Assembly: GCA_017621885.1 (NCBI GenBank)
Contig: JAGASD010000004.1
Coordinates: 40,165 to 104,164 of the forward strand
DNA from: Clostridia bacterium
Lineage (GTDB): Bacteria > Bacillota > Clostridia > Oscillospirales > Acutalibacteraceae
Length of the DNA stretch: 64,000 nt
Direction of reading: 5' to 3'
Of the stretch, positions 1-64,000 are shown piece by piece (positions within the stretch are counted from its first letter, which is position 1; each line of letters starts with the position of its first letter). The translations under genes were made by a program, and so were the position numbers. Below the pieces are notes generated by a model. The model saw only the letters and a program-made list of their open reading frames with translations. It was not told where the DNA came from and searched no databases.

Positions 1-327
1 ATCCTTTAATTCAAGTATGGGAATGCCGTCGATTATCGGAAGCTCCGTAAGGTCAATAACGGGTTCATCACCGGTTATTTCGTTTGAAAGCTTAGGTGCG
101 AAGGAAGGCTTTTCTGTTATTATAACATCGGGATTATCCAACGGCAAAGCGGAGGGTGTGCCGGAAGACACATCCTCTGGTTTTGTTTGTATTACATTTT
201 TTAGGGATTTGCTGTCAGATAAAGCTTCCTCGGGAATTGCTGTGCGTTTTGTAAGCTTTTCGGGCACAAGCGAACTCAACGAAGGAATCACCCGTAAATT
301 TATATCACGGGGCTTGTTATATATCAT
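1..327 (-). CDS. Partial gene of unknown function downstream of the MBOAT acyltransferase
   Basis: This minus-strand frame starts at ATG 327 and runs off the window at base 1 without a stop, so only the first 109 residues are visible. A GGAGG ribosome binding site (336-340 on the plus strand) lies 8 bp upstream, and the start is 15 bp after the acyltransferase stop, which argues for one operon. The visible part is rich in Pro, Glu, Asp, Ser and Thr and has no signal peptide or membrane segment. MBOAT genes of this type are often followed by their acyl-transfer partner (DltD, AlgX/AlgJ or DHHW-type proteins), but the visible N-terminus matches none I recognise. A plus-strand frame over the same bases is a shadow. 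Confidence 0.6.
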   Translation of the reverse strand, partial: MIYNKPRDINLRVIPSLSSLVPEKLTKRTAIPEEALSDSKSLKNVIQTKPEDVSSGTPSALPLDNPDVIITEKPSFAPKLSNEITGDEPVIDLTELPIIDGIPILELKD

Positions 328-342
328 TAAGTCAGCCTCCGA

Positions 343-1806
343 CTAAAATTGGAAATATAAGAAGGGGTTGTAGCTGTCACCAACAAGTGACAGTGTTGAA
401 AGAATGAGTAAGGCTACGGGGATGATTGCAGTAACAACCCCGTAAGCGTACGAGTAGGGTGTATGTGCTTTTTTCGGCTTCAGTTTTTCTGAAAGCTTTT
501 TTACAAGCGGGAAAACCGATAAAATTGCAACAATTATAAAGAATACGTTTGCATTGAAAAGCGTTTTCGTTTCAAAATCAACAAGGGGATTTCCGTTGAG
601 TCCGAAAAGACCCTTTAAAACAACGGGGATAAAGCTGAAATTTGAAAAGCGGAAGAGTATCCAGCCAAAGAAAACGACCGTAAGGAGATATGCGTGGCTG
701 AATACAGCAGGGATTTTTTGGAGAATTTTTAAAAGACCCAGTTTTTCTGCGACAAGGAAAACGCAGAAAAACAATCCCCATAAAACAAAGTTCCACGAAG
801 CGCCGTGCCACAGACCCGTAAGCAACCACACAATAAAAATATTGCGATATGTTTTTATAGTACCTTTTCTGTTGCCGCCCAGGGGGATGTAGACGTAATC
901 TCTGAAAAATGAGCTTAGAGAAATATGCCAGCGTCTCCAGAAATCCGTAACTGATTTTGCGGTGTAGGGGTAGTTGAAGTTTTCTTTGAAACGGAAACCA
1001 ACCATAAGACCCATACCGATTGCCATATCAGAATAAGCGGAAAAGTCGAGGTATATCTGAAGCATATAGAACAGAACACCCAGCCACATACCGGCAACGC
1101 TGCGGGAAGAAAGCTCAACAAGTGCAGTTTGTGCCGAAGAGGCTATTAAAGTATCGGATACCAGAAGCGTGTCTGAAAGACTGCCGCAGGTGTTTGCGAT
1201 AAGTGCTTTCTTTGCAAGACCCACCGTGAAACGGGTGATGCCTTCGGTTATCTCACTGATGTTTGTTTGCCGGTTGTGAATTTCTTTTTCAACGTCAGCA
1301 TAACGGACAATGGGACCTGCGATGCATTGATAAAAAAGACTTGAATATAAAAGCAGCCAAAAGAAATTCTTTTGTGCAGGAACCTCTTTTCTGTAAACGT
1401 CAATTACGTAAGAAAGAAGCTGGAACGTATAGAATGATATGCCTATGGGCAAAACAATCTGAGGAATGTTTTCGGGGAAACCGAATATATTCTGTAAATT
1501 TTCACAGAAGAAGCCTGTATATTTGAATACGCCGATGAGCCCTAAATTTATGACACACGTCAGCACTATCAGTGTTTTTCTGCGTGCTTCCTTTCCGTCG
1601 GATTTTTCAATGGCGAGGGCAAGCAACCAATCGCATAGGGTCATAAAAACAAGAAGACCTACGTAAACGGGTTCACCCCAAGTATAAAAAATCAGTGAGA
1701 AAACAAGCAGAACCGTATTTTTGGCTTTTATATTGCGAGCCGCCCAATATATGAGCATGCAAACGGGCAAGAACGCAAATATAAAGAATAAACTGGAAAA
1801 TACCAT
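343..1806 (-). CDS. MBOAT family membrane-bound O-acyltransferase (AlgI/DltB-like)
   Basis: A 487-residue polytopic membrane protein. The central hydrophobic region carries the segment PIGISFYTFQLLSYVIDVYR, typical of AlgI-type MBOAT proteins. Further on, DFWRRWHISLSSFFRDYVYIP precedes WHGASWNFVLWG, whose His is the expected catalytic residue. Known relatives move an acyl (usually acetyl) group across the membrane onto an extracellular polysaccharide, with a partner protein making the final transfer. The length is normal for the family (about 450-500). The downstream partial gene is likely cotranscribed. The acceptor cannot be told from the sequence; a secreted glycan or cell-wall polymer is the likely choice. 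Confidence 0.9.
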   Translation of the reverse strand: MVFSSLFFIFAFLPVCMLIYWAARNIKAKNTVLLVFSLIFYTWGEPVYVGLLVFMTLCDWLLALAIEKSDGKEARRKTLIVLTCVINLGLIGVFKYTGFFCENLQNIFGFPENIPQIVLPIGISFYTFQLLSYVIDVYRKEVPAQKNFFWLLLYSSLFYQCIAGPIVRYADVEKEIHNRQTNISEITEGITRFTVGLAKKALIANTCGSLSDTLLVSDTLIASSAQTALVELSSRSVAGMWLGVLFYMLQIYLDFSAYSDMAIGMGLMVGFRFKENFNYPYTAKSVTDFWRRWHISLSSFFRDYVYIPLGGNRKGTIKTYRNIFIVWLLTGLWHGASWNFVLWGLFFCVFLVAEKLGLLKILQKIPAVFSHAYLLTVVFFGWILFRFSNFSFIPVVLKGLFGLNGNPLVDFETKTLFNANVFFIIVAILSVFPLVKKLSEKLKPKKAHTPYSYAYGVVTAIIPVALLILSTLSLVGDSYNPFLYFQF

Positions 1807-1876
1807 TCTTTACCTCTCCGGATGAATTGATTGTAAAATAATACTTATAATAATGTTGAAAATTAACCAATTTTAT

Positions 1877-1904
1877 ATTATACAAACTATATATAAAAAA
1901 GCAA
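1877..1904 (-). promoter_or_regulatory. Putative sigma-A promoter of the MBOAT operon
   Basis: On the minus strand TTGCTT (1899-1904) is followed after 16 bp by TATAAT (1877-1882). It lies about 70 bp upstream of the acyltransferase start in a very AT-rich stretch, so the -10 is convincing and the -35 less so. Confidence 0.45.
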
Positions 1905-1980
1905 GTCCTTTTATATAAAATTAATAAAAAGTTTTTTCGTATTCAGCAATAATTTGTGTGTCGCAAGATACGGATTTTAC

Positions 1981-2009
1981 TTGACTTAGTGACGAATATG
2001 TAATAGAAT
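1981..2009 (+). promoter_or_regulatory. Putative sigma-A promoter of the NifU-like/GGGtGRT operon
   Basis: TTGACT (1981-1986) and TAGAAT (2004-2009) are separated by exactly 17 bp. The start codon of the first gene is 43 bp downstream of the -10, and an AAAGGAG ribosome binding site (2036-2042) lies between. Confidence 0.7.
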
Positions 2010-2052
2010 AAGCATTGGTAAAAAATTAACATCCGAAAGGAGTCAAAATTCA

Positions 2053-2745
2053 ATGAAATATTCACATGAAGTTGAAACAATGTGCCCCATCGCACAGGGT
2101 GCTGCTCACGGTGCTGCTCCTATCCCCGAAGAAGCAAAGTGGGTAAAAGCTAAAGAAATCAAAGATATTTCCGGCTTCACTCACGGTATCGGTTGGTGCG
2201 CTCCTCAGCAGGGTACTTGCAAGCTCACTCTTAACGTTAAAGAGGGTGTTATTCAGGAAGCTCTTGTTGAAACAATCGGTTGCTCCGGTATGACTCATTC
2301 AGCAGCTATGGCTTCTGAAATTCTTCCCGGCAGAACAATTCTTGAAGCACTTAACACAGACCTTGTTTGTGATGCTATCAACACAGCTATGAGAGAGCTC
2401 TTCCTTCAGATTGTTTACGGTCGTACTCAGTCCGCTTTCTCAGAAGACGGTCTTGTTGTAGGTGCAGGTCTTGAAGACCTCGGTAAAGGCCTCCGTTCAC
2501 AGGTTGGTACAATGTACGGTACTCTTGCAAAGGGTCCCCGTTACCTTGAAATGACTGACGGTTACGTTACAGGTCTTGCTCTTAACGAAGATGATGAAAT
2601 TATCGGTTATCAGTTCGTAAACTTCGGCAAAATGATGGACTTTATCAAAGCCGGTGACGATGCAAACACAGCATTTGAGAAATCAAAAGGCCAGTACGGC
2701 CGTGTGGCTGATGCAGTTAAGATCGTTGACCCCAGAAAGGAATAA
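2053..2745 (+). CDS. Iron-sulfur cluster assembly scaffold-like protein (NifU N-terminal type)
   Basis: A 230-residue soluble protein. The region from about residue 45 to 130 resembles the NifU/IscU scaffold fold, with Cys at GWCAPQQGTC (about residues 48-55) and at ETIGCSGMTHSA (about residue 77), where scaffolds place cluster ligands. It is longer than IscU (about 130 residues), and its last 90 residues have no motif I know. The stop is 12 bp before the GGGtGRT gene, which has its own GGAGG site, so the two form an operon behind a clear promoter. The pair is recurrent in anaerobic Firmicutes. Whether this protein assembles a cluster for its neighbour or has another role is not known to me. 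Confidence 0.75.
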   Translation: MKYSHEVETMCPIAQGAAHGAAPIPEEAKWVKAKEIKDISGFTHGIGWCAPQQGTCKLTLNVKEGVIQEALVETIGCSGMTHSAAMASEILPGRTILEALNTDLVCDAINTAMRELFLQIVYGRTQSAFSEDGLVVGAGLEDLGKGLRSQVGTMYGTLAKGPRYLEMTDGYVTGLALNEDDEIIGYQFVNFGKMMDFIKAGDDANTAFEKSKGQYGRVADAVKIVDPRKE

Positions 2746-2757
2746 GGAGGTATAACA

Positions 2758-3756
2758 ATGGCTTTATTTGAATCATACAACAGAAGAGAAAAACAGATTC
2801 TCGAAGTTATCAATAAATACGGTATCAACACAATCGAAGAATGTGCTGAAATCTGCAAAGCTAAAGGCTTTGATCCTTACAAAATCACAGAAGGCATTCA
2901 GCCTATCTGCTTTGAAAACGCAAAGTGGGCTTACACAGTAGGTTGCGCTATTGCTATCAAAAAAGGTTGCACAAGAGCTGCTGACGCTGCTGCTGCAATC
3001 GGTGAAGGTCTTCAGGCTTTCTGCATCCCCGGTTCAGTTGCTGACCAGAGAAAGGTTGGTCTCGGCCACGGTAACCTTGGTAAAATGCTTCTCGAAGAAG
3101 AAACAGAATGCTTCGCATTCCTTGCAGGCCACGAATCCTTTGCTGCTGCTGAAGGTGCTATCGGTATCGCTGAAAAGGCAAACAAGGTAAGAAAGAACCC
3201 TCTCAGAGTTATTCTTAACGGTCTTGGTAAAGATGCTGCTCAGATTATCGCAAGAATCAACGGCTTCACTTATGTTGAAACAGAAATGGATTACTACACA
3301 GGCGAAGTTAAAGAAGTATTCCGTAAAGCATATTCAGACGGTCTTCGTTCAAAGGTTAACTGCTACGGTGCTAACGACGTAACAGAAGGCGTTGCTATCA
3401 TGTGGAAAGAGGGCGTTGACGTTTCTATCACAGGTAACTCAACTAACCCCACTCGTTTCCAGCATCCCGTTGCAGGCACATACAAAAAAGAATGTGTTGA
3501 AAAGGGCAAAAAATATTTCTCAGTTGCTTCAGGCGGCGGTACAGGCCGTACTCTTCACCCCGACAATATGGCAGCAGGCCCCGCTTCTTACGGTATGACA
3601 GATACTATGGGCCGTATGCACTCTGACGCTCAGTTTGCAGGTTCTTCATCCGTTCCCGCTCACGTTGAGATGATGGGCTTAATCGGTATGGGTAACAATC
3701 CTATGGTTGGTGCTACAGTTGCTTGCGCAGTTGCAGTTGAAGAAGCCAGCAAATAA
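2758..3756 (+). CDS. GGGtGRT family protein
   Basis: A 332-residue soluble protein of the family named after its glycine-rich signature, here ASGGGTGRTLHPDNMA at about residues 258-273. The C-terminal third is rich in Gly and Met. Several Cys (about residues 28, 32, 51, 63, 73 and 86) lie in the first third, which suits a metal or Fe-S protein but is not proof. The molecular function is unknown. It always appears to me beside a NifU-like scaffold gene, as here, where the spacing is 12 bp. The start is fixed by GGAGG at 2746-2750. Length is normal for the family. Confidence 0.85.
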   Translation: MALFESYNRREKQILEVINKYGINTIEECAEICKAKGFDPYKITEGIQPICFENAKWAYTVGCAIAIKKGCTRAADAAAAIGEGLQAFCIPGSVADQRKVGLGHGNLGKMLLEEETECFAFLAGHESFAAAEGAIGIAEKANKVRKNPLRVILNGLGKDAAQIIARINGFTYVETEMDYYTGEVKEVFRKAYSDGLRSKVNCYGANDVTEGVAIMWKEGVDVSITGNSTNPTRFQHPVAGTYKKECVEKGKKYFSVASGGGTGRTLHPDNMAAGPASYGMTDTMGRMHSDAQFAGSSSVPAHVEMMGLIGMGNNPMVGATVACAVAVEEASK

Positions 3757-3788
3757 TTAAATTGCTACGAAAACTCAATAAATAAATC

Positions 3789-3828
3789 AGACACATCACT
3801 TTGGAGAACATTGTGATGTGTCTTTTTG
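3789..3828 (+). terminator. Rho-independent terminator of the GGGtGRT operon
   Basis: An 11-bp stem, AGACACATCAC (3789-3799) with GTGATGTGTCT (3813-3823), is followed by TTTTT. It begins 33 bp after the GGGtGRT stop. Confidence 0.85.
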
Positions 3829-4052
3829 CGTTTGGGCATTAAAATGAAATTTTACTGTGTATTAGAATATTGTGTAAATTTAAAAACCAAACCAACTGAA
3901 TATAAAAGTAGGGGGCAGTTCTGCTTTCGTAGGCATACACGATGTGATAAAACGAAAATGTTAATAATTGGTTCACAAATCTGCAGTGTCGATGCATTAT
4001 TTGTGTTGTGTATTTGATTTGTAAGGAGGGATCTTACATATCCACCAACCCG

Positions 4053-4080
4053 TAGGGTATGCATCCCTAAGAACGAAAAA
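4053..4080. repeat. REP-like palindromic unit, short copy
   Basis: The sequence reads gtagggtatgcatccctaag then aacgaaaaa. Its core, AGGGtATGCATCCCT, is a near-palindrome. The same layout (GTAGGG, a palindrome, CCC, then AACGA) recurs at 4516-4555 and three times at the window end (63878-64000). Confidence 0.6.
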
Positions 4081-4093
4081 GTTGTTGTTTTTT

Positions 4094-4488
4094 CTACCTC
4101 TCTGGCCTAAGAGAGGGGGACCGCCGTATAATAATTTCCCTTTTACAATATGTATCAAGCGTGCCAAAAAATGTATTAAAAAATACAGTATGACGGAGCG
4201 GTGGAGAGTTCCCGACGCGTAAGCGTCGTTAAAGCGTAGCTTCAATTGTAATAAGTTCACTGTATCGATAAAACAAGTAAGAATAATAAATCCATCACTG
4301 AAAAATCAAAACTCGATAACAGAAACTTTATGTCAATGGAAGCGATGCTTCCACGATGCTGACGCATCGGGAACTCTCCACCATCCGACAAACTTGGATT
4401 TTGAAAGAACGTAATCACGCGTTTAAAACTTAAATCAAACATCCGCTTGACAAAATGATGGTCCCCCTCTCTTAAACCAGAGAGGTAG
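4094..4488. mobile_element. MITE-like nested-palindrome element, copy 1 (395 bp)
   Basis: The ends are 29-bp imperfect inverted repeats: 4094-4122 (CTACCTCTCTGGCCTAAGAG...) and 4460-4488 (...TTAAACCAGAGAGGTAG). Each end is itself a small hairpin (CCTCTC/GAGAGG). Inside lies a second inverted pair, GGTGGAGAGTTCCCGA (4200-4215) and TCGGGAACTCTCCACC (4367-4382), a perfect 16-bp match. Further short hairpins (gacgcgtaagcgtc, ggaagcgatgcttcc) occur within. It encodes no protein. A second copy of nearly the same length and layout is at 43027-43425. The middle differs between copies while the palindromes are kept. Behaviour as a transposase-dependent element is inference. Confidence 0.75.
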
Positions 4489-4515
4489 AACAAACCGCAA
4501 CTATATCTACCGACT

Positions 4516-4555
4516 TGTAGGGGATGCATCTATGCATCCCGAAGAACGAAAAAGC
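4516..4555. repeat. REP-like palindromic unit, long copy
   Basis: The unit contains gtaggggatgcatctatgca followed by tcccgaagaacgaaaaagcg. The core GGGATGCAT-ct-ATGCATCCC is a perfect 9-bp palindromic pair. Related units are at 4053 and at the window end. Confidence 0.65.
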
Positions 4556-4782
4556 GTATGTTAGCGAAGCCTATCCTCCTTGCCGCTTGCGGGAGGGAGG
4601 GGGACCATTCTCCGATGAAACTGTTGTTATAGTGTATTTACCACGGGTGGAAAAATAATTGTAAAAGTAATGTTTGGGCGGAATGGTGGAAGGTACCATT
4701 TTCGAAAACAAAAAATAAATGGGAAATAATAAGGAATTATTTTAGCACAGCGTTATAATTATAAATACAGCAGAAAAGATTA

Positions 4783-4823
4783 AAGCACCCCGAAGCTCAT
4801 ATATTGAACTTCGGGGTGCTTTG
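4783..4823 (-). terminator. Terminator of the beta-helix protein gene
   Basis: A 14-bp perfect stem, AAAGCACCCCGAAG (4783-4796) with CTTCGGGGTGCTTT (4810-4823). On the minus strand it lies just after the stop of the beta-helix gene and is followed by a short T-rich stretch. Confidence 0.8.
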
Positions 4824-4828
4824 CGTCA

Positions 4829-6487
4829 TTATTTAACTGTTATATTCGCATAACTATCATACTCAAACTGATTTGTATTGAGTGATGTTATTTTTGAACC
4901 GCTTGCATATACGTTTTCAAATTCAACCTGAATTGAGTTGGGTTTGCCGTTGGAAGCGATTTTGTTCGCAAGGGGAGCAGTATAATGAATATTTTTATAT
5001 TTAACGTTTGATATGCTGAAATTTTCAACGGTATCGCCGTAAATCAGGCAAGCTATTGCTCTGCCGGATGCTCTGTAAACATCAATGTTTTCAAATGTTA
5101 CATTATCAATGCTACCGCCGGGATTTTCAACAATGATTGCAAGGGCGGGGATTCTGTCTGCGTTCCAGGTTGCATCGTGGAAAATAACGCTTGAATCCTT
5201 GAAGGTAATATCTTTAATATCCTTATAAACCTCACCGCAAATGCCGAAGCAACGGGCTTTTCCGTTCCAGGCGGTGCAGTTTGTGAACGTGACGTTCTTG
5301 CTTATTGCTTCTTCTCTGCCGCCGGCAGCCTTAACGTCGAACAAATCGTCACCGCTTCGGCAGAAGGAATTATCTATTGTAACGTTTCTTGAATTGCAAA
5401 TAGCGAAAGCGTCGGAATTCTGGCGGTAACCGAAAATGTCAACGTTTTTAATTGTAAGGTTTTCGCAATCGTAGGTTATGAAGGACCATTCGGGAGAATT
5501 TATAATTTTGATACCGTTAACCTCTATGTTGTTAGCGTATGCAAATATAATGCCTCGACGTTCGCGTCTGTCAAGATGGGAAAGGTCAATGGCGCCGTTT
5601 CCGACGAACTTCAGATTATTACAGCAGTTGAAATTCAGATAGGGAGTACGTGTCAGCCCCATAGGAAGCTGACCGGCATTCATTTCAGCCCGATCTGTTT
5701 TTGTTGCATCGTTCATATCGTCGGTTTCGTTGTTTATGTCGTATTTGTGCTGAGCGAGAAGATATGCACCGCGTTTCAGATAAATTACTGTATTGCTGTA
5801 GCCGAAAAGATTATAACAGGGGGCGGTATGCACACCTTTTTCCATAACAATAACGTTGTTTTCGCCGTATTGAGCCTTGTATTGCTCAATTTCTTTTTCT
5901 TCATCAACCAATTCACGTACGAATAGAGTGAAGCCGTGCTCCTGATCGTCACCGTTAAAAACAAAGGTATACGTGCCAAGCTCGGTAATTCGCTCGTTTA
6001 AAACTGTATTTAAGAACATGGGATTAATATTGGCACTTCTCGGGAACACGGTCACACTGTTCATTATGAATCCGTGGGTGTTCAGCTGGAAATCAAGGTT
6101 GATATCTCTGATTGTGTCAACATAAATTTCACAGAACGAGTGTAGTGCACCCTTTTGCGTTGTTCCTACAAAAACAGTTGCGGCGTATACAGGGATTCTT
6201 TTTTCTTCAACGTGCACGGTGAAATAAGGGGATTTGATTATTCCGTTTATATCTTGGTAACCCTGGGCGTTAACGTATAATTCGTCACCGTCATCATCAG
6301 CACGCTGCGTGAAAGAAGCGACGGTAAGCCCTGCGGACGAAAGCGGCTTGATCGCTTCTTCGGGATATTCCAGATACTCAAAAATTTCATTTGTCTGAGT
6401 GGGCGGAACTTCATTCGGTCTGTCAAAAATGTTGAAAGCAGAAAGAAAAGCTAAAAATAAAGCTAAAATTGCTTCGAGAACTTGCAT
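4829..6487 (-). CDS. Secreted right-handed beta-helix protein, GH28-like fold
   Basis: A 552-residue protein with an N-terminal hydrophobic stretch (about residues 3-19) that looks like a signal peptide or anchor. The first 200 residues are beta-rich; from about residue 270 the chain is a parallel beta-helix of the pectin-lyase/GH28/GH49 kind with repeated patterns such as NNIEVNGIKIINSPEWSF. NSDAF (about 355) and SGDD (about 378) sit where GH28 polygalacturonases keep NTD and DD, but the GHG and RIK motifs are not evident, so substrate and activity are uncertain. I chose ATG 6487 because AGGAG (6496-6500) lies 8 bp before it; a longer frame to 6526 has no such site. It has its own terminator and stands alone. 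Confidence 0.7.
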   Translation of the reverse strand: MQVLEAILALFLAFLSAFNIFDRPNEVPPTQTNEIFEYLEYPEEAIKPLSSAGLTVASFTQRADDDGDELYVNAQGYQDINGIIKSPYFTVHVEEKRIPVYAATVFVGTTQKGALHSFCEIYVDTIRDINLDFQLNTHGFIMNSVTVFPRSANINPMFLNTVLNERITELGTYTFVFNGDDQEHGFTLFVRELVDEEKEIEQYKAQYGENNVIVMEKGVHTAPCYNLFGYSNTVIYLKRGAYLLAQHKYDINNETDDMNDATKTDRAEMNAGQLPMGLTRTPYLNFNCCNNLKFVGNGAIDLSHLDRRERRGIIFAYANNIEVNGIKIINSPEWSFITYDCENLTIKNVDIFGYRQNSDAFAICNSRNVTIDNSFCRSGDDLFDVKAAGGREEAISKNVTFTNCTAWNGKARCFGICGEVYKDIKDITFKDSSVIFHDATWNADRIPALAIIVENPGGSIDNVTFENIDVYRASGRAIACLIYGDTVENFSISNVKYKNIHYTAPLANKIASNGKPNSIQVEFENVYASGSKITSLNTNQFEYDSYANITVK

Positions 6488-6588
6488 CAAATCAACTCCT
6501 GTGATAAGTTGTGTGAATTTTAACATAAAGTAACAGAAACATCAATAAAAAAAGCAATCTTTTTGTGAGGCTCTTTGCTGTGTCGCTA

Positions 6589-6618
6589 TTGACAAAAAGA
6601 ATGGTGTTTGTGTATAAT
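6589..6618 (+). promoter_or_regulatory. Sigma-A promoter of pduL
   Basis: Perfect TTGACA (6589-6594) and TATAAT (6613-6618) with an 18-bp spacer; the start codon is 47 bp downstream of the -10. Confidence 0.85.
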
Positions 6619-6665
6619 TTATAAGGATAAAATACAATTTGTTTTATTGAAAGAAGGATTTTATT

Positions 6666-7241
6666 ATGTCAAAAGTACTTATTGAAACATCTGCTCGTCA
6701 CGTTCACGTTTCAAGAGAGGATCTTGATATTCTCTTTGGTGAAGGCTATGAGCTTACACCTAAAAAATACCTTTCACAGCCCGGACAGTTTGCTTGTGAA
6801 GAGCGTGTAGCTGTTGTTGGTGAAAAGGGTCAGTTCCCTGCAGTTTCAATTCTCGGACCCACAAGACCTGTTTCACAGGTTGAAATCTCTGCTTCTGATG
6901 CTCGTTCAATCGGTGTTAAGGCTCCCGTAAGAGAAAGCGGCGACGTTGCATGCAGCGGTTCTTGCAAGCTTGTCGGACCTAAAGGTGAGGTTGAACTCAG
7001 TGAAGGTGTTATTGTTGCTAAAAGACATATCCATCTTACTCCTGATGCTGCTGCAGAAATCGGTGTTGAGGATAAAGAGGTTGTTGGCGTTAAAATCGAA
7101 AGTGACGGCCGTTCACTCATTTTTGGTGACGTTGTTTGCCGTGTTCATCCCAATTTTGCGCCTGCAATGCATATCGATACAGACGAAAGCAATGCAGCCT
7201 TTGCTGTTCCCGGTATGATGGGTGAGGTTGTTAAATTCTGA
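6666..7241 (+). CDS. pduL: Phosphate propanoyltransferase (PduL-type phosphotransacylase)
   Basis: A 191-residue PduL family protein. These enzymes exchange CoA and phosphate on short acyl groups (acyl-CoA plus phosphate to acyl-phosphate) using two zinc ions held by His residues. Two related halves are visible: SARHVHVSREDL near residues 9-20 and VAKRHIHLTPD near 117-127, followed by HIDTDESNAA near 168-177. No N-terminal shell-targeting peptide precedes SARHVHV, and no microcompartment gene is nearby, so a free cytosolic role in acetate or propionate energy metabolism is the likely one. It has its own promoter, an AAGGA site (6654-6658) and a terminator, so it is a single-gene unit. Length is normal for the family. 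Confidence 0.9.
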   Translation: MSKVLIETSARHVHVSREDLDILFGEGYELTPKKYLSQPGQFACEERVAVVGEKGQFPAVSILGPTRPVSQVEISASDARSIGVKAPVRESGDVACSGSCKLVGPKGEVELSEGVIVAKRHIHLTPDAAAEIGVEDKEVVGVKIESDGRSLIFGDVVCRVHPNFAPAMHIDTDESNAAFAVPGMMGEVVKF

Positions 7242-7257
7242 TTTCGTTGAAAATAAC

Positions 7258-7293
7258 AAAAACTGTTGCAGTTTAAGTGCTGCAACAGTTTTA
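7258..7293. terminator. Bidirectional terminator between pduL and the XRE regulator gene
   Basis: AAAACTGTTGCAG (7258-7270) pairs perfectly with CTGCAACAGTTTT (7280-7292). Both strands give a T-run after the stem, and it lies between convergent genes. Confidence 0.85.
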
Positions 7294-7295
7294 TT

Positions 7296-7673
7296 TTATT
7301 GCTTGTTTTCTTCGTTCCTTTGGATAATCTTTTTGATTAACTCATCATCGGGGGCTGCTGTGCGGTAATACAGTATGAGCTGAACTTCGTCCCAGGATAA
7401 ATCGGACATTTTCAGTGTTTCCGGTTTTACTTCGTCGTCTTCTGATAAAATATCTTCGTCGGAGTGTAAAGCGAGTCGGGGGATATAACCGTAAAATTCG
7501 TCAACCGTCACCTTGTAGCATTGTGCGAGCTTTGTGACGGTATCAATATCGGGTTGCCGTCTTCCGCTTTCATAATCGCAATAAGTGTCAACGCTTATAC
7601 CGAGGTAATCCGCAAGAGTGCTTTCTTTCAGTTTGTTGTATTCGCGGAATTGTTTTATTCTGTTGCAAAGCAT
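7296..7673 (-). CDS. XRE family transcriptional regulator
   Basis: A 125-residue protein with an N-terminal Cro/C1-type helix-turn-helix (about residues 5-62; LADYLGISVDTYCDYESGRR spans the turn and recognition helix). The C-terminal half is acidic and has no sensor domain I recognise. The ribosome binding site is weak (GGTGGTGAT). Upstream, TTCGACA at 7708-7714 matches the Spo0A box, so the gene may be tied to the sporulation or transition-state network. A second XRE gene lies 170 bp upstream on the same strand behind its own terminator, so the two are probably separate units. The regulated targets cannot be seen. Confidence 0.85.
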   Translation of the reverse strand: MLCNRIKQFREYNKLKESTLADYLGISVDTYCDYESGRRQPDIDTVTKLAQCYKVTVDEFYGYIPRLALHSDEDILSEDDEVKPETLKMSDLSWDEVQLILYYRTAAPDDELIKKIIQRNEENKQ

Positions 7674-7707
7674 ATTATCACCACCATATTATGATTTTAC
7701 CATACCT

Positions 7708-7714
7708 TTCGACA
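7708..7714. promoter_or_regulatory. Spo0A-box-like site upstream of the XRE gene at 7296
   Basis: TTCGACA matches the 0A box (TGNCGAA read on the other strand) exactly and lies 35 bp upstream of the start codon. A 7-bp match can occur by chance, but two more such sites stand before the neighbouring XRE gene. Confidence 0.4.
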
Positions 7715-7812
7715 AAAATCAACATTGCATATCAAAGTGCGGTTCTGCGTGGCTGATAATATATTATTTGGTTGTTGGTTTAAAACATAACAAGAAACTA
7801 ATGTAAAAAAAT

Positions 7813-7836
7813 AAAGCACCTTAACGGTGCTTTAAA
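7813..7836 (-). terminator. Terminator of the XRE gene at 7846
   Basis: AAAGCACC (7813-7820) pairs with GGTGCTTT around a short loop (TTAAC). On the minus strand the stem is followed by ATTTTTTTAC. Confidence 0.75.
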
Positions 7837-7845
7837 AGGAAAAAA

Positions 7846-8097
7846 TCAATTTTCATCTATGCCGAGAAGCCAGTTAACGGACACGCCGAGCACTTCGGAT
7901 AAAGCGACGAGCTCTGTGTCACAAACAGAACGAACCTGACCTTCTAATTTAGAAAGTCCCGAAGCGTTAAGATCCACACCGCGGATTTGAAGCTGTGTAA
8001 GAAGATCTTTTTGTTTCATACCTATAGCTTTTCTTCTTTCTTCAACTTTGGTTCCGCAGATGTTTTTGGTGCCGATGGGCTGTTTCCTGATTCTCAT
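7846..8097 (-). CDS. Small XRE family regulator
   Basis: An 83-residue protein that is almost entirely a helix-turn-helix domain (about residues 15-78: VEERRKAIGMKQKDLLTQLQ, then GVDLNASGLSKLEGQVRSV, then VSVNWLLGIDEN). A basic N-terminal arm precedes it. The start at 8097 is supported by AAGGGGG about 9 bp upstream. The promoter region, shared with the divergent pncB gene, carries two Spo0A-box-like sites in inverted orientation (8178-8205), which could serve autoregulation, Spo0A control of either gene, or both. Its own terminator is at 7813. Confidence 0.8.
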   Translation of the reverse strand: MRIRKQPIGTKNICGTKVEERRKAIGMKQKDLLTQLQIRGVDLNASGLSKLEGQVRSVCDTELVALSEVLGVSVNWLLGIDEN

Positions 8098-8173
8098 CCG
8101 TTAGTCCCCCTTGTTCGTTGAATATATTATTATGATATCACAAGGAAAATCAACTTGCAAGGGGTTAATTATC

Positions 8174-8209
8174 TTTTTTCGACAAAATGCACTTTTTTTG
8201 ACGAAAAAA
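8174..8209. promoter_or_regulatory. Inverted pair of Spo0A-box-like sites between the XRE gene and pncB
   Basis: TTCGACA (8178-8184) and TGACGAA (8199-8205) both fit the 0A box TGNCGAA and face each other inside a larger inverted repeat (TTTTTCGACAAAA and TTTTGACGAAAAA). The site lies about 40 bp upstream of the pncB -35 and about 80 bp upstream of the XRE start. An XRE operator is the alternative reading. Confidence 0.5.
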
Positions 8210-8242
8210 CTAAATTAGTTTAATAAAAGTGCGCAAAAACAT

Positions 8243-8271
8243 TTGATATACAGGGTGTTATGTGATAAAAT
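8243..8271 (+). promoter_or_regulatory. Putative sigma-A promoter of pncB
   Basis: TTGATA (8243-8248), a 17-bp spacer and TAAAAT (8266-8271), 54 bp upstream of the chosen start codon. Confidence 0.65.
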
Positions 8272-8325
8272 AAGAAAGAAATTCAAGGTTGGAATACCTT
8301 TTCTGACTGTGCAATGAGGTGTGCT

Positions 8326-9789
8326 ATGGAGCTATCTAAAGAATTATTTGCTGATTATAACTGCCTTACTACCGCTGAGGGTCTTCTTGCGGCAGGGATG
8401 GAGAATATTAACGTAACCTATGATATGTATTTCAGAGAAATTCCCGACAAGGGCGGCTTTGCCGTTATGGCAGGTCTCGAACAGTTGGTTGACAGATTGA
8501 AAAATCTCAGCTTTGATGAAAAATGTATTGATTCTTTCAGAAAGCAGGGCTTTTCCGAGAAGTTTATAGAATACTTTGAAAATTTTGATTTTAAATGTGA
8601 CGTATACGCTATGCCGGAGGGAACCCCGATTTTTCCGAATGAACCGATTGTTAAGGTTTGCGGCCCTGCTATTCAGGCGCAGCTTATTGAAACCCTTGTT
8701 CTTAATACAATAAATCATCAGACCCTTATTGCTACAAAGGCAAACCGTGTTTTTCGATCTGCAATGGGTCGCAAGGTTATTGAATCCGGTGCAAGACGAG
8801 CTCACGGTTTATCGGCGGCTGTTGACGGTGCAAGAGCGGCTTATATTGGCGGTGTTAGCGGTACAACCTTTTATCCCGCGTCGCAAAAGCACAATATTCC
8901 CGTAGCTACTGTTATGGGGCACGGTTGGGTGCAGCTTTTCGACAGTGAGATTGAAGCGTTTGAAGTGTATCTTGAGGAGCATGGAGAAGACGGTATGCTT
9001 CTTGTTGATACATACGATACTCTTGACAGCGGCGTGAAAAATGCCATTCAGGCATTCAATGAGGTGCTTTCTCCCAAGGGTTTGCGCCCTGCAGGTATTG
9101 TAATTGACAGTGGTGATATGACGTATCTTTCAAAGCGCGCAAGAAGAATGCTCGATGAAGCGGGCTTCCCTGATTGTGATATATATGCATCCAATTCGCT
9201 TGATGAAGTTCTTATAAAGGATATGCTCAATCAAGGTGCAAAAATTGACGGCTTCCTTGTGGGCGAAAAGCTTATAACATCCGCATCTGCACCGGTGCTT
9301 GACGGCGTTTATAAGCTTTGTGAAACCGAGAAGGACGGCGTTAAGCTTCCGGCTATTATGGTAAGTAATAATGTTAATAAAATTACAACACCTTGTTCAA
9401 AACGTGTGTGGCGGCTTTTCGATATGGAAACGGGTAAAGCTGTTGCGGATGTCCTGACAACAGCGGATGAGAGTGTTGCGGATGAAAAAACGTATTCTCT
9501 TTTTGATCCTGATTTCACATGGAAAAGAAAGACGGTTGATAATTTCGTTGCCCGTGAAATGCTCGTGCCTGTTTTCAAGAAGGGCGAATGCATTTATGAA
9601 AGCCCGTCTCTTGAGGATATACGTATTTACTGTAATGAGCAGGTTTCATCCTTGTGGGAAGAGGTTGTAAGATTTGAAAATCCGCACAGATATTATGTTG
9701 ATTTTTCAGGAAAGCTGTGGGGAATAAAGCAGTCCTTGATTGAAAAAATAATGCGTAATTCCGATGCGGGAGATAATCAGTATGTCTGA
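8326..9789 (+). CDS. pncB: Nicotinate phosphoribosyltransferase
   Basis: A 487-residue enzyme that joins nicotinate and PRPP, with ATP hydrolysis, to give nicotinate mononucleotide, the entry step of NAD salvage. Family signatures include TYDMYFREIPDKGGFAV near the start, ESGARRAHG (about 155), SGTTFYPASQKHNIPVATVM (with the His expected to be phosphorylated) and IVIDSGDMTYLS. Frames allow ATG 8314 or 8326; only 8326 has a ribosome binding site just before it (GAGGTG, 8316-8321), though the spacing is tight. The gene overlaps the next one by 8 bp. nadE in this window (53230) supplies the last step of the same pathway but is unlinked. Confidence 0.9.
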   Translation: MELSKELFADYNCLTTAEGLLAAGMENINVTYDMYFREIPDKGGFAVMAGLEQLVDRLKNLSFDEKCIDSFRKQGFSEKFIEYFENFDFKCDVYAMPEGTPIFPNEPIVKVCGPAIQAQLIETLVLNTINHQTLIATKANRVFRSAMGRKVIESGARRAHGLSAAVDGARAAYIGGVSGTTFYPASQKHNIPVATVMGHGWVQLFDSEIEAFEVYLEEHGEDGMLLVDTYDTLDSGVKNAIQAFNEVLSPKGLRPAGIVIDSGDMTYLSKRARRMLDEAGFPDCDIYASNSLDEVLIKDMLNQGAKIDGFLVGEKLITSASAPVLDGVYKLCETEKDGVKLPAIMVSNNVNKITTPCSKRVWRLFDMETGKAVADVLTTADESVADEKTYSLFDPDFTWKRKTVDNFVAREMLVPVFKKGECIYESPSLEDIRIYCNEQVSSLWEEVVRFENPHRYYVDFSGKLWGIKQSLIEKIMRNSDAGDNQYV

Positions 9790-11086
9790 AAGATATAAAC
9801 TGGGATTAACACGCAACCGGCTCTTTGAGTTCGATAATTGCGTTGTGTTTGCCGGCAGGTACGATTGTTCTGTAGAACAAGATAAAGGGGACAGGTCAAT
9901 AAAACTGCTTTCCCTTAAAGAACCGCTGGTCACTGCAAGGGTTGAGCTTGAAAAGGACGGCGAGGCCTTCGCGGTCGCGGAGCAGGTTGCCCAAAAGCTT
10001 AACCTGTGTGATGAAAATCACTGCGAGGTTTTGAAAAAATACGAATTGTGTGGCTTGAATTTTTGGGAACGGCTTTTTGAATTTACTGTTTCTTCTGACG
10101 GCTATTTTATAATTGCCGGACACACTTGCGTTGCCGATGCCAAAGCTCTTTTGCGCATTGCTGTGTGGTTTTCTGAAATTTACAATTCAGACAGCTTGAG
10201 TGTTGAGCCCTCCGAAACGGTTGTTGTTTCGCAAAAATCTCAGCTGCCGCTGGAGGTTTTGTCTCCGATTACGGATAAGCTTTCTGTTGAGCTTGATTCA
10301 AAATGGTTGGGGAAGTCTTGTGTTTTCGGCGTTGAAGATTACAAAAGGGCTAAGAGGAGCTACGACGCTTCAAGATCTGCAAGGTCAAGGTTTGAATGTG
10401 AGCTTTCGGAAGAGGTTGTTTGCGGACTTAAATCCTATTGTGCCGAGAATTGTGTGGATGTGTCTTCCGTTATTGGCTTTGCGTTTTATGAGGAGCTTTG
10501 CAAAAATATTCCTTTAAAAACCGCAGCTTCAAAAATGAATGTTTACGGCGATTCAAGATTTTTTTTCGAGGATAACAAAAAATACGGTGTCGGTGCTTAT
10601 AACGGCGTTGTAAACGTTTGTTTAAAAAAGAAGGATAAAATGAAAACCGATGATGAAAGACTTAAAGCGTTTCACATCAATATATATAAAGGTGTAACCT
10701 CCGCCTTTAAAGTTTTTTATGATGATGCTTTTATGATGTCCGTGTCACCCTCTTTGTGCGACAGTGCCTATATGTATGCCGCAGGGGAGTATAAAAATAA
10801 AGCCTCCGCAAAGTTTGCGGATAATTACGGCTGCAAAAATGAAATGCTGTGTGATTATTTCTCTTGCAATCTTGAACAGGCTTTCTGGAGTGAGCTGAAA
10901 CGCTTTTCCGATATTACCGTAGAAGAGCCGTTTAAAATGCGCAGTCTTTTCTGTTTGAATTTTGTTTTGAAAGACGGTAAGGGATTTGTTACGTTCCGAT
11001 ATAAAGAATCTTTGTGCAACGACAAAACCGCAGAAGTAATCTTTAAAAATGCCGTTGAGAATATAACCGCATTTTCACAAAAATAA
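9782..11086 (+). CDS. Unrecognised protein, possibly condensation/CAT-like acyltransferase fold
   Basis: A 434-residue soluble protein. The start at ATG 9782 follows GGGAG (9768-9772) by 9 bp and overlaps the pncB stop by 8 bp, so translation of the two is probably coupled. The order of segments recalls the condensation/chloramphenicol-acetyltransferase superfamily: GHTCVADAKALLRIAVWF (about residues 114-131) stands where HHxxxDG is expected, a helix with the pattern ENCVDVSSVIGFAFYEEL follows near 230, and a floor-loop-like stretch near 265-290. The second His and the Gly of the catalytic motif are missing, so activity is doubtful. The protein is rich in Cys (over 15). The assignment is tentative and rests on pattern only. 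Confidence 0.5.
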   Translation: MSERYKLGLTRNRLFEFDNCVVFAGRYDCSVEQDKGDRSIKLLSLKEPLVTARVELEKDGEAFAVAEQVAQKLNLCDENHCEVLKKYELCGLNFWERLFEFTVSSDGYFIIAGHTCVADAKALLRIAVWFSEIYNSDSLSVEPSETVVVSQKSQLPLEVLSPITDKLSVELDSKWLGKSCVFGVEDYKRAKRSYDASRSARSRFECELSEEVVCGLKSYCAENCVDVSSVIGFAFYEELCKNIPLKTAASKMNVYGDSRFFFEDNKKYGVGAYNGVVNVCLKKKDKMKTDDERLKAFHINIYKGVTSAFKVFYDDAFMMSVSPSLCDSAYMYAAGEYKNKASAKFADNYGCKNEMLCDYFSCNLEQAFWSELKRFSDITVEEPFKMRSLFCLNFVLKDGKGFVTFRYKESLCNDKTAEVIFKNAVENITAFSQK

Positions 11087-11102
11087 ATATATTTTTTATA
11101 TT

Positions 11103-11145
11103 AGCGATTTCAAGCAAAAACAGCTTGACATCGCTATTTTTTTTT
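11103..11145 (+). terminator. Terminator after the pncB operon
   Basis: AGCGATTTCAAGC pairs with GCTTGACATCGCT (one internal mismatch region) and is followed by a run of T (11138-11145). Confidence 0.8.
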
Positions 11146-11157
11146 GATGCAAAACTA

Positions 11158-11186
11158 TTGACAAAAATGGGTGGGTTAATTATAAT
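11158..11186 (+). promoter_or_regulatory. Sigma-A promoter of the dcw cluster
   Basis: Perfect TTGACA (11158-11163), a 17-bp spacer and perfect TATAAT (11181-11186), 77 bp upstream of mraZ. The spacing and the strength fit the main promoter of a division cluster. Confidence 0.9.
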
Positions 11187-11187
11187 A

Positions 11188-11222
11188 GTGTCATGATGTG
11201 TCACGAAATGGGTCAAAGTGTC
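11188..11222 (+). promoter_or_regulatory. Candidate MraZ operator: 10-bp-periodic direct repeats
   Basis: Just after the -10 the sequence reads GTGTCATGAT, GTGTCACGAA, ATGGGTCAAA and GTGTC at 11188, 11198, 11208 and 11218, that is four related pentamers at a 10-bp period. MraZ of E. coli is known to bind direct repeats with the same helical period in front of its own gene. Binding here is inference. Confidence 0.5.
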
Positions 11223-11262
11223 TCGGTTTTGGATGCAAATTTACGCGGAAAGGATTGTCGGT

Positions 11263-11691
11263 ATGTTTTGCAGTCAGTTTGAACATTCACTTGATGAGAA
11301 AAACCGTTTTAAGGTACCGGCATCTCTTCGCGATGAGTTGGGCACCAAAACCTACCTTATTAAATCTCCCGATTCTGATACAAGGTGCATCTTCCTTTAT
11401 TCAGAGGAAGGCTGGAACGAGCTTTATAAACAATTTAACCAGGGCAGTGAACACAATCAGCTTATGCGCCGTATGGCAAGAAAGATTCTTTCAAGTGTTA
11501 TCTGCGGTGAGGTCGATAAGGGCGGCAGACTTACTCTTAACGCTGCTCTTAAAGAGTATGCAGGTATTGAAGGCGAAGTGCAGATTGTAGGTAACAACAA
11601 CCACATAGAGCTCTGGTCACCCGAAGAGTGGGCTAAAGAGCTTGCTATACTTGATGAGCAGTCAACTGACTCGCTGAATATCAATTTCTGA
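11263..11691 (+). CDS. mraZ: Transcriptional regulator MraZ
   Basis: A 142-residue protein with the two tandem SpoVT/AbrB-like MraZ domains. The first begins FEHSLDEKNRFKVPASLRDE; the second contains CGEVDKGGRLTLNAALKEYA. MraZ is a ring-forming DNA-binding protein that controls the dcw operon it begins. I chose ATG 11263 because AAAGGA lies 8 bp before it and the family consensus starts here; the longer frame adds a stretch that overlaps the operator-like repeats. The stop overlaps the rsmH start (TGATG), so the two are coupled. Confidence 0.93.
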   Translation: MFCSQFEHSLDEKNRFKVPASLRDELGTKTYLIKSPDSDTRCIFLYSEEGWNELYKQFNQGSEHNQLMRRMARKILSSVICGEVDKGGRLTLNAALKEYAGIEGEVQIVGNNNHIELWSPEEWAKELAILDEQSTDSLNINF

Positions 11692-12620
11692 TGCTTATGG
11701 ATTTTAAACATATTTCGGTGCTTCTTGAAGAATCGGTCGAATCCCTGAACATAAAACCTGACGGTGTTTATGTGGACTGCACGGCAGGGGGCGGCGGTCA
11801 TTCCGCAGCAATCCTTTTTCACCTTGGAGAAAACGGAAGAATGGTGCTTATTGACCAGGATCCGGATGCCGTGAATACTCTTAAAAAAAGATTTGACGGT
11901 GACAAAAGAGTAACAATCGTTCATGACAATTTCAGTAATTTTTCAAATATACTTTCAGATTTGGGAATAGATGCCGTTGATGGTATTGTGGCAGATTTAG
12001 GTGTCAGCAGCCATCAGCTTGACACAGCTGAAAGAGGGTTTTCTTTTCATCACGATGCAAATCTCGATATGAGAATGAGTCAGCAGGGCAAAAGTGCTGC
12101 AGATGTAGTGAATACTTATTCTAAAAACGAGCTCGCCAGTGTGATTTTGCGCTACGGCGAGGAAAAGTTTGCGGACAGAGTTGCAAATGAAATCATAAAA
12201 GCCCGTGAAGCTAAAAGAATAGAAACTACGCTTGAGCTTGCCCGGATAGTTTCTTCTGCTATTCCTGCCAAATTCCGAAGAAACGGTCATCCTGCAAGAA
12301 AAACCTTTCAGGCAATAAGAATTGAGGTTAACGGTGAGCTTGATGTGCTGAAAAATACGCTCCCCGATATGTTCGAAAAACTCAAAAGTAACGGCGTTTT
12401 GTCTGTTATTACATTCCATTCCCTTGAGGATAAAATTGTTAAGGATTATTTCAGAACACTTAAAGAGGGCTGTACTTGTCCAAAGGATTTTCCGGTTTGT
12501 GTATGTGGGAAAAAGCCCAAGGCTGTTGTTAAATCAGCAGGAGTCAAGGCTTCGGGTAAGGAGCTTGATGAAAATAACAGAAGCCGTAGTGCAAAGCTGC
12601 GCACGGCAATGAAGATATAG
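11691..12620 (+). CDS. rsmH: 16S rRNA (cytosine(1402)-N(4))-methyltransferase
   Basis: A 309-residue SAM-dependent enzyme that methylates N4 of C1402 in the 30S P site. The SAM-binding loop VDCTAGGGGHSAAIL lies near residues 27-41. GIVADLGVSSHQLDTAERGF is the family signature. ARKTFQAIRIEVNGEL and LSVITFHSLEDKIVK near the C-terminal half are also typical. The ATG at 11691 shares bases with the mraZ stop; ATG 11697 is an alternative. No separate ribosome binding site is seen, consistent with coupling. Confidence 0.95.
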   Translation: MLMDFKHISVLLEESVESLNIKPDGVYVDCTAGGGGHSAAILFHLGENGRMVLIDQDPDAVNTLKKRFDGDKRVTIVHDNFSNFSNILSDLGIDAVDGIVADLGVSSHQLDTAERGFSFHHDANLDMRMSQQGKSAADVVNTYSKNELASVILRYGEEKFADRVANEIIKAREAKRIETTLELARIVSSAIPAKFRRNGHPARKTFQAIRIEVNGELDVLKNTLPDMFEKLKSNGVLSVITFHSLEDKIVKDYFRTLKEGCTCPKDFPVCVCGKKPKAVVKSAGVKASGKELDENNRSRSAKLRTAMKI

Positions 12621-12642
12621 ATTTTTTTCAGGAGGAAAGATA

Positions 12643-13218
12643 ATGGTTTACAGAGGTACAGAGGCTTACGATTTTTCGCTTTTTGAGCCTCAGGTTATAG
12701 AGCAACCTAAAAAACAGAATAAAAAAGTTGCAAAGCCTAAGAAAACCGCAGCTCCTGCAAAAAAAACTGCACAAAGAACACAGAAGAATACACATTCCAA
12801 GGTTATAGATAATTATCAGTACGAGGTTGAACGTAATTCGCAGAAGGCAAGTGTACCTTCGGCTATCAAAAAAGCAATGTGCTTCGGTCTTGCTTGCTTT
12901 GCAATGATGATAGGTCTTCTTGTTATGGAAACGAAGTCTGATGCACTTATGACGGAGATTTCTTCCGTTCAGAAGGAAATTGATATTGCACACGGTGAAA
13001 ACGTAAGACTCAACGCCGAGCTCAGCAGTATGATAGCAACGGATAAAATTGAGGATTACGCTGTTAACGTTCTTGGTATGGTTAAGGCAGAAAGCTATCA
13101 GATTAACTATATTGACCTTTCAGAGGGCGATGAAATTGTTGTTTCCGGAGATAAAACGGTTGATGAAGCATCCGAAGGTGTAAATAAACTTAAAACTTTG
13201 TTTGCATATAATTTTTGA
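12643..13218 (+). CDS. ftsL: FtsL/DivIC-like cell division protein
   Basis: A 191-residue single-pass membrane protein placed between rsmH and the class B PBP, the standard position of ftsL. A basic, Lys/Ala/Pro-rich cytoplasmic N-terminus (about 1-75) is followed by a membrane segment (CFGLACFAMMIGLLVM, about 82-97) and a coiled coil (about 98-130: ISSVQKEIDIAHGENVRLNA), then DKIEDYAVNVLGMVK, as in FtsL/DivIC proteins. Its partner in the FtsQLB-type complex would be the ftsQ/divIB product. GGAGG (12631-12635) sets the start. The N-terminal extension is longer than in most FtsL. The name rests mainly on topology and position. Confidence 0.8.
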   Translation: MVYRGTEAYDFSLFEPQVIEQPKKQNKKVAKPKKTAAPAKKTAQRTQKNTHSKVIDNYQYEVERNSQKASVPSAIKKAMCFGLACFAMMIGLLVMETKSDALMTEISSVQKEIDIAHGENVRLNAELSSMIATDKIEDYAVNVLGMVKAESYQINYIDLSEGDEIVVSGDKTVDEASEGVNKLKTLFAYNF

Positions 13219-13233
13219 ATAAAAAATATATAT

Positions 13234-13263
13234 GAGAGTTGAGAAATCTCGACTCTCTTTTTT
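13234..13263 (+). terminator. Terminator after ftsL
   Basis: GAGAGTTGAG and CTCGACTCTC pair with one mismatch around AAAT and are followed by a T-run. It implies that part of the cluster transcription ends here and restarts before the PBP gene. Confidence 0.75.
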
Positions 13264-13321
13264 GCATTGGGGCATAAAGAATTGTCCGGGTTTGTCCTGA
13301 AGTAAAATATTTAAGCTTTTT

Positions 13322-13351
13322 TTGGCATTGTGATATTAAGTATGTTATAAT
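13322..13351 (+). promoter_or_regulatory. Putative promoter of the PBP-mur part of the dcw cluster
   Basis: TTGGCA (13322-13327), an 18-bp spacer and TATAAT (13346-13351). The 113-bp leader to the PBP start has no other clear signal. Confidence 0.55.
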
Positions 13352-13464
13352 GTAATAGATATATATTTTTACCGTTTAATTAATTATCAGTAAAAATTTC
13401 AGTTAGTATTCTATATAATAATATGACAAGGGTTTTGTACCCGTTGCTTTCAGGTGGTGTATGT

Positions 13465-15684
13465 ATGTCAAGAGTAAACTCTAATTTGAAAAAACGCTGT
13501 GCAAGTGCTATTGCATTTATTCTTGTTTTTGGATTTGGCCTTGATATTTGCAGACTTTTTTATTTTCAGGTAATTAAAGCTGATGAATACAGAACCGAGG
13601 CGGAAGCTCAGCAGTTAAGCGATACTGTAGTTTCTGCAGACAGAGGCGTTATTTACGATGCGAATATGAACGTTCTTGCTGAAAGTGCATCTGCCTGGCT
13701 GGTTTATGTGAATCCGTCTAAAATCAAAGATGAAGCACAAAAAAATCTTGTTGCCACGGGACTTTCAAAAATACTCGGTGATGTTACTGCAGAAACAATT
13801 GCAGAAAAAATAAGCAACAAAGAATACAGCTACGTTAAAATCAAAAGCCGTATTGAATACAATGCCAAAACGGCAATTTCGGAATTTGTTAAAGAAAATG
13901 AGCTTTATGAGGTAATAGGTCTTGATCCCGATACAAAGAGGTATTATCCCTTCGGGAATTTTGCATCAACCGTTATTGGTATGACTAACAGTGATAATAA
14001 CGGCAGAGCAGGTCTTGAGCTTAAATACAACGATACGTTAACCGGTGTCCCCGGAAGAATAATTACCGCTAAGGATGCCAACAGCGGGCTTATGTCAAGT
14101 AATTATGAAACAAAGTTCGATGCGGAGCAGGGCACAAGTCTTGTTCTTACGATCGATAAAAGCGTTCAGTATTATCTTGAAAAAGGTCTTTCTCAGGCGG
14201 TTAAGGATAATAAGGCGGCTTCTGCATACGGAATAGTTATGGAGGTTGATACGGGTGCTGTTCTTGCAATGGCAACAATGCCCGATTACAACCTCAATGA
14301 GCCTTCGGTGCTGACTGATAAGGCTATCCTTGCAGAGCTTTCAAAAATTAAAGATGAAGATGAGTATGACGTTGCGTATAACAATGCCGTGTATCTTATG
14401 TGGCGTAACAGAGCCATAAGCGATACGTATGAGCCCGGCTCCGTATTCAAGATTTTTACTGCTGCGGCAGGTCTTGAAGAGGGGGTTGTTTCGAGCAGCT
14501 CTACATATAATTGCACCGGCTCTATCAGGGTTGCAGAAAACATAATCAACTGTCATAAGCATTCGGGTCACGGCACACAAACATTTACTCAGGGTCTTAT
14601 GAATTCCTGTAACCCGTTTTTTATTACAATCGGTCAGGAATTGGGTACGGACAGATTCTATAAGTATTTTGAAGCCTTCGGCTTTACCGAAACAACCGGA
14701 ATAGATTTACCTGCCGAAGCGGAGCCTGCGGCTGATATCACTTATCACTCAAAGGATAAAATGGGGATTGCACAGCTTTCCTCAAGTGCCTTCGGTCAGA
14801 CCTTCCAGGTAAGTGCGGTGCAGATGATTACAGCGGTTTCTGCCGTTGCTAACGGCGGCAGACTTATGCAGCCCTATGTTGTTGCTAAAAAGCTTGACCA
14901 GGACGGTAACACCGTTTATGAAACTACTCCTACCGTTAAAAGACAGGTTATTTCCGAAAACACAAGTGAAACGGTAATCGGTATGATGGAAATGGTTGTT
15001 GCTGAGGGTACGGGTAAAAATGCATATATTCCCGGCTACAGGGTTGCAGGCAAAACCGGTACATCTGAAAAGCTTACGGTTGACGGTCAGTATATCGCAT
15101 CCTTCGTGGGATGTGCTCCTGCTGATGATCCGAAAATTGCTGTTCTTATTATCATAGATGAGCCTCAGGGCGCAAGTCACGGCGGTGGTGCCATAGCTGC
15201 ACCCGTTGCCGGTTCGGTGATTGAACAGACACTCAAATATATGAATGTTGAGCCTGTGTACACAGATGACGAGCTCTCAAAAATAAATGCTGTAACACCG
15301 GATGTTACCAATGTCAGTGTGAGTGCGGCTAAGAATACACTTTCAACGGAAGGCTTTACAGCAAGAGTTGTGGGTAAAGGTGATAAGGTAATAACCCAGT
15401 ATCCCATTAAGGGGCAGAGTATTCCTATGGGCGGTGTAGTTGTTCTTTACACTGAGCCTAACGTTAAGGATACAACGTCCGTGGTTCCCAATCTTACGGG
15501 TCTCAGTATAAGTGAGGCTAATGCAAGGGCTGTAAATGCAGGCTATAATATTAAGGTTTCGGGTGCTGCTCTTGATAGTGAGGTTGTTTCTTACAGACAG
15601 AGCGTGGCAGAGGGAACGAAGGCTGAGCTTGGCTCAACCATTACAGTTTACTTTAAAACAACAACAGGCGTTCAGGACGATTAA
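13465..15684 (+). CDS. Class B penicillin-binding protein with PASTA domains (SpoVD/PBP2 type)
   Basis: A 739-residue transpeptidase that cross-links septal or spore-cortex peptidoglycan. One N-terminal membrane segment (about 13-32) is followed by a dimerisation domain and the transpeptidase domain with all three active-site motifs: SVFK in YEPGSVFKIF (about 330), SCN in LMNSCNPFF (about 378), and KTG in VAGKTGTSEK (about 530). Two PASTA domains end the protein (about 610-670 and 672-735; the second starts VVPNLTGLSISEANARA). ATG 13465 is preferred because AGGTGG (13452-13457) lies 7 bp before it. As the only class B PBP in the cluster it may serve division, sporulation, or both; a SpoVD name is possible. 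Confidence 0.92.
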   Translation: MSRVNSNLKKRCASAIAFILVFGFGLDICRLFYFQVIKADEYRTEAEAQQLSDTVVSADRGVIYDANMNVLAESASAWLVYVNPSKIKDEAQKNLVATGLSKILGDVTAETIAEKISNKEYSYVKIKSRIEYNAKTAISEFVKENELYEVIGLDPDTKRYYPFGNFASTVIGMTNSDNNGRAGLELKYNDTLTGVPGRIITAKDANSGLMSSNYETKFDAEQGTSLVLTIDKSVQYYLEKGLSQAVKDNKAASAYGIVMEVDTGAVLAMATMPDYNLNEPSVLTDKAILAELSKIKDEDEYDVAYNNAVYLMWRNRAISDTYEPGSVFKIFTAAAGLEEGVVSSSSTYNCTGSIRVAENIINCHKHSGHGTQTFTQGLMNSCNPFFITIGQELGTDRFYKYFEAFGFTETTGIDLPAEAEPAADITYHSKDKMGIAQLSSSAFGQTFQVSAVQMITAVSAVANGGRLMQPYVVAKKLDQDGNTVYETTPTVKRQVISENTSETVIGMMEMVVAEGTGKNAYIPGYRVAGKTGTSEKLTVDGQYIASFVGCAPADDPKIAVLIIIDEPQGASHGGGAIAAPVAGSVIEQTLKYMNVEPVYTDDELSKINAVTPDVTNVSVSAAKNTLSTEGFTARVVGKGDKVITQYPIKGQSIPMGGVVVLYTEPNVKDTTSVVPNLTGLSISEANARAVNAGYNIKVSGAALDSEVVSYRQSVAEGTKAELGSTITVYFKTTTGVQDD

Positions 15685-15718
15685 TTTAGTCGGCGACAAA
15701 TAAAGAGGAGAGTTGAAA

Positions 15719-17140
15719 ATGCTTTTATCAGAACTTTTAAACGGTTTGAATATATTGTCCGAGTATGAGGATAGAGAGATTGCTGACGTAACAGACAAAA
15801 CCTTGAAGATTTCAGAGGGTTGTGCATTCGTTTGCGTAATAGGTGCAAGATTTGACGGACATTCTTTTGCGGAAACTGCCGTTAAAGAGGGTGCAAAAGC
15901 GGTAATCGTTTCAAGAGATATGGGGTTAAAAGAACAGATTATTGTTGAAAATACCCGTGAAGCCTATGCCGTTATGTGCAAAAATCTTAACGGCGCAGCG
16001 GTTGATAAGCTTACTGTTATCGGTATTACGGGCACAAACGGCAAAACAACCACCGCCTTTGTTGTGAAGGATATACTTGCTGAAATGGGCATAAAAAGCG
16101 GTCTTATCGGCACTGTTAAGAATATGGTTGGTGATAAAGAATTCAGCACAGAGCTCACTACTCCCGACCCTTACGATATGCACGCGCTTTTCAAAATGAT
16201 GGTTGATGACGGAATTAAGTATTGCGTAATGGAAACCTCCTCCCAGGCATTCCACCAGATGCGCCTTGCGGGTATACATTTCAAAACAGGAGTGTTTACT
16301 AACCTTACGCAGGACCATCTTGATTATCACGGCACTATCGAAGAGTATAAGCGTTGCAAAAAAATGCTTTTCACAAATTGTGATAAAGCCGTAATTAATG
16401 CTGATGATGAAAACGGTGCTTATATGGCTGACGGCATTGAAGCTGAGGTGAAAGCTTATTCAATAAATGAAGCGTCCGATTACAGAGCTGAAAATACAGA
16501 ATTTTTTTCGGACAGAGTTGAATATGATTTGAACGGAAAGCACGTTGTTTTCCATATACCGGGCGGCTTTTCGGTTTATAATTCCTTGTGTGCAATCGGC
16601 GCGGTTTGCTCTTTGGGTTTTGAATTTGAAGATGTTATTAATGCTGTGGCAGGTGCCGCGACGGTAAAGGGCAGGCTTGAGCTTCTTAAAACAGATACGG
16701 ATTACGGTGTTATTATCGACTATGCCCACACTCCCGACGGCCTTGAAAAAGCCATCAATGCAGTGCGCGGCTTCACAAAGGGCAGAGTGATTACTCTTTT
16801 TGGTTGCGGCGGTGACCGTGATAAAACAAAGCGTCCTAAAATGGGCAGAATGGCAACGGATTTATCTGATATTGTTGTTATTACTACCGATAACCCCCGT
16901 ACAGAGGACCCCGATGAAATTATCAAGGATATTCTTATCGGTACTGTGGGCACAAAGGCAGAGGTCGTTACAATTACAGACCGAAGTGAGGCAATTGCCC
17001 ATGCTCTTAAAATCGCGGAAAAAGGCGATACAATTCTTCTTGCGGGTAAGGGTCACGAAACGTATCAGGTAATCGGTAAAGAGCGTGTTCATTATGATGA
17101 GCGTGAAATAGTTGCAAAGGCTCTTGCTGATATTAAGTAA
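15719..17140 (+). CDS. murE: UDP-MurNAc-tripeptide synthetase (meso-diaminopimelate type)
   Basis: A 473-residue Mur ligase that adds the third amino acid to UDP-MurNAc-L-Ala-D-Glu. The ATP-binding loop VIGITGTNGKTTTAFVVK spans about residues 100-117. TTDNPRTEDP near residue 390 carries the DNPR signature that known families use to select meso-diaminopimelate rather than lysine. Two possible starts lie close together: TTG 15713 is only 2 bp from GAGGAG (15705-15710), while ATG 15719 is 8 bp from it, so ATG is chosen. murF follows after 23 bp. Confidence 0.95.
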   Translation: MLLSELLNGLNILSEYEDREIADVTDKTLKISEGCAFVCVIGARFDGHSFAETAVKEGAKAVIVSRDMGLKEQIIVENTREAYAVMCKNLNGAAVDKLTVIGITGTNGKTTTAFVVKDILAEMGIKSGLIGTVKNMVGDKEFSTELTTPDPYDMHALFKMMVDDGIKYCVMETSSQAFHQMRLAGIHFKTGVFTNLTQDHLDYHGTIEEYKRCKKMLFTNCDKAVINADDENGAYMADGIEAEVKAYSINEASDYRAENTEFFSDRVEYDLNGKHVVFHIPGGFSVYNSLCAIGAVCSLGFEFEDVINAVAGAATVKGRLELLKTDTDYGVIIDYAHTPDGLEKAINAVRGFTKGRVITLFGCGGDRDKTKRPKMGRMATDLSDIVVITTDNPRTEDPDEIIKDILIGTVGTKAEVVTITDRSEAIAHALKIAEKGDTILLAGKGHETYQVIGKERVHYDEREIVAKALADIK

Positions 17141-17163
17141 TTTGTTCAGAGTGGGAAACAGGT

Positions 17164-18534
17164 ATGAAAAAGATTTTAATTAAAGATATAGCAGGTTTTT
17201 GCGGTGCACAAACATCTTTGGATGGCGAAATAAGCAGGATTTCAACCGATAGCAGAGACGTTGATGAAAACACACTCTTTGTTGCCCTTGTCGGTGAACG
17301 CTTTGATGCAAACGATTTTGTTGAGGACGTTCTCAGAAAAGGTGCAAAGGCAGTTATTTGCAGTAAAAAGGTTTGCGATGACGAGCGACTCATTTGCGTT
17401 GAGGATACAGGCAAGGCTCTTCTGCAGATTGCGAATGGCTACAGAAAAAGCTTTAATATTCCCTTTATCGGTCTTACCGGGAGTGTCGGTAAAACCACAA
17501 GCAAGGGTATGATTTATGCGGTTGTCAATAAAAAATTCAATGCAATGCGTACAGCGGGGAATCTTAATAATGAAATAGGTGTACCCAGAACGTTGTTTAC
17601 TCTTGAAGAGTGGCACGAAGCGGCAGTAATTGAAATGGGTATGAATCATTTTGAGGAAATATCAAGGCTTTCAAAAACGGTTGAGCCGCAAATTGCAGTT
17701 ATAACAAACGTAGGTACAGCCCATATTGAGAATTTGGGCTCAAGAGAGGGTATTCTTAAAGCAAAGCTTGAAATTCTTGACGGTATGAAAAAGGGCTCGA
17801 CTCTTATTATAAACGGTGATAACGATATGCTTGCTACCGTTGAAAAACCTGATTATGAGCTTATCCGTTTCGGTATTGACGGCGAAAAGCTTGATATGAA
17901 AGCAGTTGACGTGAAGGCTGACGAAAAGGGCAGTACGTTTAAGGCTTTATATAATGGGGAAGAGGCAGAGGTGTTTGTACCTGCTGTGGGTATTCACAAC
18001 GTATATAATGCTCTTTCGGCAATGTGTGTCGGTGTGAAGCTCGGCTTTACCCTTAAAGAAGCTGCAGAGGGTGTTGCTGATTTTGAAGCAGAGGGTATGC
18101 GCCAAAAAATAACGAATGCAGGCGGTGCGGTATTTATAGAGGATTGCTACAATGCTAATCCCGACAGTATGATGGCATCTCTTGATGCTCTTGCAACAAT
18201 TAAGAAAACCCGTTCCTTCGCTGTTCTCGGTGATATGCTTGAATTAGGCGATTTTTCTGAGGAAGCACACAGAAAAGTCGGTGAAAAAGCGGCACAGACA
18301 GGTTGTGATTTTGTTCTTACCTTCGGAAAGCTTTCTGAGCACATTGCAAAAGCAGCAACAGAAAAGGGCTGTAACGCAAAAAGCTTTGATGATAAAGAAA
18401 AAATTGCAGAAATTATATGTGAAAACCTTAAAAAAGATGACACACTGCTTTTTAAAGGCAGCCGAGGAATGAAAATGGAAGAAATTTTCCTTTCTGTCTA
18501 TAAAAAAATAGGGTATAACCCCGATAATGCTTGA
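17164..18534 (+). CDS. murF: UDP-MurNAc-tripeptide-D-alanyl-D-alanine ligase
   Basis: A 456-residue Mur ligase that adds D-Ala-D-Ala to complete the pentapeptide. The P-loop GLTGSVGKTTSKGMI lies at about residues 102-116; TAGNLNNEIGVPRTL and VIEMGMNHFEEI are typical of MurF, as is FIEDCYNANPDSMMASLDAL in the C-terminal domain. It sits between murE and mraY, its normal place. No clear strong ribosome binding site is seen (a weak GGGAAACAGGT precedes the ATG), suggesting some dependence on murE translation. Confidence 0.95.
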   Translation: MKKILIKDIAGFCGAQTSLDGEISRISTDSRDVDENTLFVALVGERFDANDFVEDVLRKGAKAVICSKKVCDDERLICVEDTGKALLQIANGYRKSFNIPFIGLTGSVGKTTSKGMIYAVVNKKFNAMRTAGNLNNEIGVPRTLFTLEEWHEAAVIEMGMNHFEEISRLSKTVEPQIAVITNVGTAHIENLGSREGILKAKLEILDGMKKGSTLIINGDNDMLATVEKPDYELIRFGIDGEKLDMKAVDVKADEKGSTFKALYNGEEAEVFVPAVGIHNVYNALSAMCVGVKLGFTLKEAAEGVADFEAEGMRQKITNAGGAVFIEDCYNANPDSMMASLDALATIKKTRSFAVLGDMLELGDFSEEAHRKVGEKAAQTGCDFVLTFGKLSEHIAKAATEKGCNAKSFDDKEKIAEIICENLKKDDTLLFKGSRGMKMEEIFLSVYKKIGYNPDNA

Positions 18535-18608
18535 TTTTTTTCTTGTTTCAAGGTAGGATTATATTGGTGTGAAGTTTGCACTTGATTAAGGTATAAGGAG
18601 TAAAAAAT

Positions 18609-19682
18609 ATGAATAATACTGTTCTTGCGTGTGTAATAGCGGCGGTTATTGCTTTCGGTATTTCTTTCGGTTTGGGATATGTGGTAATTCCATTCCTTCA
18701 CAAGCTTAAATTCGGTCAGACAATTCTTGACATAGGTCCCAAGTGGCATAAAAATAAACAGGGCACACCCACAATGGGCGGCATCTTATTTATTCTCGGT
18801 ACTGTTATAGCTTTCGCTGTTGTGGTTATAATAGATAAGATTCTCGGCGGAGATATAATCGGCTCTGTGCAGGCAAGCGGTAATGCTGAAAATCTTGTTG
18901 AACAGATTTCTGTACAGGCTTCTTCAAATTACATAAAAGTAATCGGCGGTCTTATAATGGCTCTCGGCTTTGCTTTTATCGGCTTCCTTGATGACTATAT
19001 TAAAGTTGTTAAAAAACGCAACCTCGGTCTTACAATTCTTCAGAAAACCGTTCTTCAGGTTATTCTTATGGTTGCTTATATCCTTACGCTTTATATAAAT
19101 GACCCCACAGGCAGTATGTTTATTCCTTTCGTTGGTGTTGTTGAAACAAAAGTGTTCTTCTGGGTAATCGGCTTTGTTGTTATTTATGCAACAACCAATG
19201 CTGTAAACTTTACTGACGGTATTGACGGTCTTTGCGGTTCGGTTACACTTACTGCCGCAATAAGCTTTATAGCTATTGCAGCTTTAAGGAATTGCCTTGG
19301 TATCAGCCTTCTTGCTTCCGCTCTTCTCGGTGCGCTTATAGGCTACCTTATCTGGAACTGGCACCCCGCAAAGGTTATGATGGGTGACTTGGGTTCAATG
19401 TTCCTGGGCGGTCTTATCGTTGCATTCTCTTATGCAGTCGATTGTCCCATAATCATTCTTTTTACCGGTATTATTTACGTTGCTGAGTTTGGCTCTGATA
19501 TTATTCAGATCGGTTATTTCAAGCTTACTCACGGTAAACGTATTTTTAAAATGGCTCCCATTCACCATCACTTTGAAATGTGTGGTTGGAAAGAGGTTAA
19601 GATTGTTAAAGTCTTTTCTGCAATTAACCTTTTAGGCGGAATTATTGCAGTGCTTGTAATGTATTTCGGTGCGCCGAAATAA
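18609..19682 (+). CDS. mraY: Phospho-N-acetylmuramoyl-pentapeptide-transferase
   Basis: A 357-residue integral membrane enzyme with about ten membrane segments that makes lipid I from UDP-MurNAc-pentapeptide and undecaprenyl phosphate. Visible signatures are KNKQGTPTMGGILF (about 50-63), GFLDDYIKV with the paired Asp (about 124-132), NAVNFTDGIDGL and MGDLGSMFLGG, and MAPIHHHFE near the end. A loop of about 25 residues (near 83-108) is longer than in most relatives. AAGGAG (18595-18600) precedes the ATG by 8 bp. The next gene is ftsW; murD, often found between them, is absent. Confidence 0.95.
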   Translation: MNNTVLACVIAAVIAFGISFGLGYVVIPFLHKLKFGQTILDIGPKWHKNKQGTPTMGGILFILGTVIAFAVVVIIDKILGGDIIGSVQASGNAENLVEQISVQASSNYIKVIGGLIMALGFAFIGFLDDYIKVVKKRNLGLTILQKTVLQVILMVAYILTLYINDPTGSMFIPFVGVVETKVFFWVIGFVVIYATTNAVNFTDGIDGLCGSVTLTAAISFIAIAALRNCLGISLLASALLGALIGYLIWNWHPAKVMMGDLGSMFLGGLIVAFSYAVDCPIIILFTGIIYVAEFGSDIIQIGYFKLTHGKRIFKMAPIHHHFEMCGWKEVKIVKVFSAINLLGGIIAVLVMYFGAPK

Positions 19683-19720
19683 AATATAATTAACTGAAAT
19701 TAATTGAAAGGTGTGTTAAC

Positions 19721-20974
19721 ATGCAAAAGAAAAAACAGGTGAATGACTTGTTTGTTAAAAACGGCATGGATGTTCCGTTTTTTCTCATAATGCTGGTTCT
19801 TATGACAATAGGTCTTGTTATGCTCCTTTCAGCAAGCTATATTTATGCTTTCCATTACAGCGGTAGCGGCGACAGCCTTTATTATTTTAAAAGACAGATT
19901 GTTTTTGCAGTTTTAGGCATTATCGGTATGCTTGTATATTCACGGTTGAATTATAAGTATCTGAAAATGATAACCAACATAGGTCTTTTGGGTGCGCTTG
20001 TTATTCTTGCTATCACTGTTCTTCGCGGCGGCGGTGACGGTATTAACCGTTGGTTCGGTATCGGTGCTTTTTCGTTCCAGCCATCGGAAATGGCAAAGTT
20101 TATGCTCATTCTTTTCTGCGCCGCAGGTCTTGATAAGAACCACAAAAAGATTATAAGTGCAGAGCCCTCAAAAGCACAGTGGGCACAAAAAATCACCGAG
20201 CTTTCCAAAGGGTCAATAAAAATAACCCGGGGAACAACCACAATGTTCTTCTACGCACTTGTTATAGGCTTTACTGCAGGTATGGTTCTTCTGGGAAGCC
20301 ATCTTTCCGGTGCAATTCTTATTTTGCTTATCGGTGTAGCGATGCTCTGGATAGGCGAGTGCAGAGCGCGTTGGTTTGCCGTTCTCGGTATGGTTGTAGC
20401 AGTTGTTCTCGTTTATGTAATGTTCAATTATGAGGATTTGCCCCTCAAAGAATATATGATTGTACGAATAAAAGCGTGGCGTATTAAAGACTTTTCTCCC
20501 GATGATGCCCGTTGGCAGATAAACCATTCCCTTTACGCTTTAGGTTCGGGCGGATTTCTGGGTGCAGGTATAGGTAATTCAAAGCAGAAATATCTTTACG
20601 TTTCTGAGTCACATACAGACTTTATTTTCTCAATAATCGGTGAGGAATTAGGCTTTGTGGGTTGCTTTATTATTCTTGCAATATTTATTTGTCTTATTTT
20701 AAGAGGTATTTATATCGGTATGCGTGCAAAGGATCGCTACGGAGCTCTTCTTGTGTTCGGTATGACGTCACAGCTTGCATTGCAGGTTATGTTTAACGTT
20801 GCGGTTGTTACGGATACCGTGCCTAACACGGGTATCAGTCTTCCGTTTTTCAGCTACGGCGGTTCGGCGTTGCTTATAACCCTTGTCGAAATGGGTACAA
20901 TTCTTGCTGTTTCCCGTCAGGCTGATTTGCCAAAGGTTTATTCAATAAGAAAATCGAGAAAAGAATCTAAATAA
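19721..20974 (+). CDS. ftsW: FtsW/SpoVE-type SEDS peptidoglycan polymerase
   Basis: A 417-residue polytopic membrane protein of the SEDS family, which polymerises lipid II and works with a class B PBP, here most likely the one encoded upstream. GDGINRWFGIGAFSFQPSEMAKF is the FtsW/RodA/SpoVE signature region, GAGIGNSKQKYLYVSESHTD and FIFSIIGEELGFVG follow, and NTGISLPFFSYGGSALL near the end is typical. A cytoplasmic loop (about 135-175) is longer than usual. GAAAGGTG (19707-19714) precedes the start. Division (FtsW) and sporulation (SpoVE) roles cannot be separated by sequence alone. Confidence 0.92.
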   Translation: MQKKKQVNDLFVKNGMDVPFFLIMLVLMTIGLVMLLSASYIYAFHYSGSGDSLYYFKRQIVFAVLGIIGMLVYSRLNYKYLKMITNIGLLGALVILAITVLRGGGDGINRWFGIGAFSFQPSEMAKFMLILFCAAGLDKNHKKIISAEPSKAQWAQKITELSKGSIKITRGTTTMFFYALVIGFTAGMVLLGSHLSGAILILLIGVAMLWIGECRARWFAVLGMVVAVVLVYVMFNYEDLPLKEYMIVRIKAWRIKDFSPDDARWQINHSLYALGSGGFLGAGIGNSKQKYLYVSESHTDFIFSIIGEELGFVGCFIILAIFICLILRGIYIGMRAKDRYGALLVFGMTSQLALQVMFNVAVVTDTVPNTGISLPFFSYGGSALLITLVEMGTILAVSRQADLPKVYSIRKSRKESK

Positions 20975-20989
20975 GAAGGGTAGAGTTTT

Positions 20990-22108
20990 ATGAGAGTTTT
21001 AATTGCAGCAGGCGGCACAGGCGGTCACGTAAACCCCGCACTTGCGGTTGCAGGTGAAATAAAGAAAAAGTATCCCGATGCTGAGATATGCTTTGTAGGT
21101 ACTGCAGACAGAATAGAATCTAAAATTGTTCCTGCAGCAGGCTTCCCCTTGAAAACCATTGAGATTTCAGGCTTTAAACGCGGTTTTTCACCCGCTGATA
21201 TTAAAGCAAACGTGAAAACTGTTGTAAGGCTTTTAAAGTCTTCGGGCAGTGTTAAAAAAATAATAAATGAATTTAAACCCGACGTTGCAGTAGGCTTCGG
21301 CGGTTACGTGAGCGGTCCCGTAATCAGAATGGCGGCAAAGATGGGTATTCCCACAGCTATTCACGAACAAAATGCATATCCCGGCGTTACCAATAAAGCG
21401 TTGGCTGAAAAGGTTGATGCTGTTATGCTTACCGTTGAAGAAGCAAAAAAACTACTTACTTGTAAAAACGAGCCGATTATTACGGGACTCCCTGTAAGAG
21501 GTGAGCTTTTGGAGGCGGACAGCGAGGCATCACGTAAAGAGCTTGGCTTTAACGAAAAACCGATAATCCTTTGTATGGGTGGTTCTCTGGGTGCCAAGGT
21601 TGTAAATAAAGCAATGGTTGATTTCCTTATTGCGCATAAGAATGATGCCGATTATAACTACATTGTTTCAACGGGACAAAACGGTCTTTGGGTTCCCGAT
21701 GAGCTTAAAGAAAACGGTGTTGATTGTGACAACGCTTCAAATATTCAGATTCGTACATATATTGACGATATGGCGCGTTGTCTGTCTGCGGCAGACCTTG
21801 TAATCTGCAGAGCGGGTGCGTCGTCACTTTCTGAAATTCAGGCTATGGGTAAGCCGTCAATTCTTATTCCTTCACCCAACGTTACTGAAAACCATCAGTA
21901 CCATAATGCTATGGCTCTTGTTAACAGAAATGCCGCGGTAATTATTGAGGATAAAGACCTTAACGGTGAAACACTCGGTAAAGAAATTCACAGACTTATG
22001 TCTGACAAAAAGCTTCTTACCGAAATCGGCAAAAATGCAAAAGCTATGGCAGTGACCGATGCAACCTCACGTATAAGTGATATTGTTGTTTCACTTATTA
22101 AAAAGTAA
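20990..22108 (+). CDS. murG: UDP-GlcNAc:lipid I N-acetylglucosaminyltransferase
   Basis: A 372-residue GT28 glycosyltransferase that turns lipid I into lipid II at the inner face of the membrane. The N-terminal loop AAGGTGGHVNPALAVA and the second loop GFGGYVSGPV are the family's Gly-rich motifs; the C-terminal nucleotide-sugar region includes CRAGASSLSEIQAMGKPSIL. GAAGGG precedes the ATG, 15 bp after the ftsW stop. Length is normal. Confidence 0.95.
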   Translation: MRVLIAAGGTGGHVNPALAVAGEIKKKYPDAEICFVGTADRIESKIVPAAGFPLKTIEISGFKRGFSPADIKANVKTVVRLLKSSGSVKKIINEFKPDVAVGFGGYVSGPVIRMAAKMGIPTAIHEQNAYPGVTNKALAEKVDAVMLTVEEAKKLLTCKNEPIITGLPVRGELLEADSEASRKELGFNEKPIILCMGGSLGAKVVNKAMVDFLIAHKNDADYNYIVSTGQNGLWVPDELKENGVDCDNASNIQIRTYIDDMARCLSAADLVICRAGASSLSEIQAMGKPSILIPSPNVTENHQYHNAMALVNRNAAVIIEDKDLNGETLGKEIHRLMSDKKLLTEIGKNAKAMAVTDATSRISDIVVSLIKK

Positions 22109-22190
22109 TTTAACATTTTAAAAATAACGGCATATTATACAGCGTAAGGCTTTTTTCGCCTTGTAAAACAAAATTGAAAGGAGCGGCTGT

Positions 22191-23480
22191 ATGTCTGCCT
22201 TTGTTATCAACGGCGGAAGACGCCTCAGCGGAAGTCTGGCGGTTCAGGGCTCAAAAAACAGTGCTCTGCCTATTCTTGCTGCAACACTATTGGTTCACGG
22301 TGAATGTGTTATACATAATTGTCCTGCGCTTTCTGATACTGATTGCACTATACGGATATTAAAGGAGCTTGGTTGTAAGGTAATGCGTAGCGGAAATACC
22401 GTTACTGTTCAAAATAGCGGGAGTAATGTTTTTGAGATTCCCGAAAACCTTATGAGAGAAATGCGCTCTTCCGTGGTTTTCCTCGGTGCAATCCTCGGCA
22501 AATGCGGTAAAGCGATAATATCTGCTCCCGGTGGATGTGAAATCGGGTTAAGACCTATTGATTTGCATTTGTACGCAATGAAGCGGCTTGGTGTTACCGT
22601 TGATGATAACTACGGTAAGCTTGTCTGTGAGGCGAAAGAAGGCCTCAGAGGCTCAAAAATCACTTTTTCATTTCCCAGTGTGGGTGCAACGGAAAATGCA
22701 GTGCTTGCCGCGGTTAGGGCTAAGGGTAATACCACGATTGTCAATTGTGCACGTGAGCCCGAAATCATAGATTTATGCGATTTTTTGAATAAATGCGGTG
22801 CCAGAATAAACGGCGCAGGTGAGAGCATTATTACAATTGAAGGGGTGGCTTCCCTTAAAGGCTGCGAGCATAACGTTATCTGTGACCGTATTGCTGCCGC
22901 AACTTATCTTACTGCAATTGCAGTAACGGGCGGCGACGTTGAAATTTGTAATACGGTTCCCGGGCATCTGAGCTCAGTTTTACCTTTGCTTGAAGAAGCG
23001 GGGTGTGAAGTGCGCGTGAGATGTAAAAACATCCGTATAAAGGCTCCGCGCAGGCTTAACAGAATAGATAAAATAATTACCCAGCCGTATCCCGGGTTTC
23101 CCACAGACGCTCAGGCGGTTTTTACTGCATTGGCAACTGTTGCGCAAGGAACCACGGTAATTGTAGAAAATATTTTTGAAAGCAGATTGAAGCACGTTCC
23201 CGAGCTTGTGCGTATGGGTGCAAGGATACGCACGGAGGGGAGAGTTGCTGTTGTTGAAGGTGTTGAGCGTCTGTACGGTGCAGATGTTTTTTCGCCTGAT
23301 TTAAGAGGCGGTGCCGCGCTTGTTGTGGCAGGTCTTTGTGCGAACGGTGAGACAGTAGTTAAAAATACTCGGTTTATAGACCGCGGATATGAAGATTTTG
23401 AAGATAATCTTTGTGTGCTTAATGCGGATATTTACAGGAAGGTAAAAAAGGATGGAAGAAAAGAAAATCCAGAAAAATAA
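22191..23480 (+). CDS. murA: UDP-N-acetylglucosamine 1-carboxyvinyltransferase
   Basis: A 429-residue EPSP-synthase-fold enzyme that adds enolpyruvate from PEP to UDP-GlcNAc, the first committed step of peptidoglycan synthesis. GSKNSALPILAATLL near the start holds the Lys and Asn of the active site. APGGCEIGLRPIDLHL (about 114-129) holds the catalytic Cys, so the target-based fosfomycin resistance seen with a Cys-to-Asp change is not expected. PGFPTDAQA near 300 is also conserved. AAAGGAG (22179-22185) sets the start. The 3' end overlaps ftsQ by 29 bp. Confidence 0.94.
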   Translation: MSAFVINGGRRLSGSLAVQGSKNSALPILAATLLVHGECVIHNCPALSDTDCTIRILKELGCKVMRSGNTVTVQNSGSNVFEIPENLMREMRSSVVFLGAILGKCGKAIISAPGGCEIGLRPIDLHLYAMKRLGVTVDDNYGKLVCEAKEGLRGSKITFSFPSVGATENAVLAAVRAKGNTTIVNCAREPEIIDLCDFLNKCGARINGAGESIITIEGVASLKGCEHNVICDRIAAATYLTAIAVTGGDVEICNTVPGHLSSVLPLLEEAGCEVRVRCKNIRIKAPRRLNRIDKIITQPYPGFPTDAQAVFTALATVAQGTTVIVENIFESRLKHVPELVRMGARIRTEGRVAVVEGVERLYGADVFSPDLRGGAALVVAGLCANGETVVKNTRFIDRGYEDFEDNLCVLNADIYRKVKKDGRKENPEK

Positions 23481-24504
23481 CAGCTCCAAAACCAAAATAA
23501 TACCTCCTAAGAAAAAACAGCCTGAGGTTTTATCTAAGGATGAAATACGCTCCATAAATAAAAAGAAAATCAAGCGGAAAAGAAAGGCAAAAAAAATAGC
23601 TCTTCTTACTGCATTGTTTACGATTGTTATGAGCGTTGGTGTCGTTTTGGTGCTGGCAGTTTTCTTTAAAATAAACACAGTTACCGTTAAAGGTGACAGG
23701 GTGTATTCCGATAAAGAAATAATAGCTAAAAGCGGTATTGAAATCGGTGGTAATCTTTTCAGGGTGAACGAAGAGAGCCTTAACGAAGCGCTGAGTAAAT
23801 CGCTTCCGTATATTCAAAGCGTTTTCCTCGAAAGACAACTGCCCGATACATTGATAGTTACGGTAAAAGCCACTCGCGAGGTTGCGGCTTTTCAGTACGG
23901 TGCAGGGTTTATACTCGTTAATGCCGAGGGAAAGGTTTTAGACCGCGATGCATCTATGCTCAGGGATAACGTGGCTGTTGTTAACGGTGCGGTGCTCAAG
24001 GGCGCAATTGAGGGCGACAGAATTGTAATAGGTAATGAGAAGGATACCGAGAATTTTGTTTTGCTTCTTAAAGGTATTGCGGAAAGCGGTATAAATCCCA
24101 TAACAGAAATTAACGTTACTAAAAACGGTCAGTATGAATTAAAATATGATGATCGCATCACAATTGAATTGGGAAGTATAGATAATGTTACGGTTAAGCT
24201 GAAAAGAGCAGTTGCGGCACTTGAAAAGGAAAATGAAATTAATATGTATGCTGAGGGCATTCTTGATTTGAAAACGGAGCCTTACGCTTACTTTGATGCA
24301 GGTAAGGAGTCACCTGTCAAAAAGCCTGTTGCCACAACACAGGGCAGTGAAGCTCCCGCTGAAGACAGCGCAGACGAAGGCTCAGCCTCTGCGGATGATG
24401 AGGCAGAAAAAAATAACGAGGCATCTGTAACTGAGCCGCAAGCCGAAGAGCCTGCAGATGCAGAAGCGGAAAATACAGATTCAGAAGAAAATCAAGAAGA
24501 GTGA
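23452..24504 (+). CDS. ftsQ: FtsQ/DivIB-type cell division protein with POTRA domain
   Basis: A 350-residue bitopic membrane protein. A very basic cytoplasmic N-terminus (about 1-47) is followed by one membrane segment (IALLTALFTIVMSVGVVLVLAVFF region, about 48-72) and a POTRA domain that starts INTVTVKGDRVYSDKEI (about 73 on). A beta domain follows to about 285. The last 65 residues are an acidic, low-complexity Glu/Ala/Asp tail of the kind found in DivIB of several Gram-positives. It would anchor the DivIB-FtsL complex at the septum. It begins inside murA (29-bp overlap), with AGGAAGG upstream. Confidence 0.88.
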   Translation: MEEKKIQKNNSSKTKIIPPKKKQPEVLSKDEIRSINKKKIKRKRKAKKIALLTALFTIVMSVGVVLVLAVFFKINTVTVKGDRVYSDKEIIAKSGIEIGGNLFRVNEESLNEALSKSLPYIQSVFLERQLPDTLIVTVKATREVAAFQYGAGFILVNAEGKVLDRDASMLRDNVAVVNGAVLKGAIEGDRIVIGNEKDTENFVLLLKGIAESGINPITEINVTKNGQYELKYDDRITIELGSIDNVTVKLKRAVAALEKENEINMYAEGILDLKTEPYAYFDAGKESPVKKPVATTQGSEAPAEDSADEGSASADDEAEKNNEASVTEPQAEEPADAEAENTDSEENQEE

Positions 24505-24582
24505 TTCGATTTTAAAAAACAATAAAAACACTTATTTTTGTTGTTTAACAATTTAAAAATATTAAAAAATTTCAAAAAAAAC

Positions 24583-24611
24583 TTGCTATTGTAGTAATTC
24601 TGTGGTAACAT
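24583..24611 (+). promoter_or_regulatory. Possible promoter before ftsZ
   Basis: TTGCTA (24583-24588) and TAACAT (24606-24611) are 17 bp apart in the 171-bp gap before ftsZ. Both hexamers deviate from consensus. A TATAAT at 24635-24640 has no good -35. Confidence 0.4.
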
Positions 24612-24675
24612 CTAAGAGATGTACTGTAGATAAATATAATTATGTATATTAGTGTAGAAAATAGGAGGAAGAAAA

Positions 24676-25746
24676 ATGAACTTTGAAATTTCCAATGATT
24701 TTGAAGACGTTACTCAGATAAAGGTTATCGGTGTCGGTGGCGGCGGCGGTAACGCTATTAACCGAATGGTTAGCTCAGGTGTTCAGGGCGTTGAATTCAT
24801 CGCTGTAAATACAGATAAGCAGGTTCTTACTTTTTCTAAAGCTACTCACAAAATTCAGATCGGCGAAAAGGTAACAGGCGGCCGCGGTGCGGGTGCTCGT
24901 CCCGAAATGGGTCTTAAAGCTGCAGAAGAGAGCAGAGATGCTATTGTTGATGCTCTCAGCGGTTCAAATATGGTGTTCATTACTGCCGGTATGGGCGGTG
25001 GCACAGGTACGGGTGCTGCTCCCGCAATTGCTGAAATTGCAAAGAGCAACGGTATCCTTACTGTTGGTATCGTTACAAAACCCTTCGCTTTTGAAGGTAA
25101 GAGAAGAATGCAGCAGGCTGAAGCAGGTATTGCAGAGCTTGCACAGCACGTTGACAGCCTTATCGTTATCCCTAACGAAAGACTCAAGCTCGTTTCTGAT
25201 CAGAAAATCACTTTTGCTAACGCTTTCGACGTTGCCGATGATGTTCTTCGTCAGGGTGTTAAGAGCATATCAGAGCTTATTAAAGTTCCCGGTCTTATCA
25301 ACCTCGACTTTGCTGACGTTACAGCAGTTATGAAAGACGCAGGCCATGCACATATGGGTGTTGGCCGTGCAACAGGTAAAGAAAAGGCTGAGGCTGCCGC
25401 TAACGCTGCTGTTTCAAGTCCTCTTCTTGAAACGACAATTCAGGGCGCAAAGGGTGTAATCATCAGCATCACATCTTCACCCGATATCACTCTTGATGAC
25501 GTTGACGTTGCAGCAAGCATTATTGCTGAAGCAGCTGATGCAGATGCAAATATTATTTTCGGTGTTGCATTTGACGAAAAGCTTGAGGACGAAATGGTTG
25601 TTACAGTTATTGCAACAGGTTTCGGTACAGATTCAAACGGTATTGCTAATAAGTCCGGCGCTGCTGTTGTTACTGACAGTTATACAGCTACTGACAGTGA
25701 CGATGATGACGATATCGTTGATATCCTTGGTCTTTTCAAAAAATAA
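24676..25746 (+). CDS. ftsZ: Cell division GTPase FtsZ
   Basis: A 356-residue tubulin homologue that forms the Z ring. The N-terminal loop [14 protein letters not shown] (about 18-31) and the GTP-binding signature [15 protein letters not shown] (about 107-121) are intact, as is [11 protein letters not shown] of the T7 loop. The C-terminal linker is short and acidic (a run of Asp), ending [11 protein letters not shown], a short form of the conserved tail that binds FtsA/SepF-type partners. AGGAGG (24662-24667) sets the start. It ends the dcw cluster and has a terminator of its own. Confidence 0.97.
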
Positions 25747-25756
25747 GATTTTTTCA

Positions 25757-25783
25757 AAAGCCGACTTTATGTCGGCTTTTTTT
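25757..25783 (+). terminator. Terminator after ftsZ
   Basis: AAAGCCGAC and GTCGGCTTT pair around TTTAT, followed by TTTTTT. Confidence 0.88.
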
Positions 25784-25824
25784 ATTCTTACAAGGAGAGT
25801 GCTTTTTTAGCATAGCTTAGCACA

Positions 25825-26586
25825 ATGAAAAAAAAGAAAAAAAAGAGAATAATAAGTCCGCACATATTTTTAACAATGGTTGCATTGGTTTTAGCCCTTA
25901 CAATTTTGTCGAGGGCGTTACCCGATGGTACTATGCGTTTAAATGTCGGAGACAGCGGCATAGGTGAAAAAGCAATTGCTCTTACCTTTGATGACGGTCC
26001 GTGCGGTAATACTGAAGAGTTGCTTGAGGGTCTCGCTGAATATAATGCAAAGGTAACGTTTTTTGTTTTGGGTAAAAATGTTGAGAAATATCCCGTTGTG
26101 GTTGCACGTGCTTATGATGAGGGTCATCTTATCGGTAATCACACCTATGACCATCCCCGTCTTACGTTGATGTCACCTGCAAGTGCCAAGGAGAATATTA
26201 AGAAAAGCGCAGATATAATTACTTCGGTAACCGGAGCAAAACCTTATTTTGTAAGAGCACCATACGGTGATATCACAGCGTATCAGTTAAAGTATATGGA
26301 TGCTTTTTTTGTCAGCTGGTCTGTAAACGGATATGATTGGGATGAAGAGTCCGAAGAAGAAATTTATAATCGTATTATGAAAAAAGCCAAGGACGGTGCA
26401 ATAATTCTTTTGCACGATACGAATGAAAACACCGTAGAGGCTGTTTTAAGAGCCATACCGGAGCTTCAGGAGCAAGGATATGAGTTCGTCAGGGTTGATG
26501 ATTTATTAACCAGAAACGGAGATAAGCTGGCAAAGGGTATACCGTATAAATGGTGTAAATATGAAAAACGCCCCGTAGCTTTTTAA
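25825..26586 (+). CDS. Polysaccharide deacetylase (NodB domain), membrane-anchored
   Basis: A 253-residue protein with a basic N-terminus and one membrane segment (about 13-30), then a NodB/CE4 domain facing outwards. ALTFDDGPCGNTEELLEGL (about 51-69) has the catalytic Asp and the first metal-binding Asp; GNHTYDHPRLTLM (about 103-115) supplies the two metal His; RAPYGDITAYQ is motif 3, and ILLHDTNENTVEAV is motif 5 with the second catalytic His. Substrates in the family are GlcNAc or MurNAc residues of peptidoglycan, or other GlcNAc polymers. Its place just after ftsZ supports a cell-wall role. No good ribosome binding site is visible. Confidence 0.88.
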   Translation: MKKKKKKRIISPHIFLTMVALVLALTILSRALPDGTMRLNVGDSGIGEKAIALTFDDGPCGNTEELLEGLAEYNAKVTFFVLGKNVEKYPVVVARAYDEGHLIGNHTYDHPRLTLMSPASAKENIKKSADIITSVTGAKPYFVRAPYGDITAYQLKYMDAFFVSWSVNGYDWDEESEEEIYNRIMKKAKDGAIILLHDTNENTVEAVLRAIPELQEQGYEFVRVDDLLTRNGDKLAKGIPYKWCKYEKRPVAF

Positions 26587-26600
26587 AACGGAATAAAGAA

Positions 26601-26640
26601 ATACCCCGTAACGTTTGAGAGCGTTACGGGGGTATTTTTG
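26601..26640. terminator. Bidirectional terminator between the deacetylase and the APC permease
   Basis: ATACCCCGTAACG (26601-26613) pairs with CGTTACGGGGGTAT (26622-26635) and T-runs follow on both strands; the flanking genes converge. Confidence 0.88.
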
Positions 26641-26653
26641 TGTTGTGCGTTTA

Positions 26654-28117
26654 TTATTTCGCTTTCTTTTCCTTGGGATTCATAAGGATGGCACCAATAG
26701 CCATAATTACTGCGAAAACAATAAGATAGAAGAGAACGGGGCAGGAGAAGGTGCCTTCTTCCTTTGCTGCAAGGTAGGGAAGGTAGCCGTGTGAATAAAT
26801 AGCGGCAAATACCATAAAGCCTGAACCGATGACACCAAGTAAGGGTAAAACGATTCTCTTGAGAACGGGTAATTCTTTCTCTTTTTTCATAAACATAATG
26901 AACATAGGAATGTAAAGCGCGTAGATTGTGATAATGGGAAGCTCTGAAGAGTCAAAGCAGAATTTGCCGAACCAGCCTGTGGGAGCAAGGTTTGCACCGT
27001 AGAAGTAAACAAGCCATGCAGCAACGATTACAAGACCGACAATACAAGAGTTTGAAGGCATACCTGACGCAGGGTCAATCTGCTTCATAAGCTTTGCTTT
27101 GGGACCGTAGCCACGTACTGAAATTGAATACATACCGCGGATACAACCGATGAGAAGACCGTTAAGAGTACCAAGGCAGGAAACAGCAACAAAGAGGTTA
27201 AGAATGTTACCGATAACGTTGCCGAAAACTTTAACGAAAGCAACAGTAGCACCGTCTTTGCGTAATGTGTCAACAGTAGCACCGCCTGCAACGCCTATGT
27301 AATAGAACAAGTAAATTGCAATGATGATTATACCGCCTAAAATAAGAGCGATGGGAAGGTTCTTTTTAGAATTTTTGATTTCTGAGTTGATAGATGTAGC
27401 AAGAATCCAGCCTTCATAAGCAAAAGCTGTAGCAACAACAGCGCCGAAAAGAACGGAGATGTTGCCTGTGCTTGTACTGAAGTTTGAAGCAAGGATTGAT
27501 GTTGCTTCTTCAACGGGAGCACCCGTAATATCGTGTGCAACACCGTAAATGATACCGCCCACTGCCATAAGAAGAAGGGGGATAAGCTTTATAAATGTAG
27601 CGCTTATCTGAAGCTTACCTGCAAGCTTTGATGAAAGTGTGTTAACTGCAAACACAAAAATGAGAATAAAGCCTGCAAGAAGGAAGGTTTCTGAGCTGCT
27701 TACGGGAGCAAAGCCCTGATCTGTGCTTGTGAGCGCAAAGTCAGGATTTACGGATTTCAAGAATGTGAGGAAATATCTTGCGGTAAGCCATGAAAGAACA
27801 GATGTCATAGCGGGAGTGTAGATGGTTGTTGCAAACCAACCCATCATATATGCATATCTGTTGCCGATTGTTGCTTCTGCGTAGTCAACAAGTCCGTTAA
27901 CCTTTTCGTAGCGCTGTGCCATAACACAAAAGGCAAGAACGCAGAAAATCATTACGATACCGCCGATAATCCATGCAAGAATACCCATGGGCATATCGCC
28001 GTCTGTTTTTTCAAGAATTGTCTGAGCCTTAAAGAAAACACCGGAGCCTACAACGGTACCTACAACCATGCAGATAGCCATCAGGAGTCCGTATTGTTTT
28101 TTTAATCCTGTTGCCAT
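26654..28117 (-). CDS. APC superfamily amino acid permease
   Basis: A 487-residue polytopic protein with about twelve membrane segments. The opening, GLLMAICMVVGTVVGSGVFF, has the GSG turn of the first broken helix that binds the substrate amino group in APC (LAT/SteT-like) transporters. EGWILATSINSEIKN lies in the helix-6 region. The substrate is an amino acid or a related amine; I cannot name it. The start is 34 bp after the C_GCAxxG_C_C gene on the same strand, with GAGGGTG upstream, so the two are probably cotranscribed. Confidence 0.85.
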   Translation of the reverse strand: MATGLKKQYGLLMAICMVVGTVVGSGVFFKAQTILEKTDGDMPMGILAWIIGGIVMIFCVLAFCVMAQRYEKVNGLVDYAEATIGNRYAYMMGWFATTIYTPAMTSVLSWLTARYFLTFLKSVNPDFALTSTDQGFAPVSSSETFLLAGFILIFVFAVNTLSSKLAGKLQISATFIKLIPLLLMAVGGIIYGVAHDITGAPVEEATSILASNFSTSTGNISVLFGAVVATAFAYEGWILATSINSEIKNSKKNLPIALILGGIIIIAIYLFYYIGVAGGATVDTLRKDGATVAFVKVFGNVIGNILNLFVAVSCLGTLNGLLIGCIRGMYSISVRGYGPKAKLMKQIDPASGMPSNSCIVGLVIVAAWLVYFYGANLAPTGWFGKFCFDSSELPIITIYALYIPMFIMFMKKEKELPVLKRIVLPLLGVIGSGFMVFAAIYSHGYLPYLAAKEEGTFSCPVLFYLIVFAVIMAIGAILMNPKEKKAK

Positions 28118-28151
28118 AAATTCACCCTCTAATAATAATAAATATATACAA

Positions 28152-28598
28152 CTAACCGAAGAAACGTCTGTCGAGTATTTCTGCGGCTGTTATAACAAAT
28201 TTAACACAGGGACGGGTTTTGTAATATTCCGCTGTCCTGGGGTCAGAAATCGGTGAGGATTTGCCTACCGTTCCTAAAAGCTCGCGACAGATATATGTGC
28301 CGTGAACCGAGTTAAACTCTTCAGCAAGTGACTGAATGAGCTTGTAATGTTCGTCTTTCTTTTGTTTTGGGTCTGTGTTTTCATAACCTTTAAGAAGACC
28401 TGCTACCATAAACATTCCTGAAACAGCACCGCAAACCTCGCGGAGTCTGCCCATTCCGCCGCCAAAAGAGGAGGCGAGCTTCATTGCAGTTTTTTCGTCA
28501 ATTCCGCAATCCTCTGCAAAAGCAACAAAAACTGCCTGACTGCAGTTGCAACCGTTTACAAAAAGTTCGGCAGCTTTTAATGAATGGTCTTTTTTCAT
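28152..28598 (-). CDS. C_GCAxxG_C_C family redox-type protein
   Basis: A 148-residue soluble protein with the family's Cys pattern: GCNCSQAVF (about 16-24), EVCGAVSGMF (about 54-63), ICRELLG (about 103-109) and TRPCVKFV near 130. The family is common in anaerobes and is thought to bind a metal or act in redox chemistry, but no defined reaction is known to me. It heads a likely two-gene unit with the APC permease behind a -35/-10 pair (28630-28658). Confidence 0.85.
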   Translation of the reverse strand: MKKDHSLKAAELFVNGCNCSQAVFVAFAEDCGIDEKTAMKLASSFGGGMGRLREVCGAVSGMFMVAGLLKGYENTDPKQKKDEHYKLIQSLAEEFNSVHGTYICRELLGTVGKSSPISDPRTAEYYKTRPCVKFVITAAEILDRRFFG

Positions 28599-28629
28599 AA
28601 ATATGCCTCTTTTTTGAATTATTAAACAT

Positions 28630-28658
28630 ATATTACAACAAATATCAGGTTTTGTAAA
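28630..28658 (-). promoter_or_regulatory. Putative promoter of the C_GCAxxG_C_C/permease unit
   Basis: On the minus strand TTTACA (28653-28658), a 17-bp spacer and TAATAT (28630-28635), about 30 bp before the start codon. Confidence 0.6.
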
Positions 28659-28716
28659 GTATTTTGTGTATATTTATATATTGTATATATGGGATTTTTC
28701 TGAAAGATTATCTGTA

Positions 28717-28745
28717 TTGAAAATCCCGCTGTTTTGTGATATAAT
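28717..28745 (+). promoter_or_regulatory. Putative sigma-A promoter of the GtrA gene
   Basis: TTGAAA (28717-28722), a 17-bp spacer and TATAAT (28740-28745), 38 bp upstream of the start codon. Confidence 0.75.
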
Positions 28746-28783
28746 AAAAATATCAGCTTGTATTACAAGGAGCTTTTTTGAAA

Positions 28784-29248
28784 ATGGACAAGATTAAAGA
28801 AATAGTTATTAAATATAAAGAATTTGTGCTGTATGCGGTTTTTGGAGTTGTTACAACCCTTGCAAATTTTTTTGCGTTTTTGTTGTCAGATTTTATTCTG
28901 GGCCCGGATTATTATCTAATAAGCAATGCCATAGCCTGGATTGTCGGTGTGGTTGTTGCTTTTGTAACCAATAAGCTGTGGGTGTTTAACTCAAAAAGCT
29001 GGAAGCTCAGGGTGTTCTTAAAAGAGTTTTCGGAGTTTGTAGGCGCAAGGCTTTTCAGCTTTGGTGTGGAAGAGGCAGGAATGTGGCTCTTTGTTGACGT
29101 TATAGGCTTCGATGAAAAATCTCTGAATATTTTCGGATTTGTAATTACCGGTGTCTGGATTGTAAAAATATTGCTTTCCGTTATTGTTGTTATATTAAAC
29201 TATTTCTTCAGTAAGTTTATTATCTTTAAGAAGAAAAAGGCTGAGTGA
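28784..29248 (+). CDS. GtrA family membrane protein
   Basis: A 154-residue protein with four membrane segments, among them FVLYAVFGVVTTLANFFAFL and NAIAWIVGVVVAFVTNKLWVF, followed by FNSKSW, the typical GtrA pattern. GtrA-like proteins are thought to help move lipid-linked sugars across the membrane or to assist glycosyltransferases. No glycosyltransferase gene is beside it. AAGGAG (28767-28772) is 11 bp from ATG 28784 and 5 bp from an in-frame TTG at 28778; either could start the protein, and the difference is two residues. Confidence 0.85.
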   Translation: MDKIKEIVIKYKEFVLYAVFGVVTTLANFFAFLLSDFILGPDYYLISNAIAWIVGVVVAFVTNKLWVFNSKSWKLRVFLKEFSEFVGARLFSFGVEEAGMWLFVDVIGFDEKSLNIFGFVITGVWIVKILLSVIVVILNYFFSKFIIFKKKKAE

Positions 29249-29258
29249 GATAAAATTG

Positions 29259-29298
29259 AACGGCTTTACCTTTCGATGACAGGTAAAGCCGTTTTTTA
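29259..29298 (+). terminator. Terminator after the GtrA gene
   Basis: AACGGCTTTACCT (29259-29271) pairs perfectly with AGGTAAAGCCGTT (29281-29293), then TTTTT. Confidence 0.88.
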
Positions 29299-29385
29299 AA
29301 TATCAATAAAAATAAAGAATAACATAAAAGCGTTGAGCAGCAAGAACAGCAAGTGGGTTATTATGTTACTGTTAATATTATGCTG

Positions 29386-30951
29386 TTAGTTTAGAATAAC
29401 ATAGGTTGTCGGAAGAATACCGTTTCCGTTATACGGCAATAAATATTTGCGGTCATATAAAATTGCGGCGGGTGCGGATATTGCATCTTCAAACAGACGC
29501 AAATACGCCATATTCTCGGCAAGCTTCTTCAAATGTAAGGGAATATGATTCTTTAATATTTTTGTAACCGTATACATCATTTTTTCGGCTTCATCTGCGA
29601 TTTGAGCAGCTGTGTCGGCAAAAATATTCTTCAATTTATCGTACTGTTCTTTTGTAAGGACAGGTGCATTTACAAAAAGACCTTCATCATTTGAAATAAC
29701 GTAACCCTTACGGACCATATCTGCAGCTAAAGCTTTGTCATTTTCACTGAAATGCTCTGTTTTTCCCTTGGCAATATCCAGGAACACGTTGGTTAGGTTC
29801 TGACGGTTAAAGTAGTAATGATGCACCATATCTCCATTTACAGGAAAATCCATAAACTGTACATAATCGCCTGAGCTGTTTACAACATTGGAAACTCCAA
29901 AACCAAAACCCGACTCCCATGGGGTTTGTCCGTCGTTCTCAGCACCCCAGATAAAGCACTCAGTACCATATTTGTCTTTAGGATATACAACCTTAATCTT
30001 ACTCTGCAGTATTTCTATTACCGAACTGTAAAGAATAATACTTACCATTTGCCAGGCAAAGGAGTTGCCGCCCATATCAGCCCCATAAAAGCCGATATCT
30101 CTTACGTCTTTTTCGTGCTTGGTAACGGCTTCGGTTAAAATATCCGCAATTTTCTCTCTTAGTTGAGCTGTTTTGGTGTTTACTTCTTTGGAAAAATCTC
30201 TTGTAAAGATTACTAGGTTGGTATAATATCTGTTTCCGTCTTTTTTCAAAAGCTCATATTCGCAAAGCTCTGCCAGTTTATCCTCCATATACGGAAGAGA
30301 GACGCCGATTTCAAGACTGATTTGCTCAGCGCTGAGTTTATCATTATAGCATGCAAATAAAATGTTCTGTGATATTTTGCTGTCGCACAAGTGATAATAG
30401 CGGTTTGCTCCATTGCCCCAAAATAATAGTGAAAGTCCTTTAGGGTTATAACTCTGTTGACCGTAGTTTCGTTCCATGCTCATTCCTTCTTTCAAAATTT
30501 GTCGTGATTTGAAAAGCAGATATTTTACCATGCTTTCGCTGATCGAGAGTAGATTTGATATTTCGGAACACGATTTGTTTTCGATATAGTATAAAATAAC
30601 AGCTTTACGGTATTTTTTCGAAAGTAACGTCAATTCACGGCGAAGCAAATATAAAGATGAATCATCTTCTGCTAACGGTTCTGCTGTTTCGGGTAAATTG
30701 TCTGTTATTTCGTATTCTTTACTTTTGGCTTTGTTTTTACACCATTTTTTATAAACGTTGCTTGCAACTGCCCACATAAAGCCGTATACTGCATCAACAT
30801 TCCGGATATTATCGTAAGATTTATATATTTCCAGAATGATCTCTTGAGCTAAGTCTTCGGCTTCAAAATGGTTAGATGTCCGGGCACTGCAGTAAGACAA
30901 AAGAGCTTTTGCCATCTCTTCAACCTTTGTATCAAGTTCCTTTTTATCCAA
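29386..30951 (-). CDS. ECF-like sigma factor with a ~350-residue C-terminal extension
   Basis: A 521-residue protein. Residues 1-160 form a sigma-70 pair of domains: sigma-2 (FEAEDLAQEIILEIYKSYDN, AVYGFMWAVASNVYKKW) and sigma-4 (LSKKYRKAVILYYIENKSCS, ISNLLSISESMVKYLLFKSR). ECF factors usually end here. This one continues: a second winged-helix-like unit (about 200-260: LSAEQISLEIGVSLPYMEDK, LAELCEYELLKKDGNRYYTN), then about 260 residues with no motif I know, which may be a sensor. The start is TTG 30951, set by AGGAG 8 bp upstream. No anti-sigma gene is beside it, which suits an in-built regulatory domain. A 12-bp palindrome (30975-30986) lies before the gene. Confidence 0.75.
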   Translation of the reverse strand: MDKKELDTKVEEMAKALLSYCSARTSNHFEAEDLAQEIILEIYKSYDNIRNVDAVYGFMWAVASNVYKKWCKNKAKSKEYEITDNLPETAEPLAEDDSSLYLLRRELTLLSKKYRKAVILYYIENKSCSEISNLLSISESMVKYLLFKSRQILKEGMSMERNYGQQSYNPKGLSLLFWGNGANRYYHLCDSKISQNILFACYNDKLSAEQISLEIGVSLPYMEDKLAELCEYELLKKDGNRYYTNLVIFTRDFSKEVNTKTAQLREKIADILTEAVTKHEKDVRDIGFYGADMGGNSFAWQMVSIILYSSVIEILQSKIKVVYPKDKYGTECFIWGAENDGQTPWESGFGFGVSNVVNSSGDYVQFMDFPVNGDMVHHYYFNRQNLTNVFLDIAKGKTEHFSENDKALAADMVRKGYVISNDEGLFVNAPVLTKEQYDKLKNIFADTAAQIADEAEKMMYTVTKILKNHIPLHLKKLAENMAYLRLFEDAISAPAAILYDRKYLLPYNGNGILPTTYVILN

Positions 30952-30974
30952 TTCTATATCTCCTTTGTTTTATC

Positions 30975-30986
30975 ATCACCGGTGAT
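30975..30986. promoter_or_regulatory. 12-bp palindrome before the sigma-factor gene
   Basis: ATCACCGGTGAT is a perfect palindrome about 24 bp upstream of the TTG start. It could be an operator used by the winged-helix part of the same protein; this is inference. Confidence 0.3.
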
Positions 30987-31160
30987 TTCACTTATATAGT
31001 GGAACAAAAACTCATTCGGTTAATTTTTGATGAAACTTTTTTAAAAAAATTGTAAAATATTTTTTCGGTATTCAGCCGCAAAGAAAACGAACGGAAAATG
31101 TGTCGGCAATTTAGCGGAATTTTTCTTGAGATACTGTTGGTATGTGATTCACTCATTTTA

Positions 31161-31262
31161 TCAGATAGTATCTGATATAACAAGTAAACGAAGCCAATAT
31201 TCTGTTTCAGCTGTTTCTTTAAGCGAAATTTGGAACTTGGCGATAAAATCAGCCTTATTATT
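31161..31262 (-). pseudogene. Remnant of a four-helix-bundle (23S rRNA intervening-sequence type) protein gene, shorter copy
   Basis: Read on the minus strand the bases encode NNKADFIAKFQISLKETAET, then EYWLRLLVISD and a stop at 31161-31163. This is the typical C-terminal half of the four-helix-bundle family (ISLKET.ET.YWL.LL). No start or first half exists; upstream sequence is a palindromic repeat. It is a tandem partner of the copy at 31388-31579 with several substitutions. Confidence 0.7.
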
Positions 31263-31389
31263 AAAGAATAAATAAAAAAGAATAAAGAATAAAGAATAAT
31301 TGAAGCGGCAAAAACAAATTGTTTTTTTATTTCTTATTTATTCTCTATTCTTTATTCTTTATTCTTTTAGGCGAGTTCACCTCGCCGCT
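31262..31389. repeat. Palindromic AT-rich repeat, copy 1
   Basis: An arm rich in aagaataaagaataa is mirrored by attctttattctttattc, with gaagcggc and caaattgtttttttatt between, and the unit ends in a small hairpin GGCGAGttcacCTCGCC. A nearly identical copy is at 31579-31698. Confidence 0.75.
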
Positions 31390-31579
31390 ATTTATTTTCT
31401 TTTGCAGTATTCAAGGTTGAAATTAAAATCTTTTTTATCTCAAGGCAATCATCAAGAAGTGAATCTCCTTCTTTCTCCGTTAAGTAATCTGATAAAACAA
31501 GAAGTCTCAACCAATATTCTGTTTCAGAAGTTTCTTTGAGTGAAATTTGAAGCTTGGCGATAAAATCAGCCTTATTATT
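31388..31579 (-). pseudogene. Remnant of a four-helix-bundle protein gene, longer copy
   Basis: The minus strand encodes NNKADFIAKLQISLKETSET, then EYWLRLLVLSDYLTEKEGDS, LLDDCLEIKKILISTLNTAK, ENK and a TAG stop at 31388-31390. This is a full C-terminal half of a four-helix-bundle protein (intervening-sequence type) with an undamaged frame, but the N-terminal half has been replaced by the palindromic repeat at 31579-31698. The gene is thus a fragment. Together with the copy at 31161 it shows a tandem duplication of about 317 bp. Confidence 0.75.
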
Positions 31580-31698
31580 AAAGAATAAATAAAAAAGAAT
31601 AAAGAATAATGAATAATTGAAGCGGCAAAAACAAATTGTTTTTTATTTCTTATTTATTCTCTATTCTTTATTCTTTTAGGCGAGTTCACCTCGCCGCT
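31579..31698. repeat. Palindromic AT-rich repeat, copy 2, next to tRNA-Arg
   Basis: Same layout as 31262-31389, ending with GGCGAGttcacCTCGCCGC two bases before the CCA end of the tRNA gene. The hairpin could serve as the tRNA terminator, but it lacks a T-run in that direction. Confidence 0.75.
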
Positions 31699-31700
31699 TC

Positions 31701-31775
31701 TGGCACCCCCTATAGGAATCGAACCTATATCTAATCCTTAGGAGGGATTTATTCTATCCATTGAACTAAGGAGGC
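31701..31775 (-). tRNA. tRNA-Arg (anticodon CCT)
   Basis: Read on the minus strand: acceptor GCCTCCT pairs with AGGGGGT (two G-U pairs), D arm GTTC/GAAT, anticodon stem AATCC/GGATT with loop CTCCTAA (anticodon CCT), T arm ATAGG/CCTAT with TTCGATT loop, discriminator G and an encoded CCA. It decodes AGG. Confidence 0.95.
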
Positions 31776-31807
31776 GTATATTCTGTTGCCTTAAAAGCAA
31801 CACAGTA

Positions 31808-31835
31808 ATTATATCAAATCTTATTTGTTTGTCAA
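31808..31835 (-). promoter_or_regulatory. Sigma-A promoter of tRNA-Arg
   Basis: On the minus strand perfect TTGACA (31830-31835), a 16-bp spacer and perfect TATAAT (31808-31813), 32 bp before the mature 5' end. Confidence 0.85.
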
Positions 31836-31957
31836 TACATTTTCGTCTGACCATATAAAAAACTCCTCGTTTGGTATTTGCTGTATAGTCAGAATTGTTG
31901 TAACATAATGCATATATTATTATCGGCAGAATATTTATTGAAATTAAGGAAGAGTGT

Positions 31958-32503
31958 ATGAACAAATCAATATATGAACAAACAAAAGCCGCAATTTCAG
32001 AGCTTTGCGAGATTGCAGAATTAAAGCAGGGGAGCATTGTTGTTGTGGGTTGCTCAACAAGTGAGGTTGTGGGTGCAAAAATAGGAACAGATTCAAACCC
32101 CGATGTGGCAGGGGAGATATTCAGGGCTCTTTATGATTACACCGAAAGCAAAGGGCTGTTTCTTGCCGTTCAATGCTGTGAGCATCTTAACAGAGCAATT
32201 ATTACAGAGCGTAAGGCTGTACCTTTTGCAGAACCCGTAAACGTTGTTCCGCAGCCTAAAGCAGGCGGCTCACTTGCAACCAAAGCATACAACGGCTTCA
32301 AAGAGCCTGTGGCACTTGAGGAAATAAAGGCGGACGCAGGTCTTGATATCGGTCTGACTTTAATCGGAATGCACCTTAAAAGGGTTGCAGTACCTCTCAG
32401 ATTAGAAAATAATAAAATCGGTGAAGCAACGGTGCTCGGTGCACGAACAAGACCGAAATTTATCGGCGGCGCAAGAGCCGTTTATGATGAGGATTTGTTA
32501 TAA
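31958..32503 (+). CDS. DUF436 (UPF0340, YwlG-like) family protein
   Basis: A 181-residue soluble protein of a conserved Firmicutes family without an assigned function. SIVVVGCSTSEVVGAKIGTDS (about 26-46), FLAVQCCEHLNRA (about 68-80), and AGLDIGLTLIGMHLKRVAVP (about 129-148) are typical, with conserved Cys in the first two. AGGAAG lies before the ATG. A weak promoter (TTGCTG 31878, TAACAT 31901) is possible. It is often found near glyA/upp-type genes elsewhere, but not here. Confidence 0.88.
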   Translation: MNKSIYEQTKAAISELCEIAELKQGSIVVVGCSTSEVVGAKIGTDSNPDVAGEIFRALYDYTESKGLFLAVQCCEHLNRAIITERKAVPFAEPVNVVPQPKAGGSLATKAYNGFKEPVALEEIKADAGLDIGLTLIGMHLKRVAVPLRLENNKIGEATVLGARTRPKFIGGARAVYDEDLL

Positions 32504-32584
32504 TTAATATTGAATTTTTTATAAATTGAATTGATGCTTCCTTTCCGGAGATACTAAAAGTATTTAAGGGAAGGAAGTTTTTTT

Positions 32585-32899
32585 ATGTCAAAATCTCAAA
32601 CCAATAAATCTGATAACAGAAAGCTGCAAAGCTATATAAACAAAGAAATAAACAACGAAAAATTCAGTCCGCCCGTTGATATTTCAGTGAAGTATGCTTC
32701 TTGCAATCCCGAAAGCTGTGAGGAGCAGATAAACGTTTACGGTACGCATAACATTCAGCCCACAGCAAACACGGATAACGATTTTCCTGCAATTGCACAA
32801 GGCGCAACCCCTGAAATGGAAAAGCGTACACAAGAATTCTTCAGGGATGGTGATGATTTTAATCCTGCGTCGGATATGTCGGGAGATGATTGCTTCTGA
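32585..32899 (+). CDS. Small acidic protein of unknown function
   Basis: A 104-residue hydrophilic protein with no membrane segment and no recognised domain. It is rich in Asn, Asp, Glu and Ser, with Cys at about 36, 41 and 103. The start is supported by GGAAGG (32570-32575) at a reasonable distance, and a terminator follows. Its place just before spoIIE might point to a sporulation role; that is only a guess. Confidence 0.6.
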   Translation: MSKSQTNKSDNRKLQSYINKEINNEKFSPPVDISVKYASCNPESCEEQINVYGTHNIQPTANTDNDFPAIAQGATPEMEKRTQEFFRDGDDFNPASDMSGDDCF

Positions 32900-32905
32900 A
32901 ATTTT

Positions 32906-32950
32906 AACAAACGCATTTTTCCTTTGCTGTGAGAAATGCGTTGTTTTTTC
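32906..32950 (+). terminator. Terminator after the small acidic protein gene
   Basis: AACAAACGCATTT pairs with AAATGCGTTGTT (one bulge) and TTTTTC follows. Confidence 0.75.
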
Positions 32951-33094
32951 TTTATTCGGCTGTATAGGGCGAAGTGACGGCTTTTTCAATAGTATGCGAC
33001 ACAAAATAATGATATTTTACAGCAAGAATGCGACGGGTTTTTCGGACGTTTTTTAGTAATATGATAAAAACATTAATAAGTAGGAGTATTTTTT

Positions 33095-35422
33095 ATGAGT
33101 GTCACAGAAGCGGTGAGGGTGTATCGGGGCAAGGTGCAGGAGAAGGCAAACGGCGATTTTAAGAAAACTGTTTTGGAGCACGGTGTTGGCGTTGTGTTAG
33201 GGCTTCTTTTCAGCTTTTCGGGTTTTTCGAAGGATTTTTCACCGTTTGGTGTGGCTTTCGCGGCAAGCGTTTCAAAGAATTGCACCATAACTGCAGGTCT
33301 TGGGGCTGTTATAGGCTATTTTATAACTCTTGATTCTGTTACGGCTTTGCGCTATACGGCATCGGTGCTTGCCTTGTGCGTTATAATGACCGCTTTAAAG
33401 CCGTTTAAACAGCTTAGGGACAACCCTTTTACTCCCGTGGCGGTTGTGTTTGTGTGCGTTCTTGTAACGGGGCTTGCCATTGCATTTTCGCAAAAAGTTG
33501 AATTTGCTTCATTCTTACTCTGCTTTGCAGAGAGTGCCTTGGGAGGAGCATCGGCATTTGTTTTTTCAAAAAGCCGGAGTGTCCTCAGTCTCAAGGGCGG
33601 ACTTTCAATGCTTACGTCAAAAGAGGCAACGGCAGTTGTTATAAGCATTACTCTTTTGCTGTTATCCTTGAGAGATTTCAGTATTATGGGCGTTTATCCC
33701 GTTCACATTATTACTCAGCTGCTCATTCTTATCTGTGCGTATTATTGCCGCGAGGCAGGCGGTGCAATTGTCGGTATTTGCGGCGGTCTTACAATGAGCC
33801 TCGGGACCGAAAACGTGTTTCTCCTTGGGTTTTATGCCCTTGGCGGACTTCTCGGCGGTGCTTTTTCAGCATTCGGAAGAATTGCTTCATTCGTTGCTTT
33901 TTTGTTCTCGGGTGTTGCGGTTACGGCTATTGCTTTTCAAAAGGCTGAGATTTTACCCGTACTTATTGAAACGGTTGTTTCGGGAATAGCTTTTATAATA
34001 TTGACATTGAAATTTAACAGTAGCCTGGAGCGTGTGTTTCTGCCGGCGGTAACCTCACCTGTAATTGATTCTGTGAAAAGCGGTATTATCGGCAGATTAA
34101 AAAATGCATCCGAAATCTCTTCGGAAATATACACATCTCTTACCACGGTGAACGAAGCTCTCAATAAAAATGACAAAAATGATGTTGAAGATATAATCAA
34201 AAAAACAAGGGAGCAGGTGTGCGGCTCCTGCGGTCTTTACGACGTTTGCTGGAAGGAAGGCAGAGACCAGACGGTAAACAGCTTTCGGTCCTTGCTGGAT
34301 TTGAAAAAGAACGGGATTTACCTTGAATACAAAACAATTCCTCAGCAGTTTGCCTCAGCGTGCATTCGTTCCGAAAACGTCTCAAGCAGCTTCAATAAGC
34401 TATACTCGGAATACAAGCTTAATGAAACAAATCAAAGCAGGATAAGTGAGATATATAACCTTGCATCACAGCAATTTGTAAATGTGTCGGCACTCCTTGA
34501 TTCTGTGTGCGACGATATGAGTCAGGATTTAACGTTTGATATGGATATTGCTGCAAGAGTGAGAGCGGCGGCAGCTTCCTGCGGATTTGAACCGCTTGAG
34601 GCGTGCTGTGTGCTGAACAGTGCTGAAAAAATGACGCTGGAAATAAAAATTAAAATCCCTTATGACAAAACTAACGTTAAGAATTTCAGCTCACAGCTTG
34701 ACGTTATAACAAAACGCCGACTTGAATTGCCTGAAATTGAAATTTACGGGACGTATGCACATTTTGTCTACAAGGAAAAACCAATCTTTAAGGTGGTTTC
34801 TGCAGGTGTTCAGTTCAATGCTGACGGTGAAAGGTTTTCGGGAGACTCTTTCACGACCTTTGAAGATAAAAAAGGCTTCTTTTACGCAATTATTTGCGAC
34901 GGTATGGGCACGGGTACAAAAGCGGCGGTATCGTCAAATCTTGCAGTAACCCTGTTGGAAAAGCTCATAAAAGCAGGTTTCGGCATTCAGTCTTCGGTAA
35001 ACACCGTGAATACGTCGCTTATATCAAAATCCGGGGATGAATGCTCTGTGACCTTGGATTTGGCAGTTTTCGACTTGTTTACGGGAAGAGTTGAGTTCTA
35101 TAAATGCGGTGCGGCGGATTCAACAGTAAAACGAAACGGTAAAATTACCGACGTAGGATTTTGCTCTTTGCCGTTGGGAATAATAAACAAGGCGGATATG
35201 GGCTGCGGTTGCGGAACCTTAAATGCAAGTGACGTTATTGTTATGTGCTCCGACGGTGTAAGACCCGAGGATACAGCTTTTTTAAAACGAAGTCTTAAAG
35301 AGTTTCAAAACGGGAGTGTGCGTAATTTTACAACGGACGTTTGTGAAAATATAAGACGGATGCAAAAAGGAAAGAAAGATGATATGACGGTGCTCACTAT
35401 GGCAATAATAAAAAATGATTGA
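33095..35422 (+). CDS. spoIIE: Stage II sporulation protein E (PP2C-type phosphatase)
   Basis: A 775-residue protein. The N-terminal third holds about ten membrane segments, the middle is the regulatory region with a Cys cluster (EQVCGSCGLYDVCWKEGR, about 370-387), and the C-terminal PP2C domain starts near 570. AIICDGMGTGTKAAVSSN (about 597-614) and VIVMCSDGVRPEDT (about 713-726) carry the metal-binding Asp residues. In B. subtilis SpoIIE dephosphorylates SpoIIAA to switch on sigma-F in the forespore and takes part in polar septation with FtsZ. Its presence implies the capacity, at least ancestrally, to form endospores. clpC follows without a gap. Confidence 0.93.
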   Translation: MSVTEAVRVYRGKVQEKANGDFKKTVLEHGVGVVLGLLFSFSGFSKDFSPFGVAFAASVSKNCTITAGLGAVIGYFITLDSVTALRYTASVLALCVIMTALKPFKQLRDNPFTPVAVVFVCVLVTGLAIAFSQKVEFASFLLCFAESALGGASAFVFSKSRSVLSLKGGLSMLTSKEATAVVISITLLLLSLRDFSIMGVYPVHIITQLLILICAYYCREAGGAIVGICGGLTMSLGTENVFLLGFYALGGLLGGAFSAFGRIASFVAFLFSGVAVTAIAFQKAEILPVLIETVVSGIAFIILTLKFNSSLERVFLPAVTSPVIDSVKSGIIGRLKNASEISSEIYTSLTTVNEALNKNDKNDVEDIIKKTREQVCGSCGLYDVCWKEGRDQTVNSFRSLLDLKKNGIYLEYKTIPQQFASACIRSENVSSSFNKLYSEYKLNETNQSRISEIYNLASQQFVNVSALLDSVCDDMSQDLTFDMDIAARVRAAAASCGFEPLEACCVLNSAEKMTLEIKIKIPYDKTNVKNFSSQLDVITKRRLELPEIEIYGTYAHFVYKEKPIFKVVSAGVQFNADGERFSGDSFTTFEDKKGFFYAIICDGMGTGTKAAVSSNLAVTLLEKLIKAGFGIQSSVNTVNTSLISKSGDECSVTLDLAVFDLFTGRVEFYKCGAADSTVKRNGKITDVGFCSLPLGIINKADMGCGCGTLNASDVIVMCSDGVRPEDTAFLKRSLKEFQNGSVRNFTTDVCENIRRMQKGKKDDMTVLTMAIIKND

Positions 35423-35433
35423 AGGATAGTTTT

Positions 35434-37860
35434 ATGTATAAGTTTACGGGTTTTACCGAAAGTGCCAATAATGCGTTGAATTATGCTGTTGAGACGGCAG
35501 AAAATATGGGGCATACTTATATCGGAAGCGAGCATATTCTTTTGGGACTGCTCTCTGATACTAAAATGGTTTCTGCATCCATTCTGATCGGGAAAAGAAT
35601 TAATCTGAAAAAAGCTGAGGAGCATCTCAAGAGCATTGTGGGCGTCGGTATGCCTACGAATCTTACTCCTGATGATATTACTCCCCGTTGCAGAAAAATT
35701 ATAGAAAATGCAATAACCTTGGGTGCTTCTCATCCTATGGGGCAAGCGGGCACGGAGCAGCTTCTTAATGCGCTTGTGAAAGAGCCCTCTTGTTCGGGCA
35801 GTAAGCTGCTTGTGGCAATGGGTGTGCAGCTCAGCGACGTTGTCGGCGGTATCGGCAGTGACAGCGAAGACTCCGATGCACGTGTGATGAAAAACGGAAA
35901 AGCGCAAAAAACCAATCTGAAAAAATACGGAAAGGATTTAACAACGCTTGCGGAAAATAATCAAATAGACCCGGTTATAGGAAGGGATACGGAAATTTCA
36001 AGGGTAATAGAAATTCTTTGCAGAAGAACTAAAAATAACCCTTGCCTGATAGGTGAGCCGGGGGTAGGTAAAACAGCTGTTGCAGAGGGTCTTGCCTTGC
36101 AGATTGCAAAGGAGGATGTGCCCGAGCTTTTAAAAAACAAAAGAGTTATAAGCGTAGACCTTACCTGTATGGTTGCAGGTACAAAGTACCGCGGTGATTT
36201 TGAAGAACGCATCAAGAATATTATAGAAGAGGTCTCAAAGGACGGTAACGTGATTTTGTTTATTGATGAGCTTCACAATATTGTGGGGGCAGGTTCGGCA
36301 GAGGGTGCCGTGGATGCGGCAAATATATTAAAGCCTTCCCTTGCAAGGGGCGAGCTTCAGGTAATCGGTGCAACCACTATTGACGAATACAGAAAATTTA
36401 TAGAAAAGGATGCGGCGTTGGAAAGGCGCTTTCAGACTGTAAACGTAGAAGAGCCTACACCCGAAAATGCGCTTTTGATGATAAACGGTGTTAAAAGCTA
36501 CTACGAAAAGCATCACGGGGTCGAAATAACCAAAGAGGCAATGGAGGCGGCTGTTGAATTAAGCGCGCGATATATTACAGACAGATTTTTACCTGATAAA
36601 GCCATAGATTTAATTGATGAAGCAGCGGCAAGAGTGCGGCTTAAAGGTTATACACCGCCCGACGAAATAAAAAAGCTCGAAAAAACGGTGCGAAAAATAA
36701 CAGAGCAGAAATATTCTGCTATTGATAATCAGGATTTTGAAGCTGCCGCAAGATTCAGAGATGAAGAAAAAGAGTCTTTGAAAATGTTGAAAACCAAAAA
36801 ACAAGAGTGGCAGGATTCTTGTAAAAAGGATGTGAAAAAGGTCACAAAGGAGCACATTGCTTCAGTTGTTTCAATCTGGACGGGTGTTCCTGTGTCAAAA
36901 CTAACCAAGGAGGAAAGCCACAGACTTCTTAATCTTGAAGAGCTGCTTCATAAAAGGGTTATAGGTCAGGATGAAGCGGTGCAATCGGTGGTGAAAGCCG
37001 TCAGACGAGGCCGTTCTGTTTTTAAAAACCCAAAAAGACCCATCGGTTCTTTTTTGTTCCTCGGTCCTACGGGTGTCGGCAAAACTGAATTGACAAAAGC
37101 GCTCGCAGAGTGCCTTTTCGGGTCGGAGCAAAGCATTATCAGATTTGATATGTCCGAGTATATGGAAAAGCATTCCGTTTCACGCCTTGTTGGCTCGCCG
37201 CCCGGATACGTGGGATTTGAAGAGGGGGGACAGTTGACCGAAAAAGTCAGACGGCACCCGTATTCAATCGTACTTTTTGATGAAATTGAAAAAGCGGATG
37301 CCGAGATTTATAATATTCTCTTACAAATTCTTGAGGATGGTATTCTTACGGATTCCAACGGCAGAAGGGTTGATTTTAAAAACTGTGTGCTCGTTATGAC
37401 CTCCAATATCGGAGCAAAGCTTATATCTGAGAACAGGAATGCTCTGGGCTTTGTTGACAGCGCAGACGCCAATAAGGACAAGGAACGCATAAAAACACTT
37501 GTTGCAGATGAGGTTAAACGCTTTTTTAAGCCCGAATTTATTAACAGAATTGATGAAATGATTGTTTTTACCTCTTTATCTGAAAAAGAAGTGAGAAAAA
37601 TTGCAGAAAAAATGCTTGATGAATTATCGGAAAGGTGTGTTAAAGGCGGAATAGAAATCAGCTTCAGCGAAAGCGTGGTGGATATGATTGTGCGCAAGGG
37701 CTTTGACCCTACCTACGGTGCAAGACCTTTAAGACGGGCAGTTACATCCGAAATAGAGGATGTGCTTGCGGAAAAACAGCTTAAAGGCGAAATAAAAAGC
37801 GGTGAAAAGCTTGTTTGTCACTTTGATGATGAAGAATTGAAAATAGAAAAAATATCGTGA
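35434..37860 (+). CDS. clpC: ATP-dependent Clp protease ATP-binding subunit ClpC
   Basis: An 808-residue AAA+ unfoldase. Two Clp-N repeats occupy about 1-145. Nucleotide-binding domain 1 has Walker A GEPGVGKT (about 207) and Walker B VILFIDELHN; a middle domain contains a UVR-like motif (FEAAARFRDEEKESL, about 430-445), typical of ClpC rather than ClpB. Domain 2 has Walker A GPTGVGKT (about 544) and Walker B SIVLFDEIEKA, with NSNIGA sensor-type residues as TSNIGAKLI. It would unfold substrates for ClpP. ATG 35434 follows GAAGGA by 7 bp; the spoIIE stop is 11 bp before it. No ctsR, mcsA or mcsB is present, unlike the usual clpC operon. Confidence 0.94.
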   Translation: MYKFTGFTESANNALNYAVETAENMGHTYIGSEHILLGLLSDTKMVSASILIGKRINLKKAEEHLKSIVGVGMPTNLTPDDITPRCRKIIENAITLGASHPMGQAGTEQLLNALVKEPSCSGSKLLVAMGVQLSDVVGGIGSDSEDSDARVMKNGKAQKTNLKKYGKDLTTLAENNQIDPVIGRDTEISRVIEILCRRTKNNPCLIGEPGVGKTAVAEGLALQIAKEDVPELLKNKRVISVDLTCMVAGTKYRGDFEERIKNIIEEVSKDGNVILFIDELHNIVGAGSAEGAVDAANILKPSLARGELQVIGATTIDEYRKFIEKDAALERRFQTVNVEEPTPENALLMINGVKSYYEKHHGVEITKEAMEAAVELSARYITDRFLPDKAIDLIDEAAARVRLKGYTPPDEIKKLEKTVRKITEQKYSAIDNQDFEAAARFRDEEKESLKMLKTKKQEWQDSCKKDVKKVTKEHIASVVSIWTGVPVSKLTKEESHRLLNLEELLHKRVIGQDEAVQSVVKAVRRGRSVFKNPKRPIGSFLFLGPTGVGKTELTKALAECLFGSEQSIIRFDMSEYMEKHSVSRLVGSPPGYVGFEEGGQLTEKVRRHPYSIVLFDEIEKADAEIYNILLQILEDGILTDSNGRRVDFKNCVLVMTSNIGAKLISENRNALGFVDSADANKDKERIKTLVADEVKRFFKPEFINRIDEMIVFTSLSEKEVRKIAEKMLDELSERCVKGGIEISFSESVVDMIVRKGFDPTYGARPLRRAVTSEIEDVLAEKQLKGEIKSGEKLVCHFDDEELKIEKIS

Positions 37861-37924
37861 ATTACACTTGGGTAAAAGCAAATTTCTATTTTTGACTTGC
37901 CATTAGCAGAATGCTGAAACTTGT

Positions 37925-37957
37925 AAAGAGTTGCCAATTGACGGCAACTCTTTTTGT
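37925..37957 (+). terminator. Terminator after clpC
   Basis: AAAGAGTTGCC and GGCAACTCTTT pair around AATTGAC, followed by TTG. Confidence 0.85.
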
Positions 37958-38095
37958 ATATTATTTTTCTTTGATTTAATTGAAAATCGCAATAAAAAAT
38001 AGTATTATTTTATTGCAATAGAATAATTGTAAATAATCAAAAAAAGTAGTATAGATTCGGGGAAAGTTTTGTGTGAAAAAAGTAAGACACAAAAA

Positions 38096-38324
38096 CAATC
38101 AGGGGACGGTTCTGTGATTGAACTGGAAATCCTTGAGAATTAAAGTGTTTCGTCGTTTTTTAATTAAAATCAGGGGCGGTTTATTGGGTGTTTCACCAAT
38201 ACAACCCCAATCACAGAACCGTCCCATGATTGTCTTTTGCGACAAATTTCTAGATTAACGGGAATCAGTCTTAGTGTCATTAGGGGAATTCTGAAATAAC
38301 ACACAGAACCGTCCCCTGTGTTAT
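38096..38324. repeat. ~230-bp dispersed repeat, copy 1 (GGGGACGG family)
   Basis: Starts caatcaggggacggttctgt and ends accgtcccctgtgttat. Inside, the two ends of the first half (aatcaggggacggttctgtg and cacagaaccgtcccatgatt) form an inverted repeat. Copy 2 at 41674-41903 is almost identical (a few substitutions). The GGGGACGG palindromes are a known type of dispersed repeat in Clostridia; similar sequences elsewhere are tied to REP-type transposases, none of which is seen here. Its 3' end abuts the truncated RHS frame. Confidence 0.85.
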
Positions 38325-40565
38325 TCTTACGGAACAGGTGAAAACCGTAACAGAATCAATCGCATTACCTATGGAAATGGCGATTATATTGATTATACAT
38401 ATGCCGATAACGGAAACGTTACTGCTATAAAGTCATATTCCAACGAAAACACGGTAACGTCAGATTACGAATATACTTATGATGATAACGGAAACGTATC
38501 TAAAATTAAGAATGTAACCGAAAACACCGAGGTACGGTATGCTGAAAACAACACTTCAATAGTGCTTCTTAACGGTGACGGTGAAACAGATGACGTTGTG
38601 CTTTATTCTGCAGAAATAAACGAAGATGGAGAAACTATTGAAACTTTAGGCGGAATAATGTATACTAAAGGTGAAAACACAACTTCCGGTGATATTGAAA
38701 AAGGTACCTCAACATTAACTTCCAATACTACAAGCTCTAACAACAGCTACGATTTCGTTTCCGAAAACGACTATTTTGGAAGACAAACCAAAAGGGAACT
38801 TTCAAAAGTTATATCTAATACCGATAATGTGAAAGAAAGTTTAAATTTCCAAACCTCGTATAATTACAAAAGCTATTCAGGTAACAGGACATCTTCTCTT
38901 ATCAGTAGTTATCGTGCTGTTTTAAACCGTACAAGAGAAATTCAGGCAGATGAGACAAATACAACCCAAACACAAACTTTATACGATTGGGAATACTTGT
39001 ATACATATGATGCAAACGGAAATATCGTTGATCTTTCTGTTAACATCCCTGATGATAATTACGGACTTGAAAATGTTTCGGTTTGTAGTTATATATATGA
39101 CGAAGCCGGTCAGCTTGTGCGTGAAAACAATGCTTATACAGAAAAAAGCTATGTGTATGTTTATGACAAAGGCGGAAACATAACTCAAAAAATCGAATAT
39201 GAATATTCTGAGGATGCGTTGGCAGAACCACTTTCAACAGTAAATTACACTTATGACAGTACTTGGAAAGACAAATTAACAGATTATGGTGATACTGCTA
39301 TCACTACTGATGAAATGGGTAACCCTTTAAATCATACAAGTATTGATTATTTAGGTAACAAAGTTGATGCAACACTCGAATGGAACGGAAGACAGCTTTC
39401 TGCTGTAATAATAAACGGTCAAAGAACCGAGTATACGTACGATTCAAACGGTATGCGAACCAAAATGACGGTTTATAATACAGACTCGAATACCGTTAAC
39501 GCAGTTTATTATTACGTTTGGGATAATGATAAATTGCTTGGGTATATAGTTACAAATGCAAACGGTGTGACTGAACATACGGTAAAAATGTTGTTTGACA
39601 ACACAAATGATTCTGTAGGTTATGAATTGTATTCGGCGGCAGATAATACTACAAAATCATATTTCTTCCTTAAAAATTTACAGGGTGACATAACCAACGT
39701 ATTCAATGAAAACGGAGCTGATATTTTACAGTACGCTTATGATGCGTGGGGTAATGTAACTGCAATTTTTGACAAAAGCAGTTACGAGGAGTTTGTTGAA
39801 TCAGCTGAAGCTGCTGTTTTCACTCCTATTACTTACCGAGGTTATATGTATGACCAGTATTCAGGTCTGTATTATCTTCAATCAAGGTACTATAACCCCA
39901 CTTACGGTAGGTTTTTGAATGCTGATGATACTTCTATTCTTAAACAAACTGCCGGGGAAATTCACGGTGCTAATTTATTTGCTTATTGCAATAATGCTCC
40001 AATACATTTAATTGACCCAACAGGAAGAACAGGGGAAGGTGTGTTGCCTAATGAGAGCGAAGAATTTACAATAGCAGATGGTATAATTCTAATACTCTTA
40101 GTAGGAGCTTTATTAATTCTTTTATATTCTATAGTAACGTTGTTTGTAAATTTGATTTTACCTTGGATAAAAAATGCTTTGATTGAAATTGTTTCAGAAA
40201 TTCGTCATAAATTGGGTATAGATGTACCTAAAACATTAACTGAACAAATGGAACGGGCTAAAGTTAAAGCCGATAATAGAGGACGTAATGATAAAACAGT
40301 AAAACACCATATTGTTGCAAAAAATGATAGGAGAGCAGAAGATTCTCGCATTATTTTGCATAATCATGGATTGTCCGAACACTCTCCTCAAAATATTGTT
40401 ACAATGAACAAAACCGTCCATTGGTATTTACATACAACATTATATCATTACGCAGTTAAAGATTATTTATCCAATGCAGAAAAATCTGTTAGTGATGACA
40501 GTGCAAAAGATGCAGCTGTTCTCGTGGCGTTATTAACATTGAAAGCGGAGTTGGCGATTTTATGA
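38325..40565 (+). pseudogene. 5'-truncated RHS/YD-repeat toxin with C-terminal AHH-type HNH nuclease domain
   Basis: The frame is open from the edge of the repeat at about 38325, in-frame YGTGENRNRINRITYGNGDY being classic RHS/YD sequence, and has no ATG there. The first usable start is GTG 38562 (667 residues), without a clear ribosome binding site. Several YD repeats (YDDNGNVSKI, YDANGNIVDL, YDSNGMRTKM) lead to the RHS core end RGYMYDQYSGLYYLQSRYYN and GRFLNADD. After DPTGRTGEG come a hydrophobic stretch (about 505-535) and a C-terminal domain with KHHIVAKNDRRAEDSRIIL, NIVTMNKTVHWYLHTTLYHY, fitting the AHH nuclease family. The secretion-bearing N-terminus is missing, so it is a broken or orphan toxin module. 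The stop overlaps the next start (ATGA). Confidence 0.8.
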
Positions 40566-41461
40566 AGTTAGAAGACAAAAATATTCAATTTATCGAAAAT
40601 ATAAAAAATAGCAATATTGCTATTTCTCAAAGCGGAAAGTATCTTGTTCGTTCCAATAATCAATTGGTTTGGTTGATGGATTTTGTGACGCGAGAAATAA
40701 TTATTCACAAAAGATTTAAATCATATATTGTACGAGGCATTACCCGTGATGAAAAATTCTGCCTTTTTACATCTAAAGGTGAAAAAGAGATAAATGTTTT
40801 GTCTTTGCTCACTTTAGAAGAAGTGGCGTCAATATCCACCTCACATATATTTGATTTGAAATTCATTTCAAACGATTCCGTGATGTTTTATGAGCGAGAT
40901 AATGCCATAGATAAAAGTTTTGTGAAAATGTGGAATTTCAAAACAGGAGAAATACGAATTGTTTATACCTATGACAGGGTTTCTAAGTGTGGTAACAGCG
41001 TTTTTTTTGATAAAGATAATTTGGTTGTTTTGAGTCAAAAGGATTGCGGTGAAGTTACATGCCGAACTTTTAACAAAAGTAATATTGAATCGTTTAAAAT
41101 AAACGAAGGGTATGATGCTTCTAATTTTTCTCAATTGCGTGGAACAAAGTTGTTAGCTACTCGAAGAGAAAACGGAGTTAGTGTAGGAGTATATGATATA
41201 CTGAGTAATAATTATTCCGTTATAAGCAAAATAAATGCAATTCATTTAAGGTGGATAACGGATTGTTTATTTTGGTTTGTTGAACTAAAACCCGGTTGTA
41301 ATTTTTATTCAGGTATTATGGATTTATCCGGTAACATCCTTTGGAAAGCGAAAGGCTCGTATCATTTTGTGAATTCAAGTAATGACAATTACTTTGTTTT
41401 TGATTCTTGTTGTGATGTTTTTCTTTTTAAAAAAATTGAAAATGACAAGGAACAATCATAG
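40562..41461 (+). CDS. Candidate immunity protein, beta-propeller-like
   Basis: A 299-residue protein with no signal peptide or membrane segment. It is built of repeated beta-strand units of about 40 residues (for example AISQSGKYLVRSNNQLVWLM, FVKMWNFKTGEIRIV, GVYDILSNNYSVISKINAIH), as in WD40-like beta-propellers with perhaps six or seven blades. I know no named family for it. It starts inside the stop of the toxin gene (4-bp ATGA overlap), the usual place for the immunity gene of a polymorphic toxin, and a cytosolic protein suits a nuclease toxin. Function is inferred from position. Codon use is more AT-rich than in the housekeeping genes, a hint of transfer. Confidence 0.65.
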   Translation: MKLEDKNIQFIENIKNSNIAISQSGKYLVRSNNQLVWLMDFVTREIIIHKRFKSYIVRGITRDEKFCLFTSKGEKEINVLSLLTLEEVASISTSHIFDLKFISNDSVMFYERDNAIDKSFVKMWNFKTGEIRIVYTYDRVSKCGNSVFFDKDNLVVLSQKDCGEVTCRTFNKSNIESFKINEGYDASNFSQLRGTKLLATRRENGVSVGVYDILSNNYSVISKINAIHLRWITDCLFWFVELKPGCNFYSGIMDLSGNILWKAKGSYHFVNSSNDNYFVFDSCCDVFLFKKIENDKEQS

Positions 41462-41467
41462 CAATCA

Positions 41468-41516
41468 GAGGACTGTTCGAAACCACTGATTGGTTCCGTC
41501 CCCTGATTTTTCATTC
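41468..41516. repeat. Degenerate GGGGACGG palindrome after the immunity gene
   Basis: aatcagaggactgttcg is mirrored by gattggttccgtcccctgatt, a decayed form of the ends of the ~230-bp repeat. With the TTTTT behind it, it may also act as terminator. Confidence 0.5.
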
Positions 41517-41618
41517 CTTGGGTTAACCTTGGGGTATTGTGTAGCACAGGGGACGATTAGCGTGAAAATCTCTTCAGAAGAGAGTAAAAAAGGCAACAAA
41601 AAGGAAAGCCCATAAAAA

Positions 41619-41673
41619 ATGAGCGAAAATATTGAAAGAGAAGAATCAACTTTGATACTTACTCATAGCGGAT
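41619..41673 (+). pseudogene. Possible gene start cut off by repeat copy 2
   Basis: ATG 41619 follows AAGGAAAG and encodes MSENIEREESTLILTHSGYN; the frame then enters the repeat and stops. It may be the N-terminus of a gene interrupted by the repeat. The evidence is only the ribosome binding site and the hydrophilic start, so confidence is low. Confidence 0.25.
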
Positions 41674-41903
41674 ACAATCAGGGGACGGTTCTGTGATTGA
41701 ACTGGAAATCCTTGAGAATTAAAGTGTTTCGTCGTTTTTTAATTAATATCAGGGGCGGTTTATTGGGTGTTTCACCAATACAACCCCAATCACAGAACCG
41801 TCCCCTGATTGTCTTTTGCGACAAATTTCTAGATTAACGGGAATCAGTCTTGGTGTCATTAGGGGAATTCTGAAATAACACACAGAACCGTCCCCTGTGT
41901 TAT
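41674..41903. repeat. ~230-bp dispersed repeat, copy 2 (GGGGACGG family)
   Basis: Same sequence as 38096-38324 with few changes and the same orientation, so the pair flanks the toxin-immunity module as direct repeats 3.6 kb apart. Its 3' end (ccgtcccctgtgttat) abuts a second toxin-like frame. Confidence 0.85.
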
Positions 41904-42038
41904 ACTGTTACCAAAAAAATGAATGCCGCAAAAAAAATTTACGGAAACTTGTATTATATGTTTAAAGTGTCAAAGGAAAGTTCTCTCAATGGTTGGTATG
42001 CATATTCGGTTGTTACAAAAGGAGTGGTCGAATTATGA
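41904..42038 (+). pseudogene. C-terminal tail of a second toxin-like gene
   Basis: From GTT 41907 the frame reads VTKKMNAAKKIYGNLYYMFK, VSKESSLNGWYAYSVVTKGV, VEL and TGA (42036-42038). No start codon or ribosome binding site belongs to it, and its 5' side is the repeat. The stop overlaps the next ATG as ATGA, exactly as in the first cassette, so it is best read as the last 43 codons of a lost toxin. The domain is too short to identify. Confidence 0.55.
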
Positions 42039-42856
42039 TAAGGAAAGTAGTTTTCGGTTTTGCAGGTTTGTTTTCTATGTTGGCAATTACCCTTTCGTTT
42101 TTTCGTAATACATTGGTTTTGTCTGAATATTCACAAACAAGCTTTTCGGAATTGATATATTATTCACCGCTAACATTAGTTATAATATTTTGTGTTTTCG
42201 TCTCAGCTTTTTTTATTGTTCTTGGTATATTACTACATATTAAGCCGTCTATTCTTTTGAAGAAAAAACAACTTGTTGTTGTATGTAGCACAATATTGGT
42301 ATCCGCTTTATTTATTACAATAGTAGGTGCCATTTATTCTATATCATCAGCCAAACAAATCGAGCGTTCGAAGAATGTTTTTGATTTTGTTGAAGAGCAA
42401 CCTAATGAGGAAATACCATCGGAATATGAATTTGTTTTGCCATTTTTAACTGACATAAATGATTATTATTCATTTAAAACTATTTCAACCAAGGATGCGA
42501 AGTATCTTCATACGCAGAATTATGGTTCTAATGAGAAGTCTATGATTGTATATGATGTTGAATTTTTTAAGTCTGAAAATCGTTCTCTTTTACAGCAGTA
42601 TGTTCTTCAAAAAACAGAGCCTGCGGTGAAATCCGGTAGTAATCTTACTCTTAAAGGTGAAACGAAAGTTGTTGAAGGAGTTAAATGCATAGCATACCAA
42701 CAAGACAACTATCTTCAAATAAGAATAATTGAAAACGATAACTATTTTTCAATTGTTTTTGATAATTTGTATACTGTTTCGGATTGTACAGTCACAGATT
42801 TTGAAAAAATAGCTGTCGAAATTTATTTATCCTTGAGAGATCAATCAAATGGATAA
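42035..42856 (+). CDS. Membrane protein, probable orphan immunity protein of the second cassette
   Basis: A 273-residue protein with three membrane segments (about residues 5-22, 37-65 and 76-100: VVFGFAGLFSMLAITLSFF; LTLVIIFCVFVSAFFIVLGI; VVVCSTILVSALFITIVGAI), then a domain of about 165 residues with no recognised family, probably outside. The start at ATG 42035 has AAAGGAG (42018-42024) 10 bp before it and overlaps the preceding toxin-like tail by 4 bp. A longer frame from 41993 runs through that tail and is less likely. A membrane location suggests a toxin that acts at or through the membrane, but this is inference. Confidence 0.6.
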   Translation: MIRKVVFGFAGLFSMLAITLSFFRNTLVLSEYSQTSFSELIYYSPLTLVIIFCVFVSAFFIVLGILLHIKPSILLKKKQLVVVCSTILVSALFITIVGAIYSISSAKQIERSKNVFDFVEEQPNEEIPSEYEFVLPFLTDINDYYSFKTISTKDAKYLHTQNYGSNEKSMIVYDVEFFKSENRSLLQQYVLQKTEPAVKSGSNLTLKGETKVVEGVKCIAYQQDNYLQIRIIENDNYFSIVFDNLYTVSDCTVTDFEKIAVEIYLSLRDQSNG

Positions 42857-43026
42857 CACAGGGTGGATAACACAGGGGACGGTTCTATGATTGACGCTTA
42901 ACCCCTTGAAAATTCCCAATTCCCATCAAATTCAATTAATTAAATCCAACGAGCTTAGCGGTGTTTTCTTCGGAATTCACCGCTATTTTTGATTTGTGTA
43001 GAAGAGCGATATAGTGGCTGTTGTTT

Positions 43027-43425
43027 CTACCTCTCTGGCTTAATAGAGGGGGACCATTGCACAAACAATTGTTGTTTGGATAAGCTTGAATCCGGGGTGT
43101 TAATCAAATGGTTAAATTAAGTTGGGGCGAATGGTGGAGAGTTCCCGATGCTTTAGCATCGTGGAAGCAACGCTTCCATTGACATAAATTTAATGTTATT
43201 GATATTTTATTTGTGAGTAAAAATTTATTGTTCTTATTGTTTTATCAATATGGTGAGTTTATTACAATTGAATCTTACGATTCAACGACACTCCTATGGT
43301 CGTGTCGGGAACTCTCCACCGCTCCGTCAGACTATATTTTAAACACAATTCAAGACACGCTTGTTACAAATTTCAAGAGAAAAATAATTATAAGGCGGTC
43401 CCCATCTCTTAAGCCAGAGAGGTAG
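43027..43425. mobile_element. MITE-like nested-palindrome element, copy 2 (399 bp)
   Basis: Ends are 43027-43055 (CTACCTCTCTGGCTTAATAG...) and 43397-43425 (...TTAAGCCAGAGAGGTAG), imperfect inverted repeats of 29 bp. The inner pair GGTGGAGAGTTCCCGA (43133-43148) and TCGGGAACTCTCCACC (43305-43320) is identical to that of copy 1 at 4094-4488. Small hairpins gatgctttagcatc and ggaagcaacgcttcc follow the left inner arm. A 70-codon frame inside it is a chance product of the palindromes. Confidence 0.75.
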
Positions 43426-43858
43426 ATCTTCAATAAGTATCTTTTTCGCTTGAAAGCTTACTGTTCATGGACATTATGTTAAGTCCTCTTGCGGTGCCCA
43501 AAATTGTTTGCTCGTTGTTCACTTCGCACAATTTTGACCGCTGCGCCAACTCTCACTCCCTGTATCGCCCACAGGGCGCGGTCGTGCTCCTTGCCCCCTC
43601 TCTTAAGCCGGAGAGGTAGAATAACCGCTAATATATCACCCGTTTCAAGTAGTTTTCAGAACAATTAACTACAATAAAGTTTAGGCAATTGTCCCTTACG
43701 CTGGTGTATCGTTCAGTAACTGCAATTTTATTTATCTATAACACAAAACTAAAATTTTGTTATGTATCGTGCTTTATCATTTTGCACGTAAACGTAACAA
43801 ACCGAACAGGACAGGAGGTGTGGTCAGGGGAGAAAATACATCATAAGTTTAAACTTCT

Positions 43859-43884
43859 GACGGGAAATTTCTCCCGTCTTTTTT
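43859..43884 (+). terminator. Hairpin terminator upstream of the LRR gene
   Basis: GACGGGA (43859-43865) pairs with TCCCGTC (43872-43878), then TTTTTT. It lies before the LRR promoter and after no recognisable gene, so it may end read-through or a small untranslated RNA. Confidence 0.6.
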
Positions 43885-43906
43885 CTTTATTTATAGTATA
43901 GTTTTA

Positions 43907-43935
43907 TTGACTTTTTTCTATGAAAAAACTATAAT
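43907..43935 (+). promoter_or_regulatory. Sigma-A promoter of the LRR protein gene
   Basis: TTGACT (43907-43912), a 17-bp spacer and TATAAT (43930-43935), 41 bp before the start codon. Confidence 0.8.
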
Positions 43936-43976
43936 GAAATATATATTATCAAAATCAGAAAGAAAGGGCGATTGCA

Positions 43977-46376
43977 ATGAAAAAAAAGAGGATTTTATTT
44001 GTATTATTGAGTTTGCTTCTCATTTTTACCATGGTTTCATCGTTGGCTGTTCCGGCTTCGGCTGCAGTGGCGAACACGTCATTTAAGGGTGAAATGCAGG
44101 ATACCGCAATACCGGGCAGCGGGAAGGTTTATTGGGAATATACGTTCAATCGCTCTACCGGCAGAGCTTCTTTGAGAATTTGGGGTAACGGTTATATGCC
44201 AAACGGCACTGATCAGGACTGGTTTGCCGTTCAGCAAAGTGCCCAGTGCTATATCTACAACGTCACAATTGAAGAGGGCGTTAAAAGCATTATGTCAAAC
44301 GCCTTTGCAGGGGAGATATATCTGAAGAATGTAACTCTTCCCTCCAGTATTGAGCTTATTGGTGAAGGCGCATTTTCATATACCGCTATTGAAAAGTTCA
44401 ATATTCCCGCAAAGGTTAAGTATATTGACTCCTCTTGTTTTTCGGGCTCGCCCATAAGTGCGTTTACGGTTGATTCCGCTAACCCTTATTATAAAAGCTA
44501 CAACGGTAATATTTATTCTAAGGATATGACTGAGCTTGTTGCGGTTGCTCCGCTTAATTACAGCGGTGACGTTTGGAACGGCTTTAGCTTTCCTTCAAGC
44601 GTTACCTCAATCGGTAAATACGCTTTTATGGGCTGTCCTATTGAATCCGTAACAATTCCCGGTCACATAAAAGCCATAAAAAAAATGGCTTTTGCAGGTT
44701 GCTATGACCTTAGCTCAATAGTTATTTGTAACGGTGTTGAAGGCGTATATGACAGCGCGTTCCTCTCGTGCGATTCACTGAGAAACGTTCAGCTTCCTGC
44801 AAGTGTTAATTATCTGGGCTTCTGTGCTTTCGGTTACACTTATGACTACGATTATGCTGCCCTTAAAGATATGCTGGATTATAAAAATATTCCGTACGGT
44901 TCAATTAATGAGAATAATTTTGAGTATTATGCAAGCCTTACGGGCTTTGGCGCAGATGCTTTTATATCCTGCGTTACAGACAGAAGATTTCATATGTATG
45001 CACCTGTCGGCTCTGTCGGCGAAAGATATGCAAGAAACAATGAGCTCGATTATTACCGTTCGGCTGAGCTCCTCAGCGCAACAAGCGGTTATGACGGTGT
45101 TGTTCTTAAATGGCGTGATTCTCCCGAGGTTTCACACTACAATATATACCGCAAGGAAAACGGCACGTGGCGGCAGATAAACACACGCACAAACGGCTTC
45201 ACAACTTACCTTGACAGCGATATTTACGAAGCAGGGGACTTTTCCTATGCTTTAGAGGTTTGTTATTATTCAGGCTACAAGCATTTTGATAAAATCGGTA
45301 TTAATACGCATTACGTGCCTGCTCCCGTTCTTAAATCAATTGCAAACAATGTGGGCGGACTTCGTGTTAACTGGTATGGGGTAATCGGTGCAAAATATTA
45401 TTATGTATACAGAAAAGCAGTGGGCGAAAGCTCGTGGAAATATCTTAAATGTGTTCCGGGCAACGTGAATACTTACCTTGATAACACCGCATCCAACGGC
45501 AAGGATTATATCTACACCGTGCGCGCTTATGACGGAAAAGGCACAAGCGGCTTTGATGCAAACGGACTCAGATTGCGCTACGTTGAAGCACCCGAATTCA
45601 AGGTTTATAACAATACTTCAACAATTGCACTTTCCTGGAACAAGGTGGAAAATGCCGATTATTACAACGTTTACAGAAAGGTCGGCTCAGGCAGTTGGGT
45701 GCTGTTAAAAACACTGGGCGGAAGCTCCGCGTATTACAGAGACGATACCGCAAGCCGCGGCGGTACATATACCTACACGGTCAGAGCAATTAATGACGGT
45801 GTTTACAGCTGCTTCTATCCTCAGGGAAAAACCTTAAAATCAATTGATGCTCCTATGAGTATAAAGCTTGAAAACAGAGTTTCAGGCGTAATGCTCAATT
45901 GGAATAAATGCGCAGGTGCAGACGGCTACTACGTTTACCGCAAAACGGCTTCTGGCAGTTGGTTGAGAATTGCAACGGTTACGGGTAATGCAAACGTTAC
46001 TTATCTTGATACTGCCGCAAAAAGCGGTCAGACCTATACATATACGGTTAAAGCCTTCAGCGGTCCGTATCACAGCACTTACGTGCTTAACGGTGTTTCA
46101 ATAAAATTCCTCGCTACACCGAAAATTTCTTCTGCAGTAAGCACTAAAAACGGCGTGAGCCTTAAATTTAACACCGTTTCAGGTGCCGACGGATATTATG
46201 TTTACAGAAAAACCGTGACGGGCACTTGGGTGCTTATCGGTAAATCGGCTGCAGGGGCTTACATTGATACCGCTGCTCAGAAGGGTGCCTCATACATTTA
46301 TACAGTAAGAGCTTATAACGGCTCAACCCGCAGCAGTTATTACGCAAACGGAAATACAGTAAAGGTTGTATATTAA
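43977..46376 (+). CDS. Secreted leucine-rich-repeat (BspA-like) protein with five Fn3-like repeats
   Basis: A 799-residue exported protein. A classical signal peptide (basic start, hydrophobic core, VPASAAVA; about 1-32) is followed by BspA/LRR_5-type repeats at about 85-300 (SIELIGEGAFSYTAIEKFNI, SVTSIGKYAFMGCPIESVTI). From about 360 to the end come five repeats of about 88 residues with the pattern GV.L.W..V.GA..YYVYRK...GSWV......YLDT....G..YTYTVRAY, which resemble fibronectin type III domains. No LPXTG, SLH or other anchor is seen, so it is probably released or loosely bound. Such proteins often bind host or plant surfaces. The unknown gene at 46380 follows after 3 bp. Confidence 0.85.
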   Translation: MKKKRILFVLLSLLLIFTMVSSLAVPASAAVANTSFKGEMQDTAIPGSGKVYWEYTFNRSTGRASLRIWGNGYMPNGTDQDWFAVQQSAQCYIYNVTIEEGVKSIMSNAFAGEIYLKNVTLPSSIELIGEGAFSYTAIEKFNIPAKVKYIDSSCFSGSPISAFTVDSANPYYKSYNGNIYSKDMTELVAVAPLNYSGDVWNGFSFPSSVTSIGKYAFMGCPIESVTIPGHIKAIKKMAFAGCYDLSSIVICNGVEGVYDSAFLSCDSLRNVQLPASVNYLGFCAFGYTYDYDYAALKDMLDYKNIPYGSINENNFEYYASLTGFGADAFISCVTDRRFHMYAPVGSVGERYARNNELDYYRSAELLSATSGYDGVVLKWRDSPEVSHYNIYRKENGTWRQINTRTNGFTTYLDSDIYEAGDFSYALEVCYYSGYKHFDKIGINTHYVPAPVLKSIANNVGGLRVNWYGVIGAKYYYVYRKAVGESSWKYLKCVPGNVNTYLDNTASNGKDYIYTVRAYDGKGTSGFDANGLRLRYVEAPEFKVYNNTSTIALSWNKVENADYYNVYRKVGSGSWVLLKTLGGSSAYYRDDTASRGGTYTYTVRAINDGVYSCFYPQGKTLKSIDAPMSIKLENRVSGVMLNWNKCAGADGYYVYRKTASGSWLRIATVTGNANVTYLDTAAKSGQTYTYTVKAFSGPYHSTYVLNGVSIKFLATPKISSAVSTKNGVSLKFNTVSGADGYYVYRKTVTGTWVLIGKSAAGAYIDTAAQKGASYIYTVRAYNGSTRSSYYANGNTVKVVY

Positions 46377-46379
46377 ACT

Positions 46380-46934
46380 ATGTTTTTTAAAAAGAAGAAA
46401 AAAGAAGAGCAAAAGGGTTATGTTTTTCGTCCCCGTGATTATGACAGGGACGAAAGAATAGAATTACAGAAAATTGTTTCTTCAATCCCTGTTACAAGAA
46501 AAATGTTGAAATATGAGTTGTTGGTAACAGCTACTAACAATTATGTTGTTAAAAACATAAAAATAGGCTCAACCGCCGCTCATAACGTGAACACAACAAA
46601 GCATCCTCAGGTGTTTTTCCAATCGTTAAAGGATTTGATTTCAAGCACCGAGAATTTGCAGAAGGTTGAACCCTATTGGCGGTTTGAGGGGCACACTCCC
46701 ACAGAGCAATTGGAGGATTTGAACGAGCGCAAGGATAAAATAATACGCGGTTTCATTTATGAGTCCTTTACAGAGCTTGTGGAGAAAATAGAAAAAACAA
46801 ATAATCCCAATGCCAAACAAAAGCTTTTTGACGATTATCAGAATCAGCTTATGTTTAATATTGAGATTTGCGGTGAAGAGAATTTTGAGTTTTTCAAAGA
46901 CTTGTGCCGTGATAAATTGAATATAACAGAATGA
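46380..46934 (+). CDS. Hypothetical protein between the LRR gene and fhs
   Basis: A 184-residue hydrophilic protein that begins with a strongly basic run (MFFKKKKKEEQKG), has no membrane segment, and is probably mostly helical in the second half (LEDLNERKDKIIRGFIYESF, TELVEKIEKTNN). I recognise no family. It starts 3 bp after the LRR stop, without a strong ribosome binding site, and ends 13 bp before fhs, so it may be cotranscribed with either. Confidence 0.65.
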   Translation: MFFKKKKKEEQKGYVFRPRDYDRDERIELQKIVSSIPVTRKMLKYELLVTATNNYVVKNIKIGSTAAHNVNTTKHPQVFFQSLKDLISSTENLQKVEPYWRFEGHTPTEQLEDLNERKDKIIRGFIYESFTELVEKIEKTNNPNAKQKLFDDYQNQLMFNIEICGEENFEFFKDLCRDKLNITE

Positions 46935-46947
46935 AGGAGAATAAAAA

Positions 46948-48624
46948 ATGGCTTATCTTACGGATATTGAAATTGCGCAGAGCTGTAAAATGAAACCTAT
47001 CGGTGAAATTGCCGCAAAGGTTAACATAGGTGAAGAATATCTTGAGCCCTACGGAAGATATAAAGCAAAAATTGATTTATCTTATATCAAAGAATGTAAA
47101 AAAGAGGGCAAGCTTGTTCTTGTTACTGCAATTACACCTACACCTGCAGGTGAGGGTAAAACTACTACAACAATCGGTCTTGCAGATGCAATGAACCTTT
47201 TGGGATATAAAACAGCTGTGGCTCTTCGTGAGCCTTCATTGGGCCCCGTTTTCGGCATTAAAGGCGGTGCAGCAGGCGGCGGATATGCTCAGGTTGTGCC
47301 TATGGAGGATATTAACCTTCACTTTACAGGTGACTTCCACGCAATCGGTGCCGCAAACAATCTTCTTGCCGCAATGCTTGATAACCACATTCAGCAGGGC
47401 AATGCTCTCGGTATTGATACAAAGAGAATTACCTGGAAGCGCTGTGTTGATATGAACGACCGCCAGCTTCGTAATGTTATTGACGGTCTCGGCGGAAGAA
47501 TGCAGGGTGTTCCCCGTGAGGACGGCTTTGATATTACTGTTGCAAGTGAAATTATGGCTGTTTTCTGCCTTGCTACATCTGTAACCGACCTTAAAGAGCG
47601 CCTTGCAAGAATTGTTGTCGCTTATGACTACAACGGCAAGCCCGTTACCTGCGGTGACATTAAGGCTCAGGGTGCAATGACTGCACTTCTTGTTGATGCA
47701 GTTAAGCCCAACCTTGTTCAGACTCTTGAAGGCACACCTGCATTTGTTCATGGTGGTCCTTTCGCAAATATCGCACACGGCTGTAACACCGTTCTTGCAA
47801 CAAAAATGGCTATGTCAACTGCTGATTATGCTATTACAGAGGCAGGCTTCGGTGCTGATTTGGGAGCAGAAAAATTCCTCGACATCAAATGCCGTGCGGC
47901 AAACCTTAAACCCTCTGCAGTTGTTATGGTTGCAACTGTTCGTGCTCTTAAAATGCACGGCGGACTTAAAAAGGACCAGTTGGGTGAAGAAAATATTGAA
48001 GCCCTTGAAAAGGGTATTCCCAATCTTCTTCGTCACGTTTCGAATATTAAAAACGTATACAAGCTTCCTTGTGTTGTTGCTGTTAACCGCTTCCCCACAG
48101 ACACAGATGCTGAAATTGATTTCATCATTGCAAAATGTAAAGAATTGGGCGTAAATACCGTTCTTTCAACTGTATGGGCTGACGGCGGCAAGGGCGGTAC
48201 GGAGCTTGCTAAAGAGGTTGTCCGTCTTTGCGAGGAGGAGGACAATTCAAGCTTCACCTTCTCTTACGATACGGATTCATCTATTGAAGAAAAAATTGAA
48301 GCAATCGTTACCAAGGTTTACGGCGGCGACGGTGTGGACTTTACAACAAACGCTAAAAAACAGCTTGATTCCCTTAAAGCTGACGGCTTCGGAAACTTAC
48401 CCATTTGCGTTGCTAAAACCCAGTACAGCTTCTCTGATGACCCCTTGAAATTGGGTGCTCCCGAGAATTTCCGTGTTACCGTAAGAAATCTCAAGGTTTC
48501 CGCCGGTGCAGGCTTCATTGTTGTGCTTACAGGCGATATTATGACAATGCCCGGTCTTCCCAAGAGCCCTGCCGCAGAGAGAATTGACGTTGACGAAAAC
48601 GGCAAAATTACAGGACTTTTCTAA
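46948..48624 (+). CDS. fhs: Formate-tetrahydrofolate ligase
   Basis: A 558-residue enzyme that makes 10-formyl-tetrahydrofolate from formate, ATP and THF. The P-loop-type segment [20 protein letters not shown] (about 62-81) and [20 protein letters not shown] (about 93-112) are the family signatures, and [14 protein letters not shown] and [12 protein letters not shown] are also present. It feeds one-carbon units to purine, Met-tRNA formylation and, in acetogens, the Wood-Ljungdahl pathway; no other gene of that pathway is in the window. AAGGAG (46934-46939) precedes the ATG. trpS follows after 21 bp. Confidence 0.96.
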
Positions 48625-48645
48625 TAAATTCAGGAGATATATACA

Positions 48646-49668
48646 ATGGAAAACCAAACACCCGAAAGAAAGAAAATTGTTTTGAGCTGCATTCAGCCCA
48701 CAGGCACACCAACCTTGGGCAACTATCTCGGTGCACTCAAAAACTGGAAGAATATGTGCGAGGATTATGATTGCCTTTACGGTGTTGCGGATTTGCACTC
48801 CATAACAGTGCCCACTTTCCGTGAAAATCCCTCACAGCTAAAGAAAAATACGCTTGAGCTGTATGCTCTTTTGCTGGCAATCGGTATTGACCCCGAAAAG
48901 AACATTGTTTTCGTTCAGAGTCACGTACCCACCCACGCACAGTTGGGCTGGATTCTTAACTGCTACACCCAATTCGGTGAAGCCGCAAGAATGACTCAGT
49001 TTAAAGAAAAAAGCCAGAAATTAGGCGGTAATATTTCTGTTGGTCTTTTTGATTATCCCGTGCTTATGGCGGCAGATATCCTTGTTTACGGTGCTGATTT
49101 CGTGCCCATCGGTGCAGACCAGAAGCAGCATCTTGAGCTTGCAAGAAACATCGTTGACCGCTTCAATATGATTTACGGCAACGTGCTTAAAATGCCCGAT
49201 CCCTTTATCGGCAAAGCAGGTGCAAAAATCACTTCTCTTCAGGACCCCACTCATAAGATGAGCAAGTCTGACGATAACCCAAAATCTTATATTTCAATGC
49301 TTGATGAACCTAATGTTATTATGAAGAAAATCAAGAGTGCTGTTACAGACAGCGAGGCTTGCGTAAAATATGCAGAGGGTAAGGACGGCATAAATAACCT
49401 TATGACAATTTACTCCTGCTGTACAGGTAAGTCCTTTGAAGAAATTGAAAAAGAGTTTGAGGGCAAGGGCTACGGCGATTTCAAAACTGCAGTAGGTGAG
49501 GCGGTTGTTAATGAACTCGCTCCCATTCAGGCTCGTTATAAAGAGCTTATTGCCGATAAAAAGTACCTTGAAGAATGTATGAAAAAGGGCGCAGAGCTTG
49601 CAACCCGCATTTCACAGAGAACACTTGATAAGGTAATGAAGAAGGTTGGCTTCTATCAAGTTAAATAA
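48646..49668 (+). CDS. trpS: Tryptophanyl-tRNA synthetase
   Basis: A 340-residue class I synthetase. The HIGH-equivalent region is SCIQPTGTPTLGNYLGAL (about 12-29), and the KMSKS loop is intact in PTHKMSKSDDNPKSYISM (about 200-217). GADQKQHLELARNI is a further typical segment. AGGAGA (48631-48636) precedes the ATG. No T-box leader is seen between it and fhs, so its expression probably follows the upstream genes. Length is normal. Confidence 0.95.
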   Translation: MENQTPERKKIVLSCIQPTGTPTLGNYLGALKNWKNMCEDYDCLYGVADLHSITVPTFRENPSQLKKNTLELYALLLAIGIDPEKNIVFVQSHVPTHAQLGWILNCYTQFGEAARMTQFKEKSQKLGGNISVGLFDYPVLMAADILVYGADFVPIGADQKQHLELARNIVDRFNMIYGNVLKMPDPFIGKAGAKITSLQDPTHKMSKSDDNPKSYISMLDEPNVIMKKIKSAVTDSEACVKYAEGKDGINNLMTIYSCCTGKSFEEIEKEFEGKGYGDFKTAVGEAVVNELAPIQARYKELIADKKYLEECMKKGAELATRISQRTLDKVMKKVGFYQVK

Positions 49669-49717
49669 TTCTTATTTGAGCGCATATTGCGTTTTGTTAA
49701 GCTCGGAGTATCTACAT

Positions 49718-49823
49718 AATTAGGAATGAGGAGTGAGGAATTAGGAATTAAGGAACGCTACGCGTTGATTATAATGCTGACGCAGTCCCGAAATTCCTAA
49801 TTCTTAATTCCTCATTCCTGATT
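49718..49823. repeat. Inverted dispersed repeat (TTAGGAAT family)
   Basis: An arm aattaggaatgaggagtgag (continuing to 49753) is mirrored by attcctaattcttaattcct (and on to 49823), around a centre with gcgttgattataatg. The left arm and the centre resemble the sequence at 63800-63870 at the window end. Confidence 0.7.
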
Positions 49824-49834
49824 TTTATAAAAAG

Positions 49835-49869
49835 AAATCCCCGTAACTTATAGTTACGGGGGTTTTTCT
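49835..49869. terminator. Terminator between trpS and rpsT
   Basis: AATCCCCGTAACT and AGTTACGGGGGTT pair around TAT, with TTTTT on the plus strand; both genes converge on it. Confidence 0.85.
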
Positions 49870-49878
49870 TCAAGTCAA

Positions 49879-50139
49879 TTAGTTGGACTTGTTAAGTTTG
49901 TTAACAAGCTGTGACTTTTTGTGAGCAGCGTTATTCTTGTGAAGAAGACCTTTTGCTGCAGCCTGGTCAAGCTTCTTAACAGCAACTTTAACAGCTTCAG
50001 CTTTATTAGCGTCGCCTGATTCGATAGCTGCGTTAGCTTTTTTAATAGCAGTTTTAAGAGCAGAGTTAGCAGCCTTGTTGTTAGCAGCCTTTGTTGCGTT
50101 AACGAGAACTCTCTTTTTTGCTGATTTGATATTGGGCAT
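49879..50139 (-). CDS. rpsT: Small ribosomal subunit protein S20
   Basis: An 86-residue basic, Ala/Lys-rich helical protein that begins MPNIKSAKKRVLVNATKAAN, the standard S20 N-terminus, and ends with KGLLHKNNAAHKKSQLVNKL. It binds 16S rRNA early in 30S assembly. The start at 50139 has a strong AAGGAGGTG site; the longer frame to 50205 runs over the promoter. It stands alone, as is usual for rpsT. Confidence 0.95.
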   Translation of the reverse strand: MPNIKSAKKRVLVNATKAANNKAANSALKTAIKKANAAIESGDANKAEAVKVAVKKLDQAAAKGLLHKNNAAHKKSQLVNKLNKSN

Positions 50140-50176
50140 TCTGTGGCACCTCCTTTTTGTGTTCATACATTCATAT

Positions 50177-50205
50177 ATAATACCACGGTTGAACTGTAAT
50201 TGCAA
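50177..50205 (-). promoter_or_regulatory. Putative sigma-A promoter of rpsT
   Basis: On the minus strand TTGCAA (50200-50205), a 17-bp spacer and TATTAT (50177-50182), 37 bp before the start codon. Confidence 0.75.
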
Positions 50206-50234
50206 GTCATTTTTTTAAGTTTATAAAAGAAAAA

Positions 50235-50768
50235 TCATTTATTTTCAAATAAATCCTTATAAGCCGCTATAGACTCTTCAATGATTGCAACAGCATCAAG
50301 AACGCCCTTTACTTCATCAATGGCAGTCTCTTTATTTTCAAGTGTTTTGTACACTGAGAAAAAGTGCTTCATTTCATCAAATCGGTGCTTGGGAAGCTGA
50401 CTGATGTCTTTATAGGTGCAGTAATTGGGGTCATTAAAGGGTATTGAAATTATTTTGTCATCCGGCATACCGTTGTCAATCATTGTGATAACACCTATGG
50501 GATAGCATTCCACAATTGCCATGGGCTGAATCTGCTGAGAGCACAAAACAAGCACGTCAAGAGGGTCATTGTCCTTTGCGTAGGTTCTGGGTATAAAGCC
50601 GTAGTTAGCAGGGTAGTGGGTTGAGGTGTAAAGAACTCTGTCAAGGCGCAGAAGTCCTGTTTCCTTGTCAAGCTCGTATTTCATTTTACTGCCCTTGCTG
50701 ATTTCAATAACCGCAGCATAGGATGAGCGGGATATTCTTTCGGGGTTTATATCGTGCCAGATATTCAC
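50235..50768 (-). CDS. ppa: Inorganic pyrophosphatase, family I
   Basis: A 177-residue soluble enzyme that hydrolyses pyrophosphate. The metal-binding signature DNDPLDVLVL (about 65-74) is intact; HYPANYGFIPRTY before it and the segment IDNGMPDDKIISIPFNDPNY after it are typical. GAGGCG is a weak ribosome binding site before the ATG. A promoter is at 50801-50829. Many Clostridia use a family II or membrane pyrophosphatase; a family I enzyme of this length is normal for the rest. Confidence 0.93.
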   Translation of the reverse strand: MNIWHDINPERISRSSYAAVIEISKGSKMKYELDKETGLLRLDRVLYTSTHYPANYGFIPRTYAKDNDPLDVLVLCSQQIQPMAIVECYPIGVITMIDNGMPDDKIISIPFNDPNYCTYKDISQLPKHRFDEMKHFFSVYKTLENKETAIDEVKGVLDAVAIIEESIAAYKDLFENK

Positions 50769-50800
50769 ATAAATCGCCTCTGTTATTAATTTATGTTAGC

Positions 50801-50829
50801 ATTATAAAACTTTGTTTTGTAAAAATCAA
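50801..50829 (-). promoter_or_regulatory. Putative sigma-A promoter of ppa
   Basis: On the minus strand TTGATT (50824-50829), a 17-bp spacer and TATAAT (50801-50806), 32 bp before the start codon. Confidence 0.75.
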
Positions 50830-50868
50830 CATATTTTTAAAAGAAATATTGTTCAAAGTGACGGCTTG

Positions 50869-51279
50869 TTACGGTGCAGGAAAAACACCGGTAATTCTTA
50901 ATACGGCAAAAACGAGAAAGAAACCGAAAAATATAAACACGTAACGGGGATTTGACAGCTCTTCATATATTTTCTGAGCCTTTTTGACCTTGAATACCCA
51001 AGCAAGGTTTATTACAACCATAAGCAATGCCGCGAGAACAAGACAAAGGAAAACGAACGGATGAAACGTGAAAGCATTAATAAAATCAAGGTGTATAAAT
51101 GCCTTTACGCACCGTGTACCGCCGCAACCGAGGCAGGGGAGGTTGTATTTTGCAAAAAGACATTCAGGTGCAATATCCATTATTACGGGGAAGAAAAAGA
51201 AAAGCACAATAAACGTTAAAACAAACAGTATATCAATAATCAAAACAATGTTGCGCTTTTTCTGCGGGGTGTATTTCAT
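50869..51279 (-). CDS. DUF2752 family membrane protein
   Basis: A 136-residue protein with three membrane segments (about 10-33, 70-95 and 112-132). Between the first two lies CLFAKYNLPCLGCGGTRCVK, the Cys/Gly-rich signature of DUF2752 (usually CPGCGGTRA). AFIHLDFINAFTFHPFVF follows, as in the family. The Cys residues could bind a metal or be lipid- or redox-active; no function is established. It precedes two zinc-ribbon membrane proteins on the same strand, and such genes are often found together, perhaps as parts of one envelope system. Confidence 0.85.
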   Translation of the reverse strand: MKYTPQKKRNIVLIIDILFVLTFIVLFFFFPVIMDIAPECLFAKYNLPCLGCGGTRCVKAFIHLDFINAFTFHPFVFLCLVLAALLMVVINLAWVFKVKKAQKIYEELSNPRYVFIFFGFFLVFAVLRITGVFPAP

Positions 51280-51342
51280 AGATTGTTGCCTTTCGTAAAC
51301 ATAAAGCCACCTGTTGAACAGATGGCTTTAAGGTATAATTTC

Positions 51343-52092
51343 TTAATAGTACATTCCGAATTCGCCGAGGATATCTTCTAACATATAAGTGAGGTCGCCC
51401 ATACCCATCATTTCAAGATATTCAATAAGTGTGCCGAGAATTGCACTGCCGAATATGAGGATAATAACAGCACTTATTATTGTGAGTGCAAGGGGAACGA
51501 TTGAAAGAATGATACCTGCAACAGCGGGTTTGTTTTTGAGACCGACTGATTTTGATTTGCTTTTAGCCACAAGACCGAGAATGAAGCCGACAATCATACA
51601 AATCGGTGCTAAAAAGCCCATGAAGCTTAAAAACGGACAACAGCAAAGGACACAGCCCACAATACCAAGAACCATTGAAGCGATGCCGAGACCTTTGCCG
51701 GGGTCGGCGGGAGCAGCCTGAGGAGGCATATTGGTGGGTTGGTAATTATTGTCAGGCTGATAGTTCGTTTGCTGATAAGGCTGCTGATAACCGTTCTGAG
51801 GATAGGCGGGTTGCTGCTGATAGCCGTTCTGAGGATATGTAGGTTGCTCATAAGCATTCTGAGAATAAACAGGCTGCTCTGCAACGGGCTGTGCAACGGG
51901 CTCTGCAACGGGCTCTGCAACGGGCTGTGCAACAGGCTCTGCAACGGGCTCTGCAACGGGTTCAACAACAGGTTCTGCAACGGGTTCAACTACCGGTTCA
52001 ACGGGAATGCTTTCTCTGATAACGGGTGCACCGCACTGAGAACAATTGTTATCAAAATCGCCTACAACGGCGCCACAAGATTTACAATTCAT
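51343..52092 (-). CDS. Zinc-ribbon membrane protein (DUF4190-like) with Pro/Glu/Ala repeats
   Basis: A 249-residue protein. An N-terminal zinc ribbon has Cys at 3, 6, 17 and 20 (CKSCG and CSQCG). A low-complexity part follows: tandem PVAEPVAQ units (about 31-72) and then YPQNGYQQ units to about 125. Two hydrophobic segments (about 135-175 and 190-222) fit a DUF4190-like membrane domain. A paralogue with the same layout is encoded upstream (52200). The function is unknown. It has its own promoter (52124-52152). The DNA repeats that encode the PVAEP units may vary in number between strains. Confidence 0.78.
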   Translation of the reverse strand: MNCKSCGAVVGDFDNNCSQCGAPVIRESIPVEPVVEPVAEPVVEPVAEPVAEPVAQPVAEPVAEPVAQPVAEQPVYSQNAYEQPTYPQNGYQQQPAYPQNGYQQPYQQTNYQPDNNYQPTNMPPQAAPADPGKGLGIASMVLGIVGCVLCCCPFLSFMGFLAPICMIVGFILGLVAKSKSKSVGLKNKPAVAGIILSIVPLALTIISAVIILIFGSAILGTLIEYLEMMGMGDLTYMLEDILGEFGMYY

Positions 52093-52123
52093 AATAAAAA
52101 CTCCTTCATTTTATATTAATTAA

Positions 52124-52152
52124 ATTATATTTTATAAATATTACAAAGTCAA
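52124..52152 (-). promoter_or_regulatory. Sigma-A promoter of the zinc-ribbon gene at 51343
   Basis: On the minus strand TTGACT (52147-52152), a 17-bp spacer and TATAAT (52124-52129), 31 bp before the start codon. Confidence 0.8.
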
Positions 52153-52199
52153 GTAAAAAACAACAGTTGTAATTTGTTGAAATTGCTGAAGAACAAAGG

Positions 52200-52811
52200 T
52201 TAAATCAGCTCATTCATAAATTCACCGCTTGTTATTTCTGCCCCTGTAATAAATAAAATCAAATACATCAGACAAATACCTGAAACCAAAGCGAGCGCAA
52301 CGGCATTTGTAACGATACCTGCAGCAGCCATACCGTTAGAAAAGCCTGCTTGTTTTGATTTATTGCGTGATTTAATACCCAGAACCAATCCCGTGATTGT
52401 GGTTGCGAAGGTTGACGGCCAACCAAAACAAAATGCACAAAGCAAAAGATATGACACAATACCCAAAACAAGTGACGCAATTGCAAAATCTCTGCCCGGG
52501 TCACGCAGATTCTGCACAAAGCCCGGCTGAAAAACGGGAGAAAACCAAAATTGCTGATTTACAGGTTGTTCAATTTGATTGTTATTATACACGGTGTTTT
52601 CGTCAATAAAAGAGGGGGGCACCGTTTCTTCGCACACTGTGCTCTCCGGAGCTTCAGGCATTTGCATTTCGGGGGCTTCGGGCACAATGTTTTGTTTTTC
52701 TGATTGTAAATCAACATCGGGTTCGCTGATGAAATTATCAGCACTTGCACCGCAATTGGGACAAAATATAATGTTCTTATCTACAACTGTTCCGCAGCTT
52801 GAACAAATCAT
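52200..52811 (-). CDS. Zinc-ribbon membrane protein (DUF4190-like), paralogue
   Basis: A 203-residue protein with a zinc ribbon (Cys 3, 6, 17, 20 in MICSSCG and CPNCG), an acidic Pro/Glu-rich linker (about 27-95), and two hydrophobic segments (FAIASLVLGIVSYLLLCAFC and GIVTNAVALALVSGICLMYL). The layout matches the neighbour at 51343 without its long tandem repeats, so the two arose by duplication. I chose ATG 52811 because GGAGG lies 8 bp before it; the TTG at 52826 overlaps that site. Confidence 0.78.
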   Translation of the reverse strand: MICSSCGTVVDKNIIFCPNCGASADNFISEPDVDLQSEKQNIVPEAPEMQMPEAPESTVCEETVPPSFIDENTVYNNNQIEQPVNQQFWFSPVFQPGFVQNLRDPGRDFAIASLVLGIVSYLLLCAFCFGWPSTFATTITGLVLGIKSRNKSKQAGFSNGMAAAGIVTNAVALALVSGICLMYLILFITGAEITSGEFMNELI

Positions 52812-52852
52812 AGCTATAACCTCCAATACGCCTGAATAATTATTCTGATATA

Positions 52853-52881
52853 ATTATATATTTACTGTTGAAAAGTGTCAA
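52853..52881 (-). promoter_or_regulatory. Sigma-A promoter of the zinc-ribbon gene at 52200
   Basis: On the minus strand perfect TTGACA (52876-52881), a 17-bp spacer and perfect TATAAT (52853-52858). Confidence 0.85.
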
Positions 52882-52934
52882 TATATTGCGGTTTTTGTGT
52901 TAAAATAAATTTCAAAAAAAAGAATAAAAAACAC

Positions 52935-52963
52935 TTGACAACATATAATTATAGTGATATAAT
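52935..52963 (+). promoter_or_regulatory. Consensus sigma-A promoter of initiator tRNA-Met
   Basis: Perfect TTGACA (52935-52940), a 17-bp spacer and perfect TATAAT (52958-52963), 32 bp before the mature tRNA 5' end. Confidence 0.92.
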
Positions 52964-52995
52964 ACTTAAGCACTCAAACGAGAGCAGTAAATATC

Positions 52996-53073
<78 letters not shown>

Positions 53074-53078
53074 AAAGA

Positions 53079-53111
53079 CGGAACGCATTTGCGTTCCGTT
53101 TTCTTTTTGGT
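53079..53111 (+). terminator. Terminator of tRNA-Met
   Basis: ACGGAACGCA pairs perfectly with TGCGTTCCGT around TT, then TTTCTTTTT. Confidence 0.9.
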
Positions 53112-53167
53112 TGCAATGAAGCGCAACTAACGGTGCATGAAGGAATAATTTAATATATTTTGATGAT

Positions 53168-53197
53168 TTGACATTCTGCGGTTTTTAATGCTATAAT
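53168..53197 (+). promoter_or_regulatory. Sigma-A promoter of nadE
   Basis: Perfect TTGACA (53168-53173), an 18-bp spacer and perfect TATAAT (53192-53197), 32 bp before the start codon. Confidence 0.87.
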
Positions 53198-53229
53198 TCT
53201 AAAAACCAATTGTTTTCGGAGGAAATATT

Positions 53230-53973
53230 ATGTTTGATGCAGTTAAAGTTAAGAACGAATGCGTTCAATGGATAAAAGATTTTTTTGAAAATAACGGCAG
53301 AGACTGTAATGCTGTTGTAGGTATTTCCGGCGGTAAGGACAGCTCCGTTGCGGCGGCATTGTGCGTTGAAGCTCTCGGTAAAGACAGGGTTATAGGTGTT
53401 CTGATGCCTCAGGGGGTTCAGCACGATATCGACAAGGCTTATATGCTTGTTAATCACCTTGGTATCAAGCATTACGAGGTGAACGTCAAGAATGCAATAG
53501 ATGCAATTATCGGTGCAATTCCTTCTGAGCTTGCTCTTACGGATCAGTCAAAACAGAATATCCCCCCAAGAATCAGAATGTCTACCTTGTATGCGGTGTC
53601 ACAGAGCTGTAACGGCCGTGTGTGCAACACCTGTAACCTTTCAGAGGATTGGGTTGGCTACTCAACACGCTATGGGGATTCCGTAGGCGATTTTTCACCA
53701 ATGAGCACTCTTACCGTAACAGAGGTTAAAGCAATAGGTCACGTTCTCGGATTACCCGCGGAGCTTGTTGAAAAGGTTCCCATTGACGGTCTTTGCGGTA
53801 AAACCGACGAGGAAAATCTCGGCTTTACCTACGCTGAGCTTGATAAATATATCCGCACGGGTGAAATAGAGGATAAAGCTAAAAAAGAAATAATCGACAG
53901 AAAGCATAGAATCAATTTGTTCAAGCTTCAGTTAATGCCGATATTTGATTCGGGCATTGAAGTGAAAGCATAA
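53230..53973 (+). CDS. nadE: NH3-dependent NAD+ synthetase
   Basis: A 247-residue enzyme that amidates nicotinate adenine dinucleotide to NAD+ with ATP and ammonia. The PP-loop VVGISGGKDSSVAAALC (about 29-45) is the ATP pyrophosphatase signature. CNTCNLSEDWVGYSTRYGDS is typical of the family, as is the P2-like GLCGKTDEENLGFTYAELD near 197-215. No glutaminase domain is present, so ammonia is the direct donor. GGAGG (53218-53222) sets the start. The gene is a unit of its own, with promoter and terminator. Confidence 0.95.
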   Translation: MFDAVKVKNECVQWIKDFFENNGRDCNAVVGISGGKDSSVAAALCVEALGKDRVIGVLMPQGVQHDIDKAYMLVNHLGIKHYEVNVKNAIDAIIGAIPSELALTDQSKQNIPPRIRMSTLYAVSQSCNGRVCNTCNLSEDWVGYSTRYGDSVGDFSPMSTLTVTEVKAIGHVLGLPAELVEKVPIDGLCGKTDEENLGFTYAELDKYIRTGEIEDKAKKEIIDRKHRINLFKLQLMPIFDSGIEVKA

Positions 53974-53992
53974 ATCTGATTTGTAAAAAGAA

Positions 53993-54034
53993 CAACAGCG
54001 TCACAAGGGAAAGCCTCGCGACGCTGTGTTTTTT
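53993..54034. terminator. Terminator between nadE and the V-ATPase operon
   Basis: ACAGCGTC pairs with GACGCTGT, with an inner AAGG/CCT stem, followed by TTTTTT on the plus strand; the operons converge here and the stem may serve both. Confidence 0.8.
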
Positions 54035-54048
54035 ATGTGGATTTAATC

Positions 54049-54474
54049 TTAGCCGAGTGCAACCATGCTGAAAACAAGTGCGAACAATGCAACTGTTTCG
54101 CAAAGACCGACAACCGTGATGTATTGTGAGAAGCCTTTGCCTGTTTCAGCTAAAGCATCTGCACCTGCGGCACCTGCCTTGCCCTGGAAAACCGCAGAGA
54201 AAGCCATTGCAATGCTTGATGCAATGCCAAGACCGATAAGGAAGGCGGGGTCAGCGGTTGATGCCTTCATCTGCTGCATTAAAAGGAAGCCGTAAATTGT
54301 CTGTGTAAGGGGGGCACCTGCAAAAACAGTAAGGATGAAGGGGGCTGCCTTGTTGCTCATATAGCATTTTTTCCATGCACCGATTGATGCCTGACCTGCA
54401 ATACCGATACCGATTGCAGAGCCGATTGCGGCAATACCCATAGCTAATGAAGTTCCTAATAATCCGATATTCAT
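54049..54474 (-). CDS. ntpK: V-type ATP synthase subunit K (membrane rotor proteolipid)
   Basis: A 141-residue proteolipid with four membrane segments in two repeated hairpins. The first hairpin contains AIGSAIGIGIAGQASIGAW and the second LGIASSIAMAFSAVFQGKAG with VVGLCETVALFALVFSMVAL; the Glu in the last helix is the likely ion-carrying residue. The start at 54474 has AAAGGAG at normal spacing; the longer frame overlaps subunit I and is not used. It forms the rotor ring of the V-ATPase. It is the last gene of the operon, as in the E-DUF2764-A-B-D-I-K type. Confidence 0.93.
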   Translation of the reverse strand: MNIGLLGTSLAMGIAAIGSAIGIGIAGQASIGAWKKCYMSNKAAPFILTVFAGAPLTQTIYGFLLMQQMKASTADPAFLIGLGIASSIAMAFSAVFQGKAGAAGADALAETGKGFSQYITVVGLCETVALFALVFSMVALG

Positions 54475-54493
54475 AATTATTTCTCCTTTGAGT

Positions 54494-56416
54494 TTAATCA
54501 ATTTGTTCTTTAAATGGATTGAATTTGTGTCCGCTCCAGGACATATCAAGATGCGACGAGAATTCCAATGTGTTAAGTCTTATACCGTGTACAATAACGG
54601 ATAAAACGTTCAGAATCATATTAAGTCCGTGACCGAACACAAGAAGAACAATCGCAATAATCATAAACAAGAAGTTTCCGAGTAAGGGACCTGCCAACTC
54701 GTTTACTGTTGCGGCAATTGCGGCGCCTGCAAGTCCTACCGCCCAAAGACGGATGTAGGAAACTATATCCGAAAATACGTTGACCACACCAAGCAATACC
54801 GAAACAATGTTGGTAAGACTTGAAAGGATGGATTTTACAATGCTTCCCTCGTAATTCGAAAAAACAAAGCTTAACAGGAAGCCTGCACCGATAAGGGCAA
54901 GGGAAACCGTGCCCACGGGAATACCGCCTATTATAACTGAGAAGCTGAACACCTCGGGATTTACAACAAGGCTCAGAACCAGATAATAGATTCCGAAAAG
55001 CTGTAATACAGAACCGATATCACCAAGCATTTTAAGCGAGCCTTTGTTTCTTACAAAGCCTTTTATATGCGCTATTGTTAGCTGAACAAGCGCCAAAGTG
55101 AAGCAGAATATCTGTAAATTCTGCGCGGTAGTGAGTCCTGCCTGACCCTCTGTCCAGAATGGGTACCAGATTTTGTCTTCGTATACGTTTGAGATAACGG
55201 GGATTGACAATTTCTGAAGCCATTGGGGTATCTGCTCGGCAGAAAGACCGAACCAGGTGCAGGTGAGAGTGCCCCACAAAACCGTTGATAAGCCGAAAAG
55301 ACCTATGAGCAAAAAGGCAGGGGGGACGGGCTTTTTGGAAATAAGATTTTTTATAATGGGAATACCTGCAACTGCGCAGATAAACAGTCCGTAGCCGCCG
55401 TCACCGAAAATGATTCCGAAGAAAATGAGAATAAACGCTAAAAACCAACCGGAGATGTCATATTCAAAATATCCCGGAACAGCACCTAAAAAATCGGTGA
55501 GGGGATATATCAGGCTGACAAACTTGTTGTTTTTAAGCTTCGTGGGTACATCGTCTTCGGCACAAGGGTCTTCTGCAACAAGTCCCCACGAATTTTTCTT
55601 TGCAGCTTCCTTTAGCTTGTTGAGGTTTTCTGCTTCAATGTAACCCTTGAAATATGCCACGGAGATTGATTTTTCACCGTTTTCTGAAAGTGTTTCATCC
55701 TCCATACCCGTAGCATAGGTTTCAAATTCAACGTCCTTTTCGCAGACCTTTACAGCGTTTTTCATAGCTTGTGAATAAACTGCGCAGTCTGTGATTTTTT
55801 CTTCAATGGATTCTACCTTTTCCTGAAGCTCGGAAACCCTCTGCCTCATTTTCTCGGTGGATTCATGCGGTAAATTGAGCTTGTAGACGCTGAGTGATGA
55901 AATGATTTCATCCTCACCTTCAGCGTGCGATTTAATTATAAGGCATTTTACGGATGATTTCGTTTGCTCTAATTTAACGGTTTTTATGCTTTCACCTAAA
56001 CTGTTGTATTCGGCTTTGGGCATTTCGTAAAAAGAAACGTCGATGTCTTTTTCAATAAGAGCAGTAACGGTGCCGGGGTCGAAGTCGCCCCAGCCTTTGA
56101 GCCTTTCAAGCTCTGTGTTAAGGGCGATTTGTTCACCCTGCAAAGCACTTCGCTCTTCGTCAAGAGAAATAATTTCTTTTGCAACGGCTAAAGCATCAGA
56201 TGCATTCAACTCTTTTTGTTCAGTTTTCTTTTTGCTTACTGCAATGTAAAGTGCTTTTTCAAGCAACGTTATTTGCCCGCGCAGCTCATTAAGCTTTTCG
56301 CCCGAGCCTTCGGTTATTTCAATGTGAAGCATACCGAGCCTTTGCAGCTCTTTAAGTGCTTTCGCTTTTTTCTCTCCTGCAATAATGAGAGAAACCTTTT
56401 TCATTGGTACAATCAT
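54494..56416 (-). CDS. ntpI: V-type ATP synthase subunit I
   Basis: A 640-residue homologue of subunit a. The first half (about 1-330) is cytoplasmic with coiled coils (SELQEKVESIEEKITDCAVY) and forms the stator arm; the second half has seven or more membrane segments (from WFLAFILIFFGIIFGDGGYG on) and the half-channels for the ions. SYIRLWAVGLAGAAIAATVN near 545-565 includes the conserved Arg that faces the rotor. It overlaps the stop of subunit D by 4 bp and is followed by subunit K after 19 bp. Confidence 0.94.
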   Translation of the reverse strand: MIVPMKKVSLIIAGEKKAKALKELQRLGMLHIEITEGSGEKLNELRGQITLLEKALYIAVSKKKTEQKELNASDALAVAKEIISLDEERSALQGEQIALNTELERLKGWGDFDPGTVTALIEKDIDVSFYEMPKAEYNSLGESIKTVKLEQTKSSVKCLIIKSHAEGEDEIISSLSVYKLNLPHESTEKMRQRVSELQEKVESIEEKITDCAVYSQAMKNAVKVCEKDVEFETYATGMEDETLSENGEKSISVAYFKGYIEAENLNKLKEAAKKNSWGLVAEDPCAEDDVPTKLKNNKFVSLIYPLTDFLGAVPGYFEYDISGWFLAFILIFFGIIFGDGGYGLFICAVAGIPIIKNLISKKPVPPAFLLIGLFGLSTVLWGTLTCTWFGLSAEQIPQWLQKLSIPVISNVYEDKIWYPFWTEGQAGLTTAQNLQIFCFTLALVQLTIAHIKGFVRNKGSLKMLGDIGSVLQLFGIYYLVLSLVVNPEVFSFSVIIGGIPVGTVSLALIGAGFLLSFVFSNYEGSIVKSILSSLTNIVSVLLGVVNVFSDIVSYIRLWAVGLAGAAIAATVNELAGPLLGNFLFMIIAIVLLVFGHGLNMILNVLSVIVHGIRLNTLEFSSHLDMSWSGHKFNPFKEQID

Positions 56417-57045
56417 AACGAATAAACCTCCCTTTCAGAAGCCTCAGCATTGCGAAGGGCTATTTTTCGTTTTGATATTTTAGATCTTACAACGGCATTA
56501 ACCTGCTGGTCTGCCATATAAATTGAAATTTTTTTGATATTTTTTTCTGTTTCGGGGATTTTTACCTTTTCAAACAGGTTAACTCTTTGCGAGGTCGCCA
56601 GAAGCTCTGCGTTAAGGAGCCTTACCTGTTCGTCTAACACTTCCGCTTCAAGGTCAAGGGATATTGCTTTTTCCATATGGTTTGCGGCAATATCAACCCA
56701 AAGAGGTGTTTCGTATAAATCATAGTCACCTCGGGAAAAATCTGCGCCTTCATAGGTGGGGATATCAACACCGGCAATGTTACCCTTGCCTTTGCGGATA
56801 TTGCTCACCGTAATTATTCCGTCGGGGAATGAATCGCTGTCGCTGAAAACGGCAATCCAGGAGCCGAAGCCTTTTTCAAGCGCGTCTTTTTCATTCCTTA
56901 CTGCCCGGGCTTTTGCTTCTATAGCACGGATTTCCGATTGAAGCTGTTGCTTTTTCAGTGTCAGAGTAGGCAAATATCTTTTGTACATTTTAAGGGCGTC
57001 CTTTTGTACCTTTAACTCATTTTTTGTTAATTTGATTTTTGCCAA
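56413..57045 (-). CDS. ntpD: V-type ATP synthase subunit D (central stalk)
   Basis: A 210-residue protein made of two long helices, as expected for the rotor shaft: the N-terminal one starts LTKNELKVQKDALKMYKRYL, TLTLKKQQLQSEIRAIEAKA, and the C-terminal one contains VNLFEKVKIPETEKNIKKIS. It turns within the A3B3 head. It lies 12 bp after subunit B and overlaps subunit I by 4 bp. Confidence 0.92.
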   Translation of the reverse strand: MAKIKLTKNELKVQKDALKMYKRYLPTLTLKKQQLQSEIRAIEAKARAVRNEKDALEKGFGSWIAVFSDSDSFPDGIITVSNIRKGKGNIAGVDIPTYEGADFSRGDYDLYETPLWVDIAANHMEKAISLDLEAEVLDEQVRLLNAELLATSQRVNLFEKVKIPETEKNIKKISIYMADQQVNAVVRSKISKRKIALRNAEASEREVYSL

Positions 57046-57057
57046 CGTCTATCCTCC

Positions 57058-58353
57058 TTACTTTTGGGGCCAGAATTCATCGGTGAGATCTGATTTGATA
57101 CCCGTTTCGTCTTTTCGGAAGCATTCTGCCAATATTTCCCATCCCAAATCCAGAGCACCTTCAAGAGGGAGGTTAACGGATAAATCCATAAGCTTATTTT
57201 CAAAAAGCTTACCGTATTTAAGGAGCTTTTCGTCCCAGCTGCTCATAGAGAAGCCCATATTTTTCTTTTCGAGTGTTTCTTTGTATGAAGAATACATACG
57301 AATCATGGCATCCATAAGAGCGCGATGGTCTTTTCTTGTTTTGCCGTTAACGTTTTGCTTGAGTCGTGAAAGCGAGCCGAAGGGCTCAATTCTGCCGCCC
57401 TTGAGATAATACTGCCCCTCAGTGATATAACCCGTGTTATCGGGTACGGGATGGGTTACGTCGTCACCGGGCATTGTGGTAACCGCAAGAACCGTAACTG
57501 AGCCGGAATTTGCAAAGTCAACAGCCTTTTCGTAGCGTGCGGCAAGCTGTGAATAAAGGTCACCGGGATAGCCTCGGTTAGAGGGAACCTGCTCCTGAGT
57601 AATGGCAATTTCTTTCATTGCATCGGCAAAGTTAGTCATATCTGTAAGCAATACCAGCACGTCTTTATCCTGTAAAGCAAATTGCTCTGCAACGGCAAGA
57701 ACCATATCGGGAATCATCATACATTCAACCGTGGGGTCGGATGCGGTGTGAATAAACATAACTGTTTTGCTTAAAGCACCGCCTGCCGAGAGCTCTTCTT
57801 TAAGATAAAGGAAATCGTCGTATTTAAGACCCATACCGCCAAGAACGATAACGTCTGCCTCAGCCTGCATTGCAATACGTGCAAGAAGCTGGTTGTAGGG
57901 TTCGCCTGAAATTGAGAAAATGGGTAATTTCTGTGAAACAACCAATGTGTTGAACATATCAATCATGGGGATGTTTGTTCTCATCATTCGGTTGGCAAGA
58001 ATACGTTTTGTGGGATTTACCGACGGACCGCCGACGGATTTCATATTTTCCGTAAGGGCAGGGCCTTTATCACGGGGTTCACCTGAGCCGTCGAAAATTC
58101 GTCCCAACAAGTCATCGCTGAAGGAAACGCGCATGTCGCGACCTAAAAAGCGCACCTCGTCACCTGTGGAAACACCCTGACCGCCTGCGAAAACCTGAAG
58201 TGAAACGGTGTCACCGTCAATTTTGTTTACCTGAGCAAGGGATTTACCGAAACGGGTGTTAATCTGCGCCAATTCCTTGTATTGAACGTTTGTGGCTTTT
58301 ACCGTAATAACGTTACCGATGATTGAATCTATTCTGTTAAAAACTTTGCTCAT
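57058..58353 (-). CDS. ntpB: V-type ATP synthase subunit B
   Basis: A 431-residue non-catalytic subunit of the A3B3 head. [20 protein letters not shown], then [12 protein letters not shown], are the N-terminal signatures; [19 protein letters not shown] replaces the P-loop, as in other B subunits; [17 protein letters not shown] and [15 protein letters not shown] are family motifs, the latter close to the nucleotide. It is about 25 residues shorter than E. hirae NtpB, mainly at the C-terminus. The start overlaps the subunit A stop (ATGA). Confidence 0.94.
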
Positions 58354-60125
58354 TCACAATCACCGTCCTTTAATAATTGTTCTGCCTCGTGGCTGAGCCT
58401 GCCGTTGTTTTCATTATATAAAGCGTCAATTTCCGCCTCAACCTTCCTGAAGCTGTCACTACCGAATTCGGTGTAGTTCCAGTCAATGAATTTCTGGCGC
58501 AAACGGTTGAGGAATGCGCGTGCATCGTCCTTGCTGTTGATGTTATACTCACTGCCTAAAACATAAATAAGCTTGTCGGTAACGTAACGCTGACGTGAAG
58601 TGCCGGAGTTTGCATCAATCGGATCAAAGGAGTTCTGCTGAAGGTAAACCGCATCGAGCATTTCTGATTTGAGATACATAACGTAGTCCTGAAGCGGTGT
58701 GCCTTCCTCACCGATAACCTTCATCATTGAACCGATTTCGTTACCTTGATGAAGAATGCTTTTGCAATACTGTGACTTTTTAGTGCTGATTACACTTCTG
58801 TATTTAGACCAGGAAATAAGCGGGTCAATTGCAGGGTATTTTCTTGCATCGGAGCGTTCGCGTGATAATCCGTGGAATGCACCCACAACCTTGAGGGTTG
58901 CCTGAGTTACGGGCTCTTCAAAGTTACCGCCTGCAGGGGAAACGGTGCCGCCGATTGTAACTGAGCCGGTGCTTCCGTCGGGTAAACGCACGTAGCCGGC
59001 TCTTTCATAGAATGCGGCAATGTAGGATTCAAGATATGCAGGGAAAGCCTCTTCACCGGGGATTTCCTCAAGACGGCCTGACATTTCTCTGAGTGCCTGA
59101 GCCCAACGCGAGGTTGAGTCTGCAAGAAGGAGCACGTTAAGACCCATCTGACGGTAATATTCGGCAAGGGTAACTGATGTGTAAACAGAAGCCTCACGCG
59201 AAGCAACGGGCATTGATGAGGTGTTGCAGATGATGATTGTGCGCTCCATAAGCGAACGGCCTGTTCGGGGGTCGGTAAGCTCGGGGAATTCCGTGATTGT
59301 TTCAACAACCTCACCGGCACGCTCACCGCAAGCGGCGATAATAACGATATCAACGTCAGCGTATTTTGACGTGGTGTGCTGTAAAACTGTTTTACCTGCG
59401 CCGAAGGGACCTGGTGTGCAGTAGGTTCCGCCCTTTGCAACGGGGAAGAAGGAGTCAATAAGACGAACCTTTGTCTCCATTGTTTCAACGGGAGCCAATC
59501 TTTCGCTGTAGCAATTGATAGCGCGTTTTACGGGCCATTTAAAGGACATTGATAAGGGAATATCGCGTCCGCGCTCATCTGTGATAACTGCAACGGTTTC
59601 TTTAATGTTGTATTCGCCCTCTTCAGCAACAGACTTAACCGTGTATTTACCTAAAAGATAGAAGGGAACGAGTATTTTGTGCGTGAACGAGCCTTCGGGA
59701 ACAGTTCCGAAATATTCACCTGCGCGCAAAGTATCGCCGATTTTTGCAGTGGGGGTAAATTTCCACTTCTTCTCTGAATCCAAGCCGTCTGCATAGATTC
59801 CGCGTTCAAGGAACCAGCCTGCCTGCTCAGCTAATACGGGAAGCGGATTCTGAAGTCCGTCGTACACCTGACCGAGTAAGCCCGGGCCAAGCTCTGCGGA
59901 GAGCATATCTCCCGAAAATTCAACCTCGTCGCCGCATTTGATTCCGTCGGTCATTTCGTAAACCTGAATCTGGGCAACGTTGCCTCTTATACGGATAACC
60001 TCGCTTTTAAGAGTGGTGTTGTTGACCTTAACAAAGCATATTTCGTTCATTGAAACGTCGCCCTGAAATTCAACGGATACAAGGTTACCGTTTATATTTA
60101 CAACCTTTCCTGTGCTCTGAGTCAT
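58350..60125 (-). CDS. ntpA: V-type ATP synthase catalytic subunit A
   Basis: A 591-residue catalytic subunit. The P-loop [11 protein letters not shown] is at about residue 238. The non-homologous insertion typical of A subunits precedes it, [17 protein letters not shown] follows it with the catalytic Glu, and [20 protein letters not shown] with [13 protein letters not shown] is also conserved. It starts at ATG 60125, which shares one base with the stop of the DUF2764 gene, with GGAGG in the end of that gene. The direction of work (ATP synthesis or ion pumping) cannot be told; a Na+ or H+ pump is typical of the group. Confidence 0.96.
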
Positions 60126-60679
60126 TATATAGCCTCCAACCTGTCTCCATTAATAATGGAGTTATAAATATTTCTGTATGCGGATTCACCTGCGGTTGAA
60201 TCAAACTGTCTTAAATGCTGAATCAACTTGAGACGAAGTCCGTAGTAGTAAACGTATTCTTCCGAAAAGCCGTCTATTGGTCTGAGAGCTTCAAGAAACT
60301 CAAGACGGTAGGCGTTCAGAAGCTTTTCCGCCTCCAGAGGGCTTTGTGCTTCTGCTGCTGCAGCTGCAATTTTAACAAGCTCAACGGGGAGGGGATTGTT
60401 TTCTGTTTCAAAATCCTTTTTCATTTTGTCTGCTCTTATTTTCCCGAGGGCAAGACGAAGATTTCTTTCACCGTTATTCCAGGCATCAATGAAGGGTGAA
60501 GCCGATTTTTCAAAAGTTCGCGGAGGGAGAAGAGTCAGCTTTTTTATTTCGGCTTTTGCTTTTTTCCCTAAAAAACGGTCACACAGCTCATAAAAACGCT
60601 CTTCCGTAATCGGTAACGGTGTGTTTTCACTTAAACCGTCAAGGGACGGCAACTGTGATATTAAATAATATTCCGACAT
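60125..60679 (-). CDS. DUF2764 family protein of the V-ATPase operon (subunit C-like)
   Basis: A 184-residue soluble helical protein that begins YYLISQLPSLDGL, the family's hallmark start. It lies between subunits E and A, the place taken by subunit C (and F) in the E. hirae type operon. DUF2764 proteins occupy the same position in Chlamydiae, Spirochaetes and Bacteroidetes V-ATPase operons and are thought to replace subunit C, linking stalk and membrane part. The gene lies 2 bp after subunit E and overlaps subunit A by one base. Role by position and family only. Confidence 0.8.
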   Translation of the reverse strand: MSEYYLISQLPSLDGLSENTPLPITEERFYELCDRFLGKKAKAEIKKLTLLPPRTFEKSASPFIDAWNNGERNLRLALGKIRADKMKKDFETENNPLPVELVKIAAAAAEAQSPLEAEKLLNAYRLEFLEALRPIDGFSEEYVYYYGLRLKLIQHLRQFDSTAGESAYRNIYNSIINGDRLEAI

Positions 60680-60681
60680 AA

Positions 60682-61290
60682 TTATTCCGCCTCTTTCAGA
60701 AGTCTGACAACCTTAGGGCTGAGATAGTTTGCCATCATATCCACAACGGCTTCTGCGGAATAATCATAATAAGCCGCACCGTTGTTAACGGAAATACGGA
60801 AACCGCCGTCAAAATTATCGTTAGCCTTGAGCGTAACACCCTTTGAAATTTTATTTTTAAGTGAAGCAAGCGCAGTTTCTTCAAGGAGCTTTACGTCGGC
60901 AGAGTTAAGAATAACCGTAATATCCTCGGTATCGGGGCTCTTTGCCCAGCTTTCAACAACCTCCGCAACAAGCTTTGCTAATGAATCGGCGGAATATACG
61001 GCATTTACCGTATCACCGATGATTGCGTTAAGCTCTTTTGTAACGCTTTCTCTGAAGGAGATAAGAATGTTTCTGCCGGCTTGACGGATTGCATCATCGC
61101 TTGCCTTTACCATTCTTTCGTTTTCCGCTTTAGCATCGGCAAGGATTTTTTCTGCCTGAGCGTTTGCATCGGCAATAATCCTTTCTGCCTCTTTTTTTGC
61201 GGAGTCCGCAATGGCGGCTGCTTCTGCTTCTGCCGCATCAACACCGTCTTTTTTGATCTGGTCAATAAGTTCCTGTAATTGTATTTCCAT
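60682..61290 (-). CDS. ntpE: V-type ATP synthase subunit E (peripheral stalk)
   Basis: A 202-residue protein whose first half is an Ala/Glu-rich coiled coil (AEAEAAAIADSAKKEAERII, ADANAQAEKILADAKAENER) and whose second half is the globular head that binds subunit B (VEVVESWAKSPD region and GGFRISVNNGAAYYDYSAEA). No subunit G/H partner gene is in the operon. AAAGGAG precedes the ATG. It heads the seven-gene operon, behind the promoter at 61428-61455 and a leader hairpin. Confidence 0.9.
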   Translation of the reverse strand: MEIQLQELIDQIKKDGVDAAEAEAAAIADSAKKEAERIIADANAQAEKILADAKAENERMVKASDDAIRQAGRNILISFRESVTKELNAIIGDTVNAVYSADSLAKLVAEVVESWAKSPDTEDITVILNSADVKLLEETALASLKNKISKGVTLKANDNFDGGFRISVNNGAAYYDYSAEAVVDMMANYLSPKVVRLLKEAE

Positions 61291-61349
61291 AAAGCTTTCT
61301 CCTTTTCGGTTAGTCTGTTTATATTATTGTGTTTTTTCTTTGCTTTTTT

Positions 61350-61402
61350 CAAAAAAATACAAAAATGGAACCAGAATCCTCTACAGTCAGCTGGTTCCAT
61401 AT
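61350..61402 (-). terminator. Terminator-like leader hairpin of the V-ATPase operon
   Basis: ATGGAACCAG and CTGGTTCCAT pair perfectly around a 16-base loop; in the sense of the operon TTTTTGTATTTTTTT follows. It starts about 20 bases after the likely transcription start and about 60 bases before ntpE, so it may limit transcription into the operon. It could also end a transcript that comes from further upstream. Confidence 0.6.
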
Positions 61403-61427
61403 AATGTATTATTAAATTTACTTTAAG

Positions 61428-61455
61428 ATTATAGCACACAAAACATTTTTGTCAA
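61428..61455 (-). promoter_or_regulatory. Sigma-A promoter of the V-ATPase operon
   Basis: On the minus strand perfect TTGACA (61450-61455), a 16-bp spacer and perfect TATAAT (61428-61433), about 140 bp upstream of ntpE. Confidence 0.88.
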
Positions 61456-61534
61456 TATTTTTAAAAAATAAAATCAACATCATACCCGTGAGTTTTTTAA
61501 TCGGTAACAAAATTATAATTTAAGCAACGTTTTG

Positions 61535-61563
61535 TTGAAAATAATGAATGTATAGGTTATTAT
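61535..61563 (+). promoter_or_regulatory. Putative promoter of the rhamnosidase gene
   Basis: TTGAAA (61535-61540), a 17-bp spacer and TATTAT (61558-61563), 44 bp before the start codon. Confidence 0.6.
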
Positions 61564-61607
61564 TAGTTTATCACTTAACGGTTTTGTTTTTTAAGGAGTT
61601 GTTTTTA

Positions 61608-63815
61608 GTGAAGCAGGATTTTTATTTTAAGAAAGCCCTTTGGATTGGTGCAGATAAAAGAACAACGGAAGCCTTCTCGGTTCTCAGGGGACATTTTAAA
61701 GCGGCTGATGCCGAAAAGGTTACTTTGCGCGTGCTCGGTCTCGGTTTTTTTAAGTGCTATATTAACGGAAAATGCATAAATCCCGATACGTTTTTGCCCT
61801 TGTCGTCAGATTATGAAAACACCTGCGACCCTGTGGATGAGGTGATTTCCGCACACAGAATTTACGTTCCCGAGTTCGATATTACTCCGTTTGTTGAAAA
61901 TGGTGAAAATGTTATCGCGGTGCATTACGGCGGTGGCTGGTATTGCTTTGAAAACAGAGCTTTCGGACTGCCTAAAGCCATTTACTGTATTTCTGTTGAG
62001 AATGAAACGGGTGTGACGGATTTCGTTTCGGATGAAAACTGCAAAATCGGTAAAAGCTTTGTAACAGATTACCGCTTTACCTATCGTGAAAATCGCGATT
62101 ACTCCGTTTGGGAGGATTGCTTAGGTAAGGATTTTGATGATTCCGGGTGGAAAAACGCAGTTGTTACCGAACAGCTTGAAACCGACTATTGCTCCACAGC
62201 TTGTCCTGCAGATGCACTTATTGAATCTCTTGTTCCTGAAAAAATCGGTAAGGGTGAAGAGGGTGTGGTTTACGATTGCCTGAAAAACACAACGGGATAT
62301 CCAGTGCTTAAAATCAACGCTCCCGAGGGTGAAAGCGTTAAGGTTGTTTTCTCTGAAGAAATTATGCCCGACGGTAAAATCGACAAAGAGCATTGGCAGG
62401 GTCAGGAATGCACAATTATTTCCGACGGTAAGGGCAGAATTGTTCAGCCTGATTTTACCTGGTACGGCTTCAGATGCTTTGAGGTTATTGGTGATGCACA
62501 GGTTATTGAGGTTAAGGTTATTCATTCGGACGTTGCAGTAAATTCGACCTTTGAATGCAGTAACGAAACCCTTAATTGGATTTATAATACCTTTATTCAC
62601 ACAATGCTTTGCAATATGCACACGGGTCATCCGTCCGATTGCCCCCACCTTGAAAGACGCGGTTACACAGGTGACGGTCAGCTTACAACTCACGCTGTTT
62701 TTACCGTGTTGGATGCTCGTGAGCTTTATGAAAAATGGCTTCAGGATATTGCGGACGGTCAGGATGCATTAAGCGGTCATATTCAGTACACGGCACCCTA
62801 TATTCAAAGCGGCGGCGGTCCCGGTGGTTGGGGCAGTGCAATCGTTGAGGTGCCGTATCAATTCTATAAGCATTTCGGGAATACGGCTCTTCTTGAAAAA
62901 TACTACCATAATATGCGCCGTTATATTGATTACCTTGAGGAGCATTCTGAATTTGGTCTTGTTACAAGTGACAAGGCGGGGGAATGGTGCCTTGGTGATT
63001 GGTGCGGACCTAACATTTTATACCCCGATAAAGACATTACATCACACAATCAGCAGGTGGTTTTGCCTGCGGCGATGGTGAATACATATTTTATGGTGAA
63101 ATCTCTTGAAAAAATGCGTCATATTGCACGATTGATAGATAAAACAGAAGATATTGCAGAGTATGAAGCGAAAATCGCGCTTCGTAAAAATGCCGTCACA
63201 GGCGCTTATTTCAACGCCTTTGACGATAACTTTATTATGAATATTCAGGGCGCAAACGCATTCGGTGTTGATATTGGTCTCGGCAATGAAAATACGTATA
63301 AAAACCTTGTTAGCTATTATGAAAAATTAGGTCATTTTGATACGGGTATTTTTGCCACGGATATACTTATACGCACGCTTTTTGAAAAGGGTGACGCGGA
63401 ATTAGCCGTAAAGCTTCTGACAAACAACGGTGAGCAGGGCTATGAGCATTGGCGCGTAAACGGTGCCACAACCTTCCACGAATATTGGGACAGTAACCGA
63501 AGCCGCTCACATAATCACCCCATGTTCGGTGCGCCCGTCGCATATTTCTTCGAGTATCTTCTCGGTATAAGACAGCCAAAGGATTGCGGCGGTTATAACG
63601 AGCTTATTATTGCTCCCGAATGTATTGAAAAATTCGGATATATGAACGGCAGTATGATGATACCTGCAGGTAAAGTGGCTGTGAGTTATGTAAATAAAGA
63701 CGGAATAACCGAATTTACCGTTGAAATTCCCGAGGGCGTGAATGCGGAGTTTGTATATAAAGATAATCGTTTTCCGCTTGTGTCGGGGGGTAATAATTTT
63801 TTAATTAGGAATTAG
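61608..63815 (+). CDS. Glycoside hydrolase family 78-like alpha-L-rhamnosidase
   Basis: A 735-residue enzyme without a signal peptide, so probably cytoplasmic. A beta-rich N-terminal half (YINGKCINPDTFLPLSSDYE resembles the family's carbohydrate-binding domain) is followed by an (alpha/alpha)6 barrel. HPSDCPHLERRGYTGDGQL (about 360-378) matches the GH78 DCP..E..GWTGD motif with the general-acid Glu, and GATTFHEYWDS (about 625) holds the second acid-region Glu. The C-terminal beta domain ends about residue 731; the last codons and the TAG lie in a TTAGGAAT repeat. The start is GTG 61608 (AAGGAG 9 bp before it). Rhamnose or a related deoxyhexose glycoside is the expected substrate. Confidence 0.82.
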   Translation: MKQDFYFKKALWIGADKRTTEAFSVLRGHFKAADAEKVTLRVLGLGFFKCYINGKCINPDTFLPLSSDYENTCDPVDEVISAHRIYVPEFDITPFVENGENVIAVHYGGGWYCFENRAFGLPKAIYCISVENETGVTDFVSDENCKIGKSFVTDYRFTYRENRDYSVWEDCLGKDFDDSGWKNAVVTEQLETDYCSTACPADALIESLVPEKIGKGEEGVVYDCLKNTTGYPVLKINAPEGESVKVVFSEEIMPDGKIDKEHWQGQECTIISDGKGRIVQPDFTWYGFRCFEVIGDAQVIEVKVIHSDVAVNSTFECSNETLNWIYNTFIHTMLCNMHTGHPSDCPHLERRGYTGDGQLTTHAVFTVLDARELYEKWLQDIADGQDALSGHIQYTAPYIQSGGGPGGWGSAIVEVPYQFYKHFGNTALLEKYYHNMRRYIDYLEEHSEFGLVTSDKAGEWCLGDWCGPNILYPDKDITSHNQQVVLPAAMVNTYFMVKSLEKMRHIARLIDKTEDIAEYEAKIALRKNAVTGAYFNAFDDNFIMNIQGANAFGVDIGLGNENTYKNLVSYYEKLGHFDTGIFATDILIRTLFEKGDAELAVKLLTNNGEQGYEHWRVNGATTFHEYWDSNRSRSHNHPMFGAPVAYFFEYLLGIRQPKDCGGYNELIIAPECIEKFGYMNGSMMIPAGKVAVSYVNKDGITEFTVEIPEGVNAEFVYKDNRFPLVSGGNNFLIRN

Positions 63816-63870
63816 GAATGAGGAATTAGGAATTTCGGAACTGCGTTGCGATTATAAATTGCGTTGCTGA
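63800..63870. repeat. Dispersed repeat of the TTAGGAAT family
   Basis: taattaggaattaggaatga then ggaattaggaatttcgg and gttgcgattataaattgcg. The first part and the gcg..gattataa centre resemble the repeat after trpS at 49718-49823. It begins inside the 3' end of the rhamnosidase gene. Confidence 0.65.
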
Positions 63871-63877
63871 GAACAAT

Positions 63878-64000
63878 AGTAGGGTACGCATCCATGCGTA
63901 CCGCCCGAAAACGATAACACAGTAGGGTACGCATCTATGCGTACCGCCCGAAAACGATAACACAGTAGCGGTACGCATCTATGCGTACCGCCCGATAAAA
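63878..64000. repeat. Tandem 43-bp REP-like palindromic repeats at the window edge
   Basis: Three units start at 63878, 63921 and 63964 (period exactly 43). Each holds GGTACGCAT-ct-ATGCGTACC (or a one-base variant), a near-perfect palindrome, then GCCCGAAAACGATAACACA. The third unit is cut by the window end, so the array may continue. The layout is related to the units at 4053 and 4516. Confidence 0.85.

Follow-up and report, generated by a model that had tools for sequence, protein, structure and literature searches.

An RHS toxin tip and its putative immunity gene, cut from their carrier, lie behind a clpC-like gene in the 64,000-nucleotide stretch of gut-bacterial DNA analysed here (the window), and the 5' cut directly adjoins a REP hairpin. 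Many displaced RHS tips of the genus, and some in other genomes, are cut in the same way. Comparison of these sequences suggests, with a probability of about 0.6, that displaced tips result from C-terminal displacement in which REP hairpins are preferred sites of the non-homologous joint, perhaps by way of RAYT. C-terminal displacement is already known. For a joint set by a hairpin no report was found in the literature searched, a search that left subscription journals mostly outside its scope and, among the papers listed, gave none linking REP or RAYT to RHS tip joints.

The cassette consists of an RHS core, a hydrophobic segment, a predicted AHH domain and an overlapping gene. The RHS frame (38325-40565 of the window, + strand) is open over 746 codons and terminates at a stop codon at 40563-40565. 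Its upstream in-frame stop (38292-38294) lies within a 233-nt repeat, and from there up to a GTG at 38562 the frame contains no ATG, GTG or TTG. The frame is a toxin fragment without initiation signals, a later internal start being possible; lacking a signal for initiation at the 5' end, the toxin is likely to be silent. The part from 38325 to 40016 is the C-terminal fragment of an RHS/YD-repeat carrier, without a 5' start codon, and matches PF05593 and, in the RHS-associated core before the tip, TIGR03696 (E = 1.9e-17). It is followed on the same strand by a hydrophobic stretch (40069-40170), recognised by eye, which may be a translocation segment; the corresponding segment between core and nuclease in the congener G007 is also hydrophobic. 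The tip itself (40257-40520, + strand) is a predicted nuclease domain of the AHH-type HNH/EndoVII kind. The last 182 residues of the frame match PF14412 with 41.0 bits (E = 2e-10) and the whole frame with 37.6 bits, the gathering cut-off being 22.3. The motif residues HH, N, H, H and Y are present, with K instead of A or G preceding HH, and HH, N, H and Y are invariant across five aligned tips. A PDB sequence search with the tip gave only a weak match, to gp32 (E = 0.17). The original prediction, made from the letters alone, of an RHS core end followed by a new C-terminal toxin domain of AHH type is borne out by these profile matches. The N-terminal export part is absent from the gene, and the frame begins at the edge of a repeat, as was also predicted and as the frame and REP coordinates confirm. 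The gene upstream is clpC-like and not a full-length rhs gene.

The next gene (40562-41461, + strand) overlaps the toxin stop by ATGA (40562-40565), in agreement with the same prediction. It is complete, having its own start codon with GGAG upstream, and it occupies the position of a cognate immunity gene directly downstream of the tip; homologues of tip and gene are adjacent in G007 and G304 as well. The 299-residue product is probably a beta-propeller immunity protein, to judge from a series of faint profile matches. Its only Pfam match is to the THOC3 beta-propeller (E = 4e-4, far below the cut-off), members of its family weakly match three different beta-propeller models, and the family profile finds THO complex subunit 3 in the PDB at a weak E of 0.27. 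Comparison of the profile with itself indicates weak internal repeats (p = 0.001), which is suggestive only. The protein has no match among the Imm-series Pfam families. A beta-propeller would add a fold to those of the immunity proteins in the 2012 census, which, in the part of the text available, states that this fold had not yet been found among immunity proteins (Zhang et al. 2012, PMC3482391). The gene could protect its host against the RHS toxins of neighbours.

A full-length relative is found in G007, where a 1992-residue RHS frame is 61% identical to the whole orphan frame and carries a related tip with a related immunity gene (44% identity) adjacent to it. The G007 protein has about 1240 additional N-terminal residues, with a signal-like start, a DNRLRE match and a DUF6531 match just below the cut-off. 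This full-length gene identifies the window frame, by comparison, as a 5'-truncated orphan. An intact full-length gene in relatives that lacks the toxin tip, a finding that would have spoken against the original prediction, was looked for within the genus and not found; the G007 gene carries a related tip. A second copy in this congener has lost the HH motif while the adjoining immunity gene is intact, as one would expect were immunity the part that is retained. In G304, which belongs to another genus, a distant AHH tip stands beside a protein distantly related to the immunity protein. Matches to the tip occur in 4 of 300 family genomes and matches to the immunity profile in 4 of 398, the window's own genome being counted in both; G007 has both genes and is in neither list, having been drawn into neither sample. 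No relative of the tip was found in plasmids and phages or by a pattern scan of genome contigs. Within its own genome the other RHS matches are only 38-51% identical and extend over parts of the fragment, so that the proposed reservoir for a full-length RHS gene of the same genome is not supported. The N-terminal half of a carrier is present on contig C31 of this genome. One and the same RHS stretch is uncut on C31 and cut at a REP on C62, the DNA being 94% identical.

The cassette is the first of two cut cassettes within an island of about 6 kb (37861-43976, with approximate edges at about 37956 and 43900) located between the clpC-like gene and a gene for a BspA-type leucine-rich repeat protein. 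Fourteen clpC loci of congeners were compared; at 6 of them a homologue of the gene at 43977 follows directly and there is no island. RHS sequence and exact REP cores are absent from all 14 stretches. Within the island the 233-nt repeat is present in two copies that are 98% identical (38095-38327 and 41674-41906), each composed of a REPIN, that is, two inverted REPs forming a hairpin, and a solo REP. The first REPIN (38095-38233) has a 30-nt inverted repeat at 93%, and the second (41674-41812) has 26-nt arms that are 100% complementary; the second 233-nt unit folds as single-stranded DNA with a z-score of -5.9. The edge of the solo REP in the first copy (38296-38325, exact core on the minus strand) is where the orphan RHS frame is joined on its 5' side. 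The solo REP of the second copy (41874-41903) has the same place in its unit and lies where the second cassette is joined on its 5' side, so that the same end of the repeat is followed by two different sequences within the window. Degenerate REP-like palindromes, recognised by eye, lie right behind the immunity stop (41462-41511).

The second cassette is joined to the repeat copy after the immunity gene and is cut deeper than the first. It begins with an open frame of 43 codons and a stop (41907-42038, + strand), presumably the C-terminal remnant of a second toxin tip. This frame ends in an ATGA overlap with a second putative immunity gene (42035-42856, + strand), so assigned by position and overlap, whose product has N-terminal hydrophobic segments. 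The cassette is closed by a REP (42873-42891) whose exact core lies 19 nt behind the stop codon. The product of the 42035-42856 gene has no above-cut-off Pfam match, and neither it nor the remnant has a relative at E 0.01 by blastp against the collected RHS loci. A likeness of this cassette to an RHS tip and immunity gene of G020, noticed by eye, was rejected, since the gene score of 63 was lower than the best of 300 shuffles (82). A composite transposon would have flanking IS elements with a transposase; the cassette has the direct 233-nt repeats on both sides, and no transposase was recognised among those island ORFs that were scanned. An Rfam scan of 33000-48000 gave nothing.

The REP pattern is found in 16 of 22 genomes of the genus. 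Its stems covary, being 85% complementary as compared with 66% for shuffled partners. REP clusters have an RHS core no more than 5 kb away in 21 of 71 cases, with 0.55 expected, or in 14 of 63 with 0.42 expected when the window's own genome is left out; the other 50 of the 71 are farther than 5 kb from any core. A REP follows the stop by no more than 60 nt in 17 of 107 ORFs; by eye, most of the 17 are small genes next to RHS frames, and one is the RAYT. Four congener RAYT genes have REPs on both sides, the nearer one 81-94 nt from the domain match, and two of the four (in G006 and G011) are situated about 1.3 kb from an RHS core. In the window's own genome the PF01797 search gave no match above the cut-off: RAYT is represented by a fragment at a contig edge only (20.7 bits against the Pfam cut-off of 23), followed by cores with one mismatch.

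The joints of displaced tips were compared with the positions of these REPs, segments at locus or contig edges being excluded. A REP core, with one mismatch allowed, ends between -15 and +30 nt of the joint in 9 of the 20 automatically placed joints of the genus, whereas the mean under the null was 0.35 and the count was at most 4 in 20000 draws. With exact cores only, the numbers are 7 of 20 and 0.24 expected. The joints L245 4456 and L276 3604 are counted as misses among the 20, and inspection places them at the REPs at about 4608 and 3664. In DNA alignments read by eye, 6 of 13 joints fell within about 6 nt of a REP stem end; this is not an unbiased rate, as the 13 were chosen by hand from the 20 (omitting L245 3640, L245 6322, L247 1179, L244 10431, L268 4011, L268 6366 and L275 10318). 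The 11 automatic joints without a REP in the test interval include some where inspection reveals a different hairpin, a REP that is degenerate or one lying slightly outside the interval. The joints L007 3243, L008 2916 and L247 1179 abut a hairpin that has no REP core, and an L244 joint has a degenerate one. Three joints (L268 4011, L275 10318 and L245 6322) show no hairpin or REP on inspection. Hairpin energy was evaluated at 28 hand-placed joints. It is unusual at the 19 from REP genomes (combined p = 1.3e-6), and there is no excess (p = 0.63) in a second group of nine, eight of them from G010 and G019 and one from the REP-bearing G007. This test overlooked real REPs in short windows (L270, L276 and L008), and counting REPs is the stronger approach. 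Orphan tips are also present in G010 and G019, which lack an exact REP core, and together with the absence of a hairpin excess there this shows that REPs are not necessary. Similar joints occur in other genomes, for example L186, L161 and L152 among the matches listed; the scan of genome contigs used the best 80 of 119 stretches, and one of these loci, L159, is identical to the congener G001.

The order of events would probably be as follows. Homology in the RHS core would let a new tip-immunity unit enter, the trailing end of which would be set by a REP palindrome behind the immunity gene. This end would be joined into the resident gene or would form the closing joint of a circular intermediate, and the old tip would remain downstream without its N-terminus. 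Joining would be the work either of RAYT, a Y1 transposase whose substrates are REP hairpins in single-stranded form, or of the host's own recombination at the hairpin. The 3.6 kb between the two direct REPIN repeats of the window could also be excised or copied as a whole, and this would account for the distance from a carrier. Neither a circle, nor transposition, nor a before-and-after pair of strains was seen in the genomes analysed.

It is improbable that the joints arose at random positions by homology-facilitated illegitimate recombination, the seams, being non-essential spacers, having received REPs later. Such displacement has been published, as far as the available portions of the papers go (PMC5361080, PMC2935791), REPs are mainly intergenic repeats, and G010 and G019 have orphan tips without exact cores. 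However, later insertion would not be expected exactly at a joint, and the near-flush joints, the count of 9 of 20 with 0.35 expected and the two continuations of one repeat end in the window speak against it. A tenable though still doubtful alternative is that the joint is fixed, without any part of RAYTs, at hairpins in general, such as terminator-like palindromes after the immunity gene, by replication, exonuclease or repair processes of the host. The joints of L007, L008 and L247 at hairpins that are not REPs favour this over RAYT, and the degenerate L244 hairpin, the energies at the 19 joints and the frequency of REPs close behind gene stops are in keeping with it, but the nine joints of the second group lack a hairpin excess and the REP-flanked RAYTs of G006 and G011 lie near RHS cores.

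The remaining alternatives concern the window itself. A full-length RHS gene beside clpC might have lost its N-terminal part in place by a REP-adjacent deletion, no cassette having moved. This would fit the flush REP joint and the C31 and C62 pair, yet it is unlikely: with neither RHS nor an exact REP core at the 14 clpC loci of congeners compared, it needs the arrival of a whole gene and a deletion, as opposed to a single arrival. The cassette might also be a functionless, decaying pseudogene. The lack of a start codon near the 5' end, the loss of the carrier part and the reduction of the neighbouring cassette to 43 tip codons would agree with such a remnant, which the original prediction had offered as an option. 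It is not shown, and we think it rather improbable, because the frame is open throughout, the AHH residues are kept and the immunity gene is complete with its own start; moreover, in the second G007 copy it is the immunity gene that stayed intact.

The following comparisons refer to the accessible parts of the cited papers. Like the orphan rhs-CT/rhsI and cdiA-CT/cdiI modules (Poole et al. 2011, PMC3150448), the cassette is a toxin fragment without initiation signals plus an immunity gene, and the fragment occurs fused to a full-length gene elsewhere. Unlike them, it lies away from any full-length RHS gene and is bounded by REPINs, and its congener carrier has a signal-like N-terminus. Arrays of dissociated tips with partial cores resemble those of rhs tip displacement, the model for which requires a circle with core, tip and neighbouring genes (Jackson et al. 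2009, PMC2935791); the available text names no sequence setting the unit end, whereas REP hairpins are favoured ends in the window and genus. Effector-immunity displacement (Kirchberger et al. 2017, PMC5361080) likewise has a homologous 5' anchor, a non-homologous 3' end and arrayed immunity genes that are kept. It is described there, in the part available, with no integrase evidence or specific sites, while joints of the genus often coincide with palindromes. The inverted REP pairs and the transposase gene with REPs on both sides are those of REPIN/RAYT (TnpA-REP) systems (PMC6006769), except that the copies are enriched at RHS tip-immunity seams and bound protein-coding cassettes. The tip shares HH, N, H, H and Y, an RHS carrier and an adjacent immunity gene with the Tox-AHH nucleases (Zhang et al. 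2012, PMC3482391) and differs in the K before HH and in the beta-propeller-like immunity protein. In Neisseria, palindromes and recombination sites also surround effector-immunity genes, but these are vgrG/T6SS clusters with DUS inverted repeats, terminators and dif instead of REPs, and the accessible text has no joint analysis (PMC10210955).

Models published for the swapping of polymorphic toxin tips require a circle or an illegitimate end and, in the parts available, name no end-setting sequence. A REP-favoured joint makes the question of how tips are swapped directly testable, would provide a possible host benefit of RAYT/REPIN elements and offers a rule, based on sequence, by which orphan toxin-immunity pairs can be found. 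Tip cassettes repeatedly joined at small mobile DNA hairpins may be how bacteria shuffle such antibacterial-type toxins. By analogy, and with considerable doubt, the RHS tip-immunity units of Clostridia might be true mobile cassettes ended by REP hairpins, RAYT cutting and joining at the hairpin edge and making or inserting tip circles, with REPINs somewhat like the attC sites of integrons. The resemblance to integron cassettes is one of layout only. If this were true, it would supply the missing unit boundary of the displacement models and a host-level use for RAYTs. Between 37700 and 44100, 39 promoter-like sites were predicted, none tied to the cassette genes, as compared with 25.1 (s.d. 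4.6) in shuffled sequences.

The open frame of the orphan RHS fragment (38325-40565, 746 codons) starts at the edge of a repeat, as originally predicted: it enters the repeat, where a stop at 38292-38294 bounds it upstream, and it has no start codon ahead of GTG 38562. Profile matches identify RHS repeats and an RHS-associated core in the frame and an AHH nuclease domain in its last 182 residues (41.0 bits; cut-off 22.3), in agreement with the core end and AHH-type tip that had been proposed. The predicted overlap with the next gene (40562-41461) is present as ATGA. In a comparison of five tips the HH, N, H and Y residues are invariant. They agree with the Tox-AHH motif as published, apart from the residue preceding HH. 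The module belongs to the known class of RHS toxin-immunity modules.

The putative immunity protein (40562-41461) matched no Imm family in the profile search. Its Pfam matches to beta-propellers are weak and differ between members (THOC3, 4e-4; WDR3, 1.2e-3; COPA/B, 6e-4), all being far below the cut-offs, and two of the relatives scanned gave no match. Self-comparison revealed a weak internal repeat. The protein probably has a beta-propeller fold, which a 2012 census (PMC3482391) describes as a fold not seen until then among immunity proteins.

A full-length homologue of the fragment is found in the congener G007 (contig C4). This RHS frame of 1992 residues has a signal-like N-terminus and profile matches to DNRLRE, RHS and AHH. 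Residues 2 to 745 of the window frame are 61% identical to it, tip included; the two tips are 43% identical over 181 columns. The overlapping gene that follows has a 298-residue frame, or 292 residues counted from the ATG overlapping the stop, and is 44% identical over 298 to the window's downstream gene. The claim that the cassette was cut from a carrier is borne out by this homologue, and the window fragment is an orphan of a genuine RHS gene. A second copy in G007 is cut at a REP, with the HH part of the tip gone and the immunity gene intact (79% identical to the first). In G304, from another genus of the family, the neighbour of a distant AHH tip is again a protein distantly related to the putative immunity protein.

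The cassette is flanked by two copies of a 233-nt unit that are 98% identical. The first 139 nt form a REPIN, followed by a solo REP; the 26-nt arms of the REPIN in copy 2 are fully complementary, and the unit folds as single-stranded DNA with a z of -5.9. Contig C2 carries the REPIN a third time (97% over 134 nt), near another RHS orphan. REP stems covary, being 85% complementary at loci of the genus versus 66% with shuffled partners, and 85% versus 60% at the 80 other loci. Fifteen of the 17 exact cores in the own genome lie on contigs with RHS pieces (C2, C17, C58, C62), the remaining two being at the edge of C28. The first ~93 bases of the left end of C28 are the same as the right end of C2, so that these contigs may be neighbours or may both end in one repeat. 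The island's right-hand part contains a second family of palindromic repeats (TCTACCTCTCTGGCTTAATAGAGGGGGACC), with copies in both inverted and direct orientation (43026-43055, 43397-43426 and 43594-43621). Between 37700 and 44100 there are 39 promoter-like sites versus 25.1 in shuffles (sd 4.6) and 10 terminator-like sites versus 3.9 (sd 2.2), several of the latter being the REPs themselves.

The gene upstream of the island has Clp_N, UVR and AAA domains, the architecture of ClpC, and the gene at 43977 encodes BspA-type leucine-rich repeats. Among 14 congener clpC loci (1.8-8.5 kb each), a homologue of the 43977 gene directly follows clpC in six; the two genes are 83-115 bp apart in the five loci with a listed clpC end. 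In G006 it is a homologue of the 46380 gene that comes next, and in seven the neighbours differ. RHS and the exact REP core are absent from all 14 stretches, which, with the six direct adjacencies, shows that ~6 kb were inserted in the window lineage. Further RHS pieces of the own genome occur on C2, C31, C58 and C62. C31 holds the N-terminal 1577 residues of a carrier, ending at the contig edge, within a stretch that is also present on C58 and C62. The proposal that the cassette is a reservoir for a full-length RHS gene elsewhere in the genome found no support: matches outside the window are just 38-51% identical to the fragment (the best by E-value 40%, residues 137-490; C2, 51% over 112 residues), so no ready recombination partner is evident.

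The position of the joints was determined in two ways. In REP-bearing genomes, tblastn automatically placed 20 truncated RHS segments whose 5' ends are internal, and each of these ends was searched for an upstream REP core with at most one mismatch that terminates between -15 and +30 nt. Nine had such a core, whereas random positions in the same loci gave a mean of 0.35 and a maximum of 4 in 20000 draws. Thirteen hand-chosen joints were aligned as DNA with uncut relatives and read by eye (coordinates in RHS sense). Six are within about 6 nt of a REP stem end (L007 5208, L009 173, L242 13185, L243 7503, L248 11902, L270 3631) and a seventh, L242 16195, is about 25 nt or less from one. Two adjoin a hairpin lacking the REP core (L007 3243, L008 2916), and four, the window's included, are placed too coarsely for this resolution. 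In the window, the 233-nt unit is followed at the same end by two different sequences. Three RHS fragments from two species, L247 1179 being the third, have the non-REP hairpin (CAAAGGGTGATTT..TTTCACCCTTTG) as their joint; their upstream sequences and tips differ by eye, and joints therefore seem to be kept and reused. On the minus strand of L243 (G020:C26, 6541-11541), a 1666-residue RHS frame without ~340 N-terminal residues starts inside a REP hairpin and immediately follows a further RHS gene and a small gene.

In other genomes, 80 of the 119 REP stretches found were examined, and 12 have RHS within 3 kb. A truncated RHS segment begins 9 to 61 nt past the REP core in six (L186, L161, L152, L142, L138, L130) and 116 nt after it in L122. 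The arrangement is ambiguous in L157; L127, L148 and L189 have no truncated segment starting shortly after a core, and L159 is G001 itself. L161 (uncultured Eubacterium sp.) carries two RHS fragments on one contig (173-399 and 1533-1832) with nearly the same start sequence after a REP.

The exact core pattern occurs in 16 of the 22 genus genomes, in which a reversed control pattern had no match, and in 8 of 38 genomes outside the genus (one to three each). RHS cores were found in 15 of the 22. The REP sites (137) form 71 clusters, 21 of which have an RHS core no more than 5 kb away versus 0.55 expected; with the own genome left out the figures are 14 of 63 versus 0.42. The other 50 have none so near.

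Orphan tips are present in G010 and G019, which have no exact REP core, and 11 of the 20 automatic joints fail the REP test, showing that joints favour REPs but do not require them. A hairpin excess was absent from a set of nine joints, eight of which come from G010 and G019. Since some joints sit at non-REP hairpins, it may be either the RAYT or hairpins in general that matter. Tip displacement is an established process (PMC2935791, PMC5361080, PMC3150448). The model of Jackson et al. depends on a circularised molecule that carries core, tip and neighbours (PMC2935791); in the proposal of Kirchberger et al., one end is anchored by homology and the other is joined illegitimately (PMC5361080). 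The REP edge could be that illegitimate end, or the closing joint of the circle; we infer every step that goes beyond the anatomy. No report of a hairpin-favoured boundary of RHS tips was found in the literature searched. It is this boundary that sets the window case apart from known modules, the toxin-immunity module itself being of known type.

Y1 transposase matches occur in nine of the 22 genus genomes, seven above the cut-off. Four RAYTs are flanked by REPs, the closer of which lies 81-94 nt from the domain match, and two of these RAYTs (G006:C41, G011:C9) are ~1.3 kb from an RHS core. Outside RHS loci, REPs are interspersed in series of small accessory genes (L038, G011:C1; L048, G018:C4; L044, G014:C53), where some frames start or stop within a REP, as if REPs bounded single-gene cassettes more widely. 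The own genome has a RAYT fragment at the edge of C50 (L036 3-551), followed by REP-like cores with one mismatch. At L036 3190-4087, 2.6 kb past this fragment, a barnase-like ribonuclease gene (PF00545, E 4e-12) is overlapped by a barstar gene (PF01337, E 8e-20).
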